Shown: positions 1 through 64,000 of the stretch, in pieces
Position numbering within the stretch: the first letter of the stretch is position 1
Layout: each line of letters begins with the position of its first letter
Origin: Tenacibaculum jejuense
GTDB lineage: Bacteria > Bacteroidota > Bacteroidia > Flavobacteriales > Flavobacteriaceae
Length of the DNA: 64,000 nt
Direction: 5' to 3'
Assembly (NCBI RefSeq): GCF_900198195.1
Contig: NZ_LT899436.1
Span: 682,001-746,000, forward strand
Notes under the pieces: generated by a model
What the model was told of the DNA's origin: nothing
What the model saw: the letters and a program-made list of their open reading frames with translations, nothing else
Databases searched by the model: none
Made by a program: the position numbers and the translations under genes

Positions 1-2189
1 TAATTTCAGCAATAGAAATTAAAGCTTACGAAGAAACCAGACATTACTTACTTTCTGAAATTGATGACTTCTATACCTCTAAAGGACTAAAAGTAGAAGA
101 CTATTATTCATCATTTAATATACCTGCAAAAAACGAAAGAGGCAGTTCTTCAAATTCTTCTAATACATTGACTTTAAAGACAGATCATGAAAGTATTGAT
201 GAAAGTGAAGTACTAAAACGAGTTGCAAATTTTGATGATTTCAAAAAAATCATTCAAGAAGAAGATCAGGCGAATTCATTATTTAATTGGTCAAAAGTTA
301 TAGAAAAAATAACTCCATTATTGACTTCAAATCAAATTGAAGAAGTTGCCAAACTAGCAAGAATTGGAAGAAGAGAGTCGGACTTCTATGCCAAACTAAG
401 TGAAGCCGCCTTAAGGATAAGAAACACTGAACTGGCAACTAGTTTAGCCAATAAAAGTATTGAGCTTTCAAGCGAATCAGGATGGGTTAAATATTATGAT
501 GGAGGAACAAGAATCAATGCATTTAATGCACTGAAACAAATCAATCCCGTAATCTCATCTAATAAGGCATTTGAAGTATTTGCCCATGACACTGTAAGCT
601 GTAATTATACAAGTTCGTATATCGAACATCTTGAAGACATTGTTCCACTTCTAACAGAAAACTATGATGAGGAAAAACTTTGGCCTGAAATATATGGTTA
701 CCTGCAAAGATTGATGTCGAATAGTAAACAGGTTACGGATTTACCTATTCTCCCATCATTAAATCGACCAATCATGGAAACGTTAGTCGATTACTTAGTG
801 TATTTAGCAGAAAGCCCTGTATCGTTAGTAAAGGAAAAATCTTTACTGCTATTGTCAAGATATATAAATCAAGATGATTATTATGCTCTGACTCAGTTAC
901 AGAATGGTTGTTTAGATGATTACTCATGTGTGGATGTGATAATGAAATTATCTGAACTCGACTCTCCAAAAGTTCATTCGCTTAAATCAAAGATCAGTAG
1001 TTTAGCTCTATCAAATGATTATCAATTAAGAAAAAATGCAATAGACATACTTACCTCAATAGGGGAAGAAATTCCAACTCTAAAAAACATTGAATTACCT
1101 AAAGTATACTCTTTACATATTCCAGAAAATGGGAAGCCAGATTTTAAAAAAAAAATTGACCCTTATTTCCCAGAAGTTGATATTAATGATCCCCGAGACC
1201 TGATAAGGCCGTTTGAGTTTTTAATCAAAATTTTATCAGATGAGTCCGGCATTGATGAACCTAACCTTATTTGTAGAGCCTATTCGATCATGAAAAAAAT
1301 TGGTAGAGAGGAGGAATGGACGGTTGAATATGAAAAGAAGCTAAGAAATCATTTGGAGGAAATATACTTAAAATACTCTTACCCTAGGCCAAGGGTAATC
1401 GCTGCTCGCAAAGCTATAATGCACGTCACAAATGAATTAATAGATTCTGGAACAATTAATAAAGAGAGAATTCAGAATCTTTTGATATCGTATGATTATG
1501 CCGTTCAGTTTTTTGAGGAAATAGCCAAACCTGAGTTCATTCAGACGATTAAAGAAAAAGATTTTGGAGGCGTTGGCAATGATTGGTTAGATCGAATAGG
1601 TGAATCAGAAAGATTAAGAGAATCACTATTAGCCTATGGTGACAATTTCAAAGTCATAGCAGAATACAATCAAGTTAAAAATTTAGATTGGGGTTCTCCT
1701 ACTGAAGAATACATGTATCAGATTGCTGTTAATGAAGAGTTGCAGGAAGAAGACAATTACATTTTTGGCTCTGTTTTTCATCAATTGAGTAGGAACTATC
1801 ATGACATGAGAGGTGGAGGACATTTTATCGTTGTAATCAGGGATCATAGATTTGATCAATTTGATATAAAATCGAAATGGATTGCTATCAACCCTGTTTT
1901 GGCAAGATATCTGGGGTGGGAGCCTGAACCAACTAAACTATTTGCATGGAAAAACTCTGAAGGTGAATTAATGGCAGAATCGATTTATTGGTCAAATGGA
2001 AATACTAGTATGACACCACGTAAGGACGGAGAGGTTGGAGAAGGCTGGTTTGTTACAGTTTCCGAAAATGGACTAGAACAGATTAGATCTGTTGAGAAGA
2101 ATTTATTCCTTCAAAAGAAATTAACCAGGTTTAAATATGAAGATTCAGTATTAATGGATAGTCAAGAAATTAATGTGATAAGAATTTGA
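1..2189 (+). CDS. Large hypothetical protein, C-terminal part (gene starts outside window)
   Basis: The frame is already open at base 3 and runs without a stop to 2189, so the true start is left of the window; a TTG at 168 is not a credible start. About 728 residues are visible. The first few hundred are leucine-rich and helical, resembling HEAT/ARM-like repeats. The last 150 are mixed alpha/beta with a Trp-rich stretch (GRYLGWEP-like and FAWKNSEGELMAESIYW). I do not recognise the family. It is convergent with the ParA/DUF3408 operon and interrupts where further tra genes would be expected, so it is probably ICE cargo. Large multi-domain ICE cargo proteins are often defence genes, but nothing here proves that role. 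Confidence 0.75.
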   Translation, partial: ISAIEIKAYEETRHYLLSEIDDFYTSKGLKVEDYYSSFNIPAKNERGSSSNSSNTLTLKTDHESIDESEVLKRVANFDDFKKIIQEEDQANSLFNWSKVIEKITPLLTSNQIEEVAKLARIGRRESDFYAKLSEAALRIRNTELATSLANKSIELSSESGWVKYYDGGTRINAFNALKQINPVISSNKAFEVFAHDTVSCNYTSSYIEHLEDIVPLLTENYDEEKLWPEIYGYLQRLMSNSKQVTDLPILPSLNRPIMETLVDYLVYLAESPVSLVKEKSLLLLSRYINQDDYYALTQLQNGCLDDYSCVDVIMKLSELDSPKVHSLKSKISSLALSNDYQLRKNAIDILTSIGEEIPTLKNIELPKVYSLHIPENGKPDFKKKIDPYFPEVDINDPRDLIRPFEFLIKILSDESGIDEPNLICRAYSIMKKIGREEEWTVEYEKKLRNHLEEIYLKYSYPRPRVIAARKAIMHVTNELIDSGTINKERIQNLLISYDYAVQFFEEIAKPEFIQTIKEKDFGGVGNDWLDRIGESERLRESLLAYGDNFKVIAEYNQVKNLDWGSPTEEYMYQIAVNEELQEEDNYIFGSVFHQLSRNYHDMRGGGHFIVVIRDHRFDQFDIKSKWIAINPVLARYLGWEPEPTKLFAWKNSEGELMAESIYWSNGNTSMTPRKDGEVGEGWFVTVSENGLEQIRSVEKNLFLQKKLTRFKYEDSVLMDSQEINVIRI

Positions 2190-2190
2190 A

Positions 2191-2222
2191 AATGAATCCA
2201 AATACAAGGATTCATTTTTTTA
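2191..2222 (+). terminator. Rho-independent terminator after the left-edge gene
   Basis: Stem AATGAATCC / GGATTCATT with an 8-nt loop followed by a T run, two bases after the stop codon at 2189. Confidence 0.85.
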
Positions 2223-2314
2223 ATTTTGACAATTAACTCAAAATTTGCCAATCAGTAAAATTATTTTAACGATAGTAATAAGAAATACTAAACGAGCAAA
2301 TTCCAAAAGTAGAA

Positions 2315-2923
2315 TTACACAAAATCCCCAATATCAAAATCACGCCAGTCATCATTTATTTTAGAACTGCTATGAGTAGCTAAATGCGTATTTAATAAAT
2401 CAGAAACATGTTGTTGTGCTTTAGGAATTTTCTCATTTAGTATTTCCAATAATTCGGTGTTTTCAATTTTCATGGCTACAGGCAAGGTATCATTTGTGAG
2501 TTCTTTTTGATTTAAGAGTTTGGCTATTTTTTGTAATTCTTCAAAACTCAATCCAGTATTAAAATCTTGATCTGTTTGATTAGAAAAATGAGGTTTCAAT
2601 TCTTCCTCTTCTTCCTTTAGTTCTTCCCAATCAGAGACATCATTATCTTTAGAAGGCGATGAATTAAAAATAGTATCTAAATCTTCAGTAGGAATTATTT
2701 TCTGTGTTTCCGTTTTGTCAATTGATTTATCGGGACTGTCCACTAATGTTTTTTTAACTTCTTGTTGCTTTAGAACCTCTTTACTCTCACCCATGATACT
2801 ATTACTCGGTTTAAGTTTTGACTTTTCTTTAGGAGGTTTAGCAGAGGTTGATTTATTATAAAATCGATCCACTAATAGAACAATTAATAGTAATAAGATT
2901 ACAACTTGGGTATACTGTTCCAT
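2315..2923 (-). CDS. Single-pass membrane conjugation-module protein (TraD-position)
   Basis: A 202-aa protein with an N-terminal membrane anchor (residues about 6-20, rich in V/I/L) followed by a long Lys/Glu/Ser-rich, low-complexity cytosolic region and a more ordered C-terminal part (about 125-200). It is the last gene of the four-gene operon parA-84aa-DUF3408-this gene, which occupies the position of traA-traD in Bacteroides conjugative transposons. Its start lies 3 nt from the end of the DUF3408 gene, implying co-transcription. A function in conjugation is inferred from position and topology only; no domain is recognised with confidence. Confidence 0.7.
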   Translation of the reverse strand: MEQYTQVVILLLLIVLLVDRFYNKSTSAKPPKEKSKLKPSNSIMGESKEVLKQQEVKKTLVDSPDKSIDKTETQKIIPTEDLDTIFNSSPSKDNDVSDWEELKEEEEELKPHFSNQTDQDFNTGLSFEELQKIAKLLNQKELTNDTLPVAMKIENTELLEILNEKIPKAQQHVSDLLNTHLATHSSSKINDDWRDFDIGDFV

Positions 2924-2926
2924 AAT

Positions 2927-3343
2927 TTATATAATGGGTTTAAAATTGTCTTTAAATAGTTTCTTGATTTCAGTTTCAAATTCTGAGAAGTGATGTTGTA
3001 AAATATTGTCTAAATAATTAGATATAGACATGTTATTTTCTCCAATTACTCGGGTAATTCTAAACAAGCGTTCGTGAAATTCAGGACGGATGTATATTGC
3101 TTTTCCATTACGTGCAATTAAATGACTTTTTTGTAAAAACACTTCCTGATAGGGTTTTGTCTCTTTTTTAGAAGTTACAGTCGTCTTAACTGTTTGTTTC
3201 GTTTTGGACTTGGGTTTAGGTTGAGGTTTTTGAGGTTCTTCTTTTGTTTCTTCCGCTTTAGGAACTTTTCTATCTTCTGAAAATGAATGTGCCATCATTT
3301 CCATTAATTCCTTTTCATCTATCGGTGTTTTATCTTTTTTCAT
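2927..3343 (-). CDS. DUF3408 protein (TraB/TraC-like)
   Basis: 138 aa: a charged, Pro/Lys-rich N-terminal half (residues 1-65) and a C-terminal domain with YIRPEFHERLFRITRVIGEN and a following helix ISNYLDNILQHHF. That pattern is characteristic of the DUF3408 family found next to ParA in Bacteroidota conjugative transposons. The domain resembles a ribbon-helix-helix DNA-binding fold, so a role in partition or in regulation of transfer is plausible. It overlaps the neighbouring 84-aa gene by 4 nt, as expected for translational coupling within the parA operon. Confidence 0.8.
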   Translation of the reverse strand: MKKDKTPIDEKELMEMMAHSFSEDRKVPKAEETKEEPQKPQPKPKSKTKQTVKTTVTSKKETKPYQEVFLQKSHLIARNGKAIYIRPEFHERLFRITRVIGENNMSISNYLDNILQHHFSEFETEIKKLFKDNFKPII

Positions 3344-3594
3344 TTTAAGTCATTTTTAGGTGAGGCATAAGAAAGTTCATTCACTTGTTCTAAAACTTGT
3401 TTAGCTTCTATCCAAGCCATTCCTTTATTAATGGCAGTTTTCTGTTCATTTATATTTCTCGATAACTGCTTTGCATTTGTGAGATTTCGATCTGAAAAAA
3501 TCGCAAAGACATTTTTTCTGTATTTAAAGCAAACCGCTTTAGGGTAGTACTCTAACACATATTCCCTAGCTTGTTCCCAATCTGTATTTCCCAT
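3340..3594 (-). CDS. Small conserved ICE protein
   Basis: 84 aa, soluble, with no signal peptide or membrane segment and an aromatic/basic N-terminal half (EYYPKAVCFKYRKNVFAIF). It lies between parA (2-nt gap) and the DUF3408 gene (4-nt overlap), so all are surely one transcript. I do not recognise a named domain. A role linked to ParA is a guess from position. The tight spacing on both sides is the main evidence that it is a real gene. Confidence 0.65.
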   Translation of the reverse strand: MGNTDWEQAREYVLEYYPKAVCFKYRKNVFAIFSDRNLTNAKQLSRNINEQKTAINKGMAWIEAKQVLEQVNELSYASPKNDLK

Positions 3595-3596
3595 AG

Positions 3597-4355
3597 CTAT
3601 TGGTTTAATAGATGTAAAAATTCATTGATAAAAGCGTCTAAACGAGAAGATTTAATTAAACGGTTGTGAGGAGGAAAGAGTGTGGAACGAAATACCAATC
3701 CATTACCAATTTCTGGAAGCTCTTTTCGAAAGCGTTTGCTATCTGAAAAGTAATGTTGCATTTTGTGTAACTCAAGCTCATTAATAACCTTTTCATAAGT
3801 ATCATAGAGGGTAGATTTTTCTCGACCATCCACCATATTCCAAAATAGATGTAAGCCTTTTTTATCTGGTTTACTCGCAAATATTTGTGCCATTACTTGC
3901 GAAAACGAAAGGGTACTTTCCATGACTAATCGATCCGCAGTCATCGGAGAAAAAATGGCATCCATTCCAAGTAAGGTTTGTAATATTCCTGTAGAATTCA
4001 CTGTTCCTGTAAAGTCGAAAAAGGCAAAATCATAATGTATGGCACTATTATCTAAAAACTGTTTTGCTTCTTGTAAAGCAGTATCTGCATTACAGGAAAT
4101 GATGGGATATGCCTTTTTGTTTAAACTTGAAAATTGTGTGTGTGCCATTCGTTTAAAATGATCATTTTCCATAATCGCTTTTAACTCACGTTCTCGTTGT
4201 TTAGCAATACTAAGTTGCGGGAAATCACAATCGAAAATTACAACTTGATATCCCATTTTGTAATGTAGCATTGCAGCAGTCAGTACAGTAATTGCACTTT
4301 TCCCTACACCTCCTTTTTGAGATGAAAAACTGATTTTTAATGGTTCTTTTTTCAT
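3597..4355 (-). CDS. ParA/MinD-family ATPase of the ICE (TraA-like)
   Basis: 252 aa with a deviant Walker A near the N-terminus (SSQKGGVGKSAITVLTAAM, residues 11-29), Walker A' VVIFDCDFPQLS (about 38-49) and a switch region around FAFFDFTGTV. This is the ParA family; in Bacteroides conjugative transposons the homologue is TraA, the first gene of the tra region. Expected role: ATP-dependent partition or positioning of the element or transfer machinery. It is the promoter-proximal gene of a minus-strand operon starting in the repeat-rich intergenic region shared with mobA. ATG start at 4355. Confidence 0.92.
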   Translation of the reverse strand: MKKEPLKISFSSQKGGVGKSAITVLTAAMLHYKMGYQVVIFDCDFPQLSIAKQRERELKAIMENDHFKRMAHTQFSSLNKKAYPIISCNADTALQEAKQFLDNSAIHYDFAFFDFTGTVNSTGILQTLLGMDAIFSPMTADRLVMESTLSFSQVMAQIFASKPDKKGLHLFWNMVDGREKSTLYDTYEKVINELELHKMQHYFSDSKRFRKELPEIGNGLVFRSTLFPPHNRLIKSSRLDAFINEFLHLLNQ

Positions 4356-4400
4356 TGGTTAAAATTTTACGGTTTATAAGTTTATATGGTTGTATAATTA

Positions 4401-4630
4401 TCTAGCTAGCTAGTGATACATATAGCTCGTTATACAATTAGCTAGTTGACTGACCAGTATTCCTTTTAGCTAATTACTCATGCGCTCAGCTAGCTAATTT
4501 TTTGTACGGCTAGTAGTAGCTACCTCTAGTTGCATGATTGACTTATTATTCAAATAATTAATTGGCTAGTGATGTTTTTATGCTCACGCCTAACTAAATG
4601 ATCAACGGTATTTCTGTTTAGCTGGCTATA
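4401..4630. repeat. Cluster of degenerate TAGCTAG repeats
   Basis: The intergenic region between divergent parA and mobA contains about ten short copies or half-copies of GCTAG/TAGCTA. Examples are CTAGCTAGCTAG at 4402-4413, TTAGCTAG at 4438-4445, CAGCTAGCTAA near 4488-4498, GGCTAGTAGTAGCTAC near 4508-4521, GGCTAGTGATG near 4564 and TTTAGCTGGCTA near 4617. GCTAGTGAT occurs twice. They could be binding sites for the ParA-operon DNA-binding protein (DUF3408), a centromere-like parS cluster or part of oriT. The function is inferred. Confidence 0.6.
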
Positions 4631-4819
4631 CGGCTCTACGTCGTTACATCAAAAAAACAACGGTTTTACTTCATTTTTTTAAGGATTTCATTTTGTGGTT
4701 GTTAATGGCTTTTGGTGACGCTTTTTGTCGCTGGTTACCATAGTGTTACAACCGTTTGTTCGCTCTTAATTTGTGATAGCAAGTTCTAGTATTGGTGATG
4801 TCATATCACCATATCAAAA

Positions 4820-4945
4820 TCTAATTGAAAACTGTTCAGCGGAACAGAGCAAGTTGTGTAATGAGTGCCTCAAAAATGCTTTTGTGCCTCTCATTACAAA
4901 CTTGTCCTACGGAGTTTAAAATCCCTCCGAAGTCGTGGATTTTGG
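4820..4945 (+). other. Candidate origin of transfer (oriT)
   Basis: Immediately upstream of mobA/mobB, an imperfect inverted repeat pairs CAAGTTGTGTAATGAG with CTCATTACAAACTTG around a Gly/Cys-codon-free T/A-rich loop. It is followed by a small hairpin with arms CGGAG / CTCCG (about 4910-4938). In Bacteroidota mobilizable elements oriT sits at this place, upstream of the relaxase genes. The nick site cannot be assigned from sequence alone. There is no gene between 4356 and 4984. Confidence 0.55.
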
Positions 4946-4984
4946 AAATAGATGAATGGAATTTTTACTTAAAACGAATTAAAA

Positions 4985-5404
4985 ATGAAGGAAAAACAAA
5001 TTAAAAAAGGGCGTAAACCCAAAGAAGACCCTCTAGTATATCGCTATGTATTTCGGTTAAATGCAGAAGAAAATGCAGCGTTTTTAAAACGATTTGATAT
5101 TTCAGGAGTAGTAACCAAAGCTGAATTTATCCGTGCAATTCTATTTGAGAAAGAGATTAGAGTTGTAACTATAGATAAATCAGCACATGATTTCTATGTA
5201 AAACTAACAGCCTTGTATGCTCAATTTAGAGCTATTGGAGTGAATTACAACCAAGTTGTAAAAGCCTTACATACCAATTTTTCTGAAAAGAGGGCAAAGT
5301 TTTTACTGGAAAAATTAAAAAAGCAGACCGTAGCGTTGATCGCTATTATTGAAAAAATCACCCGTTTGATTCAAAAATTTGATGAAAAATGGTTGCAAAA
5401 ATAG
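4985..5404 (+). CDS. mobA: Relaxosome accessory protein MobA
   Basis: 139 aa, Lys-rich. The N-terminal part (KKGRKPKEDP then VYRYVFRLNAEENAAFLKRF) and the central SGVVTKAEFIRAILF are typical of the ribbon-helix-helix mobilization proteins preceding relaxases. The C-terminal half is helical, with a GVNYNQVVKAL segment found in the MobC/MobA relaxosome family. Role: binds oriT and loads the relaxase. Its last 16 nt overlap the start of mobB. It is the first gene of mobABC, directly downstream of the oriT-like repeats. Confidence 0.88.
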   Translation: MKEKQIKKGRKPKEDPLVYRYVFRLNAEENAAFLKRFDISGVVTKAEFIRAILFEKEIRVVTIDKSAHDFYVKLTALYAQFRAIGVNYNQVVKALHTNFSEKRAKFLLEKLKKQTVALIAIIEKITRLIQKFDEKWLQK

Positions 5405-6642
5405 GGCGTGGAAATCACTTAATGGGAGTATTAATATACAACCATGAAAAGATTGAAAAAGACCAAGGGAATATTGTACATAGTCATAAAATGATACATC
5501 CCTCGGCAGGAGCTTTTACTATACCTCTGTTGGAACGTTCTTTTGAACCTTATTTGATAGCTAACAATCGTACTGAAAAACCAATATTACATATCTCTTT
5601 AAACCCAAATCCTAATGATATAGTTTCGGATGAACGTTTTAGTGAATTAGCGGACAATTATATGCAGGAAATGGGATATGGTGAGCAGCCTTACGTGGTA
5701 TTTAAACATACCGATACTGGGCGTGCCCATATCCACATAGTTTCAGTTTGTGTAGATGAATATGGAAAGCGTATTTCAGATAGTTTTGAGAAGGTGCGTT
5801 CTATGAATGTTTGCCGAAAATTGGAGAAAAAGTTCAAGCTTACTTCTGCTATTGATTCGATTGAACAAAAAGATGTTCCATTACAAAAAGTAGATAATAA
5901 ACAAGATAATGTAAAACGACAAATAACTTCAGTACTCAGATTTGCAAATGAAAACTACAAGTTTCAAACATTAGGAGAATACAAAGCGTTATTGTCTTTC
6001 TTCAATATAACTGCACAGGAAGTTCGTGGAATTATTCACGGAAAAGAAAAACGAGGATTAGTCTATTTCGCTACAAATGATGTAGGAGAAAAAGTAAGTA
6101 ATCCGTTTAAATCTTCTCGTTTCACGCTACCTGTTGGTTTAGCAGATTTAGAACGAAAATTTAAAAAGTCTAAAACTTTTATTGATACCAAAAAGCCTCA
6201 AAAACAATTACGAAAATTGGTGCGTGATGGCATACAAAAGTATCCAGATCAAGATCGCTTTAGAAAGTATTTACAGGACAATAAAATATCAATGTTCGTT
6301 CGAAAGAATGATGAGGGTAGAATTTATGGAATCAGTTTTATAGATCATACTTCTAAAACAGTATTAAATGGTTCTCGATTAGGAAAAGACCTTTCGGCTA
6401 ATGTATTTCATCGCCTTTGGAATGAAGAAAAGGAGATCACTTCAACAGCCAATGCAAAAAAACCTATAACGCAACATGTAGAGTATGTAGAAAATGAACT
6501 TACAGCAGAGGCAATGCCTCTTTTTAATGCTGGTGTTATGGAATCTTTAGGCGGTTTATTACCAACGGATGTTCCCGAAGAAAACGATATGAAAAAAGTA
6601 AAGAAAAAACGTAAAAATAGAAAAGATGCAAAACGAAGATGA
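5389..6642 (+). CDS. mobB: Relaxase MobB
   Basis: 417 aa. The relaxase domain fills roughly residues 1-200 and carries the three-histidine metal site: H107 in VVFKHTDT and H114/H116 in GRAHIHIVSV. An N-terminal tyrosine in VLIYNHEKI is a candidate nucleophile. The C-terminal half is basic and ends in a Lys/Arg-rich tail. Family: MobP-type relaxases of Bacteroidota elements. It nicks oriT and pilots the strand into the recipient. The gene overlaps mobA by 16 nt and mobC by 17 nt, showing a tightly coupled operon. Confidence 0.93.
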   Translation: MVAKIGRGNHLMGVLIYNHEKIEKDQGNIVHSHKMIHPSAGAFTIPLLERSFEPYLIANNRTEKPILHISLNPNPNDIVSDERFSELADNYMQEMGYGEQPYVVFKHTDTGRAHIHIVSVCVDEYGKRISDSFEKVRSMNVCRKLEKKFKLTSAIDSIEQKDVPLQKVDNKQDNVKRQITSVLRFANENYKFQTLGEYKALLSFFNITAQEVRGIIHGKEKRGLVYFATNDVGEKVSNPFKSSRFTLPVGLADLERKFKKSKTFIDTKKPQKQLRKLVRDGIQKYPDQDRFRKYLQDNKISMFVRKNDEGRIYGISFIDHTSKTVLNGSRLGKDLSANVFHRLWNEEKEITSTANAKKPITQHVEYVENELTAEAMPLFNAGVMESLGGLLPTDVPEENDMKKVKKKRKNRKDAKRR

Positions 6643-8614
6643 TATTAGAGGATTAGCCAAAACAATGGAATTTATGAGAGCAATCAGTATTCTGTTTGTG
6701 GTAATACATTGTTATTGGTTTTGTTATGAAACATTCAAACAATGGGGATTTACTATTTCAACTGTAGATCGAATTTTATGGAACTTTCAACGTGATACAG
6801 GATTGTTTTCGTCCTTACTATGGACTAAATTATTTTCACTGGTATTTCTAAGCTTATCTTGTTTAGGGACTAAGGGAATTAAAGAAGAAAAAATAACATG
6901 GACAAAGATTAATGTTGCACTGGTAATTGGACTACTATTTTTCTTTTTCAATTATTGGTTATTACAGGTTTCATTACCCAAATTGCAAATCGCTATATTT
7001 TATATTTCCACGTTAAGTATTGGATATATTGGCTTGCTAATGGCAGGTGTTTGGATGAGTAGATTATTTAAGCACCATCTAATGGATGATGTTTTTAATC
7101 TTGAAAACGAAAGTTTCATGCAAGAAACTCGGTTGTTAGAAAACGAATATTCTATCAATTTACCTACTCGATTTTACTACAAAAAGAAATGGAATGAGGG
7201 ATGGATTAATATTGTAAACCCATTTAGAGCAACTATTGTTTTGGGTACTCCTGGTTCTGGTAAATCGTTTGCTGTTATAAATAACTACATCAAGCAACAA
7301 ATAGAAAAAGGATTTTCGATGTATATCTATGATTTTAAGTTTGATGACCTATCGGTTATCGCTTATAATCATTTACTAAAGCATACAGATAAGTATAAAA
7401 TACCTCCAAAATTCTATGTAATCAACTTTGATAATCCTCGTAAAAGCCACCGTTGTAACCCGATCAATCCTATGTTTATGACGGACATTTCGGATGCCTA
7501 TGAGAGTGCCTACACGATAATGCTCAATTTGAATAAAACATGGATACAAAAGCAAGGAGACTTTTTTGTGGAAAGTCCTATTATTTTATTGGCTTCGATT
7601 ATTTGGTATCTGAAAATCTATGAAAATGGGAAATATTGCACATTCCCCCATGCCATAGAACTGCTCAACAAAAAGTATACAGACATATTTACAATTCTAA
7701 GAAGTTACACAGAGTTAGAAAATTATCTTTCTCCGTTTATAGATGCATGGGAAGGAGGGGCACAAGATCAATTACAAGGGCAAATTGCCAGTGCTAAGAT
7801 TCCATTATCCAGAATGATAAGTCCTGCCTTATATTGGGTAATGACAGGCGATGATTTTTCATTGGATATCAATAACCCAGAAGCTCCTAAAATCTTGTGT
7901 GTCGGGAATAACCCTGATCGTCAAAATATTTACTCTGCTGCTTTAGGTTTGTACAATAGTAGAATTGTAAAATTGATTAATAAGAAAGGACAATTGAAAT
8001 CTTCAGTAATTATAGATGAATTACCTACCATTTATTTTAGAGGTTTAGATAATTTAATTGCTACAGCTCGTAGTAATAAGGTAGCAGTTTGTTTGGGTTT
8101 TCAAGATTATTCACAGTTGACAAGGGATTATGGTGACAAGGAAAGCAAAGTAATTCAAAATACCGTAGGGAATATTTTTAGTGGTCAGGTCGTTGGTGAA
8201 ACTGCTAAAACTTTATCGGAACGTTTTGGTAAAGTACTGCAAAAAAGGCAATCGATGACCATTAACAGGCAAGATAAATCCACTTCTATTTCTACTCAAA
8301 TGGATAGCTTGATTCCACCAAGTAAAATATCCAATCTTACACAAGGTATGTTTGTTGGTGCAGTTTCAGACAATTTTGATGAACGTATCGAACAAAAGAT
8401 TTTTCATTCTGAAATTGTTGTAGATGTGGATAAGTTTACCCAAGAAACAAAACAATATAAACCTATTCCCGAAATTATTTCGTTTTTAGATAGTGATGGA
8501 AATGATACCATGGAGGAACAAATTAATGCAAACTACCGACAGGTAAAAGCAGATGTAGAAAATATTATTTTGTTAGAATTGGAACGTATCGAGAATGATC
8601 CAAGCTTAGAATAA
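6626..8614 (+). CDS. mobC: VirD4/TraG-type coupling protein MobC
   Basis: 662 aa. The N-terminus has about four membrane segments (within residues 15-150), followed by a cytoplasmic ATPase. Walker A is GTPGSGKS at 207-214, and a Walker B-like VIIDELPTIYFRG lies near 460. C-terminal TraG/TraM-recognition motifs (VIQNTVGNIFSGQVVGETAK) are also visible. Family: conjugal coupling proteins called MobC in Bacteroidota ICEs, which link the relaxosome to the T4SS. It is the last gene of mobABC. The next gene, 88 nt downstream, is T6SS cargo rather than transfer machinery. Confidence 0.93.
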   Translation: MQNEDDIRGLAKTMEFMRAISILFVVIHCYWFCYETFKQWGFTISTVDRILWNFQRDTGLFSSLLWTKLFSLVFLSLSCLGTKGIKEEKITWTKINVALVIGLLFFFFNYWLLQVSLPKLQIAIFYISTLSIGYIGLLMAGVWMSRLFKHHLMDDVFNLENESFMQETRLLENEYSINLPTRFYYKKKWNEGWINIVNPFRATIVLGTPGSGKSFAVINNYIKQQIEKGFSMYIYDFKFDDLSVIAYNHLLKHTDKYKIPPKFYVINFDNPRKSHRCNPINPMFMTDISDAYESAYTIMLNLNKTWIQKQGDFFVESPIILLASIIWYLKIYENGKYCTFPHAIELLNKKYTDIFTILRSYTELENYLSPFIDAWEGGAQDQLQGQIASAKIPLSRMISPALYWVMTGDDFSLDINNPEAPKILCVGNNPDRQNIYSAALGLYNSRIVKLINKKGQLKSSVIIDELPTIYFRGLDNLIATARSNKVAVCLGFQDYSQLTRDYGDKESKVIQNTVGNIFSGQVVGETAKTLSERFGKVLQKRQSMTINRQDKSTSISTQMDSLIPPSKISNLTQGMFVGAVSDNFDERIEQKIFHSEIVVDVDKFTQETKQYKPIPEIISFLDSDGNDTMEEQINANYRQVKADVENIILLELERIENDPSLE

Positions 8615-8702
8615 CTAACAAAACTAATTTTAAATAAAAAGTTATGTATAGCCCTTTAAATCTGTGTTTTATTTATATTTATGATCGAAAAAAGAAAAAG
8701 TA

Positions 8703-9437
8703 ATGGCAAAAATGATTGTTACAGTAGGCGATACACATAGTTGTCCTATGGTATCTGGAACTGTACCACACGTTGGAGGGACAGTAATCTCAGGTTGTAC
8801 AACTGTATTATTAAATGATAGTCCAGTAGCTCGGATGGGTGATAAAGTACTTTGTACAGGTACAGGGATGATTGCCACGATAATCCAAGGAGATGCTAAT
8901 GTGTTGGTAGGTGGCAAACCTATTGCTTATGTAGGCTGTATGACTTCACATGGCGGTTTTCTAACATCTGGTCAAGCTAATGCACTTATTACAGGTAACA
9001 AACCTACAAAAATAGTTACTATGCCAGTTGAGGATATAGATTTTCCTAACATTGACACAAAAAATAAAGTTTTAGCTTACTTAGCGGGTCATGGTAGTAA
9101 ACTCAATGAGGCAATTGTAAATCAAGCCTTAATTAAACAAGCTGCACAAGACAATGAGGGAGAACCTAAAGTGTTTAATTACAAATGGGTAAAAGAAGAA
9201 ACTATTGTTCGTGATCGAAAACAGCTAAAAGTAGTTACTTTAATCGCTGATGTGCAGAATATACCTGATGGACAAACTGCATCTATAAAAGTGAAAACCC
9301 CTCCTAAAAATGAAGATGAAGAAGCTCAGATAATAGAGCTTACAGGAACAGTTGAAAATAAGAAAGTAACCGTAGAATGGGAAATAGAAGACTCTGAACA
9401 AGAAAATGACCCATCCAATAACAGACAAACTGCTTAA
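8703..9437 (+). CDS. PAAR-domain (DUF4280-like) T6SS spike protein
   Basis: 244 aa. Residues 1-105 form a PAAR/DUF4280 domain with repeated short Gly-rich beta turns: VGDTHSCPMVSGTVPHVGG, SPVARMGDKVLC, GKPIAYVGC and TSHGGFLTSGQANALITG. The C-terminal extension (about 135-244) looks like a small beta-sandwich with a charged tail. PAAR proteins cap the VgrG spike and recruit effectors. Here the next gene, 14 nt away, is a VasX-like effector, so this is probably its delivery adaptor. No VgrG, sheath or TssB/C gene is in the window, so the module must use a T6SS encoded elsewhere. Confidence 0.9.
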   Translation: MAKMIVTVGDTHSCPMVSGTVPHVGGTVISGCTTVLLNDSPVARMGDKVLCTGTGMIATIIQGDANVLVGGKPIAYVGCMTSHGGFLTSGQANALITGNKPTKIVTMPVEDIDFPNIDTKNKVLAYLAGHGSKLNEAIVNQALIKQAAQDNEGEPKVFNYKWVKEETIVRDRKQLKVVTLIADVQNIPDGQTASIKVKTPPKNEDEEAQIIELTGTVENKKVTVEWEIEDSEQENDPSNNRQTA

Positions 9438-9451
9438 AGCCTATCATCATC

Positions 9452-12400
9452 GTGAAAGAAAATTTAGCTTTAGAAGAAAATCAACAGAAAGAGTTTAAGC
9501 AAATTATTGCGCAATATACGTTTCATGTAGAACATAACGGAATCGTCTACGACAACGAAAAACCCCTATTAAATGTTGAAAAAAACGGTATAACCCTGCA
9601 CTTTTTGCGATACGGTTTATTTGATACTACATGCGATTTATCAGCACCTACTAAAAGTTATACCTCTCCTGATAGTGCAGCATATTATCGTTCCATTTTT
9701 GTAGATGCTAACGAAAAATCTGTTGTTGCTAAAGTTAGAAACGAACCTGAAAATGAACCCAATCGTGAACAGCCTATTATAGAACCTTCCATCCATTTGG
9801 ATGAAGTCATTATCAATGCCGATATTCCAAATACCAACAATTATAATATCGCTAGAACACCGCTAAGAGCAGGTTATGTGTATATGATTAATGAAAATAA
9901 TCCTTTGAATGATTTTAAGGAATTTAGGGTGGATGACTATGGAATGATCTATGAAATTGATTGGGCTAAAAACAAAGAAAATGGGGAATACCTAGATAAG
10001 CGCACTAATGAAGGTGAAGGAAGGTTCTATAAAATCCTTGACAGAGACGACCAAACCTATTGTTTTGCCTATTCCCCAGTACAATGGAGTGCTGCCTATG
10101 TTGAAGAATTATTAAATGATACCCAAAAGCGAAACCAACGTTGCCCTACTAAAGTCTTGTGTAAAGGGATTTCTGTTAATGAGGATTCCAACGATATTGC
10201 CGTAACCCACTACAATAACACGCATATCGTTGTAGAGGGGAGCAATCCTATGGCTTACAAATACGGGAATATCCTCCACAATATTGCAGGTGAAGAAAAA
10301 AGGCAAGATGAAGAAGGAGAAAACACCTTATACGAAGATATGTTTATCACCCTTGACGACCCCATAGGGTGTGCTGACGATATTTGTGTAGGTATAGATC
10401 GGGAAATTGATCGATTGAAGGCGATAATGCTATCCTGTCAAACAGCAAAACCTGATACAGAACTTTTCGAAAAAATTGTTAAAGGTGAAGCAATAAAATT
10501 TGACAAAAGTGAAAAAGCAAACCAACTAAAATATATGCATGCCTTAGCTGCAACGACTTATCGATTTGTATACGACAACCCTGACTTAAAGAAGAAACAT
10601 AGCAAACATAAAATTAAGCATCGAATAAAAAGCTCTGGTTATAATCCTTATGCAGCTACTAATATAGAAGCCTATGAAGACCCCGAAGGTGAATACACTA
10701 TTGAAAAAGGGATAAGTAAAGAAAAGATTTATAAAATTCTAGCAGTTGAAGAAAGAAGAGAACAGCGTGCTATTATTAACACCTATCGTGATGATTTGGG
10801 TAATTTGATAGCATCCGATTATTATCAAGATTTCTTTGACCAATTCACCGATGTAGATGTAATCAGTTTGGGAGCTGCGAAAGAAATTTTTGCAGAACAC
10901 CTTATTGTATTAGGGCATTATCCCAATTATTATGATCGTGATTGGGATTTGGTCAGCGAATATAAGCCTCAAAATGATACTTGGTTGCAGAAAATTGCAA
11001 GTACGCTAAATACAAACTCCACAGATTTTGTCAAAGCTACACAAGTGATGGATGCTACTGGTGAAATTCATGAAAAACATTTTAAGCAACATCATGGATT
11101 TTTAAAGAAAATGATTAGTGCTAGCGGAAAAATAGGTAAGGCTTATTTTTTGCATGGAGATATCTTGTCTAAATACGAAGTTATTAAAAGTCGAATTTCT
11201 TGGTTTAGAGATTTTAAAACGGGAAATGCCATTATTAGATATCGAGATATTAACCTCGATGCTTATATGCAACAACATCAGGTAGAGTTTCAGCGTATTG
11301 AATTTGATAATGCATACGAAACAAAAGGAGCATACTTAGCGTATAAAAATACCATCCATCGCAATATGGGGGACGTTGCCCGTAGAAAAATGGATGCTTT
11401 AGTACAGAATGAAGTCTTAGAAATTGAACTTCAAAATATCCCTAAAAAACACCATAATGAGGTGCGTAGGTTAATACAAAGTCCTGAATTTGCTGGGTTA
11501 GTCTTACTGTTTGAAGTAATTAGTCTTGGGTTTGCTATTGAAAAATATAACGAGGATGAAAAGAATAAAAAGGAAGGTGATAAAAGATATTTATATGGAG
11601 CAGGTATTAAACTAGGAGCAGCTACATACCAGTTTTTAGAAAATAGTAGGATTCAAAATAAGATGAGTAAAGGAACGGCTCAGTTTTTTAAGGTATTTGG
11701 AAAAAGTTTAAAACTATTAAGTTCTTCAATTACAGTTGCGGTTAATGCAAAGGATGTGTATCAACGTTCAATATCCCATGATTATAATGCGGCGGCGGCA
11801 TGGACGGTAGCCACAGGACTTGGAACTACCTTAGCTATAGCAGAATTTTCGGGGTTGATAGCAGAGTTTGGAGGAGCAGCCTTTTTCTCCATAGGATTTT
11901 GGCCAATGGCTGTTATTGGAGGGGTGTTAATCGTGGTTTGTGGGATAGCAATTTACCTTACGGATTCTGAAATTGAAGCTTATTTTAAAAATTTCCCTTT
12001 GAGTAATGTAGCTATTAATCCTGAATCAACGGAACTACCTTATAAATTTGTAGAGCGATTGTATGAATTGCGTACTAAAACCGTAACAGAAGCTTCTATT
12101 GCATTTACAAAAAATACACAATACCAAAAATTCACTGATTTTGAAACAGCTTATATAGCTTTATTTGATATCATCACACCTGGGCTTTTAAAGTTGAATC
12201 CCATAGTTACTTATAAAACCAAAGATGAAAATACTAAACATGGATATGCTACACGCTTTAAAGGTTCTGTCCAATTTTTTCAATATTTTGAAACTTTTGA
12301 AGAATTAGATTTTAAAGTATGGTTTTATCCCAATGGCATAGGGAATCCAAAATTATCTAATGAACCACACCGAGAAGAAATTACAACTTTTATTTATCAG

Positions 12401-12760
12401 GTAATTAATGACCATAAAAGACGCTTTATTGGAGAGAAACAACCTAGTCGTTGCGAGTTTGAGTTTGGTATTCCAGGTGCTTATCAAGGAACACATTATG
12501 AAAAAGGAGAAGTATTAGTACTATGCAGACTTATTTCAAGTAAAGATGAGTATATCCCTCTATCTCATAAAGGTATTGGGCGTTATTTATGCTTAAATGC
12601 GCTGACCTATAATACCATTTCCAAGCATTCTTATTCACCTTTACAAGGTGTAGTACATCAAGTTACCGAACATAGTAATTACAGTCCCCTAAAAATTAAT
12701 AGAAAAGGCTATCCTGTAACCATTGTTGATGCTGATAAAATTGATAAATTAACCAGTTGA
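9452..12760 (+). CDS. VasX-like T6SS membrane effector
   Basis: 1102 aa, GTG start, 14 nt after the PAAR gene. Residues about 130-300 resemble the N-terminal domain of VasX/BTH_I2691-type T6SS effectors: LRAGYVYMINENN, FRVDDYGMIYEIDW, and YSPVQWSAAYVEELLND. The centre is long and helical. Hydrophobic segments lie near 681-695 (GLVLLFEVISLGFA), 780-800 and 813-837 (FFSIGFWPMAVIGGVLIVV), consistent with a colicin-like membrane-inserting toxin. The 260-residue C-terminal region is soluble. Family assignment is by remembered motif similarity. Membrane permeabilization of rivals is inferred. The following membrane-protein array is the likely immunity set. Confidence 0.8.
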   Translation: MKENLALEENQQKEFKQIIAQYTFHVEHNGIVYDNEKPLLNVEKNGITLHFLRYGLFDTTCDLSAPTKSYTSPDSAAYYRSIFVDANEKSVVAKVRNEPENEPNREQPIIEPSIHLDEVIINADIPNTNNYNIARTPLRAGYVYMINENNPLNDFKEFRVDDYGMIYEIDWAKNKENGEYLDKRTNEGEGRFYKILDRDDQTYCFAYSPVQWSAAYVEELLNDTQKRNQRCPTKVLCKGISVNEDSNDIAVTHYNNTHIVVEGSNPMAYKYGNILHNIAGEEKRQDEEGENTLYEDMFITLDDPIGCADDICVGIDREIDRLKAIMLSCQTAKPDTELFEKIVKGEAIKFDKSEKANQLKYMHALAATTYRFVYDNPDLKKKHSKHKIKHRIKSSGYNPYAATNIEAYEDPEGEYTIEKGISKEKIYKILAVEERREQRAIINTYRDDLGNLIASDYYQDFFDQFTDVDVISLGAAKEIFAEHLIVLGHYPNYYDRDWDLVSEYKPQNDTWLQKIASTLNTNSTDFVKATQVMDATGEIHEKHFKQHHGFLKKMISASGKIGKAYFLHGDILSKYEVIKSRISWFRDFKTGNAIIRYRDINLDAYMQQHQVEFQRIEFDNAYETKGAYLAYKNTIHRNMGDVARRKMDALVQNEVLEIELQNIPKKHHNEVRRLIQSPEFAGLVLLFEVISLGFAIEKYNEDEKNKKEGDKRYLYGAGIKLGAATYQFLENSRIQNKMSKGTAQFFKVFGKSLKLLSSSITVAVNAKDVYQRSISHDYNAAAAWTVATGLGTTLAIAEFSGLIAEFGGAAFFSIGFWPMAVIGGVLIVVCGIAIYLTDSEIEAYFKNFPLSNVAINPESTELPYKFVERLYELRTKTVTEASIAFTKNTQYQKFTDFETAYIALFDIITPGLLKLNPIVTYKTKDENTKHGYATRFKGSVQFFQYFETFEELDFKVWFYPNGIGNPKLSNEPHREEITTFIYQVINDHKRRFIGEKQPSRCEFEFGIPGAYQGTHYEKGEVLVLCRLISSKDEYIPLSHKGIGRYLCLNALTYNTISKHSYSPLQGVVHQVTEHSNYSPLKINRKGYPVTIVDADKIDKLTS

Positions 12761-12761
12761 T

Positions 12762-13469
12762 ATGGGAAAAGGACGTGAACATCGCATTTTGGAAATACCT
12801 AGAGAAATTCCAATGGAACATATAAAACCCACAAAAGGTTCAGTAATCTTTAAAGCGGATAATGCTTTTTTTATTGAAGATAGAACTCAAGTAAAATGGG
12901 CTAATTTTGCAATAGGGATTATTATGTTTTTTGGGGGAATATGGATTGCTTACCCTTTTAAGGTGTTTAGTGTTCCTTCTCTTTTCGAATATACCCTTAT
13001 GATTATTGGTTTTTTATTGATTATTAATGGTATTTTCAAAAAGAAAAAAAACGCTCAATTAATTTTAGACCGATTAAATGGTATTATATCCTATCCCGAT
13101 TCCTTTTTGGGAAAACCATTAGTTGGTCCTTTTAGTAAATTGATTGTAGTGATTGGTGTTAGTGGAGACATTGACGGTTACTCCCCTACAGAATACCTTA
13201 AAGTCATCAATACATTTAAACCTCGTAAGTTTGATGTTCAAAGAACCTTAAGCTACGAAGACCCTTATAAAGAATGGAGTTTATATGTTTGGTACATGGA
13301 TAAAAATCGCCCATTACCTCCGGGTACAGCCTTTGACCCCTACCGACAAAAAGACTTCGAGCGTAGAAAGAAATTAGGATTTCCTAGACCTTTATATCCA
13401 AGTAATATCCCAACTCCTGAAGCTACACCAGAACAGCAAAAGGAACGTTTAATTATTGGTGGATGGTAA
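12762..13469 (+). CDS. Two-TM putative immunity protein, array copy 1
   Basis: 235 aa, starting 1 nt after the effector stop. Two membrane segments (about residues 45-65 and 75-95) are followed by LILDRLNGIISYPDSF (about 102-117) and a beta-rich domain. The C-terminal tail of about 55 residues starts WYMDKNRPLPPGTAFDPYR and ends KERLIIGGW. Five neighbouring genes share this plan. Inner-membrane immunity against a pore-forming T6SS effector is the natural reading from position and topology. No named family is recognised. Confidence 0.8.
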   Translation: MGKGREHRILEIPREIPMEHIKPTKGSVIFKADNAFFIEDRTQVKWANFAIGIIMFFGGIWIAYPFKVFSVPSLFEYTLMIIGFLLIINGIFKKKKNAQLILDRLNGIISYPDSFLGKPLVGPFSKLIVVIGVSGDIDGYSPTEYLKVINTFKPRKFDVQRTLSYEDPYKEWSLYVWYMDKNRPLPPGTAFDPYRQKDFERRKKLGFPRPLYPSNIPTPEATPEQQKERLIIGGW

Positions 13470-13523
13470 GTATTGATTTAATATTGAGTTTTTTAAGATA
13501 AATACACTATTACAATCCAGCCA

Positions 13524-14243
13524 ATGAGTAATAAACATGAGCAGCCTTTCAAGATTTCTATAAAGCCAACTTTGGTTAATAAAGAAAGGGTGTACCCTAA
13601 TAAAGGAACTCTTATTTTAAAAGCAGATGATCAATTTTATGTTTACGATCGTTCAACAATTCTATCAGTAACTTCTTTTTTTGGATTTCTTGCAATTGGA
13701 TATTGTTTATTCTATTTTTTTGGTACAAATGAACCTTTCGTTTTTAGGAGGGATTGGTTTGAAATTTTGTTAATTATTATTGGTTTGTTTTTAATCATCT
13801 ATTCATTTACAGCTGATAAAAAGAAGAAGCGATTAATACTAGATCGTTTGAATGGTGTAGTTACTTATCCTGATTTTTTTTATCTGCCACCATTAAAAGG
13901 TAATTTTAAAGATTTAAAAGCAGTAATATCGGTTAGCGGAGAGATCGATGGTGCAGTAGGACGCGAATATCTAAAATTTGTAAATACATTCAAACCTAGA
14001 AAATTTGATTTTCTACAAACAATCACTTACGGTAATCCAAATGAGGAATGGAGTTTATATGTTTGGTATATGGATAAAAACCGTCCATTACCTCCTGGTA
14101 CAGCCTTTGACCCTTACCGTCAAAAAGACTTTGAACGTAGAAAGAAATTAGGTTTTCCAAAACCTTTATACCCAAGTAATATTCCAACTCCTGAAGCTAC
14201 AAAAGAACAGCAAAAGGAACGTTTAATTATTGGTGGATGGTAA
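13524..14243 (+). CDS. Two-TM putative immunity protein, array copy 2
   Basis: 239 aa; closest to copy 1. Both lack the extended loop of copy 5 and share SVSGEIDG/VSGDIDG, YLKFVNTFKPRKFD and a tail ending KERLIIGGW. Two membrane segments lie at about 50-70 and 82-102, followed by LILDRLNGVVTYPDFF. The N-terminal 45 residues differ clearly from copy 1, suggesting that the exposed N-terminal and TM region carries specificity while the tail is constrained. Spacing to copy 1 is 54 nt. The function is inferred from its place behind the VasX-like effector. Confidence 0.78.
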   Translation: MSNKHEQPFKISIKPTLVNKERVYPNKGTLILKADDQFYVYDRSTILSVTSFFGFLAIGYCLFYFFGTNEPFVFRRDWFEILLIIIGLFLIIYSFTADKKKKRLILDRLNGVVTYPDFFYLPPLKGNFKDLKAVISVSGEIDGAVGREYLKFVNTFKPRKFDFLQTITYGNPNEEWSLYVWYMDKNRPLPPGTAFDPYRQKDFERRKKLGFPKPLYPSNIPTPEATKEQQKERLIIGGW

Positions 14244-14277
14244 TTTTAAAAGCATATCCACTTCAGAATCCTAAGTA

Positions 14278-15009
14278 ATGAGTAGTTTTTGGAAAAATAA
14301 ACCCTTAGAAAAAGTAATTCGGCATAAAATTGGCTATCTCTATATTTCTAAAGAGATTTTAAGACCTGGAAAGCGTTTGCAGATACAGGAAGCCAATGAT
14401 CAATTTTTTGTAAAAAATGTATCTAGTGCTATGGTTTATGCCAAAATAGCTTTTTTTGGAGGTTTAGGAATTAATTTTTTTATAACTTTAGTTTCTTTTA
14501 GTTCTGAAAAAAATAAATTCTTAATAAATTTTTTTTTATGGCTTTCTCCATTTCTATTAGTTAGTCTTATTTTCCTAATCATACATTATATGGCTCCTGT
14601 AAAAGAAATAGTTTTAGACCGTTTGAATGGTAAAATCAGCTATCCTCGTTTATTTGGTAATAAAGAACACCGTACCATAAAATTTGATTCCTTACATGTG
14701 TTTGAAACCATGACAACATCAGGAGACTTTGCAGCTACAGGTAAAAAAATACGCATTAGGGATAGGAAATACGATTACACTTGGGATTTGGATAGTAGAT
14801 ATCCCGAGGAATACTGGAGTTTTATGGTATGGTATATGGACAAAAATAGACCTTTACCTCCTGGAGATGCTTTTGACCCTTATCGCAAAAACGATTTTGA
14901 ACGCAGAAAAGCAGAAGGCTTTCCTAAGCCACTTTATCCAAGCAGGTTTGAAACTCCAGAAGCTACCCCTGCTCAACAAAAAGAACGGAAAAAAATTGGA
15001 GGTTGGTAA
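14278..15009 (+). CDS. Two-TM putative immunity protein, array copy 3
   Basis: 243 aa. N-terminus MSSFWKNKPLEKVIRH, two membrane segments (about 62-82 and 88-108), IVLDRLNGKISYPRLFGNKE (about 116-135), a beta domain containing ATGKKIRIRDRKYDYTWDLD, then the shared tail WYMDKNRPLPPGDAFDPYR to KKIGGW. It is nearly identical to copy 4, including the 34-nt linker, so the pair arose by tandem duplication. In this pair the tail reads RKKIGGW instead of RLIIGGW, defining a subtype. Role as for copy 1, inferred. Confidence 0.78.
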   Translation: MSSFWKNKPLEKVIRHKIGYLYISKEILRPGKRLQIQEANDQFFVKNVSSAMVYAKIAFFGGLGINFFITLVSFSSEKNKFLINFFLWLSPFLLVSLIFLIIHYMAPVKEIVLDRLNGKISYPRLFGNKEHRTIKFDSLHVFETMTTSGDFAATGKKIRIRDRKYDYTWDLDSRYPEEYWSFMVWYMDKNRPLPPGDAFDPYRKNDFERRKAEGFPKPLYPSRFETPEATPAQQKERKKIGGW

Positions 15010-15043
15010 TTTTAAAAGCATATCCACTTCAAAACCTTAAGTA

Positions 15044-15775
15044 ATGAGTAGTTTTTGGAAAAATAAACCTTTAGAAAAAGTGATACGTCACCCTATTCGA
15101 TATCATTCTATATCTAAGGGGGTCATAAGCCCAGGAGAGCGTTTACAGATACAGGAAGCCAATGATCAATTCTTTGTAAAAAATGCATCTAGTGCTATGC
15201 TAAATGCGAAAATAGCTTTTTTTGGAGGTTTAGGAATTAATTTTTTTATAACTCTAGTTTCTTTTAGTTATGAAAAAAATAAATTTTTAATAAATTTCTT
15301 CATTGGGCTTTCTCCATTTTTATTAGTAAGTCTTATTTTTTTAATCATGCATTATATGGCTCCTGTAAAAGAAATAGTTTTAGACCGTTTGAATGGTAAA
15401 ATCAGCTATCCTCGTTTATTTGGTAATAAAGAACATCGTACCATACAATTTGATTCTTTACACGTGTTTGAAACTATGACTACATCAGGAGACTTTGCAG
15501 CTACAGGTAAAAAAATACGCATTAGGGATAGGAAATACGATTACACTTGGGATTTGGATAGTAGATATCCCGAGGAATACTGGAGTTTTATGGTATGGTA
15601 TATGGATAAAAACAGACCTTTACCTCCCGGAGATGCTTTTGACCCCTATCGCAAAAATGATTTTGAACGCAGAAAGGCAGAAGGATTTCCTGAACCACTT
15701 TACCCAAGCAGGTTTGAAACTCCAGAAGCTACGACTGCTCAACAACGAGAACGAAAAAAAATTGGGGGTTGGTAA
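15044..15775 (+). CDS. Two-TM putative immunity protein, array copy 4
   Basis: 243 aa, the tandem duplicate of copy 3. Most differences cluster in residues 15-40 (HPIRYHSISKGVISPGERLQ versus the copy 3 segment) and in the loop between the two TM segments. The region from VLDRLNGKISYP onward is almost unchanged. The concentration of change near the N-terminus suggests diversification of the exposed part. Same inferred immunity role. Confidence 0.78.
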   Translation: MSSFWKNKPLEKVIRHPIRYHSISKGVISPGERLQIQEANDQFFVKNASSAMLNAKIAFFGGLGINFFITLVSFSYEKNKFLINFFIGLSPFLLVSLIFLIMHYMAPVKEIVLDRLNGKISYPRLFGNKEHRTIQFDSLHVFETMTTSGDFAATGKKIRIRDRKYDYTWDLDSRYPEEYWSFMVWYMDKNRPLPPGDAFDPYRKNDFERRKAEGFPEPLYPSRFETPEATTAQQRERKKIGGW

Positions 15776-15813
15776 TACAAATAAATTGAAAATTCGCATA
15801 GTAATCTAATTAG

Positions 15814-16581
15814 ATGAGAAACATTACTTATTATAAGCATGCTATTGTTTGTAAACCAAAAACGGAATTTTTTTTAAGCAATGAAGATATAAAATTCAAT
15901 AAAAGAGGTGCAGTACAAAGATTAGATGATAAACTATTGGTTATCAATAAAAATAATATTTCATTTGCTAAAATGATGTTCGTATTAGCAATTATCCTCT
16001 TTTTAATATGTTTATCTTTTGTAAAAGACAATGTTTATGTTCTCGTTTGGCCTTTAATACCATTTTTGATTGGTTTTTGGGATTGGTCATTGTATTATTT
16101 TAACCCTCCTAAAAATATTGTTCTAGACAGATTAACTGGAACAATTTCTTATCCCAAGGATTACTTTTATAAAGAACAAACAAAAGTTCTGTTTTCGGAA
16201 TTAAAGGCTTTTGAAGGACTAGATAAAAGAGCCACTTATACTGATGAATGTGGTTCTCGTGAATATAGTAGATATCAACACTTATTCTTTAAACATAATA
16301 AGACAAATACTACACTACCATTACTATCTGTTCAAGTTGCTGATATCAAAACCGCAAACGAAAATATAAAAAGGTTGTGTGAAGTTCGTTCATTTTATAG
16401 TTGGTATATGGATAAAAACAGACCATTACCCCCTGGTACTGCCTTTGACCCCTATCGTAAAAAAGACTTTGAACGTAGAAAAGCGGAAGGCTTCCCTAAA
16501 CCACTTTACCCAAGCAGGTTTGAAACTCCTGAAGCTACACCAGAACAGCAAAAGGAACGTTTAATTATTGGGGGATGGTAA
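15814..16581 (+). CDS. Two-TM putative immunity protein, array copy 5
   Basis: 255 aa, the longest array member. N-terminus MRNITYYKHAIVCKPKTEFF, two membrane segments (about 50-70 and 72-90), IVLDRLTGTISYPKDYFYKE, and an inserted central part with DECGSREYSRYQHLFFKHNK. The tail is standard: WYMDKNRPLPPGTAFDPYR to KERLIIGGW. Its tail is closer to copies 1 and 2 at the very end but matches copies 3 and 4 in the KAEGFPKPLYPSRFETPEAT stretch, so the tail appears mosaic, as expected from gene conversion. Confidence 0.78.
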   Translation: MRNITYYKHAIVCKPKTEFFLSNEDIKFNKRGAVQRLDDKLLVINKNNISFAKMMFVLAIILFLICLSFVKDNVYVLVWPLIPFLIGFWDWSLYYFNPPKNIVLDRLTGTISYPKDYFYKEQTKVLFSELKAFEGLDKRATYTDECGSREYSRYQHLFFKHNKTNTTLPLLSVQVADIKTANENIKRLCEVRSFYSWYMDKNRPLPPGTAFDPYRKKDFERRKAEGFPKPLYPSRFETPEATPEQQKERLIIGGW

Positions 16582-16595
16582 AATATTTCTAAAAT

Positions 16596-17150
16596 ATGAA
16601 AGACTATTTACAAAATATTCCCGTGTACAGAATATTAACAATACTTTTTTTTGCGTTTGTTGTATCTGCTTTTATTAATATTTCAAGTAAAATATTAGAA
16701 CACAAAAAATATGATATGGATAGAATAATAGTCGATATCCAAAGAAAATTTCCAAAATCTACCTTGGGTTTTCAAAATATACGGATTGAAGGAGAAGACC
16801 TGAAAACTTCTTTTGATCCAGAGAGTGCTTCTATAGATTACTACTATGAATCAAAGTACTTAAAAATAATTGACAATAAATTTCAATTTGATACAGATAA
16901 CACTTGGATGTTATATTCAATTCCCTTACTGATAATTTTAGTTGGACTGCACTCTGCTCCAATAACAGATTTAAAGAAAATAATTTATTCTAATTATTTC
17001 TGGTTTTACTGTGTTGTTCTAGGAATACTTTGCTTTACTATTTCTTACGATAGAGATGATTATAAGAATCAATATTTGCCTAAGAATAAATTTGAAAGTC
17101 AAGTATTACTATTAATGGAAGAGCTAAATAACAGAAATTATAAAAAGTAA
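16596..17150 (+). CDS. Three-TM hypothetical membrane protein in effector cargo
   Basis: 184 aa, 14 nt after array copy 5. One N-terminal membrane segment (about 12-30), an extracytoplasmic loop of about 75 residues rich in Asp/Tyr (SFDPESASIDYYYESKY), then two further membrane segments (about 108-122 and 132-152) and a short charged C-terminus. It lacks the WYMDKNRPLPPG tail, so it is not an ordinary array member. The family is unknown. Its position inside the array suggests accessory immunity or a distinct immunity type. Confidence 0.65.
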   Translation: MKDYLQNIPVYRILTILFFAFVVSAFINISSKILEHKKYDMDRIIVDIQRKFPKSTLGFQNIRIEGEDLKTSFDPESASIDYYYESKYLKIIDNKFQFDTDNTWMLYSIPLLIILVGLHSAPITDLKKIIYSNYFWFYCVVLGILCFTISYDRDDYKNQYLPKNKFESQVLLLMEELNNRNYKK

Positions 17151-17154
17151 ACTA

Positions 17155-17709
17155 ATGATTGATATGTATAAATCTGTGAATGCGGAATTGGTAACATCAA
17201 AGAAAATTATTTTAAATTTTACAGAAAGAAGGTTATATTATTATGATTTAATTTTTCTTTTCACCTTTGGCTTTTTTCTGTTTATAAATATTTTAAGTTA
17301 TAAAAGCCAAGACTTATCAGAAATAATTCTTACGATTGGCTTAATTATATTTTTCAGCATAATTAACCTTTCAAAAAAGAAAATTTTTCATAAATCAATC
17401 ATTTTTGAAAGAGAAAAACAGACTATAACTTTTCGGAGAACAATCCCATATTTAAATAAAAAGTTTGATTACTCTAATATTAAGTTAAAGACAAATGTGA
17501 CACACTACATTGATGAAGGTCGTACATACGTATACAGGCACTTGTGGATACAACAAAAGTTTTCGGACAAAAAGTATAAGGTTTATAAAACAAGTCCAAA
17601 CATACGTTTTGATGTTTTCTTAGAAAAATATATGAACTCCGATTATGTTACTGTTCAAAAATTAGTGTATTACAAAAAGCCGAAAAATTTAAATAGCTAT
17701 TTTAATTAG
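17155..17709 (+). CDS. Two-TM protein, array-related but lacking the shared tail
   Basis: 184 aa, 4 nt after the previous gene. Two membrane segments (about 28-48 and 57-75) are followed by IIFEREKQTITFRRTIPYL, in the same place and with the same spacing as LVLDRLNGKISYP in the array proteins, and then a beta-rich domain. The protein stops before the WYMDKNRPLPPG tail, but a 17-codon remnant of such a tail lies 10 nt downstream. I infer a divergent or truncated array member with PH-like topology. Confidence 0.65.
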   Translation: MIDMYKSVNAELVTSKKIILNFTERRLYYYDLIFLFTFGFFLFINILSYKSQDLSEIILTIGLIIFFSIINLSKKKIFHKSIIFEREKQTITFRRTIPYLNKKFDYSNIKLKTNVTHYIDEGRTYVYRHLWIQQKFSDKKYKVYKTSPNIRFDVFLEKYMNSDYVTVQKLVYYKKPKNLNSYFN

Positions 17710-17719
17710 AAAGTTTTAA

Positions 17720-17773
17720 CCTAAAGCAACTATCGAGCAGCAAAAGGAACGTTTAATTGTTGGAGGCTGGTAA
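17720..17773 (+). pseudogene. Orphan C-terminal tail of an array member
   Basis: The frame starting at 17720 reads PKATIEQQKERLIVGGW followed by TAA, matching the last residues (PEATPEQQKERLIIGGW) of the five array proteins. No upstream reading frame is joined to it. It is the scar of a deleted or replaced sixth copy. Confidence 0.85.
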
Positions 17774-17789
17774 GTTAAATTAATATGTT

Positions 17790-18299
17790 ATGGAAAATAC
17801 TTCTTATGTCTCATGGAACATTGATTTTAAAATTGTTTTAGAATACATAGATACTGAGCTTACTAAAAATCAGAGACTATTAGCCAATCTAGCTTGGATT
17901 GCGAAGGATATTGTAAAACAAAAAAAGCATGCCCCATTGATTCAGGTTATAGAAAAGGACACGGATAAACTTATTGTCAATAATATCTATGGTGTGGTTT
18001 TTAATTTTGAGTTAAAAGAGGAAGCTCAGTTTGATTATCGTATGGATATTGTTGCAGATCCTGACGATAATAGAACTTTATATGTCTTCTTATATAAAGA
18101 TATTGAAAAGCCTAACCTTTTTACTGAAACAATGTATTTTCAAGATCGTATTGATTATTCTGATACTGCTTTATTGGATAGTGTTCAACGCTACATTTTG
18201 AACAAGTACAAAGCCTACTTCGTAGGTTTTGAAAAAGGATTGGTAATGCTACAGCATATAAGCCTACAAAATAACCAGTGGGAAATTATTAGGTTGTAA
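17790..18299 (+). CDS. Hypothetical soluble protein closing the effector cargo
   Basis: 169 aa, no signal peptide or membrane segment. It begins 16 nt after the orphan tail, so it is probably co-transcribed with the array. The composition is mixed alpha/beta (NIYGVVFNFELKEEAQFDYRM, TLYVFLYKDIEK). No family is recognised. Position at the end of a T6SS effector block suggests cytoplasmic immunity or a passenger gene. No evidence separates these. Confidence 0.65.
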   Translation: MENTSYVSWNIDFKIVLEYIDTELTKNQRLLANLAWIAKDIVKQKKHAPLIQVIEKDTDKLIVNNIYGVVFNFELKEEAQFDYRMDIVADPDDNRTLYVFLYKDIEKPNLFTETMYFQDRIDYSDTALLDSVQRYILNKYKAYFVGFEKGLVMLQHISLQNNQWEIIRL

Positions 18300-18545
18300 T
18301 TCTTCTATAAATTAAGCACAATAAATACAGTGCAAAAAACATTTTTGATAATGTTATTTATAAGTAATTGCTATTTCTTTCAACTCTTATATTAGTTATC
18401 TCTTAACTTTTTTCTAAGGGAAAACCCTTAGGCTTTCAGGGTAAACCCTTAGATCAAATTCAGGGTGTTTGTAATTCCATATAACTGCTTGTATATGTTA
18501 GTTTTGTTTATTTTACTCACGTTTAATTTTAAATATAGAGTAAAA

Positions 18546-18725
18546 ATGAAAAAAGCAATTACAATAATGGTAATGAGTTTGTTAGTGTTAACTAGTTGTA
18601 CAGATTCTTCTGAAGAATTAGTGCAGTCACAAGCTGAAAAAAGTAACATTGAATTTAAAGCTGAATATATTGACAAAGATGAAGTCCAAAGTCCAGATGA
18701 CAGAGGGAAGAAAAAGAAGAAATAA
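18546..18725 (+). CDS. Small lipoprotein
   Basis: I place the start at ATG 18546 rather than the upstream in-frame start at 18465, because MKKAITIMVMSLLVLTSC is a complete lipoprotein signal with lipobox LTSC (Cys18). The mature part is about 41 residues, acidic then ending in a Lys run (DDRGKKKKK). It is followed 4 nt later by a membrane protein gene. The function is unknown. Size and charge pattern resemble entry-exclusion or lysis-type lipoproteins, but there is no specific match. Confidence 0.7.
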   Translation: MKKAITIMVMSLLVLTSCTDSSEELVQSQAEKSNIEFKAEYIDKDEVQSPDDRGKKKKK

Positions 18726-18729
18726 AGTA

Positions 18730-19245
18730 ATGATATCTTTAATAAGGATCATAATATTTACTAGTGTTATTGCTCCTTACATACATATTTTTTTGTCGAA
18801 AAAAGATACAGTGAATGTCTTTGGATTTAATAATCTAAGGACTTTTCTGTTTGTAATAGGTTTGCCTATTTCCCTTTTTACATGTGCAAATGTCCTATTA
18901 TACATTACAAAATTTATGGAGAAAAATTCTCCTAAAATACAAGTTAGAATTATTGCTATTCTGTTTTTATGGAGTTCTTTTTTTCAGTTTATATGGATTT
19001 TTTGGGATAGGCAAGATTTACCTAAGCCACTCTATTATATATCTATCGTTGTTTTAAGTTTTGTCTCAACGGTTACTTTTAATTCATTTATACATACAAG
19101 AGAAAGTACACGAGTTAGGCTTCAAAAAGCGGTTAATGCATTTTCAACATTTAGTTTTATAACCGCTAAAAAGCATATAAAAACAGAGAATATTGAAGCG
19201 TATGAAAAAGAATTACTATCAGGTCTACATGATGAAATAAACTAA
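18730..19245 (+). CDS. Four-TM hypothetical membrane protein
   Basis: 171 aa from ATG 18730. A longer frame starting at 18649 would overlap the lipoprotein gene and place a charged, non-membrane stretch first, so I reject it. Four membrane segments lie at about 4-22, 34-54, 68-90 and 95-113. The C-terminal part is soluble and helical (KAVNAFSTFSFITAKKHIKTE). It sits between a small lipoprotein and an 80-aa coiled-coil protein in a likely three-gene operon. No family is recognised. Confidence 0.65.
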   Translation: MISLIRIIIFTSVIAPYIHIFLSKKDTVNVFGFNNLRTFLFVIGLPISLFTCANVLLYITKFMEKNSPKIQVRIIAILFLWSSFFQFIWIFWDRQDLPKPLYYISIVVLSFVSTVTFNSFIHTRESTRVRLQKAVNAFSTFSFITAKKHIKTENIEAYEKELLSGLHDEIN

Positions 19246-19263
19246 CAACTATCTTACCTGAAA

Positions 19264-19506
19264 ATGAAAGAATTAGAAAGAAAAGATTTAGAAAGGATCA
19301 AAGAATATTTTGGTGATTTATTACCCAAAGAAGTCAATAAAGAATTTGAAAATTTAATTGACTCTAAAGTTAAAGAACAGCATAAAAAAATTGATAATCT
19401 AAAGAAAGATTTAATTAAATCTTCTATTAGTCTAAATTTAAGTGATTTAAATACTTACCTGAAAATAAATAAAAAAATTGAAGTATCGATAAAAGCGAGT
19501 TCTTAA
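19264..19506 (+). CDS. Small coiled-coil protein
   Basis: 80 aa, highly charged and predicted helical, with heptad-like spacing of Leu/Ile in residues 5-60 (FENLIDSKVKEQHKKIDNLK). No signal peptide. It begins 18 nt after the four-TM gene and ends 14 nt before the convergent repressor gene. The function is unknown; partner binding to the neighbouring membrane protein is possible but only inferred. Confidence 0.6.
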   Translation: MKELERKDLERIKEYFGDLLPKEVNKEFENLIDSKVKEQHKKIDNLKKDLIKSSISLNLSDLNTYLKINKKIEVSIKASS

Positions 19507-19520
19507 AACAGTTTTTACTA

Positions 19521-19910
19521 CTAACGTTTCGCTAATAACTTAACAGGGTTAATATTACCGTCACTATCCTGTGCTTCTTTTAAAAGCTCTAGTGCTTCAA
19601 TAATAAGAGCATTATAGAAAACCTTTTCCTTTTTTAATTCTTCTATATTGTCTGCTACAAACAAAGCCACTTCTCTTAAATTAACAACAACACCATCTTT
19701 AACCAAGTTTATTCCACCTTGATTCGAGTTTGAGATTTGAGAGTATTTGCTGTAAGTTTCCTTTATTAATTTAACCGTAGTTAAACTAGGGTTACGTTTT
19801 TCAGTTTCCCATAGTTGTACAGAATTTTTAGAAACCCCTATTATTTTAGCAAATTCTTCCTGTGTTTTATTGAGTTCTCTCCTTATTCGCCTTATTTCTT
19901 GACCAGTCAT
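19521..19910 (-). CDS. XRE-family transcriptional repressor
   Basis: 129 aa from ATG 19910; the longer frame to 19940 adds a hydrophobic leader that would run into the operator and is unlikely. The helix-turn-helix spans residues 1-55: GQEIRRIRRELNKTQEEFAK, then IIGVSKNSVQLWETEKRNPS. The C-terminal part is helical (REVALFVADNIEELKKEKVF), probably for dimerization. Upstream, at 19935-19980, lie nested inverted repeats overlapping a divergent plus-strand promoter. I infer autoregulation and control of the divergent transcript, which contains no protein gene until 20425. Confidence 0.88.
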   Translation of the reverse strand: MTGQEIRRIRRELNKTQEEFAKIIGVSKNSVQLWETEKRNPSLTTVKLIKETYSKYSQISNSNQGGINLVKDGVVVNLREVALFVADNIEELKKEKVFYNALIIEALELLKEAQDSDGNINPVKLLAKR

Positions 19911-19934
19911 TATCGCATGAAGAATTAATAAAAA

Positions 19935-19987
19935 ACACACTTTGTGTTATTTTTGTTTGTTTAAAACAAACAAAGTGTGTATATTTG
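19935..19987 (+). promoter_or_regulatory. Operator-like nested inverted repeats with a plus-strand promoter
   Basis: The outer repeat is ACACACTTTGT (19935-19945) / ACAAAGTGTGT (19970-19980). The inner repeat is TTTGTTTGTTT (19952-19962) / AAACAAACAAA (19964-19974). A Bacteroidota -7 element TATATTTG (19980-19987, consensus TAnnTTTG) lies 20 nt after a TTTG at 19956-19959 (-33). The repeats cover the -33 region, so repressor binding would block the promoter. Predicted start about 19993. Confidence 0.65.
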
Positions 19988-19992
19988 TGTTG

Positions 19993-20226
19993 TGCTCTTA
20001 ACAAATATATTTAAAATTAAACGATCAGTATATTAAAATATCACATTTAGTAGCAAAGTAATTCTACTTAATCGATAGGTTAAGAATAACAGCGGAGGTC
20101 TAGTTTTAGTTGGGCTGGGGGTGAGCTGTTTTTGGAGGGGAATCTCATATAATCCCTTTTTTAGTTATTCTTTTATTCCCTGAATGACTTCAACCCGAGC
20201 AAAATAAAATGCTTGGGTTGTTTTTT
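19993..20226 (+). ncRNA. Candidate structured small RNA controlled by the XRE repressor
   Basis: About 234 nt between the promoter at 19980-19987 and the intrinsic terminator at 20191-20226, with no credible reading frame. A 9-bp helix closes the core: AAGAATAAC (20082-20090) with GTTATTCTT (20164-20172). A G-rich inner region includes AACAGC (20088-20093), which can alternatively pair with GCTGTT (20125-20130). I do not recognise a known RNA family. 6S-like or regulatory sRNA are possibilities. The transcript ends are inferred. Confidence 0.45.
20191..20226 (+). terminator. Strong rho-independent terminator
   Basis: Stem CAACCCGAGCA / TGCTTGGGTTG with an 8-nt A/T loop, followed by six T. 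It follows no protein gene on the plus strand, supporting a non-coding transcript upstream. Confidence 0.88.
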
Positions 20227-20279
20227 AATGTGTGATAATTATAACTAGAAAATATTTAAAAGTATGTGCAGGTTAAAAA

Positions 20280-20318
20280 GTACGGGTGACCCACACTAAA
20301 AGTGTGGCTCGCCCGTAC
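20280..20318. repeat. Long near-perfect hairpin
   Basis: Arms GTACGGGTGACCCACACT and AGTGTGGCTCGCCCGTAC pair over 18 positions with one mismatch and one G-U around an AAA loop. It is unusually G+C-rich for the region and lacks a T tail, so it is not an ordinary terminator. It could be a palindromic repeat element or a transcript-end structure. Confidence 0.7.
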
Positions 20319-20370
20319 CTACTCTCCTTAAAATAATTTCAATTTCGCAACGCATACACACAAATTAAAT

Positions 20371-20396
20371 AACTCATAAATAATCCTTTATGAGTT
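20371..20396. promoter_or_regulatory. Perfect 10-bp inverted repeat upstream of the Sel1 gene
   Basis: AACTCATAAA / TTTATGAGTT with a 6-nt spacer, 28 nt before the start of the Sel1-repeat gene. It is either an operator or a 5' UTR hairpin. Confidence 0.45.
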
Positions 20397-20424
20397 ATAA
20401 CCTTTAATCATTAAATCATAGAAA

Positions 20425-21849
20425 ATGAAAGTAACCACAATTGCAATGGTGTTGCTATCGCTCACTATTGCTCTGCCTTTATGGGCACAAGAAAAAGAAT
20501 CAAAATGTGATTCAAACTACAATGAAGCTCTAATCTTTTTAAAAGAAGATAAGAGTTCTAAAAATGATCAAACACCTGCTATTAATTTAATAAAACCCTG
20601 TGCAGAGAGTGGTCATTTGTATTCAAAATTACTACTAGCTAAAATTTATGAAGGTTCTAATAAAGCTAAAGATCATAAAAAGGCTTTCAATCTTTACAAA
20701 GAAGCTTCAAAAGAAGGAAATCCTTTGGCTATGGCTAACCTTGCTATACTTTTCAAATATGGTAAAGGCTGTAAACTTAATTATAATAAGGCAAGAAAAT
20801 GGTTTGAAAAATCATCCGAACTAGGGAATGACAAAGCTACTTATAGTCTTGGGTATATGTATTTAAAAGGTTTAGGTACTATAGAACAAGATTATAGTAA
20901 AGCAATTACATACTTTGAAAAAAGCGAATATCCTATGGCTAAATATTGGCTAGGGATTTGTTATTTAAAAGGTTATGGAGTAACAAAAGACATTTCAAAA
21001 GCTAATGAACTACTAGGAACTGAATTTGATAATAGTACTAATCAAAGTATTACTAGCGAAGTATCAGAACAACATAAAAATGTAGTAGAACAAATTACCG
21101 TAAACAAATCAAACACTAATAATGTATCAGTTACTGAAAATCAGTTATTAGGAAAATGGAAAGGTAAACTAGTTCAAATGGACTGGTCTAAAACTGATAT
21201 CATTAATAAAATAGATATTGAACTAACGATCAATAAAGATGAGAACACAGGTACTTTAATTTCATCTTTAACAAGTAATAATCAGATTATTCAAGATGAT
21301 ATAATTCTATTAGACAATACACTATACTTTGAGAATACGAAGCTTAATTTACCTCATTTAACATATAAGGCTTCTATTCCTAGTGAATTAAATTATGACT
21401 TATTATCTGCTGATCTAAATTTAAAATCATTCGAAGGAAATAAATATTTAACAGCTACACTAGATACTTACATAAAAGCATGGAATGAAACAGGTGTACC
21501 AACTCGATTTGTACTTAAAAAAGTTGTTGGATTTGAGAATAGTACAGAAGAATTAACAGATGATGTATTAAAGGCATTATCAGAACAAGAAGAAAGTTTT
21601 ATCAAACTATACCCTAACCCTTTTGTAAATGATTTAGTGATCTCTTACAGTTTAGAAAAACAGGCTAATGTAGAGGTGCAAATCACAGATTTAGCAGGGA
21701 GCACTCAATCTACAATAGCATCTGAAAAATTACAAAGTAAGGGAGCGCATCGTTATTTCTTCAATGCTTCTCAGTTAAAAAAAGGAGCATATGTTATTGC
21801 TGTAATTGTTGATGGAGAAAGAAAAACAAGAATCATCGTAAAAAAGTAA
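20425..21849 (+). CDS. Secreted Sel1-repeat protein with T9SS type A sorting domain
   Basis: 474 aa. Signal peptide residues 1-21 (MKVTTIAMVLLSLTIALPLWAQ). Sel1-like repeats cover about 50-200, for example AMANLAILFKYGKGCKLNYN and KATYSLGYMYLKGLG. A beta-rich domain of unknown type covers about 235-370. The last 80 residues are a Por secretion tail (KLYPNPFVNDLVISYSL to KGAYVIAVIVDGERKTRIIV). Known: such tails direct export and surface attachment through the type IX system. It precedes the 887-aa toxin-like gene by 4 nt, so the two are co-expressed. It may anchor, present or escort that protein at the cell surface (inference). Confidence 0.88.
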   Translation: MKVTTIAMVLLSLTIALPLWAQEKESKCDSNYNEALIFLKEDKSSKNDQTPAINLIKPCAESGHLYSKLLLAKIYEGSNKAKDHKKAFNLYKEASKEGNPLAMANLAILFKYGKGCKLNYNKARKWFEKSSELGNDKATYSLGYMYLKGLGTIEQDYSKAITYFEKSEYPMAKYWLGICYLKGYGVTKDISKANELLGTEFDNSTNQSITSEVSEQHKNVVEQITVNKSNTNNVSVTENQLLGKWKGKLVQMDWSKTDIINKIDIELTINKDENTGTLISSLTSNNQIIQDDIILLDNTLYFENTKLNLPHLTYKASIPSELNYDLLSADLNLKSFEGNKYLTATLDTYIKAWNETGVPTRFVLKKVVGFENSTEELTDDVLKALSEQEESFIKLYPNPFVNDLVISYSLEKQANVEVQITDLAGSTQSTIASEKLQSKGAHRYFFNASQLKKGAYVIAVIVDGERKTRIIVKK

Positions 21850-21853
21850 AACC

Positions 21854-24517
21854 ATGAAAAAGATATACATACAAATAATTCTGTTTTTATTCATTTTTGG
21901 AATAACTACAATACAGGGGCAATTTTTAGAACCTTCTAATGTCACTAATGATTTTATTGATCCAATAGGTGGAGGTGATTTTGATATTATTGTACCTCCT
22001 AATCCATGCGGAAATAACTGTGCAGAACCTAACGATATTGATTTTACTTTTGACAGTTCTTTAGGTAGAGCACTAATTAATAATGCAGCTATAGAAGATG
22101 CAGAAGGTAGAAATTTAAGAGATTGGTACAACAGACAGACCAATAGAATGAGGCAATTTCTAAGTAGTTATTATGGACAAAATTTTTTAAGTTTTGAAGA
22201 TGCTAGAGCATACCTGTTTAGAGAAAGTGAGAACCTAAATATTCAATTAAACTTACCCAAAGTCCAAAAGGTTCTTGATGGATTAAGGCATGGACCAGAT
22301 AATAAAAAAAGAATAGGTTTAAAAGGCTTGAGTGCTTTACGCCAGAGAGAATCAGAGCTTAGAAATGGAAATACAGTTAATTCATTATACGCAGATATAA
22401 AGGTTAATGGAATACCACTGAGAAACCTAAATGATATAGGAGCTATTAATAGAGAAAGAAATAAAATTTTAAATGGTTTTATTGATGTATTATGGCAAAG
22501 TCATTATCATGGATATACACATCAAGTTACTAATAAACGATCTTTTATTGGAGAAATTAAGGATAAAGCTACTAAGGAAAAAGTTAACTTTTATGATGGA
22601 CAATCTTATTGGGATCGTTTAAGCTTGATGCAGTATTTAATACATACTGAACAAATTAAAAGAAGAGGCTATGTAACCCCTGCAATAGTTAGCGGTGATT
22701 TGGCGAGAGCTTTTGGATTATTTGCAGGTCGATCTGATATTGCTACCGAAAGCTTTATTAGAAGATTAGCCCAAGCTAAGTATTCAGAAAATATGTCTGT
22801 TTTTCATCCAGATTATTGGAAACTTATTTTAAAAAGAGATTATAACAGTTCTCCCTTACATGTTGCACAGTCAAAAAGTAAACATGAACAGTTAAAACAA
22901 ACTGAGCTTAAAAAATTTATTAACAATACAGCTTTAGGAGCAAACAACAGTGTCGATTACTTAGTAAGACGACTTGGAATAAAAGATGAATATGAATACG
23001 AATGGTTGAATGAAAATGCTAGTAAGGCAATAGAGTATAAGAAACGAATTCAAGAAGAATTAAGCGAAAGTGCAACAGGTGAATATGGAAATGCACTAGG
23101 AGGAGATTTTAATTTTTCTTATGGAGACCCTAACTCAGAAATACCTATTGTACCATCTTCTAGATTTATAAAAACAGATATTAGAAATGGTGGGCTAGTT
23201 CAAAAAATGATTGAAGAGTTAAATATAACAGACTCTTATGAAAAAGAATACCTGTATAATAATACTGATGAAGCTAATAGATTACGAATATTAGCCGATC
23301 AAAATACAGTCAATAATTCTATTTTACCAGAAGTAAAAGATTATATAAAAGGACAAACCGAACTAGGAGGAATTCAAAGGGATTTAAACTTTAAATTCAG
23401 ACAACAATCTGGAAAATTAAATAATAGATCAGATCAGGAGTACACTCATTTTGCTACTAACGGTATTTACAATATGTATCAAATGACCGATGGTTCAAGG
23501 GTTTTAGAAAGTCCAAATCGTTTGTTATTAGATAAAAATGGGCACTTTAATGTATTTAACACCACAGAACCTAGTAACTATAAATATCATTACATTAAAC
23601 TTCAAGGAGAAAAAAAGTGGTCAAGATATCTGATAAAACACCCAACAAGTACTAAAGAAGAACTAGAAACACTTTTTGAGTTAGGAGCGGTAGAAGGTGC
23701 TAAATTTATTGGAAGTTATGTACTTCCAATAGAGGACATAAAAATAGTTATCACTGGAGAAGACTTTAACGGTCAAAATGTATCTAGGTGGAAAGCTGGA
23801 GGTATGCTTATTCTTGATTTAGCAGGAGGGAAAATTTTTAAAGCTGTTGGTGGAATTATTAAAGTAGGAACAAAACAGTGGAGAATTGTAGTAAAAGAGG
23901 GTAATAGATATTATACAAAGGTCATAAGGGCAATGTCTGAGGCAACAGTTACACTATATAATAGATATGGTGGTGAAGCTATTGTTAAACGTATTGATGA
24001 AGCCTTGAGAAGAGGAGAACTTGCAGACGATATTGTAGAGGAAGGTGGAGAAGTTTTAAAAGATATATCTGAAAAAAAGGGAAGAAAATTAAATTGGGAA
24101 GAGGTAAAAGCGTTATTCAAAAGAGGTATTGATTTCAATAAAAGAGCATCATTTAAATATCGATATAATGAAGTTACTTTACAAGGAATTAATGGGAAAC
24201 GAGGAAAAAGATTAGATACGTATATTCCAGGAATTGCTATCATATCTAGAAAGGCAACAACTTTAAGTAATATTAAAATTAGTACTTTTAAAAACTATTT
24301 ACGAGAGTTAATAACTAAATACCCTAAAGGTGCACCAATAAACGCCCCAAAATTTGGAGATTTTTTTAAAGGTAAAGTTTTGGAAGGAGAATACTTTTTA
24401 GAAATACCTTTGTCTAATAAAACTTTTTTTGAAAATAGTTTTGAATTTAAAAAAGCTTTGAGCGATTTTAATTCTAGAAATAACGTTTTAATTAAAATAA
24501 TATATTTAGCTGAATAA
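21854..24517 (+). CDS. Secreted polymorphic-toxin-like protein
   Basis: 887 aa with signal peptide (residues 1-22, MKKIYIQIILFLFIFGITTI). A long helical body of unknown type spans 60-620. A Gly/hydrophobic linker around 640-700 (GGMLILDLAGGKIFKAVGG) is of the kind that precedes C-terminal toxin domains. Residues about 765-887 form a compact domain with NGKRGKRLDTYIPG, IAIISRKATTLSNI and YPKGAPINAP. This resembles a C-terminal domain seen at the end of many polymorphic toxins, possibly nuclease-like, but I cannot name it. The next gene overlaps the stop by 1 nt and is probably the immunity gene. It carries no T9SS tail itself. Confidence 0.75.
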   Translation: MKKIYIQIILFLFIFGITTIQGQFLEPSNVTNDFIDPIGGGDFDIIVPPNPCGNNCAEPNDIDFTFDSSLGRALINNAAIEDAEGRNLRDWYNRQTNRMRQFLSSYYGQNFLSFEDARAYLFRESENLNIQLNLPKVQKVLDGLRHGPDNKKRIGLKGLSALRQRESELRNGNTVNSLYADIKVNGIPLRNLNDIGAINRERNKILNGFIDVLWQSHYHGYTHQVTNKRSFIGEIKDKATKEKVNFYDGQSYWDRLSLMQYLIHTEQIKRRGYVTPAIVSGDLARAFGLFAGRSDIATESFIRRLAQAKYSENMSVFHPDYWKLILKRDYNSSPLHVAQSKSKHEQLKQTELKKFINNTALGANNSVDYLVRRLGIKDEYEYEWLNENASKAIEYKKRIQEELSESATGEYGNALGGDFNFSYGDPNSEIPIVPSSRFIKTDIRNGGLVQKMIEELNITDSYEKEYLYNNTDEANRLRILADQNTVNNSILPEVKDYIKGQTELGGIQRDLNFKFRQQSGKLNNRSDQEYTHFATNGIYNMYQMTDGSRVLESPNRLLLDKNGHFNVFNTTEPSNYKYHYIKLQGEKKWSRYLIKHPTSTKEELETLFELGAVEGAKFIGSYVLPIEDIKIVITGEDFNGQNVSRWKAGGMLILDLAGGKIFKAVGGIIKVGTKQWRIVVKEGNRYYTKVIRAMSEATVTLYNRYGGEAIVKRIDEALRRGELADDIVEEGGEVLKDISEKKGRKLNWEEVKALFKRGIDFNKRASFKYRYNEVTLQGINGKRGKRLDTYIPGIAIISRKATTLSNIKISTFKNYLRELITKYPKGAPINAPKFGDFFKGKVLEGEYFLEIPLSNKTFFENSFEFKKALSDFNSRNNVLIKIIYLAE

Positions 24518-24960
24518 TGGAATTAAGAAGAATATTTCAAGAAATTAATTTTACAAACAGATATGAAAAGATTTGTGAGAGTTCAGTAGAATTCGAAAAA
24601 ATAATGTCTGGAAATAATATTAGTTTATATGAAGAAGTCTTTGAATTTCTGGAGATTAAACACAAATATAACTCCAATGGTAGTTTTTTTTCTATTACAG
24701 ATAAAAAAGAGGATATTGTCTTGAATTTACATTTGGTTTTGAAAGGTGGGATAATAGAAAGTTTTCTTTTTATTAAAGAAAATGGAGTCCAAAAAAAAGG
24801 AATAGATAGATTTGATTTCATTCCAGAAGAATTAAATCTTCCATTTAATAGAGAAAAATACAACTTACCTAGATATTCATCGAAACAAGAATTAACAAGT
24901 ATGGTATCACAAATTTTTAATATATACAGTGATATAAAAGAAAAAATTTTCAATTCTTAA
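24517..24960 (+). CDS. Putative immunity protein for the 887-aa toxin
   Basis: 147 aa, soluble, sharing one base with the toxin stop codon (TAATG arrangement), which is typical of toxin-immunity pairs. It starts MELRRIFQEINFTNRYEKIC and ends with helix SQIFNIYSDIKEKIFNS. The protein encoded at 25900 has the same N- and C-terminal patterns, so both belong to one family. The cognate role is inferred from coupling; no named domain is recognised. Confidence 0.75.
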   Translation: MELRRIFQEINFTNRYEKICESSVEFEKIMSGNNISLYEEVFEFLEIKHKYNSNGSFFSITDKKEDIVLNLHLVLKGGIIESFLFIKENGVQKKGIDRFDFIPEELNLPFNREKYNLPRYSSKQELTSMVSQIFNIYSDIKEKIFNS

Positions 24961-24964
24961 ATTA

Positions 24965-24992
24965 AATACCAGCTTATTAATAAGCTGGTATT
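24965..24992. terminator. Perfect 28-nt palindrome after the immunity gene
   Basis: AATACCAGCTTATT (24965-24978) is followed directly by its complement to 24992. There is no T run on the plus strand, so termination would be partial. It sits between two toxin-module genes. Confidence 0.5.
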
Positions 24993-24998
24993 AAAAAA

Positions 24999-25895
24999 AT
25001 GATGAAAAAACATATCATATTTACAGTTGTAAGTTTATTAAGTTTTAATATTTCCTTCAGTCAAATAGATTCTATATCACTTCCTAAAGGAGGCATAGAT
25101 ACTTTTGATTTTAAAAAGAAACATCATAGTATCTATTTTACGAAAGACAATGAAGTTTTTTTCAATAAAAAAAGAATACGCTTTTGGGATCAACTTTCTT
25201 CATCTATTTTAGAAGAAGAAAGAGAACCTAAATTTAACGCTGTAAATGATATAGTCATTTATGCGGATAAAAAAAGTCATTATTATGATCTTCAAAGGAT
25301 CAAAAGTGAAATAGGAAAAGTTTGGGAAGGTTTTTTTCATTACAAGAGTGACAGCTTTACAAATAATAAATGTATTTCTATTTATGTAAAAAACTCTTAT
25401 TTAAAAAACAAAACTATTGGAAAAGGTTATGATATTTACTTTGACAAGGAAATTATTTATACTAAAAATGAATCTCTTAATTCAGATATACAACCTCCCA
25501 AGTTAAAAGCTATAGCAGAAAGTAATACTTTTTTTGTATGGCAAACATATTTTAGTGAAATTATTTTTAACAATAATATAAAAACGATCAAAGAGTATCT
25601 TTCTAAGATAGATTATGCCACAACAAGTATTAATCATTTTTCTTTTGATCCATTAGATCCTAAAGAACATAATTTTGAACTACAAAAACTCATAAATGAT
25701 AAAGAAGTAATTTTCTTAGAAGTAACATATTCTATAAGTTATGGAGCATACTTTAAAGGGTTATCAAAAATTCATAAAAGAAGATATAAGGATTTATCTC
25801 ATGGAGATTTAAAAAAACCTTTTCTTTTAGAGATACCTACACCCTATATAGAATATCTAAAAGATAATGGTTTAGATTTATTTAAAAGTGAATAA
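24999..25895 (+). CDS. Secreted hypothetical protein in toxin cargo
   Basis: 298 aa with a signal peptide (residues 1-22, MMKKHIIFTVVSLLSFNISF). The mature protein has a segment AVNDIVIYADKKSHYYDLQR (about 82-101) weakly like ExbD/TolR periplasmic domains. The remainder is unrecognised, mixed alpha/beta. It lies between two immunity-like genes. It could be the remnant or partner of a second secreted toxin module, or an exported immunity factor. No catalytic motif is seen. Confidence 0.65.
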   Translation: MMKKHIIFTVVSLLSFNISFSQIDSISLPKGGIDTFDFKKKHHSIYFTKDNEVFFNKKRIRFWDQLSSSILEEEREPKFNAVNDIVIYADKKSHYYDLQRIKSEIGKVWEGFFHYKSDSFTNNKCISIYVKNSYLKNKTIGKGYDIYFDKEIIYTKNESLNSDIQPPKLKAIAESNTFFVWQTYFSEIIFNNNIKTIKEYLSKIDYATTSINHFSFDPLDPKEHNFELQKLINDKEVIFLEVTYSISYGAYFKGLSKIHKRRYKDLSHGDLKKPFLLEIPTPYIEYLKDNGLDLFKSE

Positions 25896-25899
25896 TATT

Positions 25900-26394
25900 A
25901 TGATTCGAGAAGATTTAAAATTTAGCGATCATTTATCAAAAATTTATACTAATATCAACTATTATGATAGATATAAGAAGTTAAGTGATGAATATAACAC
26001 AGAAGAAGAAAGGTTAGAAAAAGCAGATAAGCAAGTTGTTTTGGAAATTTTAAAAGAGTTAGGTTATTCAGAGGCAAAGTATGTTGCAGCAGAGTCTTTC
26101 TACCAAATCAACCAAGAATTACAAAATCATATTTTTTATTTCCATACTAGTTTGAAATATGGAGTTGCTGAATTGATATTCGGAGTTCTTAAAAGTGATA
26201 AAGAAAAGCAAGAACTTATTGGGGGTACTGCATCTAAAGTCTGTAAATTAATTGAAATTAACAAATCATCGCTTACTGAAGGTTATATAAAAAAACCTCG
26301 ATTTAGAACTTACGAAGAGTTGAAAGAAATTTTAGAACAAGCTTTTTCATTATATGAAGATTTAAAGAAAGAATTTATAAAAATTTACAAATAG
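25900..26394 (+). CDS. Second immunity-like protein, paralogue of the 147-aa gene
   Basis: 164 aa from ATG 25900; a GTG at 25888 would add four residues and overlap the previous gene by 8 nt. Similarity to the 147-aa protein is visible at both ends: KIYTNINYYDRYKKLSDEY versus EINFTNRYEKIC, and EQAFSLYEDLKKEFIK versus SQIFNIYSDIKEKIF. It is soluble. It could protect against a variant toxin whose gene is not next to it. It is the last gene of the block, followed by a terminator at 26556. Confidence 0.7.
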   Translation: MIREDLKFSDHLSKIYTNINYYDRYKKLSDEYNTEEERLEKADKQVVLEILKELGYSEAKYVAAESFYQINQELQNHIFYFHTSLKYGVAELIFGVLKSDKEKQELIGGTASKVCKLIEINKSSLTEGYIKKPRFRTYEELKEILEQAFSLYEDLKKEFIKIYK

Positions 26395-26555
26395 AATCGA
26401 GTATGAAGATATGGATTAACTCTCTATCTATAATAACCCAAAAAGTAAGCAGGTTTTCCTGTTTGTATTTTTGACTATCATTATAATTTTTACATTATTA
26501 ATTCTTGCAAATGCAAGAGATGTGTGCAGATTATTTTCATGATATTACATAATTT

Positions 26556-26591
26556 AAAGTCCATGGTTTAAACATAAACATGGGCTTTTTT
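26556..26591 (+). terminator. Terminator at the end of toxin cargo
   Basis: AAAG.CCATG pairs with CATGG.CTTT around a 13-nt loop, with a following T run. It lies between the plus-strand cargo and the minus-strand methylase/helicase gene. The rest of 26395-26648 shows no gene. Confidence 0.65.
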
Positions 26592-26648
26592 ACAAAATCT
26601 ATGGTGTGGTAGCTCCGAAATATTGACGATAAATAACGTTCCTTTAAC

Positions 26649-29600
26649 CTATATTTTTATCGCCTTTTTAGGTTTTTCATTAACCGTGGATTCTGTAATT
26701 TCATCTTTAGTATTCTCCGTTTTAGTAATAGTATTTTTAATCTTTCGATCAAGGTTTTCTAATTCAGATTTTATAGCTTTTAATTCATTTTCTTTACGCC
26801 ATTTAGCGTGAACTACTTCGCTAAGTGTAGGTATATGTATTTCATTTTTGCTAAGTTTCTCCTGCTCACTTTCAAGTAAAGAAGGAATTTTTAGCAAAGC
26901 ATTTAAAAAATTAGAAGCAGCTAATTGAGGATCGGAAGCCATTAATCCATTATTGTAGGTGTACTTAATATCTCCTTTACCAAGTACAAAAAAACGATTG
27001 ATATTAAAATCAAACTCATCTTTCATAGAAGCTTCTGTTTTAATAAGCAGCGTAAATCCATACAAGCTACCAATACTTCGGTATTCGCCTCTAGTATTCA
27101 TTTCTTTGGATAGTTCGTTTAGCTTTTTCCCAATCTGATTGATACTAGAACTATCCAAATTTTTTAATTGAATAGGGTTCAAGACAGTTCCGTTTTCATC
27201 TTTCTTAAGATTAGTTAAGAATTGCTTCTGGTCAGCTGTCATTGAAGCTATTCTTTCTTTGCCAAGTTCTACCAATTGGCAAAGGTCTTTTAATTTGTTT
27301 TTGGAAGTCCATTTAGAATTGTGAAATGCCTTTCGTTCACTTTCTAGAGCAGTTATCTTCTTTTCCAATTTAGCTTTTTCTAATAAATCTGTATTTCCTG
27401 ATAGTATTGCTACATATTCAGAGAAATTCATTCCAGACTTTTCATCCATGCCACCTTCATCTATGGTTCGTTTTCCTAAATTATTTGTTTTTAACTGATC
27501 TATAAAAAGTTGCTTGTTATGCAGTAGATTAAATTTGTAACTATCTAAAGATTTTTCTACTGCATAAATAATTACATCAACTTTATTGTTGCCGAAATGT
27601 TTAGCAATTTCATTACCCTTTCTAATGGCTCTACCATCTCGTTGCGCTAAATCACTTGGTCGCCAAGGAGTATCCAAATGATGGATGGCTACAGCTCTTT
27701 GCTGTGCATTAACTCCTGTTCCTAACATTTCGGTAGAACCAAAAAGCACCCGAATTTTCCCTTGATTCATTTGTGTAATAAAATCTTTGCGTGCTTTTTC
27801 GCTTTTTGCTTCTTGAATAAATCGCACTTCAGAAGGAAGAAGTCCATAATCTTCTATAAGTTTACGTCTGATTTCTGAATATGGATTCCAAGTATTAGGT
27901 TTGTAAGTTCCTAAATCTGAGAACACAAATTGAGTACCTTTTTGCGCTTGAAATTTATGATAATATTCACTGATTTTTTTTGCACAATGCGAGGCTTTAT
28001 TATCTATGTGATCATTGTATTCAGATGAAATCATCCGCATATCCAAGGACATTTTACGAGCATAATTGGTAGCAATTAGCATTTTTGCTTTTTCTTCTTT
28101 TTGAGAAAGTGGAGGTCTCCCTAAAAGTGTAGCGTTCCCTGTTTTAGCAAACTCCATTAATTTATAGATAAACTCTTCCTGTTCTGGAGTCGGAGGGATA
28201 TTGTATAGTATTTCATTTTTTTCTGGACGATCTATACCAATATCTTTGGCTGTACGATAATCAGTAATTTCCGAATAGAATTGAGCTAATTCTGGGACTT
28301 TAATAAAGTATCTAAAACGTTCCTTTTGTACGATTGTATTAGTTACAGAAAATTCATAATCTGTTGTTTTCTTAGCATAAATAGCAGCCCATGCATCAAA
28401 GCAATGAATATTTTGCTGTTCGAGCGCTTTAGGGCGTAAGTATTTGAATAATAAATACAACTCTGTTAGTGAGTTAGAAATGGTAGTTCCTGATAAAAAT
28501 GTAGCACCTAAATCCTTACCCGTACGCTGTTGAATGGTACGTAAAGCAAACAATAAATTTATGGCTCTTTGGCTTCCTTGTGAATTTCCTAATCCAGCGA
28601 CCCTATCATGACGTGTATTGAACATTAGGTTTTTAAACTTATGACTTTCGTCTACGAAAAGGTGATCTATTCCCATCATTTTAAAATCTATGATATCGTC
28701 TTTTTTTTCTGCAATATCATGGGCTAACGACTTTAGTTTTACTTCTAAATTTTCTTTTCTTTTTTGCATCCCTTTAATCATACCTCTTGAGATTTCTTCA
28801 CCTTGTTGCTCCAAAGTCCACAAGTTATCTTCTACATTGTCTAATTCTGCTTGTAAAATTTCTTGCTGTACTTCTGCGGATTGTGGTATTTTCCCAAATT
28901 GATCATGTGTTAAGATAACGGCATCCCAATTATTATTTTTAATATCTCCAAAAATGCGCTGACGTTTACTAGGGGTAAAGTCTTGCTTTCCTGGATATAA
29001 TATTCGAGCATTGGGATAAGCTTTTCTATAAGTTTCGGCAATCTCGTGGACATTAGCTTTTAAACCAATAATCATTGGTTTATTGGCTAAACCTAACCTT
29101 TTTAGTTCATAAGAAGCACAGCACATAACTAAGGTTTTTCCTGCTCCAACTTCATGATCACAGATTGCACCACCATTGTTTTTTATCATCCAGATGACAT
29201 CCTTTTGGCTATTGTATAAATCTTCTATACCTAGTCCTTTTCTATCTAATTGAGGAAAACTTTGATGACTACCATCGTATTCTGGACGAACAAAGCAATT
29301 GAAGGTATTATTATATAAGTTTGTTAACCTATTTTTGAAATCATCATTTTGTACTTGTAGCCAATCAATAAATTCGTTTCGTATTTCATCAATTTTACTG
29401 TTAGCGAGTTGAATAGCTTCACTGTCTGGAATCTTTACTTCCTTTTCTCCAAGAACTATCTTTTTTGTGATTTTTGGTGTAGTATTTACTAAAGCATGTT
29501 TTAATAGGGCAATTCCATCATAATTTCTGCTTTCACTTTTTACATTATATTTACTCCATATCGTTGCATTTTTTTGTTTGCAATTCACGGAGAATTCATC

Positions 29601-31790
29601 ACCATTCGGAGCATAATGAATTTTCACCTCGGTATCGAATAAATGAGAAGCAAAACGACTATAAATTCCTGATGGTATCCAACGTTCCCCAAGATTAAAA
29701 TCTAATTCTTCAAAAGTAATTCGGCGTGGAAAAACAGCCTGTAATGCTTTTAAAGAGTCTTTAGCTTCAGAATCATCTGGATTCAATTGGATATGCGCTT
29801 CTATTTGACTTGCTTTTTGGATTACATTTCCAGCTAAAAATTTATCACTAACTTGATATTCGTTCTCTATTGGATGATAATGTATTCGCTCACCTAGTAC
29901 AGTTTTTAACTCTTCTTGGGGTATCTTGCTGATTTGCTCCATATACTCTAAATCCACACTTGAAAATTTATTCAAAGAAGCACTTAGGGCTTCATTCGGA
30001 GTTTTAATAGATTCGATTTTATCTGAGTTAAAAGCTACTGGACGAAAGAAGATATCTGCTTTTCTAAAAGAATCTCCTTGATTACGTTCGAGATAAAGTA
30101 TTTCATTACTAACAGCGTCCATTTTTAAAAACTTTAAAGAACTAGGTGCATTTAAATAGCCACTTGTTTTTACGAAAGCGTCATAATACTCGTTAAGTTG
30201 TTCACGTAATTTTGGTTGCTCAACCTGAGTATTATATTCCTTAGTGTATAACTCAAAATAAGTATCTCTTAAAGGAATATATTTTTCTATTTTTCTTCGC
30301 TGTAGTGAATTCAGTAATAGAGGATGAAAAGTTGGGGTATTAGGAAATGATTTTAAATAGCCGATTTGATTGTCAAAATATACCAAACAACCTTCTTTAT
30401 AATGATCTAATACAGGATCAGTAAATGGTTGAGGTCCATTTACAGCTTTGGGTGGTTTTAGGTTACTTTTTTTACTTGCAATACCTGACTTAAGTTTCTT
30501 CTTTTTCCGTTTTTTAGGTTTGTAATTAGGGTCTCGTTCTTCTTCCGAAAAATTGAATAAATCGTATAATGTTATTACCGATTCTTGTTGTGTTATTTCT
30601 TGCTTTTTAAGAGGTTGATCAACAACAGATGCAATTGTTTTTAGTTGTTTGTTTTGATATAATTCTCTATCTAAGTTTTGTTCTATGTTGTTTTGTAAGA
30701 GCATTCCAAAATCATTAGCAATAGCTTCTGGTGTTCCATCATGCCAATAAATGGTTGCAGCTTTTCCATAAGGATCTGTATCAATGCTGTATTTGGTAAA
30801 GAGCACGTTTTTTTGTCCCTCAAAAAGACGATTACTAGGAGTCTTTTCTTCTGTTATGTAGCTTTCTATAAATTTGTGTTCTAACTCTGAGAGTTGTTGT
30901 TTTTGACTGTTTTTTTGTAGTAGAATAAAATCGCTACCAACTTCTGTACCTGCATTTTCTATGAATAGGTTATTGGGTAATCGGATAGCAGATACTAGTT
31001 GCATATTTTCTAACAGTTTTCTACGAATAGGTTCATTTCTAGAACTATTTAAAACACCTTGTGAAGTAATGTAAGCTAACAGACCACCTTCGCGTAATGT
31101 ATCTACACCTTTCAAAAAAAAGTAGTTATGAATACTTTTAGATGCTTGCACACGAATCTCATCATTACTTTTTGAAAAATCAGGGTCAAAAACACTAATA
31201 TCACCAAATGGAATATTGCTACTTACGACATCAAAATGGTTATGATATGCTTTGTCTATGGTCTCAAAACCTTTTCCAAATACTTTGGTTTCAGGTTGCG
31301 TATATTGAAGTATTTTTGAAGTAAGTAGATCCTTTTCAAATGCAACTGGGTTATTTTTACCAAAGACAGAAGTGAAAATCCCCATACCTGCTGATGGATC
31401 TAAAAATTTATTGACTTGTATTTCATTGTTTTGAAAAGTCCTACCAATTTCCTCCACCAATGCATTAGGAGTGTAAAAAGCGGTTAGAACGCTACTTTTT
31501 ATGCTATCCGCATAACTTTTATATAATTTTTGACTTGAAGTGTTCTCTTGTAAAATTCGATGAAGTTCTCCAACTAAAGGGAATAGATCTAACTCAGAAT
31601 TGGACCAGTAAGTGATGTCATCTAGTGAGTTTGCAGGTTGTAAAACACATTTTAGACCACCAAAACCAACATATTTTTTTAATAGTTTAAGTTCTTCTTC
31701 ATTAGCTTGCCTTTTTAATTTTCCCAGAGTTAAAGCTGTTTGTATAGCTGCTATATTATCCTGAAGATGCTCTTTTTTAGAAAATCCCAT
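26649..31790 (-). CDS. Giant N6-adenine methylase / SNF2-type helicase fusion of the ICE
   Basis: 1713 aa. The N-terminal methyltransferase has SAM motif [14 protein letters not shown] (about 131-144) and motif IV variant NIPF (about 193-196, in place of NPPF/NPPY). After a long Lys-rich linker comes a superfamily-2 helicase: HEVGAGKT near 883, VDESHKF near 1047 and [11 protein letters not shown] near 1387. A coiled-coil C-terminus ends in a Lys/Thr-rich tail. Known: such proteins are backbone genes of Bacteroidota ICEs and relate to DarB-like antirestriction proteins. A role in protecting or processing transferred DNA is inferred. It ends the minus-strand backbone operon. Confidence 0.9.
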
Positions 31791-31867
31791 AGTACTTTAG
31801 ATTGATAATTTTTGAAATTACCAACCCACTACACTCGATTTTATGGAATATGAATAATGGCTTTGCT

Positions 31868-32269
31868 TTACTGAGCAGTGGTATTACTTTGCCTTTTGAT
31901 TAGGTACAACTGTCTTATGCGTTGAATTAGTCTAATAGGCAGGATGAAAACCCCTATAATAGATGATAGAAATAATTTCAGAATAAAATAAATGACCCAA
32001 CCAATAACTGGTAAGACTAAAAAAATCCTTGGGGTAATACTATTTAAAGCTTTCCAACCAGCTACGAGAGCAGCTCCTATATAGAAACCTTGAAAAATTA
32101 AAAGCCCTTTAGGAATGTCCGAAGCTTTTAGTTGAGCGTTACCTATAATGGAATTTTGATACAGTAGATAAGTACAGATCACTAACCCAAAAACAAACAT
32201 TACAAAAAATTCATTGTAAATTTTCTTTTTGACAAATCTATTTTCTACAGAATTATTAGAATACTTCAT
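31868..32269 (-). CDS. Small ICE membrane protein
   Basis: 133 aa with three or four hydrophobic segments (about 22-40, 52-72, 80-98 and perhaps 104-116) and basic termini. The start is 3 nt after the DUF1896 gene stop, so it is in the backbone operon. I do not recognise a family. Small membrane proteins at this position are common in flavobacterial ICEs, which supports it being real, but the role is unknown. Confidence 0.65.
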   Translation of the reverse strand: MKYSNNSVENRFVKKKIYNEFFVMFVFGLVICTYLLYQNSIIGNAQLKASDIPKGLLIFQGFYIGAALVAGWKALNSITPRIFLVLPVIGWVIYFILKLFLSSIIGVFILPIRLIQRIRQLYLIKRQSNTTAQ

Positions 32270-32272
32270 CCT

Positions 32273-32716
32273 TTACATGGCTATTAAATTTTCTTCTATC
32301 CAAATTTGAATTACACCTGTCAACTCAGTGTATAATGCCATATACATTTCGCTATTTTCAAAGTCTTTGTCTATGTTATATTGACTGAATAAGGGTAAAC
32401 TAATTGGATATATTTTTTCTGTGAATTCGCGCAAATCTCCATCTTTAATTTCACGATTAAATTCATTGCAAATGATGTCAAAAAGCATATCCATTTTTGA
32501 AAATGGTAAATCAGAAAACAATGTCGTGTTTGCAATATGAGAAGCTTCTACATGGTTATGATTAGTGCTAATAGCTTCGGTATAGGCTTGTGATGCTAAT
32601 TCACTACGCGCTACTAAAAAATCATTGTTTTTTGCCAATTCAGGATAACTATAGTTTAAATGTTCTTTTAATCTCAATTGAAAATAAGACAGGTCTTGTT
32701 GGTTTTTGTCACTCAT
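32273..32716 (-). CDS. DUF1896 family ICE protein
   Basis: 147 aa, soluble and helical. SYFQLRLKEHLNYSYPELA and SQAYTEAISTNHNHVEASHI followed by LPFSKMDMLFDIICNEF is the DUF1896 pattern. Known: DUF1896 genes occur next to topB and the large methylase/helicase in Bacteroidota conjugative elements. The molecular role is unknown. It lies 79 nt downstream of topB and 3 nt before the small membrane protein gene. Confidence 0.82.
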   Translation of the reverse strand: MSDKNQQDLSYFQLRLKEHLNYSYPELAKNNDFLVARSELASQAYTEAISTNHNHVEASHIANTTLFSDLPFSKMDMLFDIICNEFNREIKDGDLREFTEKIYPISLPLFSQYNIDKDFENSEMYMALYTELTGVIQIWIEENLIAM

Positions 32717-32795
32717 AATGGTTTATTTAGAAAAGAAAATACTGAAAACCAAATAATTGGTTATCAGTATTTAATTAAACGATATTTTAAGTTTT

Positions 32796-34865
32796 TTATT
32801 TTTTCTTTCTTTGAGGGAACTCAAAAGAAGTTTTTGCGTCAGTTCCAATAACTAAATAGGCATCAAAAGTTTTTTTAGCTTTACTTTTTAGTCCTTTCAA
32901 TAGCGGAGTTTTACCTTTAGTCAATAATGTTTCTACAGCTTTTTCTGAAATAATTTTTCCGCAAATACTTCTAAATAGCAGCCAATCACAACCATCATTA
33001 GTACACTTAGCAACTTTTGGAAATAATTTAACGGAAGCTTTGTTGCATTTCGGGCACTGCAATAATTGTTTTGGACTGGTTTTTATTTCAGTATTTAAAA
33101 TTTCAGTAGTAATTTGTTTTGTGTATTGCTTAATAGAATTTTGAAAATCAGTTACACTCATTTCTCCCTTTTCGATGTTGGCTAATGATTTCTCCCATTC
33201 TCCTGTCATTGTTACATTCGAGATACTTTTGTTTTTTACAATTTCATATACTTGTAAACCCTTTTCAGTGGGTACAAGAGATTTCTTTTTTCTTTGTATG
33301 TAATTGCGTTTGAATAAAATTTCAATAATATTGGCTCGTGTTGCTGGAGTCCCTAAACCAACTTCTTTTATTGCTAATCTTTCTTCTTCATTTTCAATTC
33401 TTTTTCCTGCATTTTCCATAGCAGATAGCAATGTAGTTTCAGTCAATAAGGGTTTAGGCTGAGTTCGTTTTTCTTGTAAAGATGTATTTCTAATTTTTAT
33501 TGATTCGCCTTCTTTAACCTCGGGTAATTGAGGGGTGTTTCTTTGACCAAAATAACCTCTAATTCCTCGCCATCCTTCCGATATAACAACGATGCCAGTA
33601 GTTGTAAATAGTTGGTCTTTAGCTTTACATTTTATATTGGTAACCTCTTTTACACAAGGAGCTGATACAGATTCTAATATCCGAGATGCAATTAATTGAT
33701 AAATCATGCTTTCTTCTTTAGTTAAATCTAAAGCTGTATTTTCAGTAATTAATAGTGCATGATGATCGGTTACTTTCTCATTATTAATAATTCGTTTTTG
33801 TAACTTTTGTGTTCGTAACTTCTTTGCGTGTTCCTTTAAAGATTCATTTTTTTCTAAGCTTAGTATTAATTCTGGGATTTGATGCCACATGTCCTCAGAA
33901 ATATATTTACTACCAGTTCTTGGATAGCTGATAAGCTTTTTTTCATATAGGGATTGAGCGATTTTTAATGTTTGAGAAGCAGACAAATTATACATTGTAT
34001 TGGCTTCTTTTTGCAATCCTGTTATATTATAAAGTAATGGAGGTTGCTCTCTTTTTTCCTTCTGCTCAGATTCAATAATAACTACAGATTTTAAAGTGTT
34101 AAGAACCTCTATGCTCGCTTCGGCTTCCTTTTTAGAGGAGAATGAAGCTTCAGAAAGCGTATGGAATACAATACCATTACTACTATGTTGTAGTTTAACT
34201 TTCCAATATAACTCTGATTGAAATTTTGTGTGTTCTAGGTAACGTTCACATACCATAGCTAGTGTTGGAGTTTGCACCCTTCCTAAAGAATACACACCAT
34301 TATTGGCTTGTGTGCTTAACGCTTGAGTTGCATTAATTCCGATCAACCAGTCTGCCTGATTACGAGCTTTAGCAGATTCATATAAGCTATCGTAATTTGT
34401 GCCTTTTTGCAAATTTTGAAACCCTTCAGTAATCGCTTCATCAGTTAAAGAACTTATCCAAAGACGTTCAAAAGGTTTTTTGCAATTCAAAAAATGGTAG
34501 ATATATCTAAAAATCAATTCCCCTTCACGCCCTGCATCAGTTGCTACTATAATTTTATTGCAGCGATCAAAAATCTCTTTAATGATTTGTAGCTGTTCTA
34601 AAGCACGTTTGTCATTTCTATATTCGTTCTTTATTTTGATTTGACGAGGGACTAATAAAAATTCTTGAGGAATGATTGGTAAATTGTCTTTTTGAAAACT
34701 TTTAATACCATATATTTCTGGCATTGCTAATCCTACTAAATGTCCAAATGCCCATGTAATGGCATATTCTTTACCCAACCAATATCCATTTTTGCGTTGA
34801 GTAATGCCCAAGTGTGCAGCTAGATCGCTAGCTACACTGGGCTTTTCTGTAATAATAGCTATCAT
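32796..34865 (-). CDS. topB: DNA topoisomerase III
   Basis: 689 aa type IA topoisomerase. Toprim domain residues 1-145 with MIAIITEKPSVASDLA and VATDAGREGELIFRYIYHF (the DxD-type acidic site). The active-site tyrosine lies in KLISYPRTGSKYISED near residue 313. A C-terminal Cys4 zinc element (QCPKCNKASVK then CTNDGCDW) is present. It resolves or relaxes transferring DNA. Element-borne topB copies are standard in these ICEs. It lies 2 nt downstream of the DUF4099/3945 gene, in one operon. Confidence 0.95.
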   Translation of the reverse strand: MIAIITEKPSVASDLAAHLGITQRKNGYWLGKEYAITWAFGHLVGLAMPEIYGIKSFQKDNLPIIPQEFLLVPRQIKIKNEYRNDKRALEQLQIIKEIFDRCNKIIVATDAGREGELIFRYIYHFLNCKKPFERLWISSLTDEAITEGFQNLQKGTNYDSLYESAKARNQADWLIGINATQALSTQANNGVYSLGRVQTPTLAMVCERYLEHTKFQSELYWKVKLQHSSNGIVFHTLSEASFSSKKEAEASIEVLNTLKSVVIIESEQKEKREQPPLLYNITGLQKEANTMYNLSASQTLKIAQSLYEKKLISYPRTGSKYISEDMWHQIPELILSLEKNESLKEHAKKLRTQKLQKRIINNEKVTDHHALLITENTALDLTKEESMIYQLIASRILESVSAPCVKEVTNIKCKAKDQLFTTTGIVVISEGWRGIRGYFGQRNTPQLPEVKEGESIKIRNTSLQEKRTQPKPLLTETTLLSAMENAGKRIENEEERLAIKEVGLGTPATRANIIEILFKRNYIQRKKKSLVPTEKGLQVYEIVKNKSISNVTMTGEWEKSLANIEKGEMSVTDFQNSIKQYTKQITTEILNTEIKTSPKQLLQCPKCNKASVKLFPKVAKCTNDGCDWLLFRSICGKIISEKAVETLLTKGKTPLLKGLKSKAKKTFDAYLVIGTDAKTSFEFPQRKKK

Positions 34866-34867
34866 TT

Positions 34868-36268
34868 TTATAGCTTTTTACCTTTTTGTTTTGTGGCTTT
34901 TTCATCCACTTTTTGCACTTCCCCTTTACCAGTTTCTTGACTTACTTTGTCTTTTTTATTGTTAGGATTTTTAAAAGAAAAATCAATTTTACTTCCCTTG
35001 TCATTTAATTTTAAATACCCTTTGTAAGCATCTCCATTTCTACTAATAAAACCGTCTATATAAATCGTTTTCCCATCCTTCAAGAGCGTACGTTGATCCT
35101 CGGTCAATTCTTTACCTCTAATCATTTTAGGGATTTCATTCAAAGGAGCATCATTCTTTTTTTGCTGTTGATTTAGAATAGGTTTATCAAATAGAAATTC
35201 TACATAACGTTTATCAGCATTAAATTGAACCTTCGCGTCAAACTCTTTTCCTTTAGAAGAAATCATTCCATTAAGTTGTAATGGTTTCCCTTCTTGTAAA
35301 GTTTGTTTTTGTTGATCATTCAGAGTTATTCCTTTAATCTCATTAGGGATTTTAATGTATTCAGCTTTTAAAGCAACCAATTCATTGGTTAATCTATCTA
35401 TACTAATAATAGAAGGGATCATTTCACCTGTTTTTAAGTTATGCAGATCTACTATACGCCCCATGTTGCCAGTCTCTTTTAAGTTTTTTTTATCCGCATC
35501 GCTAAACTCATGACCAAAAAATGGATAGTTAAGCATAGGTTCTCGTCGAATACCATGAATAGCCATAGTTACCTTTCCTTCTTTATTTGTTTGTAAAGAC
35601 AAGCGAGCATCTAATCGACTGAAAGCAGTGCCTACATTAAAACTAACAGGTACTAGTTCATTGGTTTTGTATCCTTTTAACAAACCATCTAGTAAATTTC
35701 TTTTTTCTAACTTTTCTTTGGTGATACCCAGACTACCGAGAGTTTCCCAATCAATATCTTTTTCTTGATAGCGGTATTCACTTTCTTGATTTGTATTTTC
35801 TGTTGAATGAGTCTCGGTTTTTTTACTAGTTCCATTAGGACTAATTTCTTGGTGCTGTACTTCTAAATCTTTTGCTTGTGTTTCCATTTGTGGTTGTTTT
35901 TTATGATTAAATTTTGCAATCTCTAATTCATGATTATCCATCATTTTACTCATTGATTGTGTTGGGTTTTTTAATTGCTCTTTGAAAATTTTGGTGATTT
36001 TTTCTATTTGCTTAAGAGGCACTTTAAAAAATTTAAAACGTGAAGGGTCTTTTGCTTGGCGGAAATAATTAGAAAAGAAATTAGATAGCATATCTCCATT
36101 TTTATCTACTTTGAGAAAATCGTTTTGATTTGCTTCTTTAGGATCAGTTGTTTCTAAATTGCCATCTTTGTCTAATCCTTTGACCGCTTTAATTTCATTT
36201 GTTTCTTGGTCTAGCACCAACAAAATATCCGAGAACTGCTCGGGTAAATCTTGATTAACATCATTCAT
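34868..36268 (-). CDS. DUF4099/DUF3945 ICE protein
   Basis: 466 aa. The N-terminal part (LLVLDQETNEIKAVKGLDKD, FFKVPLKQIEKITKIFKEQL) and the middle DUF4099-like part (about 165-290, DWETLGSLGITKEKLEKRNL) are followed by two copies of a DUF3945-like unit. The copies are KGITLNDQQKQTLQEGKPL and RGKELTEDQRTLLKDGKTI, each followed by a beta segment. These families are found in Bacteroidota mobile elements; the biochemical role is unknown. It is the first gene of the operon leading into topB. Confidence 0.85.
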   Translation of the reverse strand: MNDVNQDLPEQFSDILLVLDQETNEIKAVKGLDKDGNLETTDPKEANQNDFLKVDKNGDMLSNFFSNYFRQAKDPSRFKFFKVPLKQIEKITKIFKEQLKNPTQSMSKMMDNHELEIAKFNHKKQPQMETQAKDLEVQHQEISPNGTSKKTETHSTENTNQESEYRYQEKDIDWETLGSLGITKEKLEKRNLLDGLLKGYKTNELVPVSFNVGTAFSRLDARLSLQTNKEGKVTMAIHGIRREPMLNYPFFGHEFSDADKKNLKETGNMGRIVDLHNLKTGEMIPSIISIDRLTNELVALKAEYIKIPNEIKGITLNDQQKQTLQEGKPLQLNGMISSKGKEFDAKVQFNADKRYVEFLFDKPILNQQQKKNDAPLNEIPKMIRGKELTEDQRTLLKDGKTIYIDGFISRNGDAYKGYLKLNDKGSKIDFSFKNPNNKKDKVSQETGKGEVQKVDEKATKQKGKKL

Positions 36269-36366
36269 TTTATTATGATTTACGATTAGTATTTGTTCGA
36301 AATTATAATCCTGAACGATGTAGAAATACGAGTGATTTAAATTGTCACTTCATGACCTCTTATAAC

Positions 36367-36663
36367 TTATTTTGGCGTTACGGGGTTTTTAAATAAAGCT
36401 TTTATGAAATGGTTTATATCCGAGAGTCGATAGTATGTTTTACCACTTATAGCATAATAGGGCAATTTTCCAGAGGAACGATATCGTTGAAGAGTTCTGG
36501 AACTAACTTTTAAGATCGTTAGTACATCTTGATTGTCTAGTAATTGTTCACCTTCAATTACGTTTTTTTGTCGTTGTAAACGAGCTATTTTTTCGTCTAA
36601 TAAGTCAAAACGATCTTGAATGCGATCCATCCAAGCAAAAAATTCTCTTCTGTCTAATTCCAT
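36367..36663 (-). CDS. Excisionase-like helix-turn-helix protein
   Basis: 98 aa. A helical N-terminal half (DRIQDRFDLLDEKIARLQRQ) precedes a MerR/HTH_17-type domain, LLDNQDVLTILKVSSRTLQR then YRSSGKLPYYAISGKTYYR and LSDINHFIKALF. Known: in CTnDOT, RteC activates an excision operon beginning with a small HTH protein (Xis2c). Here the same order, rteC then HTH gene, is present with palindromes in between. A role in excision or control of the downstream topB operon is inferred. Confidence 0.85.
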   Translation of the reverse strand: MELDRREFFAWMDRIQDRFDLLDEKIARLQRQKNVIEGEQLLDNQDVLTILKVSSRTLQRYRSSGKLPYYAISGKTYYRLSDINHFIKALFKNPVTPK

Positions 36664-36705
36664 CTTTTAGTGAGTTAAAATGATGGAACAAAAGTGGAGT
36701 AGTTA

Positions 36706-36740
36706 TTGGGTATTCATACCCAAGTAGATGCCAATTGGCA
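36706..36740 (-). promoter_or_regulatory. Paired palindromes upstream of the HTH gene (candidate RteC site)
   Basis: Perfect 8-bp arms TTGGGTAT / ATACCCAA with a 2-nt spacer lie at 36706-36723, and a perfect 12-nt palindrome TGCCAATTGGCA at 36729-36740. Both lie between rteC and the HTH gene. On the minus strand a -7-like CACTTTTG follows the first palindrome, so it overlaps the expected -33 region. Confidence 0.55.
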
Positions 36741-36768
36741 ATGGTTTTTTATTGGTGAGAATGCTTTT

Positions 36769-37593
36769 TTATCTATCACTTTCACCTAAATGAGTTTCTA
36801 AAGCTTGTTTTAACTGATCCAAGAATAGTGTTCTGCTATCTGTGCGATATTTCATTCGATGATAAGTGTGGTGTATATCTCCTAATTTTATATCAAAAAT
36901 CTGTTCAAAAACATTCGCAATTTTACGGATATTTGATTTAGGGATTGACTTAGATATATGTAAGGCGTAGATAAGCTCTATCATAGAACTTTTAGAGTTT
37001 GACCAGTCTAAATTACCTACATTTATAGAATTTCTAGGAGATTCATCAATTTTACTATTCACATAAATATGAAGTTTCTCCTCAGCTTTTATTAATGAAA
37101 ATACTGAATCATAGAAAGTAGAAAATTGAAGATCAAAAAAAGTAAAAGTTTGATCTCCTGAGTAAACAATATCATCATTTTTTTGTCTTAAAAAATAAAG
37201 ATAATCCTTATCAGTTCTCCCTGATTTTATATACTGGTAAAATGAATTACTATGGTAGTACCTTTTATTAGATTTTGAAACCTTCTCAAGGTAATTTGTG
37301 TAGTGTTGTATATTTTTTTGAGCATTTCCAATTGGGCATGTAGTCTCTATACAATACACATGCTTGTAGAAAATTAAAAGTCCATGTATTTCGGGTTTTA
37401 TTTCTTTAAAAAAATGAATTTCTTCTTCCTCAGTGCTAAAATTAAAGTCTAATAAGTGCTTTTTCATAAGCTCTAATTTCTCATGGAGATATGAAATCAT
37501 TTTTCTTGCAATTTCTATTTCATTTGATTCGAATTTAATAGATCCGTATTTGTCTCGTACTTCATTCAATATTTCATCAAAAAACATATTCAT
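36769..37593 (-). CDS. rteC: RteC family regulator
   Basis: 274 aa. The N-terminal helical part with KKHLLDFNFSTEEEEIHFFK and EIHGLLIFYKHVYCIETTCP is characteristic of RteC. The C-terminal part (SKSSMIELIYALHISKSIP, then KIANVFEQIFDIKLGDIHHT) is the winged-helix region used for DNA binding in the family. Known: RteC activates excision genes of CTnDOT-type elements. It is the terminal gene of the element before the tRNA-like attR. No RteA/RteB two-component pair is visible here. Confidence 0.92.
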   Translation of the reverse strand: MNMFFDEILNEVRDKYGSIKFESNEIEIARKMISYLHEKLELMKKHLLDFNFSTEEEEIHFFKEIKPEIHGLLIFYKHVYCIETTCPIGNAQKNIQHYTNYLEKVSKSNKRYYHSNSFYQYIKSGRTDKDYLYFLRQKNDDIVYSGDQTFTFFDLQFSTFYDSVFSLIKAEEKLHIYVNSKIDESPRNSINVGNLDWSNSKSSMIELIYALHISKSIPKSNIRKIANVFEQIFDIKLGDIHHTYHRMKYRTDSRTLFLDQLKQALETHLGESDR

Positions 37594-38050
37594 TTGATCA
37601 ACATTTTTAGATTAAACAACCAAAACGTCCAGGGAATATCACTAGATAACCAAACTACTAGTGTATAAACCTAGAAAAACTAAAAAATAATCTAAATGTT
37701 GATTGGGAGGTTTTAAGACAATAAATAATAATGAACGTTGTTCATCCTCTAATTCACCATCTTAAGTAAAACTAAAGGATATTTTGATAAACGTAAAATA
37801 GTTATAAATATTAGGTGTTTTTCAATAAATATTCGTAGATAACTGATTAATTTGAGTTATATTAAAGAAATGAGAACGCATTTTTTAGGATTTTCGCAAC
37901 TTTTAAAATGTATAAATAAAATGACGTTCGTACTTTTTGTATAGAAAAAAGTTAGTATATTAGCGTATACCAAAGCGCATACGGCATTAATAGTTTTGGT
38001 AAATTTAATAAAAACAAACTTGCTTATTTACAAGTGTTTATGTTTTTTGA
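37594..38050. other. Gene-poor ICE terminus
   Basis: Between rteC and the tRNA-like sequence. An inverted repeat CAACATTTTTAGATT / AATCTAAATGTTG (with a 2-nt indel) flanks about 90 nt near 37598-37710. A 24-codon frame MRTHFLGFSQLLKCINKM... at 37870-37944 is too short to support. No other gene seen. Confidence 0.5.
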
Positions 38051-38120
38051 AGTGGGGCTTAGGATAGCTCGTCGGGCTCATAACCCGAAGGTCACAGGTT
38101 CGAGTCCTGTTCCCGCTACT
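38051..38120 (+). tRNA. tRNA-fMet-like sequence (CAT), 5' part aberrant; probable ICE attR
   Basis: The anticodon arm TCGGG-CTCATAA-CCCGA, T arm ACAGG-TTCGAGT-CCTGT and 3' acceptor TCCCGCT-ACTA are perfect. TAGCTCGTCGGGCTCATAAC is the initiator-tRNA signature. The 5' part is wrong: AGTGGGG pairs with TCCCGCT only with two wobbles, and the D arm is about 5 nt too short. I read it as the 3' fragment left at the right end of an element integrated in tRNA-fMet, with the intact gene expected left of the window. A degenerate full tRNA is the alternative. Confidence 0.6.
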
Positions 38121-38131
38121 AGATTTGACAT

Positions 38132-38159
38132 GGCTTTCGAGAAATTGAAAGCCTTTTTT
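38132..38159 (+). terminator. tRNA-operon terminator
   Basis: Stem GGCTTTC / GAAAGCC with an 8-nt loop and six T, directly after the tRNA-like 3' end. It fits the original downstream terminator of the chromosomal tRNA gene. Confidence 0.85.
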
Positions 38160-38201
38160 AATTATTTTCCTAAAACATTTAGAGCTGATTAAGGATCATT
38201 A

Positions 38202-38495
38202 CTAAATGTTGTGTCTTATAGAGTTGGTAACAATATTAAAAGCTTTAAATCCAGAACCCTCCACTTCTTTAAATCAATGTACAAGTATAGTGTAAGCTAC
38301 TTCCTTGGTTGTATCTTTGTTATTAAACATATTTCTAAGTTTTTTACAAATTACATATGCTTTTTTTAATATCAGGGTAGAGTTTAAATAAAATTTGACC
38401 TCTTTGTAGTTGTTTTTCAGTTCAATCCGTTTTTGGTTTGTATAATAAATAACGACTCCTAGCTAATAATTGTTTTAATATATCTTCATTATCAA
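38202..38495 (-). pseudogene. Decayed ISL3-type (ISAon1-like) transposase fragment
   Basis: Translating the minus strand in two frames gives DNEDILKQLLARSRYLLYKP, then TEKQLQRGQILFKLYPDIKK, then (after a frameshift) KAYVICKKLRNMFNN, KDTTKEVAYTILVH, FKEVEGSGFKAFNIVTNSI. This is the middle of an ISL3-family transposase as found in flavobacteria. Two positions where Trp is expected read TGA. Upstream and downstream parts are gone. The rest of 38160-38660 holds no gene. Confidence 0.8.
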
Positions 38496-38660
38496 AAATT
38501 CAGAAGTGTATGTTTTGTTATTTTTCTTTTGAAGATGAAAAAGTGGGCAAATGAATTTGAAAAAATAAATTTATCAGTGAGAATCTTTTTTAGATTAAAA
38601 TTAGCTCTTTGTAAGTTTAAAAAATTAAGCTAGATTGAATCATGCTTTTATAATCGATAT

Positions 38661-39488
38661 TTACATTTTTTCTTTCTTTTGGAAATCTGTATTTGTATTA
38701 ATTAAATTTAAGTAATGTTTACTTTCTGAAAGTAATATTTTAATAATTTCAAGCTTTTTATCTTTCTTGTATAAATCTTCTATCCCAAAATTACTACAGT
38801 AGTCTATAAAATGATAAAATCTTGTTTTAGGAATTTTTAATGTTTTATAAAAAAAAACTTCACCAAACTCATCTTTTAATTTTCTAGGGAAATTTTCTTT
38901 AAAGTTTAGTTTCTTCATTAGTTCCTTTTCTTTTTTCCAAGCCAAATTTGGTAGCGCTACACTTGCGCCAACACCAAAAGAATTCAAAGGAGAAGATGTT
39001 ATTATTGGTTTTCTTAAATGAATTTCATCTTTTCCCAATTTCATTGACATTATTTCATAGGCCGGAATATTTCTTATATCATCTACAAGATTTTTGACAA
39101 TTTTTCCAATTGAATCTTCAGGTGTTTTGCGTACATCTAACTCTAAAAAACCTGACATTTTTTTTTGAATTTTCACTTCGTCCAATTCAATGAATTCCGA
39201 ATCTAAAAAAACTTTAAATAAAGTGTTATCGTAAATTTCTTTATCTACAAATATTAGTTTTGTCTTAAACTGAATGTTACTAATTTTTATTGAATCTCCA
39301 ATTTTAGCAAGAATTGTAAACTCTCCTCTTGAATTAGATACACTACCTTTTTGAGTTTTTAAGTTTAGAATGTGTGAATTTTGAATTCCTTGATACGAAG
39401 AATTCAGAATAACACCTCTTATATTCTTTTCTTGAGAAAAGGAAAACTGTGCTATTAATAAAAATATGGAAAACAAAAATATTTTCAT
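38661..39488 (-). CDS. Secreted carboxypeptidase-regulatory-like domain protein
   Basis: 275 aa. Signal peptide residues 1-18 (MKIFLFSIFLLIAQFSFSQ). A CarboxypepD_reg-like beta-sandwich covers about 20-110: IRGVILNSSYQGIQNSHILN, then SVSNSRGEFTILAKIGDSIK. The remaining helical/basic part is unrecognised. This architecture is common in Bacteroidota periplasmic or outer-membrane proteins of unknown role. It is separated by 63 nt from the erythromycin-esterase-like gene and transcribed in the same direction, so it may belong to the lanthipeptide operon, perhaps by read-through. Confidence 0.75.
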   Translation of the reverse strand: MKIFLFSIFLLIAQFSFSQEKNIRGVILNSSYQGIQNSHILNLKTQKGSVSNSRGEFTILAKIGDSIKISNIQFKTKLIFVDKEIYDNTLFKVFLDSEFIELDEVKIQKKMSGFLELDVRKTPEDSIGKIVKNLVDDIRNIPAYEIMSMKLGKDEIHLRKPIITSSPLNSFGVGASVALPNLAWKKEKELMKKLNFKENFPRKLKDEFGEVFFYKTLKIPKTRFYHFIDYCSNFGIEDLYKKDKKLEIIKILLSESKHYLNLINTNTDFQKKEKM

Positions 39489-39551
39489 TTGTCTCTCTAA
39501 AATATGTAAAGTAATCTTCTTCCTAATGAGTATAAGCTAAAATTTGTACAC

Positions 39552-40856
39552 TTAATTACTACTAATCTTTTTTGAATTCACTAAACGCTCGTCCTTTAGA
39601 TAGAAAATACCGTCAACTGCATTAGGAATATCCATAATCTCGCCTTTATATCTCATTCCTTCTAGCCATACAATATTAGATCTGCCTATCTTATTCTTTT
39701 TTATTTCGTTAATATTATCTTTATTTTTCAACGAAAGATAAACAAAATCAGAATCATATTTATTGTTAATATAGTATTCTAGTCCACCTTTTTTACTCCT
39801 AACTTTTGTTTTTCCCAAACCTAACATTCCTTTAAAACCAAACTTTCCTTTAAAAGGAGTAAAAGCCATAACATAATATCTTTCTCCATATTCTTTTTTC
39901 AAATAGACCCCCATCTTTTTCTTATTATATTTTTTAGAAACTCTATAATTTTTAATAGAATTTGGATTAGATAATAGATGAGATGTAGCAGCCCAGAGCA
40001 TTATTTTCTTGTTTGGGTATTTTTTATTAGCTAGAAATTTTACGTTTGAAGCCATTCTTTTATCCCTATTACTTCTTTTATAATTTTTCCGATATACGGA
40101 CTGTAAATTATTAGTTACTTCTGACCAAAAGTCATTAAAAAGATTATCTTTCTTTTCTATTTTACTTAACTCTTTTCTTATTTCTCGAAATTTATTATAC
40201 AGAAGTAATGTGTCCTGAGGGGCTCTTTTAGAAAAAGAATAACTTCTATCTGCAACGGTATTTATTGCATTGTAAAAAGTAGAATCTAATTTAAAACTTA
40301 TTTTATTCTCTTCTTCTAAGTTATTAATAAAGTTAGCATAATCTTTAGTTAAATCTTGAGTATCAGTAGATGCAAAAAAAGATTCATCAAAACCTATAAA
40401 TTCTAGAGGTCTATCTGTTTTTTGTGTTTCGATTATGTATTCAAATAATTCTTTAGTTTCAGATGTACTCCACACACCAGAAATATTATAATTAATTGAA
40501 TCTTTATTTGCTTGGCCTTTTTTTATTAATTCATTTACTTTAGATGAATTATAAAAAGGAGATTCAAAAGCTATAACATCAAATCCACATTTTTTGTGAA
40601 GATATTTGACCATTTTTACTTTAGCTGTATAGGTTCCCCCCATATTATGTAAAGCTTCTCCTAAACCAATAATTTGAACATTTTTTAATTCCTCTTGCAA
40701 GAAAGAAAGTTCTTTAAAATTTGAATTTTCAAATTCTTTATTAGATATTTTAGTAAATGTTTGAGAATTAAGTTTAATCATTAAAATCAAACATATTATC
40801 AATACTAACTTTTGTCTAATTTCTTTCTTTTTTATTTTACAATAAAAGTATTTCAT
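39552..40856 (-). CDS. Erythromycin-esterase-family hydrolase, exported
   Basis: 434 aa from ATG 40856; the longer frame to 40886 adds ten residues before a clear signal/anchor sequence (EIRQKLVLIICLILMIKLNS). The family motif is GLGEALHNMGGTYTAKVKMV with the catalytic-type His, followed by FDVIAFESPFY and LEFIGFDESFF. Known: the family includes EreA/EreB macrolide esterases and many proteins of unknown substrate. It overlaps the 3' end of lanC by 20 nt, so it is co-transcribed with the lanthipeptide genes. A role in maturation, leader processing or self-protection is possible, but no such function is established for this family. Confidence 0.85.
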   Translation of the reverse strand: MKYFYCKIKKKEIRQKLVLIICLILMIKLNSQTFTKISNKEFENSNFKELSFLQEELKNVQIIGLGEALHNMGGTYTAKVKMVKYLHKKCGFDVIAFESPFYNSSKVNELIKKGQANKDSINYNISGVWSTSETKELFEYIIETQKTDRPLEFIGFDESFFASTDTQDLTKDYANFINNLEEENKISFKLDSTFYNAINTVADRSYSFSKRAPQDTLLLYNKFREIRKELSKIEKKDNLFNDFWSEVTNNLQSVYRKNYKRSNRDKRMASNVKFLANKKYPNKKIMLWAATSHLLSNPNSIKNYRVSKKYNKKKMGVYLKKEYGERYYVMAFTPFKGKFGFKGMLGLGKTKVRSKKGGLEYYINNKYDSDFVYLSLKNKDNINEIKKNKIGRSNIVWLEGMRYKGEIMDIPNAVDGIFYLKDERLVNSKKISSN

Positions 40857-42048
40857 CCCAATTTTGTTTAATTTTTTTGTCTCCATTAATATAATTCAAC
40901 AATGCAAGTCCTATTCCAGAATAACCATTAAGGAAACCACTGTCCGATATGAACTGATCTTTACCATCTATAATACCATACCAACAGCCAAAATCTGATA
41001 TATCTATTTGATTTTTAGATTTTTCAGTTGTTCGGTTTAACCAATAATTTCGAATATCTGTAAACTCTATGAAATTAAATTCTTCAACAAGTTTGTTATA
41101 CATGTGAAAAGCTCCTGATGTACCGTGGCATAATCCTCTATCCACTACTCCTGTATTTTCTCTATTTTTTCTATCCGAAGTTTTTTTTAAGATTTGTAAC
41201 CCCTCATCCATTAGGACTTCATTATTAATCTTATTTCCACAATAATAAATAGAATATCCAATTCCTAAATCGCCATTACACCAAGCTATACGTGAATTAC
41301 ATTCATTTATTTCACTGTCTATTTTATTCGGAAAATAACTTTGACTTGATTTTTCTGATGATTTTTGTAATAGTAACCATTTAGTTGCTTTTTCGGCTGC
41401 ATCTTTAGCTATTAAGCTTCCGTTAATATCATAAACTTTAGATAAAAAACTAATTATAGATGCAACCCCATGTGCCATTCCTAAATTGACCACTTCATTT
41501 TCTGTAGATGAAGAAGTATGATCTAGCCATTTTAAACCTCCTGCTTCTTCCACTGACATTTGTAAGATAATATCAACAACTTCATTTAATTGTTCATTTA
41601 CATAATCCTTATTAAAATGAGCTCGTTGGATAAAATAGTTTCCATAACCTAATAATCCGTAAAATAGATCATGATTTTTCTCTTCTTTTGCCTTCCTAGA
41701 TTGTTCTATTAAAATTTGGTCAAATAAATTGAAAAAATCATCATCATATTCTAAAAAATCACGATTAACTAAATATTGAAAGCACCATGCTATACCAGCA
41801 TACCCTGATATAAACTCCATTCCAGCTTCATATTTTTTATCTTCTAAAATTAAATAGGCTTTTTCAAAAGAATCATCAGCTAACTCTATAATATCGTCGT
41901 CATCTAAGTAACGTCCATACTCATATAAAAAAATACTTTTCCCTAAAAAACCGCCACTTAAAAAGTAGTCAATCTTATCACTAAATAATGATTCTTTTAT
42001 ATTACTATATAACAATGATAAAGTTTGTTCTATTTCTTTCTTATTCAT
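40837..42048 (-). CDS. Lanthionine synthetase C-like cyclase (LanC)
   Basis: 403 aa, full length for LanC. Zinc ligands are Cys257 (RIAWCNGDLGIG) and Cys307-His308 (RGLCHGTSG). A conserved His193 (MAHGVAS) matches the catalytic His of NisC. Repeated GxxG motifs of the alpha/alpha barrel are visible (SGYAGIAW, NGYSGIGLAL). It catalyses Michael-type addition of Cys thiols to dehydrated Ser/Thr. It lies downstream of the precursor gene behind a hairpin, and upstream of the esterase-family gene. Confidence 0.93.
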   Translation of the reverse strand: MNKKEIEQTLSLLYSNIKESLFSDKIDYFLSGGFLGKSIFLYEYGRYLDDDDIIELADDSFEKAYLILEDKKYEAGMEFISGYAGIAWCFQYLVNRDFLEYDDDFFNLFDQILIEQSRKAKEEKNHDLFYGLLGYGNYFIQRAHFNKDYVNEQLNEVVDIILQMSVEEAGGLKWLDHTSSSTENEVVNLGMAHGVASIISFLSKVYDINGSLIAKDAAEKATKWLLLQKSSEKSSQSYFPNKIDSEINECNSRIAWCNGDLGIGYSIYYCGNKINNEVLMDEGLQILKKTSDRKNRENTGVVDRGLCHGTSGAFHMYNKLVEEFNFIEFTDIRNYWLNRTTEKSKNQIDISDFGCWYGIIDGKDQFISDSGFLNGYSGIGLALLNYINGDKKIKQNWDEILLL

Positions 42049-42057
42049 AATTCATAT

Positions 42058-42094
42058 AAAAAAAAAAGGTATAAACAGTTTTGGTTTATACCTT
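42058..42094 (-). terminator. Attenuator-type terminator between precursor and cyclase genes
   Basis: On the minus strand, stem AAGGTATAAAC / GTTTATACCTT is followed by a run of about 10 T. It lies between the precursor and lanC genes, so most transcripts should stop after the precursor while a fraction read through. Confidence 0.85.
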
Positions 42095-42117
42095 CTCACA
42101 ATTTCATTAGTGTAAAA

Positions 42118-42339
42118 TTAATCTATGCAAAGAATAGTAAAACCTTGTTTGTTTTTACCATCTTTATCTTTTCTTGTACATCTAGTATGTGAAGTACATC
42201 CTCTATCAGATTTTGTTTGAGTACAAATAAAACGAGACTTAAACAGTCCTCCTTGGATTTTTTGAGACTCTTCAGCTCCTAATACATAGAAATTTTCTTT
42301 CTCTAATGACAACTTTTTTAAAGTTTTCTTGTTTTTCAT
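42118..42339 (-). CDS. Class I lanthipeptide precursor (LanA)
   Basis: 73 aa. The leader LKKLSLEKENFYVLGAEESQ resembles Bacteroidota GG-type natural-product leaders and ends IQGG (Gly30-Gly31). The core of 42 residues has four Cys (39, 48, 54, 71) and nine Ser/Thr (35, 40, 42, 44, 49, 50, 52, 55, 68), so up to four rings are possible, plus a very basic central stretch KDKDGKNK. It lies beside lanC and divergent from lanB. No peptidase-transporter (LanT), LanP or immunity LanFEG is in the window, so export and cleavage must be supplied elsewhere. Confidence 0.85.
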   Translation of the reverse strand: MKNKKTLKKLSLEKENFYVLGAEESQKIQGGLFKSRFICTQTKSDRGCTSHTRCTRKDKDGKNKQGFTILCID

Positions 42340-42420
42340 GATTATAAAATTTTTGATGAGTAGCTAATGTATAAATTATTCTTAGTTTAGCAAATCAAAA
42401 ATTCTAAAAAAAATATAAAA

Positions 42421-45400
42421 GTGATAAAAAATAGCTTTTCAAAAAGTATCATTCGAATCCCTAAATTTCCTTTTTCAGATTTAAAAAAGATTCTAAGTAT
42501 TGAAAATGAGAATCTTTTCTTTGAAACAATAGTTAGTAATAATGATTTTATGCATGGGATATTAGTTTCATCACCTGATTTTTATTATGAACTAAAAAAA
42601 GTCAATACAATTACGGATTCTAAAAAGAAGGAAAAAATAAAGATTGCATTACTAAAATATTTTATACGGTCGACAACAAGATGTATTCCTTTTGGGTTAT
42701 TTTCAGGTTTAGGGATAGTAGAAAATATTTCTTCAGAAGAAGAAAATGGTCTTAAAATTATTAATTCTTACCAAAGGACAAGACTTGACTCTCAACTATC
42801 TTACAAGATATTCAATAGTTATATCAATAACGAATTTATAAGTAAACATTTACTCTATTTCCCTAATTCCACCCTATATAAAGTAGGAAATAAATACAGA
42901 TATATTGAGCACACTTTAACTGAAAATTCATTTTTAAAATTTGAATTTAGTGAAATAACTAAAAATAAGTATTTAAAGGAAATATTAAAATTAGTTAAAG
43001 AAGGAAATAAATATGTAAAAATAGTTGATTTTTTAATAAGCAAAGGGTTCTCTAAAGAAGATTCTGAGAATTATATAAACAGTTTGATTGTAAATAAAGT
43101 GATAGTTTCTGAGCTAGAAATCTCAACTGTAGATTCTACTATAGAGAAACAATTAAATACAACATTTAAAAAAGTAATAAATGAAACATCTGATAATGAG
43201 ATAAAGAATATTTCTAATTATTTACAAGATAAAATAACAACTTTAGAAAAAATAGATTCTAAGGAAATACAGGAATCTATTAAAGATACTGCAAGTATCA
43301 TTGAAGTTTTAAAAAATGATAGCGAAAATCAAAACAATAATTATTTACACAAAGATTTATATTTCAATATTCAAGGCAGTTTTAGTGATAGTCAATACAA
43401 TTTGATACAAGAAGCCATAGATGTTTTAAATACTCTTTTATTAGAAAATGAAGATCATTTAACTGACTTAAATAATTTTAAAGATGCTTTTTACAAAAAA
43501 TATGAGACTAAAACAGTACCTCTGCCTTTAGCTTTAGATTTAGGAATAGGAATAGGTTATGGAAACACTTTAAATTCATCAGGAAAAGAGAATAATAAGT
43601 TGATAGAAGGGTTTCCTTATAATTCAAATAACACATTTCTAAAGAAAACACTTACTTTGAGTTCTGTAGATTCTTTTTTAATTAGGAAAATTGAAAAAAA
43701 TCGTAATTCCGATGCAATAGTTATTACAGAAAAAGAATTATTATTTCTAAAAAATCTAAACAAATCATATAATAAAACAAATCCTACTTCAACAGTTAGA
43801 TTTAGTTTATTTAAAAGTGAAGACAATAATGACTTTATTCATATAAAATCAATTGCTGAGACATCTCCCAATAAGATTTTAGGACGATTCTCTCTATCTA
43901 ATAAAGGAGTCAAAAAACTATGTGAAGAAATTGCACTTTTTGAAAACCAAAGTTTTGGAGAAGATACTATTGTAGCTGAGATTGATCATTTACCAGATAC
44001 AGTATCAGGAAATTTGATAATGAGGTCTAAAATTAGAGATTTTAAAATAAACTATATAGGTGGAAGTAATTACAATGAAAAAAACATTGACGTTTCAGAT
44101 TTATTATTATCACTTCAAGGAGATGAACTTATTTTATTTTCTAAAAAGTTAAACAAGAGAGTTATACCTTATTTCTCCAGTTCTTACGATGAAATGTCTA
44201 TTAATAATATTCCTATTTTTAAGTTTTTGTTAGACTTACGTGCTCAATATGAAAGCAAAAAAAAATGGTCGATAGATATAAAAAAAATCCATAATCTTTT
44301 TTTACATATACCTAGAATAACTTTTAAAAATATTATAATATCTAAGGAAAGTTGGTATATTATTTCTTCTAATTTCTTTGAGAAAGAAAACAATTCTTTA
44401 GATATTGCAATACAAAACTTTAATTATAATTGCCAAAAATTAAAGTTACCTCGTTACTTTGTTATTTTAGAAGAAGATAGAGAGTTCTTAATTGATACTC
44501 ATAATTCCTCTTTATCAAAATTATTTCTGAAAGAACTCCAAAAAAAGAAACAATTACAAGTACAAGAATTTCTTCTAGAGCATTACAAATCTATTTTTCA
44601 AGAAGGAGATGATGAAAAACAGTTTAACAATGAATTCTTCTATTTTATTAAAAATAAAACTGCTAAACTTAATAGAATTTCATTAAATAAATCAAATAAA
44701 AAAACTATTAAAAGATCATTCTCTTTAGGTAGTGAATGGATTTATTTTAAAATATACATAGATTCTAAAGTAACAGATGCTTTATTGATTAAGCTAGAAA
44801 GAAAGTTATTAGACCTCTTGAAAAAGAAAAAAATTAAATCTTTCTTTTTTATCAAGTTTACAGACCCCAATTATCATATAAGATTAAGAATACTAATAAA
44901 CGATGAATATGATTTTAATCCAATTATTTCGCAAATAAGTAAAGTATTAAAAAAATATTTTACTAATTATATTAGTGATATAAAACTAGATACGTATAAG
45001 AGAGAGTTAGAGAGATATGGAGGAAGTGATATTGTTTATTTCGAGAATATATTTTTTGAAGACAGTAAGCTTGTAATTAACATCTTAAAAAACTATAAAA
45101 ATGTTCTTAAGGAAAAATGGTTTTATAGTTTAATAATTATAGATGTTTATTGTAATTTATTTAAATTCTCTTTAGATGAGAAAATTGCATTTGCTAAATA
45201 TGTAGAAAATTATTTTTCAGATGAATTCAATTATAATAAAAATACTCAAGTATACATTAGTAGACAATATAATAATTTTAAAAAAGATTCACTTTTCTTA
45301 CTTCAAAATTATAACACCTTCGATTTAGATATTGGTTTAGATGAATTTAAAAAAAATATAAAGGAAGAGATTAATAAAATTTCTATTAAGAATAAAACTC

Positions 45401-45549
45401 AGGAAAGGCAGTTTCTTATGAGTCTAATTCATATGCACATAATTAGATTACTAGGTGCCCATAAAAATCGACTTTACGAGTTCATGATTTATTCTATTTA
45501 TTCCAAATCTTTAAAAACTTTAAGTTATATCAATAAAGATTTTGTTTGA
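42421..45549 (+). CDS. Full-length lanthipeptide dehydratase (LanB)
   Basis: 1042 aa, GTG start at 42421. The N-terminal glutamylation domain (about 40-690) shows IRSTTRCIPFGLFSGLGIVE (about 82-101) and RTRLDSQLSYKIFNSYI. The C-terminal SpaB_C-type elimination domain (about 760-1040) shows WIYFKIYIDSKVTDALLIKL, FFFIKFTDPNYHIRLRILI, and ERYGGSDIVYFENIFFEDS. This is the class I type that uses glutamyl-tRNA to dehydrate Ser/Thr. It is divergent from the precursor gene across an 81-nt intergenic region, so the two are separately controllable. Confidence 0.92.
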   Translation: MIKNSFSKSIIRIPKFPFSDLKKILSIENENLFFETIVSNNDFMHGILVSSPDFYYELKKVNTITDSKKKEKIKIALLKYFIRSTTRCIPFGLFSGLGIVENISSEEENGLKIINSYQRTRLDSQLSYKIFNSYINNEFISKHLLYFPNSTLYKVGNKYRYIEHTLTENSFLKFEFSEITKNKYLKEILKLVKEGNKYVKIVDFLISKGFSKEDSENYINSLIVNKVIVSELEISTVDSTIEKQLNTTFKKVINETSDNEIKNISNYLQDKITTLEKIDSKEIQESIKDTASIIEVLKNDSENQNNNYLHKDLYFNIQGSFSDSQYNLIQEAIDVLNTLLLENEDHLTDLNNFKDAFYKKYETKTVPLPLALDLGIGIGYGNTLNSSGKENNKLIEGFPYNSNNTFLKKTLTLSSVDSFLIRKIEKNRNSDAIVITEKELLFLKNLNKSYNKTNPTSTVRFSLFKSEDNNDFIHIKSIAETSPNKILGRFSLSNKGVKKLCEEIALFENQSFGEDTIVAEIDHLPDTVSGNLIMRSKIRDFKINYIGGSNYNEKNIDVSDLLLSLQGDELILFSKKLNKRVIPYFSSSYDEMSINNIPIFKFLLDLRAQYESKKKWSIDIKKIHNLFLHIPRITFKNIIISKESWYIISSNFFEKENNSLDIAIQNFNYNCQKLKLPRYFVILEEDREFLIDTHNSSLSKLFLKELQKKKQLQVQEFLLEHYKSIFQEGDDEKQFNNEFFYFIKNKTAKLNRISLNKSNKKTIKRSFSLGSEWIYFKIYIDSKVTDALLIKLERKLLDLLKKKKIKSFFFIKFTDPNYHIRLRILINDEYDFNPIISQISKVLKKYFTNYISDIKLDTYKRELERYGGSDIVYFENIFFEDSKLVINILKNYKNVLKEKWFYSLIIIDVYCNLFKFSLDEKIAFAKYVENYFSDEFNYNKNTQVYISRQYNNFKKDSLFLLQNYNTFDLDIGLDEFKKNIKEEINKISIKNKTQERQFLMSLIHMHIIRLLGAHKNRLYEFMIYSIYSKSLKTLSYINKDFV

Positions 45550-45707
45550 TGCTCTAGGTTAAATAGAAACCTATTAGTAGTTAAAAAAGTAAAACTATTT
45601 AAAAGTTTTTTAATTTATTTAGTAAAACTATTTAATAATAATTATTTTTGTGTATAAGCAGTATACACTGTATTAAAATTTTGATAAAGCGTTAGCTTTT
45701 ATTCTTG

Positions 45708-45832
45708 TTATTGAAAATCGCCAAATTTTGAATTCCCACAAGAATAGATTAGCAACGCTCACTCTCTGCGTAGGCATGATCTATTCGTGGGAAAGGTGTT
45801 TGGCGATACCTCAATAACAGTAGGCTACTGTT
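45708..45832. repeat. Long imperfect palindrome
   Basis: TTATTGA..TCGCCAAA (from 45708) pairs with TTTGGCGA..TCAATAA (to 45817). Inside it, TTCCCAC..GAATAGAT pairs with ATCTATTCGTGGGAA. A second small palindrome AACAGTAG / CTACTGTT follows at 45815-45832. It is more G+C-rich than its surroundings. It is probably a palindromic mobile repeat or a structured RNA. Confidence 0.7.
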
Positions 45833-45863
45833 CCTCGGTTTTTTATGAAAAATATTTTTTTAC

Positions 45864-46149
45864 ATGAAAAAAGTTATTTTAGGAATAGCGGTGTTTTTAT
45901 TGTCTATTACGTCGTCATCCCTTACTTCAAAATAGAAGACGGGAGCTTTAAAAAGCAGATTTTTCAGTGTTCATATCTCAGAACTATATGAAAATCCTTT
46001 ATACAACGAAAAATAAAAGTACGTGTAAAAAGCATTGTTATATCTTCATATAACATTGGTTTTTTTCCTGTTTCGAGCTTCAAGACAATACAGATGCAAT
46101 TACTATTCTGTTTGATGTTGCGCCCAAAACAGGATCTGAAATACTTTAA
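45864..46149 (+). pseudogene. Degraded gene for a small secreted protein
   Basis: ATG 45864 begins MKKVILGIAVFLLSITSSSL, a good signal peptide, but a TAG follows at 45933. Further downstream, other frames read FSVHISELYENPLYNEK and later ELQDNTDAITILFDVAPKTG to a TAA at 46147. Together these look like one small exported protein broken by stops and frameshifts. Confidence 0.6.
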
Positions 46150-46158
46150 AGAAGTAAA

Positions 46159-46557
46159 TTAGCTCGCTAAAGCTCCTGCTTCTGCAACTGCGTGATCATT
46201 TTCTACTGTGCTTCCACTTACTCCAATAGCACCAATGATGTTTCCATTAGCATCTTTTACAGGAACGCCTCCAGGGAAAGTGATTAATCCACCATTGGAA
46301 TGTTCAATATTGTATAATGAACCACCAGGCTGAGATAATTCACCAATTACTCCTGTGTTCATATCAAAAAAACGAGCTGTTTTTGCTTTTTTAATAGAAA
46401 TATCTAAAGAACCTAACCAAGCTCCATCCATTCTTGCAAATGCAACTAAGTTGGCTCCTGCATCAACAATAGCAATGTTCATTTTTGTATTCAATTCAAT
46501 AGATTTATTTTTTGCTATTGAGATTATTTTTTCTGCCTGTTCTAATGTAATACTCAT
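46159..46557 (-). CDS. GlcG/HbpS-family heme-binding-like protein
   Basis: 132 aa, full length for the family. [20 protein letters not shown], then [60 protein letters not shown] and [20 protein letters not shown] are diagnostic of the GlcG/HbpS fold (DUF336). Known members bind heme or small aromatic/iron compounds. It lies 103 nt downstream of the minus-strand AraC regulator gene and is probably regulated by it. Confidence 0.9.
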
Positions 46558-46660
46558 ATTTTCTGTTATAAAATTTTGAGCAAATTTAGAGTTGATGTAC
46601 TTTTTTAGAGTTACTAAAATAGTTTATTAGCTTATGAAAAAAGGTCAACTTTGTGAAGTG

Positions 46661-47500
46661 TTATTTAAAAGCTTGATTTGGACTAAAACCAAATTTATTT
46701 TTAAAAGCAATACTAAAATTAGAAAGATTGTTATAACCAAAATCTAGAAAAATTTCCGATGGCTTTAATTTACCTTGTTCTAGTATTTTTTTTGCATTTT
46801 GAAGTCTTTTGTCTTGAAGCCACTTTCCTGGAGACATATCGTACTCTTTTATAAAATGACGCTTGAACGTTGATAAACTCATGTTACACAAAAAAGCGAT
46901 TTCTTCTAGTTTTAAGTTTGAAGAGATATTACTTTCTACAATTTTTCTGAGCGAAGACGGTTCTTCATTAATCAAAGAGTACAAATAAGATTCGAATTGC
47001 TCTCCATATTTTTGTAAGAGATAAAGCATTAATTCTTCGAATTTTACAGATAGTAAATTTTCAACAAAAATCTTTGATTCTCTTCCCATTGTACTTAATG
47101 AATTAAGATACGAAGAAATGTAGGCGTCATTTCTAATGATTAAGTAAGGAATTTCTACCGTATTTGCTTTATCATTTTTGGTATATTTTTTTAGAAATTC
47201 TTTTAATTTTTTTTCAGAAAAGAAGAAACATGTACAGAAATAGATCGCTTCTGTATCTAATAGTTCTGTCCATAAACAATTTCCTTTTTTAAGCAATAGA
47301 GATTGATCTTTATTCACAGCGACAGATGTTCCTGAAAAGTGAACTTGTTTTTTCCCAACTTGTAGAAAGCTAAACATATGCATGCTTAAATTGACTTTGC
47401 TTTTAACAACATCATTAGTCATTTTTAAATTATAAACAAACAAATCTGGAACTTCTTGATTTTCGTTAAAATAAATTTCAGGGATGTTTTCTATTGGCAT
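46661..47500 (-). CDS. AraC-family transcriptional regulator
   Basis: 279 aa. The N-terminal sensor part (cupin-like, residues 1-160; LSMHMFSFLQVGKKQVHFSG) is followed by a double helix-turn-helix in the last 95 residues: SNLKLEEIAFLCNMSLSTFK RHF, then PSEIFLDFGYNNLSNFSIAF ending FGFSPNQAF. It lies upstream of the GlcG-like gene in the same orientation. Its ligand is unknown. Confidence 0.88.
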   Translation of the reverse strand: MPIENIPEIYFNENQEVPDLFVYNLKMTNDVVKSKVNLSMHMFSFLQVGKKQVHFSGTSVAVNKDQSLLLKKGNCLWTELLDTEAIYFCTCFFFSEKKLKEFLKKYTKNDKANTVEIPYLIIRNDAYISSYLNSLSTMGRESKIFVENLLSVKFEELMLYLLQKYGEQFESYLYSLINEEPSSLRKIVESNISSNLKLEEIAFLCNMSLSTFKRHFIKEYDMSPGKWLQDKRLQNAKKILEQGKLKPSEIFLDFGYNNLSNFSIAFKNKFGFSPNQAFK

Positions 47501-47644
47501 TTGAAAATTTTTAGTTTGTAAAATGTTGGTTTTAGCATATTAATTTTGACTGAACCTTTGGTCTTTACCACCGCAGCTAAATTAGTTAATGAAAATGAAT
47601 TTCAATTATATATCATTACTTATAGCTTTATTACGTATAGTATT

Positions 47645-47950
47645 TTACTCAATAAAGTATTTATTATTTGAATATTTTAAATTGAACTTACCTTCAGTCC
47701 AACCCTTGTCTAAAGCAAATTTTATAGATTCACTTACAAATTTAGGAGTTACTATTTTAGGGTTGAAATCTGGGGGGATATTTTCATTAGTATTGATGTA
47801 ATTCCAAGGATCATAAAAACCGAAATCAATTTTTAATATATTTTCACTTTTTGCTTTGTCTGGTGCAACCAAAATATATCCGCAAAATTTCCAATAATAT
47901 AACCTATTCTCAACAATTATTTTTCTGAAACCTTTTTTTGATATAGCCAC
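47645..47950 (-). CDS. Small hypothetical protein
   Basis: 101 aa, GTG start. It is soluble, with DFGFYDPWNYINTNENIPPD and a C-terminal IVTPKFVSESIKFALDKGW. This arrangement is seen in small Bacteroidota proteins of unknown role, some of them annotated near toxin/immunity genes. No signal peptide. The opposite-strand reading frame overlapping it is a shadow. It heads a run of small minus-strand genes (47645-51212) of similar style. Confidence 0.55.
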   Translation of the reverse strand: MAISKKGFRKIIVENRLYYWKFCGYILVAPDKAKSENILKIDFGFYDPWNYINTNENIPPDFNPKIVTPKFVSESIKFALDKGWTEGKFNLKYSNNKYFIE

Positions 47951-48002
47951 TACTATTTTGTTTATGTTTTAAGTGTAATTTCAACTAATATTATCAATGT
48001 TT

Positions 48003-48593
48003 TTATTTACAATACTTTTTGAATTTTAGGCTTTTAAGAGCTTTAAAGAATTCATTTTGAATTGAATCTGACAAATTATTTCCGTAAAAGCTTAATCGTG
48101 TTTTATTTGAGTTTGGTCCACCCCCTTTTAGACTATCTATATAAATACCACTAGCTCCAAATCCTTTATTTTTAGGTTTAATAAATTTAGCTTGAAAACA
48201 AGCTATACTGTCTAAATGGTATTCATATTTCAGGTAATCTTGAGGTTTATACTTTGAGTTCAAAAAGTCATCTACAATTAAGTGTTTAACTTTTTCTAAT
48301 TGCTTCTTTTGTTTGTCTGTGAATTCAGAATATTCAGATTTATCAAAGACTAAAACTTCATTATTTTTTGTTAAATCAGGTGAATACCACCCTAAATCAA
48401 AAATTAAGGTGTCGTTTTTATTTGTTATTAAACCACCAACATAACTATCAATTCCTTTGATCTTATATTTGGACCATTTTTTAGGTACAGTTATTTCAAA
48501 TACTCCATAATTGACTGTTTTATTATCCGATTTATCACAAGACATAAGTGTAAATAAAATAGTTGTAAACAATATTTTTCTTAAAAAGGTCAT
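48003..48593 (-). CDS. Lipoprotein of unknown function
   Basis: 196 aa with lipoprotein signal MTFLRKILFTTILFTLMSC (lipobox LMSC, Cys19). The mature part begins YGVFEITVPKKWSKYKIKGI, a PsbP-like or surface-layer-like opening, then DTLIFDLGWYSPDL. Two Cys occur later (Cys in SIACFQAKF and near the C-terminus). It is likely anchored in the outer or inner membrane facing the periplasm. The family is not recognised. It is one of several accessory genes in tandem on the minus strand. Confidence 0.7.
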   Translation of the reverse strand: MTFLRKILFTTILFTLMSCDKSDNKTVNYGVFEITVPKKWSKYKIKGIDSYVGGLITNKNDTLIFDLGWYSPDLTKNNEVLVFDKSEYSEFTDKQKKQLEKVKHLIVDDFLNSKYKPQDYLKYEYHLDSIACFQAKFIKPKNKGFGASGIYIDSLKGGGPNSNKTRLSFYGNNLSDSIQNEFFKALKSLKFKKYCK

Positions 48594-48678
48594 TTGTTAT
48601 TATAGTTTAAGACTTTTCTTTTAAGTTGTAATAGATAAAAAGACACTAATCTTATATAATTTGACTAAATAAATAATA

Positions 48679-49026
48679 TTATTCCTTTACAAATTTTATT
48701 ATGTTACTGTCTATTTTTAAAAGATATAATCCTGATGACAAATCTTTGATGTCTAAAAGAGTGTTATTATTTTCAATCTTATTTTCTAAAACAATTTGTC
48801 CAGTTACATTGTAAACTTGAAAATGACTGTCATTTAATTGCTCTGTATCAATTAAATACTGTTCAAACAGCAGTAATTCTGATTTTAAATCTAAACCTAA
48901 AGCATTGTAATTTTTATAAATACAATCAGAAATTTCTGATTCAAATTTATCAGATTTTACAGATTGTGAATAATGAGAATGATTACATAAAAAGAGAATA
49001 CATAAAAGAACAACACTTTTTTTCAT
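48679..49026 (-). CDS. Short exported protein with T9SS-like tail
   Basis: 115 aa from ATG 49026; an upstream in-frame ATG at 49041 adds five residues before the signal peptide MKKSVVLLCILFLCNHSHYS. The C-terminal half (HFQVYNVTGQIVLENKIENN, then LDIKDLSSGLYLLKIDSNII) is a Por-secretion-tail domain lacking its usual first strand. Only about 45 residues lie between signal and tail, so this is either a miniature T9SS cargo or the joined ends of a larger, internally deleted gene. Confidence 0.65.
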   Translation of the reverse strand: MKKSVVLLCILFLCNHSHYSQSVKSDKFESEISDCIYKNYNALGLDLKSELLLFEQYLIDTEQLNDSHFQVYNVTGQIVLENKIENNNTLLDIKDLSSGLYLLKIDSNIIKFVKE

Positions 49027-49140
49027 TTTTAGCAATTTCATATCATATATGATTCTTGGTAGTAAATTTAATTAAAAAGTTTGAATTACTAATTTTCTAA
49101 GTTAACTTACACCATTGTAAACAAGTAGTATAATTTAATA

Positions 49141-49581
49141 TTAATACTTATTTGTGTTTTCATATAATTCGTTTTGTTTATCTAATTCGTGTATAGCTTT
49201 TTTAATCATATTTTCATTTATTTCTTTAGTAAGAATCAAACGATTTCCTGTGACATAGTCTCTATATTCATTAAAGAGATTATTTAAATGGTTTATTGTC
49301 ATGAAAATAGCCCATCTTTTTGATCCGTCATCAAATTTTATAGTAACTTCTATACATGAATTATATTTATCATTGATTTCATCATCAATATTAATGGAGA
49401 TTATCTCAGGTGCTTTGTAGTTGGTGAAACAGTAAGAAGGAATCCAAACCAGTTTATTATTGTTATTAAGTATTCTGAATTGATCTGTTTTAACATCTTT
49501 TATAAAGTAACGTTTTCTTTTTGTAATGTGATCAGCATATAATGCTTCGTTTATGCAATAAACAGATTCTCCCTTTTTCAT
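49141..49581 (-). CDS. Hypothetical soluble protein, immunity-like
   Basis: 146 aa from ATG 49581; a TTG at 49605 would add eight residues. It is soluble, with aromatic beta strands (LVWIPSYCFTNYK, CIEVTIKFDDGSKRWAIFMT) and a Lys/Glu-rich helical end. A similar hydrophilic pattern occurs in polymorphic-toxin immunity proteins, but no named family is recognised. It lies next to the amber-split gene at 49618-50100, with no toxin gene beside it. Confidence 0.55.
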   Translation of the reverse strand: MKKGESVYCINEALYADHITKRKRYFIKDVKTDQFRILNNNNKLVWIPSYCFTNYKAPEIISINIDDEINDKYNSCIEVTIKFDDGSKRWAIFMTINHLNNLFNEYRDYVTGNRLILTKEINENMIKKAIHELDKQNELYENTNKY

Positions 49582-49617
49582 ACGAACATGAATTTTATTT
49601 GTCAAGTTAAACTAAAT

Positions 49618-49695
49618 CTATCTTTTACCAATAACATGCATCGTCCATTCATTATGTCCTTTGTTATTGCCATGTTCAGGTTTATCGAATCCAAA
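49618..49695 (-). pseudogene. In-frame continuation of the 134-aa gene beyond an amber codon
   Basis: Directly after the TAG at 49696-49698 the same frame reads FGFDKPEHGNNKGHNEWTMH and VIGKR before TAG at 49618. The segment has coding character, so it is probably the lost C-terminus of the upstream gene. Confidence 0.7.
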
Positions 49696-50100
49696 CTAAA
49701 CCCCGTTTGATAATTTTAATTCAATGTAACCTGGAGTTATATATTTTTTAGTGAAATCTATTCTTAATATATTCAACTCTATTATGGTGTCAATTAAATT
49801 AGGCGGCTTTTTATCATTTGGAATAATCCACCAGTTAGAGATAGTAATACGTTCGCCACAGTTAATATGAGAAACATAATCTGAAAAAATGCCACTTAAT
49901 TTATTACCATCATTAAAGTGAAGTTCGATATTACCGTATCTCCAAATTTTTGAAGATTCTATCGTTTCATTATTTAGCCAATCTTCAGGCGGGAATTTTT
50001 GATTTATAATTTCGTCTTTCTCTTCACCAAGTTTTAGGAATCCAAATTTTCCAGTTTTTATGAATTCTAAAATATTTACATTAATTTTTATCCAATCCAT
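49696..50100 (-). CDS. Immunity-like protein, probably truncated by an amber codon
   Basis: 134 aa, soluble, beta-rich, many Trp and Ile (IWRYGNIELHFNDGNKLSGI, RITISNWWIIPNDKKP). It resembles the SUKH/Imm-style small acidic proteins of Bacteroidota, but I cannot name the family. The stop is a single TAG; 25 coding-looking codons follow in frame, so the original protein was about 160 residues. It lies in a row of orphan small genes. Confidence 0.6.
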   Translation of the reverse strand: MDWIKINVNILEFIKTGKFGFLKLGEEKDEIINQKFPPEDWLNNETIESSKIWRYGNIELHFNDGNKLSGIFSDYVSHINCGERITISNWWIIPNDKKPPNLIDTIIELNILRIDFTKKYITPGYIELKLSNGV

Positions 50101-50238
50101 TTAGTGTATTAGCATATTTTTTTACTTGTGATTTTCAATAATACGTAGAAAATACTAAAATACCTTTGAGTAGAAGAGTAGATAATGAAAAATAGAACAG
50201 TAAGATTTCGATAAAATTTACGATTTTATCTTACATTA

Positions 50239-50811
50239 TTAATCTCTTTTCTTATAAGCTATATTTGTAGCTATACTATAAATTACTCCTATAATTAGTC
50301 CGATTAAACCTCCCAAATAACTAAAATTATGTATTGTACCCACGGTAATAAAATCCTTTTTGTGAATTACATTTTTAGGTAAATACCAATTTGGTATATT
50401 TTCAATTACATTAATTTTGCTGTATATAAATCCTATTAAACCTGTTAGAAAAGCAATAATAATTGTGTAGATAATGGCCTTTAATGTTATTCTAAACATA
50501 GTATTACCGTCTTTATGAATAAGCCCTGTAAAACCAAGTATAATACCAGAAATTAAACCAACCCACCAAGTAGATAATACTCCAATAATTCCAGCACCAA
50601 ATCTTGGACTATTTAATATAACTTCAGGTGTTTCAGAAGTTCCCATATTTTGTCCCATTCCCCAATTATAAAGTCCGAATTGAAAGAATTTGAACTTGGT
50701 ATAATATTCTTCAGCTATAGAGAAGGTAATCTGATCATGTACAATACCATATATACTTCCTAGAAAAGGAGCAATGATAAGAATTAAAATGAATGCAATT
50801 GCTTTATTCAT
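50239..50811 (-). CDS. Four-TM hypothetical membrane protein
   Basis: 190 aa. Membrane segments at about 4-22, 74-94, 108-130 and 165-183. A conserved-looking first extracytoplasmic loop has FFQFGLYNWGMGQNMGTSET, and the second has FIYSKINVIENIPNWYLPKN. No enzymatic motif. It starts 11 nt after the 129-aa lipoprotein gene ends, so these two form an operon. The function is unknown. Confidence 0.7.
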   Translation of the reverse strand: MNKAIAFILILIIAPFLGSIYGIVHDQITFSIAEEYYTKFKFFQFGLYNWGMGQNMGTSETPEVILNSPRFGAGIIGVLSTWWVGLISGIILGFTGLIHKDGNTMFRITLKAIIYTIIIAFLTGLIGFIYSKINVIENIPNWYLPKNVIHKKDFITVGTIHNFSYLGGLIGLIIGVIYSIATNIAYKKRD

Positions 50812-50822
50812 AAACGTTTTAT

Positions 50823-51212
50823 TTATTCAGCCATTTTAAATTTGTTTCCATTTAACATCTCAATCTTTTCAATCCAGAATTTTGGAATTCTATCTTCACA
50901 GCCACTTGATTTATTAGCGTCAAGATATCCAATCAATCTATATTTAAAACCAAATTCTTCGCTTATGTTCAAGTAAAATAAATCACTTAATTCCTCTTTT
51001 CCTGTAATAAAAAGAGGATCAACTTCTGTATTGAGTAAGTGGTTAAAAGTTGTATCACTAACAGCAAGAACTTTCATGTCGTCATTCCATTCTCCACAAG
51101 CATATCTCATATACATAGCTTCTATTTTTACAATAGGTGTTTTATTAAATTTATGTTGACAACTAGTTATAAGCAATGAAATGAGTCCGAATAAAATAAT
51201 TTTTGATTTCAT
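50823..51212 (-). CDS. Small lipoprotein
   Basis: 129 aa with lipoprotein signal MKSKIILFGLISLLITSC (lipobox ITSC, Cys18). The mature part has IEAMYMRYACGEWNDDMKVL and a second Cys in SSGCEDRIPKFW. That Cys pair spacing could form a disulphide. It is first in a two-gene operon with the four-TM protein. The family is not recognised. Confidence 0.7.
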   Translation of the reverse strand: MKSKIILFGLISLLITSCQHKFNKTPIVKIEAMYMRYACGEWNDDMKVLAVSDTTFNHLLNTEVDPLFITGKEELSDLFYLNISEEFGFKYRLIGYLDANKSSGCEDRIPKFWIEKIEMLNGNKFKMAE

Positions 51213-51473
51213 AGTGTTTTATTTTTTGATAACATGCATAGAATTTTTTGATATAGCGTGATGGAAATAACCATAAATTTCAAATATAATTATAATGGGC
51301 TAAAGTTTACTGTTTGAGTAGTTATTGGTTCTAATTTTGAGTTTTCTATATCAGATAAGTATTTAACTGATGTTAATTATTTTTTTGAATAGACTTAAAA
51401 TTATGTCAAATCTGTAATAAAGAATCACGTCTTTTTTTATCCTTAATTCGTCATAAAACTTCTTCCATCTATA

Positions 51474-51493
51474 AATAATTTTGCTTCATTATT
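51474..51493 (+). promoter_or_regulatory. Candidate promoter and iron-type operator of the siderophore operon
   Basis: TAATTTTG (51476-51483) fits the -7 consensus TAnnTTTG; no clear -33 TTG is seen. It is overlapped by the inverted repeat AATAAT-N8-ATTATT (51474-51493), which resembles A/T-rich iron-regulator sites. It lies 18 nt before the first gene. Confidence 0.35.
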
Positions 51494-51510
51494 AAGACTA
51501 AATAAAAATA

Positions 51511-53028
51511 ATGTTTGTAAATGAAGCTCCTCCTTTTAAAGAATTATCGTTAAATAATTATCTATTTAATGATGAATCTTTACAGTTATATGAAGATTAT
51601 GTTTCAAAGACTTTAGGATATATTCAGAAGTTTTTAGGAACGAGAAAATTCTACAAAGGAGACAACCTCGAAGAAATTCATGAGAATAAATTAAAAGCTC
51701 GATTAGTTGATGTTCATAGCTCAAAATCAATTGATAAAGCTTTACAGGAACTTAATGATTTATATATAAATCATGCAATACGTTTTCATAATCCAAATTA
51801 TGTAGCGCATTTAAATTGTCCAATAACATTACCGTCAATAATTGCAGAGCTTATAGCAACAACAGTAAATACAGCGGTAGAAACTTGGGATCAAAGTACT
51901 TCGGCAACGTTTATAGAGCAAGAAGTAATTCGTTGGATTTGTAATGAGTTCCGTTTCGATACAAACTCAGACGGAGTATTTACAAGTGGAGGAACACAAT
52001 CGAATTTTATGGCGCTGTTAATGGCAAGAGATCATTACGCTTTCGAGAATTATGGAATCAATATTAAGCAAAACGGATGGTCTGAAGAAGTAAATAAATT
52101 CAAGATTTTCTGTTCAGAGAAATCACATTTCAGTATTCAAAAAAATGCAGCTTTATTAGGTTTAGGTTACGATGCTGTAATTCCTGTTAAAGTAGATGAA
52201 AAAATGCGAATGGATACTGAAGCTTTATATGTAGCTATTGAGAAAACCAAGCAAGAAGGAAATATTCCTATTGCAGTTGTTGCTACATTAGGAACTACAG
52301 ATTACGGAAGTTTTGATCCATTACAAACTATAGGGAAAATTGCGAAAGAGCAAAACATGTGGTTACATGTAGACGGCGCTTATGGTGGATGTTACATTTT
52401 AACTGAAACACATGAACACCATTTTAAAGGAATGGAAATGGTAGATTCTGTAACTGTAGATTTTCACAAAACGTTATTCCAACCTGTAAGTTGTAGTGCT
52501 TTTTTAGTAAAGAATAAGCAGCATTTTCAATATGTGTCATATTACGCAGATTATTTAAATCCGCTAGAAAATAAAGACAAAGAGCGTCCGAATTTAATTG
52601 AAAAATCAATTCAAACAACTAGAAGATTCGATGCTTTAAAAGTATGGTTAACCTTAAAAACTTTAGGAACAAAAACTATTGCTTCATACTTAGAGGAAGT
52701 ACACCATTTAGCAAAACAAGTGTACACGAATTTAAAAGAGAATTCGAATTTTGAATTAGCCCATGTTCCAGAATTAAGTACTGTTGTTTTCCGTTATAAA
52801 AACTCTGAAGCAGCACACGAACCTACTCACGATGATGTGAATTTATACATTAAAAACAAATTATATACATCAGGAAAAGCTTCTGTAGCAAGTACAAAGT
52901 TAAACGGAAATATCTATTTGAAATTTACACTTCTGAATCCTAAAAACACAATAGAAAATCTACTAAATATTGTGAAAATGATTGAAGAAGCAGGAAAACA
53001 ATATCAACCCAAAACCGAATTATTATGA
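51511..53028 (+). CDS. PLP-dependent group II decarboxylase for the siderophore diamine
   Basis: 505 aa, full length. PLP-binding lysine Lys320 in TVDFHKTLFQP. HVDGAYGGCYIL carries the Asp/Ala pair that contacts the cofactor, and SGGTQSNFMALLMARDHYA is the phosphate-binding loop. Family: group II decarboxylases, as in DesA/BibA, which turn lysine into cadaverine for desferrioxamine or bisucaberin; ornithine or diaminobutyrate are alternatives. It overlaps the hydroxylase gene by 4 nt. It is the first gene of the operon. Confidence 0.9.
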   Translation: MFVNEAPPFKELSLNNYLFNDESLQLYEDYVSKTLGYIQKFLGTRKFYKGDNLEEIHENKLKARLVDVHSSKSIDKALQELNDLYINHAIRFHNPNYVAHLNCPITLPSIIAELIATTVNTAVETWDQSTSATFIEQEVIRWICNEFRFDTNSDGVFTSGGTQSNFMALLMARDHYAFENYGINIKQNGWSEEVNKFKIFCSEKSHFSIQKNAALLGLGYDAVIPVKVDEKMRMDTEALYVAIEKTKQEGNIPIAVVATLGTTDYGSFDPLQTIGKIAKEQNMWLHVDGAYGGCYILTETHEHHFKGMEMVDSVTVDFHKTLFQPVSCSAFLVKNKQHFQYVSYYADYLNPLENKDKERPNLIEKSIQTTRRFDALKVWLTLKTLGTKTIASYLEEVHHLAKQVYTNLKENSNFELAHVPELSTVVFRYKNSEAAHEPTHDDVNLYIKNKLYTSGKASVASTKLNGNIYLKFTLLNPKNTIENLLNIVKMIEEAGKQYQPKTELL

Positions 53029-54350
53029 GTAAGCATGTAGCAGATTTTATAGCCGTTGGAGTAGGACCTTTTAATTTAGGTTTGGCTTGTTTAACTGAGC
53101 CAATAGAAAATTTAAATGGTGTTTTTTTAGATAGAAAAGAAAAGTTCGATTGGCATCCAGGAATGTTGTTAGAAGATACCACATTACAAATTCCTTTTAT
53201 GGCAGATTTGGTAACGTTAGCAGATCCTACAAATGAATTTAGTTTTTTAAATTATATCAAACAGAAAGGAAGAATGTATTCTTTTTACATTCGAGAAAAC
53301 TTTTTATTATTAAGAAATGAATACAATCAGTATTGTCAGTGGGCTATTAGTAAACTAAATAATATTCATTTTAATACAGATGTAACTCATATTGATTATG
53401 ATGAGAAAGAGAAAGTTTATATAGCTACAGCTAGATGTACAAAAACAAAAGAAATAAAAATTTATAAAGCTAAAAAGTTAGTTTTAGGAACAGGAACTCC
53501 ACCTTACATTCCAGAATGTTGTAAAAAACTAAGAGGAAAAGCTGTTCATTCTTCAGCATATTTAGATCATAAAGAAAGTTTACAAAAGCAGAAAAAAATT
53601 ACTGTTTTAGGAAGTGGGCAAAGTGCTGCTGAAATTTTTTACGATCTATTATTAGAAGCAGATACAATTGGTTATGAATTAAATTGGATTACACGATCTC
53701 CAAGATTCTTTCCTTTAGAATATTCTAAGTTGACATTAGAAATGACATCTCCAGAATATGTAGATTATTTTTATGATTTACCTAGTGAAAAAAGAGACGA
53801 TTTAATTAAAAATCAGAAACATTTATACAAAGGAATAAACAGTGATTTAATCGCTGCAATTCACGATACTTTATATACGAAACGAGTAGTTGCAGAAGAT
53901 AAGTTGAAAGTTTCTTTAAGGACAAACACTGAACTTATTGAAACTAAATTACAAGACAATACAGTTCAATTAGAATTACATCAAGTTGAGCAGAATAAAT
54001 ACTTCCAACACGAAACTGAAGGGTTGGTTTTAGCAACAGGATATTCGTACCAATTACCAGAATTTGTAAATGGAATTTCAGATCGAATTCAATGGGATGA
54101 AAAAGAGCGTTTTGATGTAGCACGTAATTATAGTGTAGATAAAAATGGTAACGAAGTTTTTGTGCAAAATGCAGAATTGCATACTCATGGTTTTGTAACT
54201 CCAGATTTAGGAATGGCAGCTTATAGAAACTCATACATCATTAAAGAAATGACAGGAGTAGAACATTATTCTGTAGAAAGTAAAATTGCTTTTCAACAGT
54301 TTGGTGTAAGTCAAGAAGAAGAAATTATGAAGAGCATAATGAGTCACTAA
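53025..54350 (+). CDS. Diamine/lysine N-hydroxylase (flavin monooxygenase)
   Basis: 441 aa. FAD motif GVGPFNLGLA (residues 8-17), substrate-region WHPGMLLEDTTLQIPFMADL, NADPH motif GSGQSAAE near 197 and C-terminal ATGYSYQLPEF. This is the IucD/PvdA/DesB family, which makes the hydroxylamine later acylated to a hydroxamate. With the adjacent decarboxylase the likely substrate is cadaverine or putrescine (inferred). ATGA overlap with the previous gene. Confidence 0.93.
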   Translation: MSKHVADFIAVGVGPFNLGLACLTEPIENLNGVFLDRKEKFDWHPGMLLEDTTLQIPFMADLVTLADPTNEFSFLNYIKQKGRMYSFYIRENFLLLRNEYNQYCQWAISKLNNIHFNTDVTHIDYDEKEKVYIATARCTKTKEIKIYKAKKLVLGTGTPPYIPECCKKLRGKAVHSSAYLDHKESLQKQKKITVLGSGQSAAEIFYDLLLEADTIGYELNWITRSPRFFPLEYSKLTLEMTSPEYVDYFYDLPSEKRDDLIKNQKHLYKGINSDLIAAIHDTLYTKRVVAEDKLKVSLRTNTELIETKLQDNTVQLELHQVEQNKYFQHETEGLVLATGYSYQLPEFVNGISDRIQWDEKERFDVARNYSVDKNGNEVFVQNAELHTHGFVTPDLGMAAYRNSYIIKEMTGVEHYSVESKIAFQQFGVSQEEEIMKSIMSH

Positions 54351-54364
54351 CTATAAATTATAGA

Positions 54365-54498
54365 TGTCAGTTCGAGTGATTTTTAAATTGATTTAGTTGA
54401 AATCAATTTAAAAGTATATCGAGAACAATTTGTGAAATGAATACTTCTCGATAAAAATTTTCTCCATTGTGTTATGAATAATTTCACTCGAAGTGACA
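54365..54498. repeat. Palindromic intergenic repeat inside the siderophore operon
   Basis: TGTCAGTTCGAGTGA (54365 on) and TCACTCGAAGTGACA (54484-54498) form the ends. Inner pairs AAATTGATTT / AAATCAATTT and TATCGAGAA / TTCTCGATA complete a composite cruciform. Similar CGAGTGA-type repeats are dispersed in flavobacterial genomes. It fills the only large gap of the operon. Confidence 0.75.
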
Positions 54499-54514
54499 GT
54501 AAAGTTTGAAACAA

Positions 54515-55690
54515 ATGAAATTAAAAAACTTTTTGATTTTAATGACTTTTGTTGCTGTTGTTAGCGACTATTTATTACATCCTTTTTATCCACAATTTTT
54601 TGAGTTACGATTTGGTGTTAAAAACCCAGAATTGGTTGGTTATTACTTTGCTGCGATTTGTTTTATGGTAATGATTGCTTTTCCTTTTTGGGCTTATATA
54701 TCTAAGAAAGTTTCAGAGTTAAATATATTGGTTTACACTCAGTTTGTAGCTGGTATTTTAGCCTTGTATTGCTTTTATACCAGTTCTTATCTTCTATTTT
54801 GGATTGTCTCATTAATTATGATTTTATTCAAAGGAAGTTACCTTTTAGTGTATCCTTATATTTTAAAAATAATTACAAAAGAAGAGCATCCTAAAGTCAT
54901 TGGTTTATTATCAGTTGTTGTTCATTTAGGTGGAATTTTAGGCGCAGTAATTGGAGGGTTAACAGTAGATTTAATTGATCCTAGAAATATCTTTTTAATC
55001 ATGGCAGCTGGTGATTTTGTTCAAATGGGAATGAGCGGATATTTATTGAAGAGTGATAAATACGCAACGGGATTAATTGTTTCAGAAGAAGTAAAGACGG
55101 AAAAGAAATTAATTCCTAAAGGTTTCATTTTGAAATTGGGTTTAATAACACTGATTTTATATTTCAGTGATTTCTTAATCAGACCGTTTTTCTCATTGTA
55201 TTGGGAGAGTTTTTCAGCATATAAAACCAAGTTTATATCAGGAACAGTATACGCAATTCCTGGCTTTGTTGCTTTAATCACACTTTGGATTAACAACAAA
55301 AGAAAAACTCAAAATGGTTATAAAGGAATTGTAAATGCATTAGTTATCGCTTTAATCGGACTTTTTCTTCAGGGAATTCCTTCTGATGCTTTTGTAGTTG
55401 TTGGAAGAATAATTTACGGATGGGCAATTTTCCAAGGCGTTGTAAAATTTGATATTCTTTTATTCGAATTGAGTACGCCAGATTCTTATGCATTAGATTA
55501 TAGTAAAATTCATTTTTTCCAAAATTTAGGAGTACTAATTGCTTCACTAAGTGTAGGTGTTGTTGTAGATAAATTTAGTTTACAAATTCCGTTCACCATT
55601 GCTTTAGTTGGATTTGTGATTACACTGGTTTTATACTTCTTCGTATTTAAATCTGTGAGAGTAACTCATAAAGAACTCGCTAAAACTTAA
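54515..55690 (+). CDS. MFS transporter, probable siderophore exporter
   Basis: 391 aa from ATG 54515; a TTG at 54506 would add three residues. About 11-12 membrane segments. The family loop between TM2 and TM3 is visible (WAYISKKVSELNILVYTQF), and TM5 shows GGILGAVIGGLTVDLIDPRN. MFS exporters of this kind (EntS-like) commonly accompany NIS siderophore genes. It sits between hydroxylase and synthetase genes, so export of the product is the natural assignment. Import remains possible. Confidence 0.85.
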   Translation: MKLKNFLILMTFVAVVSDYLLHPFYPQFFELRFGVKNPELVGYYFAAICFMVMIAFPFWAYISKKVSELNILVYTQFVAGILALYCFYTSSYLLFWIVSLIMILFKGSYLLVYPYILKIITKEEHPKVIGLLSVVVHLGGILGAVIGGLTVDLIDPRNIFLIMAAGDFVQMGMSGYLLKSDKYATGLIVSEEVKTEKKLIPKGFILKLGLITLILYFSDFLIRPFFSLYWESFSAYKTKFISGTVYAIPGFVALITLWINNKRKTQNGYKGIVNALVIALIGLFLQGIPSDAFVVVGRIIYGWAIFQGVVKFDILLFELSTPDSYALDYSKIHFFQNLGVLIASLSVGVVVDKFSLQIPFTIALVGFVITLVLYFFVFKSVRVTHKELAKT

Positions 55691-55693
55691 GTT

Positions 55694-58108
55694 ATGAGTA
55701 AGCAAAAAATAATTTTTGAAAAGAAGTATGATTCAATAGGTCAGATTAGTATACGATCTTTTGATGTGAAAAATGACAGTGAGTTTTTACATTCTTGGGT
55801 AACAAAAGAGTATGCTTTTTTTTGGGGAATGCAAGATGCTACTTTAAAAGATGTAAAAAGAGAATATAAAAAATTGACAAAACCAGAACATTATGATGTT
55901 TTTGTTGGAGAATATAATAACGAACCTGCTTTTGTACTAGAACGTTACGATCCTAAACAAGATATTGTGGGAGAGTTTTATAACGCTAAGCATAATGATT
56001 GTGGAATACATATTATCGTAGCTCCACCAACTGAAACTAAAATTCCAAATTTTACTTGGTTTATGTTTAGAGCCATCATGGATTTTATCTTTTCTAATAG
56101 CTCTATATATCGAATACTAGTTGAACCAGATATTCGAAATAAAAAAATGTTTGCGCTCTGTGAACGTATTGGTTTCCAACTTGGAGATATTATTGAGTTA
56201 CCATATAAAACAGCCCAATTAGCATTTTTAACAAAGCAAAATTATCAGCAAAAAATAAAAACACTTTTACCTTCAAAAAGAAGTAGTATGAATACTATAG
56301 ATAATGTGGTTTCTCCACAACAATCAACACAACATATACAACCAAAAGTTTGGCAACAAGCCAATCGATTATTAATAAAAAAAGCCTTATGTGAGTTTTC
56401 ACACGAGTTACTAATAAAGCCAGAAATCATTTCTAATTTAGAAAAAGGATTTCATCATTATAAAGTTTACAGCGATCAGAAAGAAATTCGATATGAATTC
56501 TATGGAAAACCTATGGCTATGAATCATTTTTTAATTGATGAGTTTTCAATTAAAAAGTTCGAAAATGATAAAGAAGTAGCTTTAGATGCTATATTTTTCA
56601 TTAAAGAATTCAGAAAAGCTTTAGGTATTGCAGATGAAAAAATGCCTGTATATCTAGAGGAAATTATTAGTACTTTATACGGAAGTACTTATAAAATCAC
56701 AAAAGGAAATCCTACTGCTAAAGAATTGGCAACAGCAGATTTTCAAACTATAGAGCAGTCTATGACCGAAGGTCATCCTGGTTTCGTTGCTAACAATGGA
56801 AGAATAGGTTTCGATAGTACAGATTATCGTTCGTACGCGCCAGAAGCAGGAAACTCTTTTTCATTATTATGGTTAGCTGGTCATAAAAGTAAAGCCGTTT
56901 ATTCTGCGTTAGAAAGTTTGCCTTACGAAAAGTTAATTCAACAAGAATTAGATCCATCAACAATAGTTCGATTTAATAATACAATTTTAGAAAAAGGATA
57001 CCGACCAGAAGATTATCTATTCATTCCGATTCATCCATGGCAATGGTTTAACAAGCTCGCAAATATTTTTGCTCCAGAAGTAGCTAAAGGAGATTTAATT
57101 TGTTTAGGATATGGTCCAGATCAATATTTAGCACAACAATCAATTCGTACATTATTTAATACAACTAATCCCCAAAAATTCTATACCAAATCTGCCCTGT
57201 CAATCTTAAACATGGGCTTTATGAGAGGTTTGCCATTATATTACCTAGGAACAGCTCCTAAGATGGCAGTTTGGTTAGAAAATTTACTATATAACGATAC
57301 TTATATAAAACAAAACGGATTCAGAATGTTAAGTGAGATAGGATCCGTAAGTTATGTAAATCCTTATTTTGAAGAGTTTGGACCACATAACGATTATAAC
57401 AAAATGTTAGCATCATTGTGGAGAGAAAGCCCGTACTCAGTTGTAACAAAAAATCAAAAGCCAATAACTATGGCGGCTTTACTCCACATTGATCATCATG
57501 GGAATGCTTTATTACCAGAAATTATAAAAGATTCTGGAATTTCAATCGACGATTGGATTAGAAAATATTTAAAAGCTTACTTGAGTCCAATGTTGCATTG
57601 TTTCTACTATTATGATTTAGTATTTATGCCTCATGGAGAAAATATCATTTTAGTTTTAGAGCATAATATTCCAGTGTATGCTTTACTAAAAGACATCACA
57701 GAAGAGGCTTGTATTTTAAGTGAAGAGGTAGAATTACCAGAGCACTTAAAACGTATGTATGCTCCTGTACCAGAAGATGTAAAATTACTTTCAATCTTCA
57801 CAGATATGTTTGACGGGTTCTTTAGATTCTTAGCACCGATTTTATTTGAACATGCACACTATTCAGAAGAACGTTTCTGGGAGTTAGTTGCAGAAAATGT
57901 AACAGAATATCAAGCACATTTTCCAGAATTAGAAGAGAAGTTTAAAAAGTACGATATGTTTGCCGATGATTTTAAATTATCATGCTTAAACAGATTACAA
58001 TTAAATAATCATAAACAAATGATCGATTTAGATGATCCTGTAGCGTTACTTCAGTTTGCTGGGAAATTAGAAAACCCAATAGCACAATTTAAAACTCAAA
58101 CTGTATAG
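55694..58108 (+). CDS. Fused GNAT acyltransferase - NIS siderophore synthetase (BibC-like)
   Basis: 804 aa. Residues 1-190 are a GNAT domain of the IucB/AlcB type (FLHSWVTKEYAFFWGMQDAT, DCGIHIIVAPPTET, WFMFRAIMDFIFSN), which acylates the hydroxylamine. Residues about 215-800 are an IucA/IucC synthetase with a FhuF-like C-terminus: TEGHPGFVANNGRIGFDSTD, PIHPWQWFNKL, SIRTLFNTTNPQKFYTKSAL, and FMPHGENIILVLEH. The same fusion is described for BibC of bisucaberin synthesis. It activates carboxylates with ATP and condenses hydroxamate units. Its C-terminal half is a paralogue of the 605-aa gene. Confidence 0.93.
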   Translation: MSKQKIIFEKKYDSIGQISIRSFDVKNDSEFLHSWVTKEYAFFWGMQDATLKDVKREYKKLTKPEHYDVFVGEYNNEPAFVLERYDPKQDIVGEFYNAKHNDCGIHIIVAPPTETKIPNFTWFMFRAIMDFIFSNSSIYRILVEPDIRNKKMFALCERIGFQLGDIIELPYKTAQLAFLTKQNYQQKIKTLLPSKRSSMNTIDNVVSPQQSTQHIQPKVWQQANRLLIKKALCEFSHELLIKPEIISNLEKGFHHYKVYSDQKEIRYEFYGKPMAMNHFLIDEFSIKKFENDKEVALDAIFFIKEFRKALGIADEKMPVYLEEIISTLYGSTYKITKGNPTAKELATADFQTIEQSMTEGHPGFVANNGRIGFDSTDYRSYAPEAGNSFSLLWLAGHKSKAVYSALESLPYEKLIQQELDPSTIVRFNNTILEKGYRPEDYLFIPIHPWQWFNKLANIFAPEVAKGDLICLGYGPDQYLAQQSIRTLFNTTNPQKFYTKSALSILNMGFMRGLPLYYLGTAPKMAVWLENLLYNDTYIKQNGFRMLSEIGSVSYVNPYFEEFGPHNDYNKMLASLWRESPYSVVTKNQKPITMAALLHIDHHGNALLPEIIKDSGISIDDWIRKYLKAYLSPMLHCFYYYDLVFMPHGENIILVLEHNIPVYALLKDITEEACILSEEVELPEHLKRMYAPVPEDVKLLSIFTDMFDGFFRFLAPILFEHAHYSEERFWELVAENVTEYQAHFPELEEKFKKYDMFADDFKLSCLNRLQLNNHKQMIDLDDPVALLQFAGKLENPIAQFKTQTV

Positions 58109-58110
58109 AA

Positions 58111-58686
58111 ATGATTTCAACAAATACAGTAATTTTTTCAAAAGATATTCCTAACGTAGGAAAAATAAGTATTCGTCCGATTCATTTAGATGAGGACATA
58201 AACTTTCTTCATGAATGGCTTACCATGCCATATGCAAAATATTGGGGAATGTTAGAGTATACGTTAGATCAAGTAAAACAATCGTATCTAGAGATAGAAG
58301 ATAACGAAAATCATCATGCTTTTATAGGTTTACTAAATGATGTTCCTGTGTTTCTTATCGAACGTTATAAAGCTTCAGAAGATGTTATAGCAGCACATTA
58401 CGATGCTTTATTAGGTGATTACGGAATGCACATTTTGGTAGCTCCAGCAGAAAAAAGAATTCCTCAATTTACTTGGTATGTATTCTCTACAGTTATGGAA
58501 TATTTTTTCAGTTTGTCTTTTGTAGAAAGAGTAGTAGTAGAACCAGATAAAAACAATGAAAAAATTCATGTATTAAATAAAAAAGCGGGCTTTGTTTATG
58601 ATAAAGATATTCAGTTATCAGATAAGATAGCTTCATTGGCTTTTTGTACAAGAGAATCATTTCAAGAAGCCATAAATAAGATATAA
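58111..58686 (+). CDS. Stand-alone GNAT acyltransferase of the second synthetase module
   Basis: 191 aa; paralogous to the N-terminal domain of the 804-aa protein. Shared patterns: FLHEWLTMPYAKYWGMLEYT, ERYKASEDVIAAHYDALLGD, YGMHILVAPAEKRIPQFTWY, and FSLSFVERVVVEPDKNNEKI. It starts 2 nt after the fusion gene and ends 1 nt before the second synthetase. It may use a different acyl donor (acetyl, succinyl or longer acyl-CoA). No residue visible here decides which. Confidence 0.9.
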   Translation: MISTNTVIFSKDIPNVGKISIRPIHLDEDINFLHEWLTMPYAKYWGMLEYTLDQVKQSYLEIEDNENHHAFIGLLNDVPVFLIERYKASEDVIAAHYDALLGDYGMHILVAPAEKRIPQFTWYVFSTVMEYFFSLSFVERVVVEPDKNNEKIHVLNKKAGFVYDKDIQLSDKIASLAFCTRESFQEAINKI

Positions 58687-58687
58687 A

Positions 58688-60505
58688 ATGTCACAAAATA
58701 TAGCACATTTACAGCCTCATATTTGGAAGATTGTAAATCGTAACTTAATAAAAAAAGCAATTAGTGAATTTGCTCATGAGCTTATTATAAAACCAAGTTT
58801 TGTAAAAGAAAAAGGTGAGTATTTAGTTTATGAAATTAAAACTGATTGCGAGAGATTCAAGTATCAATTTGAAGCTAAAAAGAACTTTTTAGATCATTGG
58901 AGTATTTATAAAAATAGTATCATAAAAAATGATGTAAAAGGAAATAATTTAGATTTAGATGCAATTCATTTTATCACAGAATTTAAATCTACTTTAGGAA
59001 TTCCAGATAAGTTTTTAGCCACCTATTTAGAAGAAATTACAAGTACACTTTTTGGTGCAGCCTACAAACTATCAAACGAGAAATATTCAGCTACAGAACT
59101 TGCAACTCAGAGTTTTCAAGAAATAGAACATGCAATGACTGAAGGTCATCCTTGTTTTGTCGCAAATAACGGAAGGATAGGTTTTAATACTAACGATTAT
59201 CATTTGTATGCTCCGGAAGCAAATACACCATTTAAAATTTTATGGTTAGCTGTTCATAAAAACTATGCAACTTACGCTGCTGTAAAAGGTTTTGAATATG
59301 AAAGTTTATTAAATAATGAACTTGGAAAGGAAAAAGTATACGAGTTCAACCAAATATTAAAAGAGTCAAATGTAAATACTGAAGACTATCTTTTAATGCC
59401 TGTTCATCCTTGGCAGTGGACGAATAAAATCACCCATGTTTTTGCCGCAGATATCGCCAAGAAAAACATTGTCTTAGTTGGTGAAAGTGATGATTTTTAT
59501 TCAGCACAGCAATCCATCAGAACATTATTTAATAGAACTAATCCAGAAAAGTTGTATACCAAAGGAGCTTTGTCGATTTTAAATATGGGCTTTATGCGTG
59601 GTTTATCGCCTTATTATATGCAAAGTACGCCACCAATCACAACTTGGATAACTGATTTACTTGCTGAAGATGAATATTTAACTGACAATGGATTTACAAT
59701 GCTTGGTGAAGTAGCTACTATTGGTTATCAGAATCATTATTACGAAATTTTAGGAAAAACAAATCCGCATAATAAAATGCTATCTGCATTGTGGAGAGAA
59801 AGTCCGTTTACCAAAATTAGTTCCAATCAAAGAGTATTAACAATGGCTGCGCTATTACACATAGATACTCAAGAAAATTCTCTTTTAGCAGGATTAATTG
59901 ATAAATCTCCGTACGTAACTACAACTTGGATTCAGCGTTATTTAAAAGCATATTTAGCTCCATTATTACATTGTTTTTATAAATATGAATTTGTTTTTAT
60001 GCCTCATGGAGAAAACTTAATATTAGTTTTAGAAGAAGATACTCCAGTTTATGTTTTGATGAAAGACATCACAGAAGAGGTGATTGTTTTCAATAAAGAA
60101 ATGAATTTACCAGAGCATGTTGATAGATTGTACACAGAGACTTCAGATAAAATGAAAGTACTATCAATTTTTACTGATGTTTTCGATTGTTTTTTCAGAT
60201 TCTTAGGAGCACAGTTAGAACTTCATGTGAACTTTTCTGAGTACAACTTCTGGCAATTGGTAGCAGATTGTATTTATGAATATCAAGAACAACATCCAGA
60301 GTTTATGGATAAATATGACCGTTACGATTTATTTGTTGATGAATTCGATCGTTGTTGTTTAAATAGACTCCAATTAGGAAATACAAAACAGATGTTGAAT
60401 TTAGCTGATCCTATCGAAAGTTTAAAATTAGTAGGAACTCTTGAAAATCCATTAGCAAAATTCAGAAAAGAAACGAAATCAAAACCATCTTTAGAAACGA
60501 TATAG
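58688..60505 (+). CDS. Second NIS siderophore synthetase (IucA/IucC family)
   Basis: 605 aa, unfused. Motifs parallel the first copy: TEGHPCFVANNGRIGFNTND, PVHPWQWTNKI, SIRTLFNRTNPEKLYTKGAL, and FVFMPHGENLILVLEEDTPV, with a C-terminal FhuF-like part. The two synthetases differ throughout, so the duplication is not recent. Two synthetases suggest two distinct condensation steps or two products, as in aerobactin assembly (IucA and IucC), rather than the single-synthetase dimerization of bisucaberin. Confidence 0.93.
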   Translation: MSQNIAHLQPHIWKIVNRNLIKKAISEFAHELIIKPSFVKEKGEYLVYEIKTDCERFKYQFEAKKNFLDHWSIYKNSIIKNDVKGNNLDLDAIHFITEFKSTLGIPDKFLATYLEEITSTLFGAAYKLSNEKYSATELATQSFQEIEHAMTEGHPCFVANNGRIGFNTNDYHLYAPEANTPFKILWLAVHKNYATYAAVKGFEYESLLNNELGKEKVYEFNQILKESNVNTEDYLLMPVHPWQWTNKITHVFAADIAKKNIVLVGESDDFYSAQQSIRTLFNRTNPEKLYTKGALSILNMGFMRGLSPYYMQSTPPITTWITDLLAEDEYLTDNGFTMLGEVATIGYQNHYYEILGKTNPHNKMLSALWRESPFTKISSNQRVLTMAALLHIDTQENSLLAGLIDKSPYVTTTWIQRYLKAYLAPLLHCFYKYEFVFMPHGENLILVLEEDTPVYVLMKDITEEVIVFNKEMNLPEHVDRLYTETSDKMKVLSIFTDVFDCFFRFLGAQLELHVNFSEYNFWQLVADCIYEYQEQHPEFMDKYDRYDLFVDEFDRCCLNRLQLGNTKQMLNLADPIESLKLVGTLENPLAKFRKETKSKPSLETI

Positions 60506-60506
60506 T

Positions 60507-61085
60507 ATGACTTTTGAAGCAATTACTAAGTTGATTAAAGATAGAAGATCAACATATGCATACGATTTTTCTGAAGAACAATTATCTAAAGAAACTATTG
60601 AGAATATTGTGTCAAATGGATTATGGGCACCAACTCATAAACTAACGCAACCATGGAGATTTGTGGTTTTAGAAGGAAAACACAAATTAGCATTAGGTGA
60701 GTTTATGGCAAAATATTACCGAGAATTATATACTGAAGAAGAATTTTCTACAGAACGATTTGAATCCACAAAGCAATATGCGAAAAATGCCACACTATTA
60801 GGTGTAATTTTTCAGCCTAGCAAAAGAGCACAACTTCCAGAATGGGAAGAAATTGCTGCAATTTCCTGTGCTATTCAAAATATGTGGTTAAGCTGTACTG
60901 CTGCAAATATTGGTTGTTATTGGGATACAGCTTCAGCAACTATGGAATACGGAAAAAGAATTCCTTTAGAAGAAGGGGAACAGTTTTTAGGAATCTTATT
61001 CATGGGGAAATTGAAAGAGAATATTGCATTGAGCAATAGAAGAAGAAAACCATTGTCTAAAAAATTGACTTGGCTAAACAACTAA
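60507..61085 (+). CDS. Nitroreductase-family oxidoreductase
   Basis: 192 aa. The FMN-binding N-terminal motif is IKDRRSTYAYDFSEEQL, followed by SNGLWAPTHKLTQPWRFVVL; a conserved later part reads EIAAISCAIQNMWLSCTAAN. It starts 1 nt after the second synthetase gene. In a siderophore operon it could reduce iron(III) for release, or act on a nitroso, hydroxylamine or enoyl group of the product. The sequence does not discriminate. Confidence 0.85.
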   Translation: MTFEAITKLIKDRRSTYAYDFSEEQLSKETIENIVSNGLWAPTHKLTQPWRFVVLEGKHKLALGEFMAKYYRELYTEEEFSTERFESTKQYAKNATLLGVIFQPSKRAQLPEWEEIAAISCAIQNMWLSCTAANIGCYWDTASATMEYGKRIPLEEGEQFLGILFMGKLKENIALSNRRRKPLSKKLTWLNN

Positions 61086-61089
61086 AATT

Positions 61090-62187
61090 ATGAAACAAAC
61101 TACTAAAAGAATATTAGAATTAGATTTAACAAAAGGGATAGGAGTTTTTTTTATTCCTATGGCGCATACATTATTAATTTATGGAACTACCGAAACTCAA
61201 GAGAATAATTGGTTAGGGTTAGTAGTTCATTTCTTCGGAAAATGGGCAGGGATTTTTATTATAGCCATGGGATTTTCTTATGCACTATCAAAAAAGAATA
61301 CAGTTAAAAGTTCAATTAAGCGAGGTTTATTGTTACTTGGAGCAGGTTATTTTATGAATTTCTTAAAATTTATTGTTCCGCTATTTTTAGGTTTAATTCC
61401 AGATAGTTTTATCGAAGCTTATGGATGGACACCACCACCAACTTTTGATAACATGGTATATATGGTATTAACTGGTGATATTTTACAATTCGCAGGTATG
61501 TGTTTATTATTCATGGGAATAATTCATAAACTTGTTGAGAAATTTTCAAAATGGGTGACAATTGTCGCAACATTATTAATTTTAGTTTCATTAGAATTTA
61601 TAAGAGGTTTTAGGTTAGGTATACCTGGAGTAGATTATATTTTCGATTTACTTTGGGGCGATCAATGGAATGTATATTTCCCAGTTTTTCCTTGGTTTGG
61701 ATTTACTCTAGTTGGAATGTTCTTCGGATATTGGTATAAAGAAGCCGATAAAAATAGATCCTTTATTTTCAAAAAAATGTTAATTGCAGGAATTCCAGCA
61801 GTTATTACAGGTGGTATACTTTGTTATTTGAATTATGATTTTCATATGAGAGATTACTTTCATTTAGGAATTGGCGGATACATCTATTTAATAGGTTTTA
61901 ACTTAATGTCTTTTTCTTTAGCGTATTTCTTAGTAAAACAATTTAATGGAAGCAAAGTGTTAGACTTCTTTTATTACTGTAGTAAAAAAATCACATCGAT
62001 ATATATAATTCAATGGGTTGTAATTTGCTGGGGAATGGGATTTTTTGGTTATCATAACCAAAAAAATAGCACGGTAATTCCTTTAATGATTTTATTCACT
62101 GTACTTACACTTTTTATTCAAGTTATAGTTGATAAACTTTTAGCTAAAAGGAAAAGTAAGAATGTTTTAGCAGTATCTAAATCTTAA
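61090..62187 (+). CDS. Polytopic membrane acyltransferase-like protein (DUF1624/HGSNAT or acyltransferase-3 type)
   Basis: 365 aa with about ten membrane segments. The N-terminal LELDLTKGIGVFFIPMAHTL has the R/D...H arrangement of membrane acyltransferases. A C-terminal segment KKITSIYIIQWVVICWGMGF matches the last conserved helix (SIYIIHW-like) of the superfamily. It starts 4 nt after the nitroreductase gene. Together with the crotonase-like next gene, it suggests that an acyl chain is transferred to a small molecule at the membrane. The subfamily is uncertain. Confidence 0.75.
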   Translation: MKQTTKRILELDLTKGIGVFFIPMAHTLLIYGTTETQENNWLGLVVHFFGKWAGIFIIAMGFSYALSKKNTVKSSIKRGLLLLGAGYFMNFLKFIVPLFLGLIPDSFIEAYGWTPPPTFDNMVYMVLTGDILQFAGMCLLFMGIIHKLVEKFSKWVTIVATLLILVSLEFIRGFRLGIPGVDYIFDLLWGDQWNVYFPVFPWFGFTLVGMFFGYWYKEADKNRSFIFKKMLIAGIPAVITGGILCYLNYDFHMRDYFHLGIGGYIYLIGFNLMSFSLAYFLVKQFNGSKVLDFFYYCSKKITSIYIIQWVVICWGMGFFGYHNQKNSTVIPLMILFTVLTLFIQVIVDKLLAKRKSKNVLAVSKS

Positions 62188-62198
62188 ATTTTAAAGGA

Positions 62199-63026
62199 AT
62201 GACTGCTAACTATAAACATTTTAAAGTCGATTATTATCCTGAACATGAATTGTTAATTTGGAAAATTAATAGCAAAGGAATTCCTAATTTTTCTCTAGAA
62301 GGATTAAAAGAGTTTGAAACTTTTGCAGATGATTTACAAATGGTTTTTGCAGATAAATCATATCCCTTAAAGTATATAGCTTCGGCATCTTTACATGATG
62401 AAGTTTATAATATGGGAGGAGATTTACCTTTTTTCTTTGAGCATATTATTTCAAAAAATAGAGCTGTACTTACAGAATACGCGCATTCGTGTGTTACAGC
62501 TATCTATAATATTTATAACAGTTTTAATTTGCCGGCAATAAGTGTAGCTTTAGTAGAAGGAAATGCTTACGGAGGCGGTTTTGAATGTGCTGCCGCACAT
62601 GATGTGATTATTGCAAATAAAAAAGCCAAGTTCTGTTTACCAGAAAAGAAATTTAATCTATTTCCAGGAATGGGAGCGTATAGTTTTTTATTTAGAAAGT
62701 TAAATTTTAATATAGCATCAAAAGTATTATACGAAGGTAAAACTCATAATGCCTCTGAGATGAATGAGTTCGGTTTAGTGAACGAAGTATTTGATGAAAA
62801 TATTGGCACTTCCAGACTTATCGCATACACAAAATCAATCAGCTATAATTTTATTTACAATCACTTTAAATGTATTAAGAGAGTCTTTCCCATACAAAAA
62901 GAAGAATTGTTAGATATCACTAATACTTGGGTAGATGCATGTTTAAATTTAGATAAAGCTAGCTTAAGACGCATGGAATTAATTATAAAAGCGCAGCATA
63001 GAAAACTTAAACACAAGGTATCTTAA
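62199..63026 (+). CDS. RpfF-like crotonase (DSF synthase homologue)
   Basis: 275 aa. It has motifs of RpfF, the DSF synthase, rather than of ordinary enoyl-CoA hydratases: VYNMGGDLPFFFEHI, ALVEGNAYGGGFECAAAHD and FCLPEKKFNLFPGMGAYSFL, ending with WVDACLNLDKASLRRME. Catalytic Glu129 (GGGFE) and Glu149 (LPE) are 20 residues apart, as are Glu141 and Glu161 of RpfF. Known: RpfF dehydrates 3-hydroxyacyl-ACP and releases a cis-2-unsaturated fatty acid. An AAAGGA box precedes ATG 62199. It is the last gene of the siderophore operon. It could make a signal or an acyl building block (inference). Confidence 0.9.
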   Translation: MTANYKHFKVDYYPEHELLIWKINSKGIPNFSLEGLKEFETFADDLQMVFADKSYPLKYIASASLHDEVYNMGGDLPFFFEHIISKNRAVLTEYAHSCVTAIYNIYNSFNLPAISVALVEGNAYGGGFECAAAHDVIIANKKAKFCLPEKKFNLFPGMGAYSFLFRKLNFNIASKVLYEGKTHNASEMNEFGLVNEVFDENIGTSRLIAYTKSISYNFIYNHFKCIKRVFPIQKEELLDITNTWVDACLNLDKASLRRMELIIKAQHRKLKHKVS

Positions 63027-63992
63027 TTAAAATTTTTTATTTCGATATGACTTAGGAGTTATCGATAGCATTTTTTTAAATGCTGCAGAGAAATGGGTAG
63101 GATTTTTATATCCTACCAACTCTGCTATTTCGTATATGGGTTTTGTTGTGTTAGAAAGTAATTTTCTAGCTTCATTCATTCGCTGTTGAAGTGAAAATTC
63201 AAATATGGTAACACCGAAATTTTTCTTGAATTCTTTTTTTAATAAAAATTCATTCAAATAAATCTTTTTAGAGAGTTCGTGAACAGAAAATTGTGTATCT
63301 AAATTATTTATAATTAAATCTTTTGCAAGATGTATCTTTTTCAGAGTAGTAGAAGTATGTATGCCCTTCTTTTTATTTTCAAACTGAAGTAATATTAATT
63401 CTAAAACTTTAGCTTCTAAGAAAAGACGTTTTAATAATCCTGTTTTTTCATCCGAAAGAATTTCACTAATTATATTTTGAGTTTTATAGTCTAATTGATT
63501 TGAAAAATTTTCTTTGATATGTTCGATGGAGAAATTTTTGTAAATAGGAAAGGAAGCAGCTAATTGATGTTTTTTAATAAACTCATCAGACATTTTAATA
63601 ATAATTTCACTAATCACTTTTTCTTTAGGGTAAGAAATATAACCATCTGATTTGTTGATAAAGGAAATACAGCTTTCCATCTCTTCTTGAATTAATTCAA
63701 TTTCAGGTTTGGGAACGTAAATTTTCTTTTCTCCTTTTATGAGTAAAGAAAGCAAAAGAGAATCTCTTTCATAAAAGCCAGTAATTTTAGTTTCATGATT
63801 AAATTTTATTTCTCTTTTCCTAACCATCAAACCATCAAAACTCCAACAAATGACTTCACCAGAGCCAAAATTTTCCTTAACCCGAAAAAACTTTGTAGTT
63901 AAGCCACAGTGAATGTTGCTGTTAGTTAATTGTAGGATTTCATCTAAAACATGTTCGTTGCTACTATCAACTTCTATGTTTATGGTTTCCAT
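63027..63992 (-). CDS. AraC/PchR-like regulator of the siderophore locus
   Basis: 321 aa. The N-terminal domain (residues 1-200) is of the PchR-like type without recognisable sugar-binding residues. The C-terminal double HTH is KIHLAKDLIINNLDTQFSVH, LSKKIYLNEFLLKKEFKKNF and YEIAELVGYKNPTHFSAAFK, ending SITPKSYRNKKF. Known: PchR-type AraC proteins sense ferric siderophore and activate its genes. It is convergent with the operon, its stop being adjacent to that of the crotonase gene, and its start is 8 nt from the right edge. Confidence 0.88.
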   Translation of the reverse strand: METINIEVDSSNEHVLDEILQLTNSNIHCGLTTKFFRVKENFGSGEVICWSFDGLMVRKREIKFNHETKITGFYERDSLLLSLLIKGEKKIYVPKPEIELIQEEMESCISFINKSDGYISYPKEKVISEIIIKMSDEFIKKHQLAASFPIYKNFSIEHIKENFSNQLDYKTQNIISEILSDEKTGLLKRLFLEAKVLELILLQFENKKKGIHTSTTLKKIHLAKDLIINNLDTQFSVHELSKKIYLNEFLLKKEFKKNFGVTIFEFSLQQRMNEARKLLSNTTKPIYEIAELVGYKNPTHFSAAFKKMLSITPKSYRNKKF

Positions 63993-64000
63993 GGTTCGTC

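Follow-up and report, generated by a model that had tools for sequence, protein, structure and literature searches.

The last gene of a hydroxamate siderophore operon in Tenacibaculum jejuense encodes an enzyme of the RpfF (DSF-synthase) family, which has probably been recruited to supply the cis-2-enoyl tail of an amphiphilic desferrioxamine-type siderophore. The gene lies on the + strand at 62199..63026 of the window, the 64,000-nucleotide stretch of DNA that was analysed (contig NZ_LT899436.1, positions 682,001 to 746,000). The proposal draws on the sequence family of the enzyme, its catalytic residues, the repeated linkage of its gene to bsb genes, the exchange of the gene within a cassette and the absence of GGDEF and HD-GYP proteins from the genome.

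The open reading frame begins with ATG and encodes 275 amino acids. Homology to RpfF over the active-site region, as claimed in the initial annotation, was borne out by comparison with solved structures. The best matching chains were 5fus from Burkholderia cenocepacia (E 1.4e-47) and 6dgn, which is titled RpfF (1.8e-47), followed by 3m6m, the RpfF of Xanthomonas (6.3e-37), and its close relative 7zq7 (1.8e-37); the first other crotonase, 3lke, reached merely 2e-13. E-values of 1e-47 to a solved RpfF rule out a chance similarity. Identity was 84/224 positions (37.5%) with the 5fus piece and 71/204 (34.8%) with the 3m6m piece. The catalytic residues Glu129 (in GGGFE) and Glu149 (in LPEKK) are 20 residues apart, the motif LFPGMGAYSF is also present, and both glutamates recur in the 5fus and 3m6m pieces. 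Further, both glutamates, the GGG motif and Trp244 are conserved in all 83 best-ranked database matches (P0001-P0083), and both glutamates and the tryptophan, which the Burkholderia enzyme shares, in 70 of 70 further family members. The latter comprise 34 loci and 36 lower-ranked matches (P0085-P0120, one of them a short protein from Flavivirga and a member of the clade described below); these residue counts leave aside the short P0084 and the divergent protein of genome G857. At the level of sequence, the predicted product of 62199-63026 is thus confirmed as a DSF-synthase-family crotonase that retains both catalytic glutamates.

Profile searches gave a similar picture. The protein passed the NCBIfam model NF006452 with 267 bits against a cut-off of 177, as did Burkholderia RpfF, and did not reach the RpfF equivalog NF053515 (164 bits against a cut-off of 550). 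Since the Burkholderia 5fus piece likewise fails NF053515 (175 bits), with the Xanthomonas 3m6m piece at 451, this model fits RpfF of the Xanthomonas type, and the missed cut-off does not disqualify the protein as a DSF synthase. An enzyme that hydrates CoA esters, for example in recycling or degrading acyl chains, with the double bond of the siderophore set by other means, would have the same crotonase fold, and many relatives are indeed annotated as crotonase or enoyl-CoA hydratase. However, none of the listed hydratase models scored above 73 bits, against 267 on NF006452, and in the tree described below the enzyme groups with RpfF proteins and not with the other four crotonases encoded in its genome, so that a role as a CoA-ester hydratase is highly improbable.

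The initial annotation had looked to phylogeny among RpfF proteins and crotonases to separate the two families, and a grouping with CoA hydratases was not seen. In a tree of 62 rows, the siderophore-linked RpfF-like proteins form a single clade (support 99/99) that is sister to Burkholderia 5fus (98/96), itself a long branch, and the four other crotonases of the window genome fall outside (99/98). The enzyme is thus placed with proven DSF synthases, a position that argues against an ordinary enoyl-CoA hydratase. The siderophore clade consists of 19 rows, namely 16 of the 19 Bacteroidota loci, the window protein and the proteins of G857 and G861; the tree took 34 of the 61 non-Bacteroidota loci, omitted L074, L085 and L123, and represented the PDB entries by pieces. 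Pairwise dN/dS of the RpfF-like genes ranged from 0.03 to 0.23 over seven pairs, with dS near or above 1 in two of them.

The gene is the ninth and last of a nine-gene block on the + strand, which agrees with the earlier claim that it terminates a hydroxamate siderophore operon; ORFs and Pfam matches identify the block as a bsb-type (bisucaberin B/tenacibactin) operon. It starts with a bsbA-like PLP decarboxylase (51511..53028; PF00282, 2.4e-71), which occupies the position of BsbA in T. mesophilum and by analogy to BsbA would form cadaverine, and continues with a bsbB-like N-hydroxylase (53025..54350; PF13434, 2.6e-126) and a bsbE-like MFS exporter (54506..55690; PF07690, 2.8e-22, with the start taken as 54512 for the Pfam scan and for the gaps given below). 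A bsbCD1-like gene (55694..58108; PF13523, PF04183 and PF06276) encodes a fusion of a GNAT acyltransferase (C1) with an NIS synthetase (D1), and is followed by a bsbC2-like GNAT acyltransferase (58111..58686; PF13523, 5.6e-44) and a bsbD2-like NIS synthetase (58688..60505; PF04183, 4e-79). A nitroreductase-family protein (60507..61085; PF00881, 3.6e-22) and HGSa, an HGSNAT-like membrane acyltransferase-like protein (61090..62187; PF07786, 1.6e-21), precede the RpfF-like gene. The intergenic gaps are -4, 161, 3, 2, 1, 1, 4 and 11 bp, and from this spacing the nine genes are probably co-transcribed; a promoter scan returned 40 sites against 68 expected by chance.

The bisucaberin B cluster of T. 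mesophilum contains the same six kinds of gene (A, B, E, CD1, C2 and D2) with the same GNAT-synthetase fusion (PMC6164419). As presented in the consulted part of that report, however, the cluster consists of six ORFs, none of which corresponds to the nitroreductase, HGS or RpfF gene, and neither a hydratase nor a nitroreductase is mentioned (PMC6164419). A nitroreductase-like gene was found in 26 of 30 Tenacibaculum operons and at few Aquimarina loci; as a matter of speculation, it might be linked to the terminal hydroxamic acid of the tenacibactins. Convergent to the RpfF-like gene lies a gene for an AraC-family regulator (63027..63992, - strand; PF12833, 5.8e-20). A regulator of this family was present in 30/30 Tenacibaculum operons compared, and because it is found both with and without RpfF, it goes with the operon. 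Beyond it, just outside the window (L149, 14169-19337), are genes for a TonB-dependent receptor and a PepSY_TM protein.

The initial annotation had suggested a survey of genomes for RpfF beside siderophore synthetases, and this linkage was found in all 16 Tenacibaculum genomes that carry the gene, in 33 of 34 from the Aquimarina genus and at all 19 Bacteroidota loci of a named collection. In Tenacibaculum (166 genomes), a D2 homologue (E 1e-60 or better) was present in 31 genomes and an RpfF-like gene (E 1e-30 or better) in 16, all of them within the 31. The RpfF-like gene stood in the 3' section of the operon in every case (15 fetched regions and that of the window), as the last gene in 11 and as the last but one, with a desaturase-like gene after it, in five. 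Similarly, among 66 genomes of the Aquimarina genus (that of Aquimarina megaterium), the synthetase was found in 45 and RpfF (E 1e-20 or better) in 34, again all within the 45. The two genes were 1.14-4.02 kb apart in 33 of these, the exception being G861 at 889 kb; in one of the 34, G879, a stop lies inside the matched stretch. Thus, in both genera, no surveyed genome has an RpfF-like gene without a siderophore synthetase (16/16 and 34/34). Hypergeometric probabilities for the overlap, uncorrected for kinship, were 4e-14 in Tenacibaculum and 1.4e-9 in the Aquimarina genus.

In wider samples the gene is rare. A survey of the bacterial family gave matches in four of 299 genomes, namely the window genome, Kordia, Flavivirga and G051, of which Kordia and Flavivirga carry the operon, and a sample across the phylum (395 genomes; E 1e-25 or better) returned the window genome itself only. 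In the named collection, among the best 80 loci, all 19 from Bacteroidota adjoin bsb genes, and 0/61 of the others do so by tblastn and profiles of the synthetase, monooxygenase, GNAT and decarboxylase, several of these loci having short flanks. The sole tblastn match there was AraC-like (L141). The association with NIS genes is thus not a habit of the whole RpfF family. At the end of the bsb operon in Flavivirga aquatica (L123, 10001 onward), the RpfF reading frame is split in two.

Strains swap RpfF in and out of otherwise near-identical operons. In the 30 Tenacibaculum operons compared, those with RpfF end in HGSa-RpfF (4), HGSb-hydrolase-desaturase-like-RpfF (7) or HGSb-hydrolase-RpfF-desaturase-like (5), and those without it in HGSb-hydrolase-desaturase-like (12) or HGSa alone (2); the 31st operon, that of G428, is fragmentary and was set aside; what is left of it ends in HGS-AraC and lacks RpfF. 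The additional operon genes of T. aiptasiae code for an Abhydrolase_3 protein and a membrane protein of the FA_hydroxylase family. The exchange is sharply bounded in the window genome, where the cassette begins with HGSa and ends with the RpfF-like gene. Compared with G449, the DNA is 96% and 93% identical up to window position 61073, at the end of the nitroreductase gene, and identity resumes at 90% from position 63025, inside the stop codon of the RpfF-like gene. Between these points HGSa-RpfF stands opposite HGSb-hydrolase-desaturase-like of G449, and a single match of 74 bp was found within HGSa-RpfF. Similarly, G363 and G341 share 86-88% identical DNA and differ at this place by RpfF, which in G363 separates the hydrolase gene from the desaturase-like one; G341 has about 70 bp in its stead. 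Such near-identical operons with and without RpfF are natural comparisons. On the backbone tree, RpfF was gained or lost at least five times, and three gene orders occur among its 16 carriers. Because the gene comes and goes and changes its order, yet stays with the operon, a role in the product of the operon is the best explanation. In the exceptional Aquimarina-genus genome G861, RpfF is part of an island with a C1-type GNAT, a desaturase-like gene, HGS and a hydrolase, distant from the synthetases.

The initial annotation had left two readings, an iron-triggered DSF signal and the supply of a cis-2-enoyl chain to the siderophore. The latter gained support from the linkage to the operon and from the chain of tenacibactin K discussed below; the former did not. 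In the signalling reading, a free DSF-type fatty acid would act as a quorum or interspecies signal of iron starvation, and the gene would merely be co-regulated with the siderophore. The nearest characterized relative in the tree is Burkholderia RpfF, the BDSF synthase (5fus/6dgn), and RpfF enzymes also hydrolyse the thioester to release the free acid (PMC6361424). In Pseudomonas aeruginosa, moreover, less pyoverdine is made when dspI, the gene of a crotonase linked to cis-2-decenoic acid, is deleted (PMC5834635), so signals of this type can affect iron uptake in other bacteria. However, Burkholderia RpfF partners a receptor, RpfR (PMC6361424), whereas the window genome has no GGDEF protein and its gene sits in a siderophore operon. 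In this complete genome (one contig, 4.61 Mb), neither GGDEF (PF00990) nor HD-GYP (PF13487) domains were detected by searches that were positive in 8 and 4 of 14 control genomes, respectively. There is thus no output of the RpfR or RpfG type (GGDEF-EAL or HD-GYP), as is usual for DSF quorum sensing. Together with the constant company of siderophore synthetase genes in two genera, this makes signalling unlikely as the main role, and a free signal that is merely co-regulated with the siderophore would be quite a surprising answer.

The supply of a tail is consistent with the chemistry of known products of the genus. Tenacibactins K-M are cadaverine-succinate hydroxamates with an iso-C15 tail; in tenacibactin K, NMR places a cis double bond between C2 and C3 (3J 11.4 Hz) of the chain that acylates the hydroxamate nitrogen, the tail of tenacibactin L has its cis bond at position 4, and that of M is saturated (PMC8767563). 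RpfF dehydrates a 3-hydroxyacyl-ACP to form a cis-2 bond and then hydrolyses the thioester (PMC6361424). Given this chemistry, the chain of tenacibactin K is therefore of the DSF type. It is two carbons longer than DSF, and the tails of tenacibactins L and M could draw on ordinary iso-C15 fatty acids. The tenacibactin producer, strain C16-1, has a 16S sequence 99.4% like that of T. aiptasiae (PMC8767563), and in T. aiptasiae a4 (L071) RpfF stands at the end of the bsb operon. In the consulted part of the report, the tenacibactins are structures to which no genes are assigned (PMC8767563); the RpfF-like gene is a candidate for the unexplained cis-2 feature of tenacibactin K.

In the proposed pathway, the RpfF-like enzyme would remove water from the thioester of an iso-branched 3-hydroxyacyl chain and so create the cis-2-enoyl group; its substrate is probably 3-hydroxy-iso-C15-ACP drawn from fatty acid synthesis. 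One of the GNAT enzymes of the operon (C1 or C2) would then transfer the enoyl chain to the hydroxylated nitrogen of N-hydroxycadaverine, and the NIS synthetases D1 and D2 would link the acylated N-hydroxycadaverine to N-hydroxy-N-succinylcadaverine units. This would yield a siderophore resembling tenacibactin K, whose hydroxamate carries a cis-2-enoyl tail. We infer the enzyme's part in forming the tenacibactin K double bond, its substrate and the GNAT used; the structure of tenacibactin K and the chemistry of RpfF come from the literature. The C1 GNAT was considered as the fixed tail transferase; the island of G861 favours this assignment, and three loci of the Aquimarina group (L077, L086 and L201), where RpfF occurs with the C2/D2 pair only, contradict it.

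RpfF is known to act as a thioesterase as well, and the pathway presumes that the chain either escapes hydrolysis or is re-activated afterwards. No ACP or acyl ligase was found by Pfam among the nine operon genes, and an RpfF-like enzyme that hydrolyses its product would thus free an acid in need of re-activation. In a divergent NIS operon of G857 (L200, 7164-11901), the RpfF relative comes after genes for a MATE transporter and an AMP-binding acyl ligase. Among the operons seen, no other has an acyl ligase gene ahead of RpfF; here it is the next gene upstream, at a distance of 0.8 kb, and the interval on the coding strand holds no small ACP-like ORF of at least 40 aa. The G857 protein has also lost the GGD motif and one G of GGG. 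Because it departs at conserved residues and the ligase is 0.8 kb away, this operon lends weak support and is not a clean case of RpfF with an acyl ligase; the protein may have a different job.

Products of other Tenacibaculum strains set limits to the proposal. The acyl-desferrioxamines of T. maritimum have unsaturated tails in which the position of the bond is unassigned (PMC12224167), and G333, taken as T. maritimum, has a bsb operon without RpfF; RpfF is thus not behind all unsaturated tails. T. mesophilum is reported to produce bisucaberin B, which has no acyl tail (PMC6164419). A protein of this species (P0008) is nevertheless 99.3% identical to the enzyme of L055, an operon that ends in RpfF. 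Acylated forms may have been missed in T. mesophilum, or the tail pathway may have been off under those conditions. Further, 167 clusters similar to that of bisucaberin B have been described in Flavobacteriaceae data (PMC10734526). Some of these may yield acylated products in which the double bond depends on an RpfF-like gene, and the type of tail would then be predictable from sequence by the presence of RpfF.

A comparable tail is known from mycobactin, a hydroxamate siderophore with a cis C2-C3 acyl chain that is placed by the transferase MbtK (PMC4376628). The bond of mycobactin is set by the dehydrogenase MbtN (PMC4376628), whereas in the window this task would fall to an RpfF-family dehydratase. 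If the proposal is correct, this would be a second, unrelated route to a cis-2 hydroxamate tail. MbtK and the GNAT enzymes of the operon presumably belong to one Pfam family. DSF synthases are known as makers of signals, and a branch that builds siderophores would unite quorum-signal and tailoring enzymes in one family. Among the matches listed from open-licence literature, as judged from titles and the beginnings of abstracts, none joined RpfF or DSF synthesis to siderophore tails.

The two functions may also be combined, in that the enzyme makes the tail and the chain, or the acid released from it, doubles as a DSF-like cue for neighbours. Hydrolysis would release a cis-2 iso-branched acid of DSF shape, and an esterase-like gene is present in 24 of 30 Tenacibaculum operons. 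However, the cassette of the window has no such gene, and a double use of this kind seems improbable here. A wider and rather doubtful conjecture is that in marine Flavobacteriaceae a clade of DSF synthases left signalling and now makes hydroxamate tails in a swappable cassette, with the siderophore backbone kept, and that, since the tail has the shape of DSF, neighbouring bacteria that sense DSF could also read or jam the siderophore or what hydrolysis frees from it.

RpfF-like genes also occur in other settings. Crotonase genes of this kind are found on an Escherichia coli plasmid (NZ_CP060058.1, 22334-23071) and on several Methylobacterium plasmids, with 30-36% identity to the window protein. 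Within the same bacterial family as the window genome, locus L068 (G051:C119, 1343-3060) carries a tandem pair of RpfF-like genes in an unrelated cluster, a point against the tail proposal. No siderophore genes were found on its 13.6-kb contig, and the neighbouring genes, as judged from their reading frames, encode a large fatty-acid/polyketide synthase-like protein, a P450-like protein and a PPTase-like protein.
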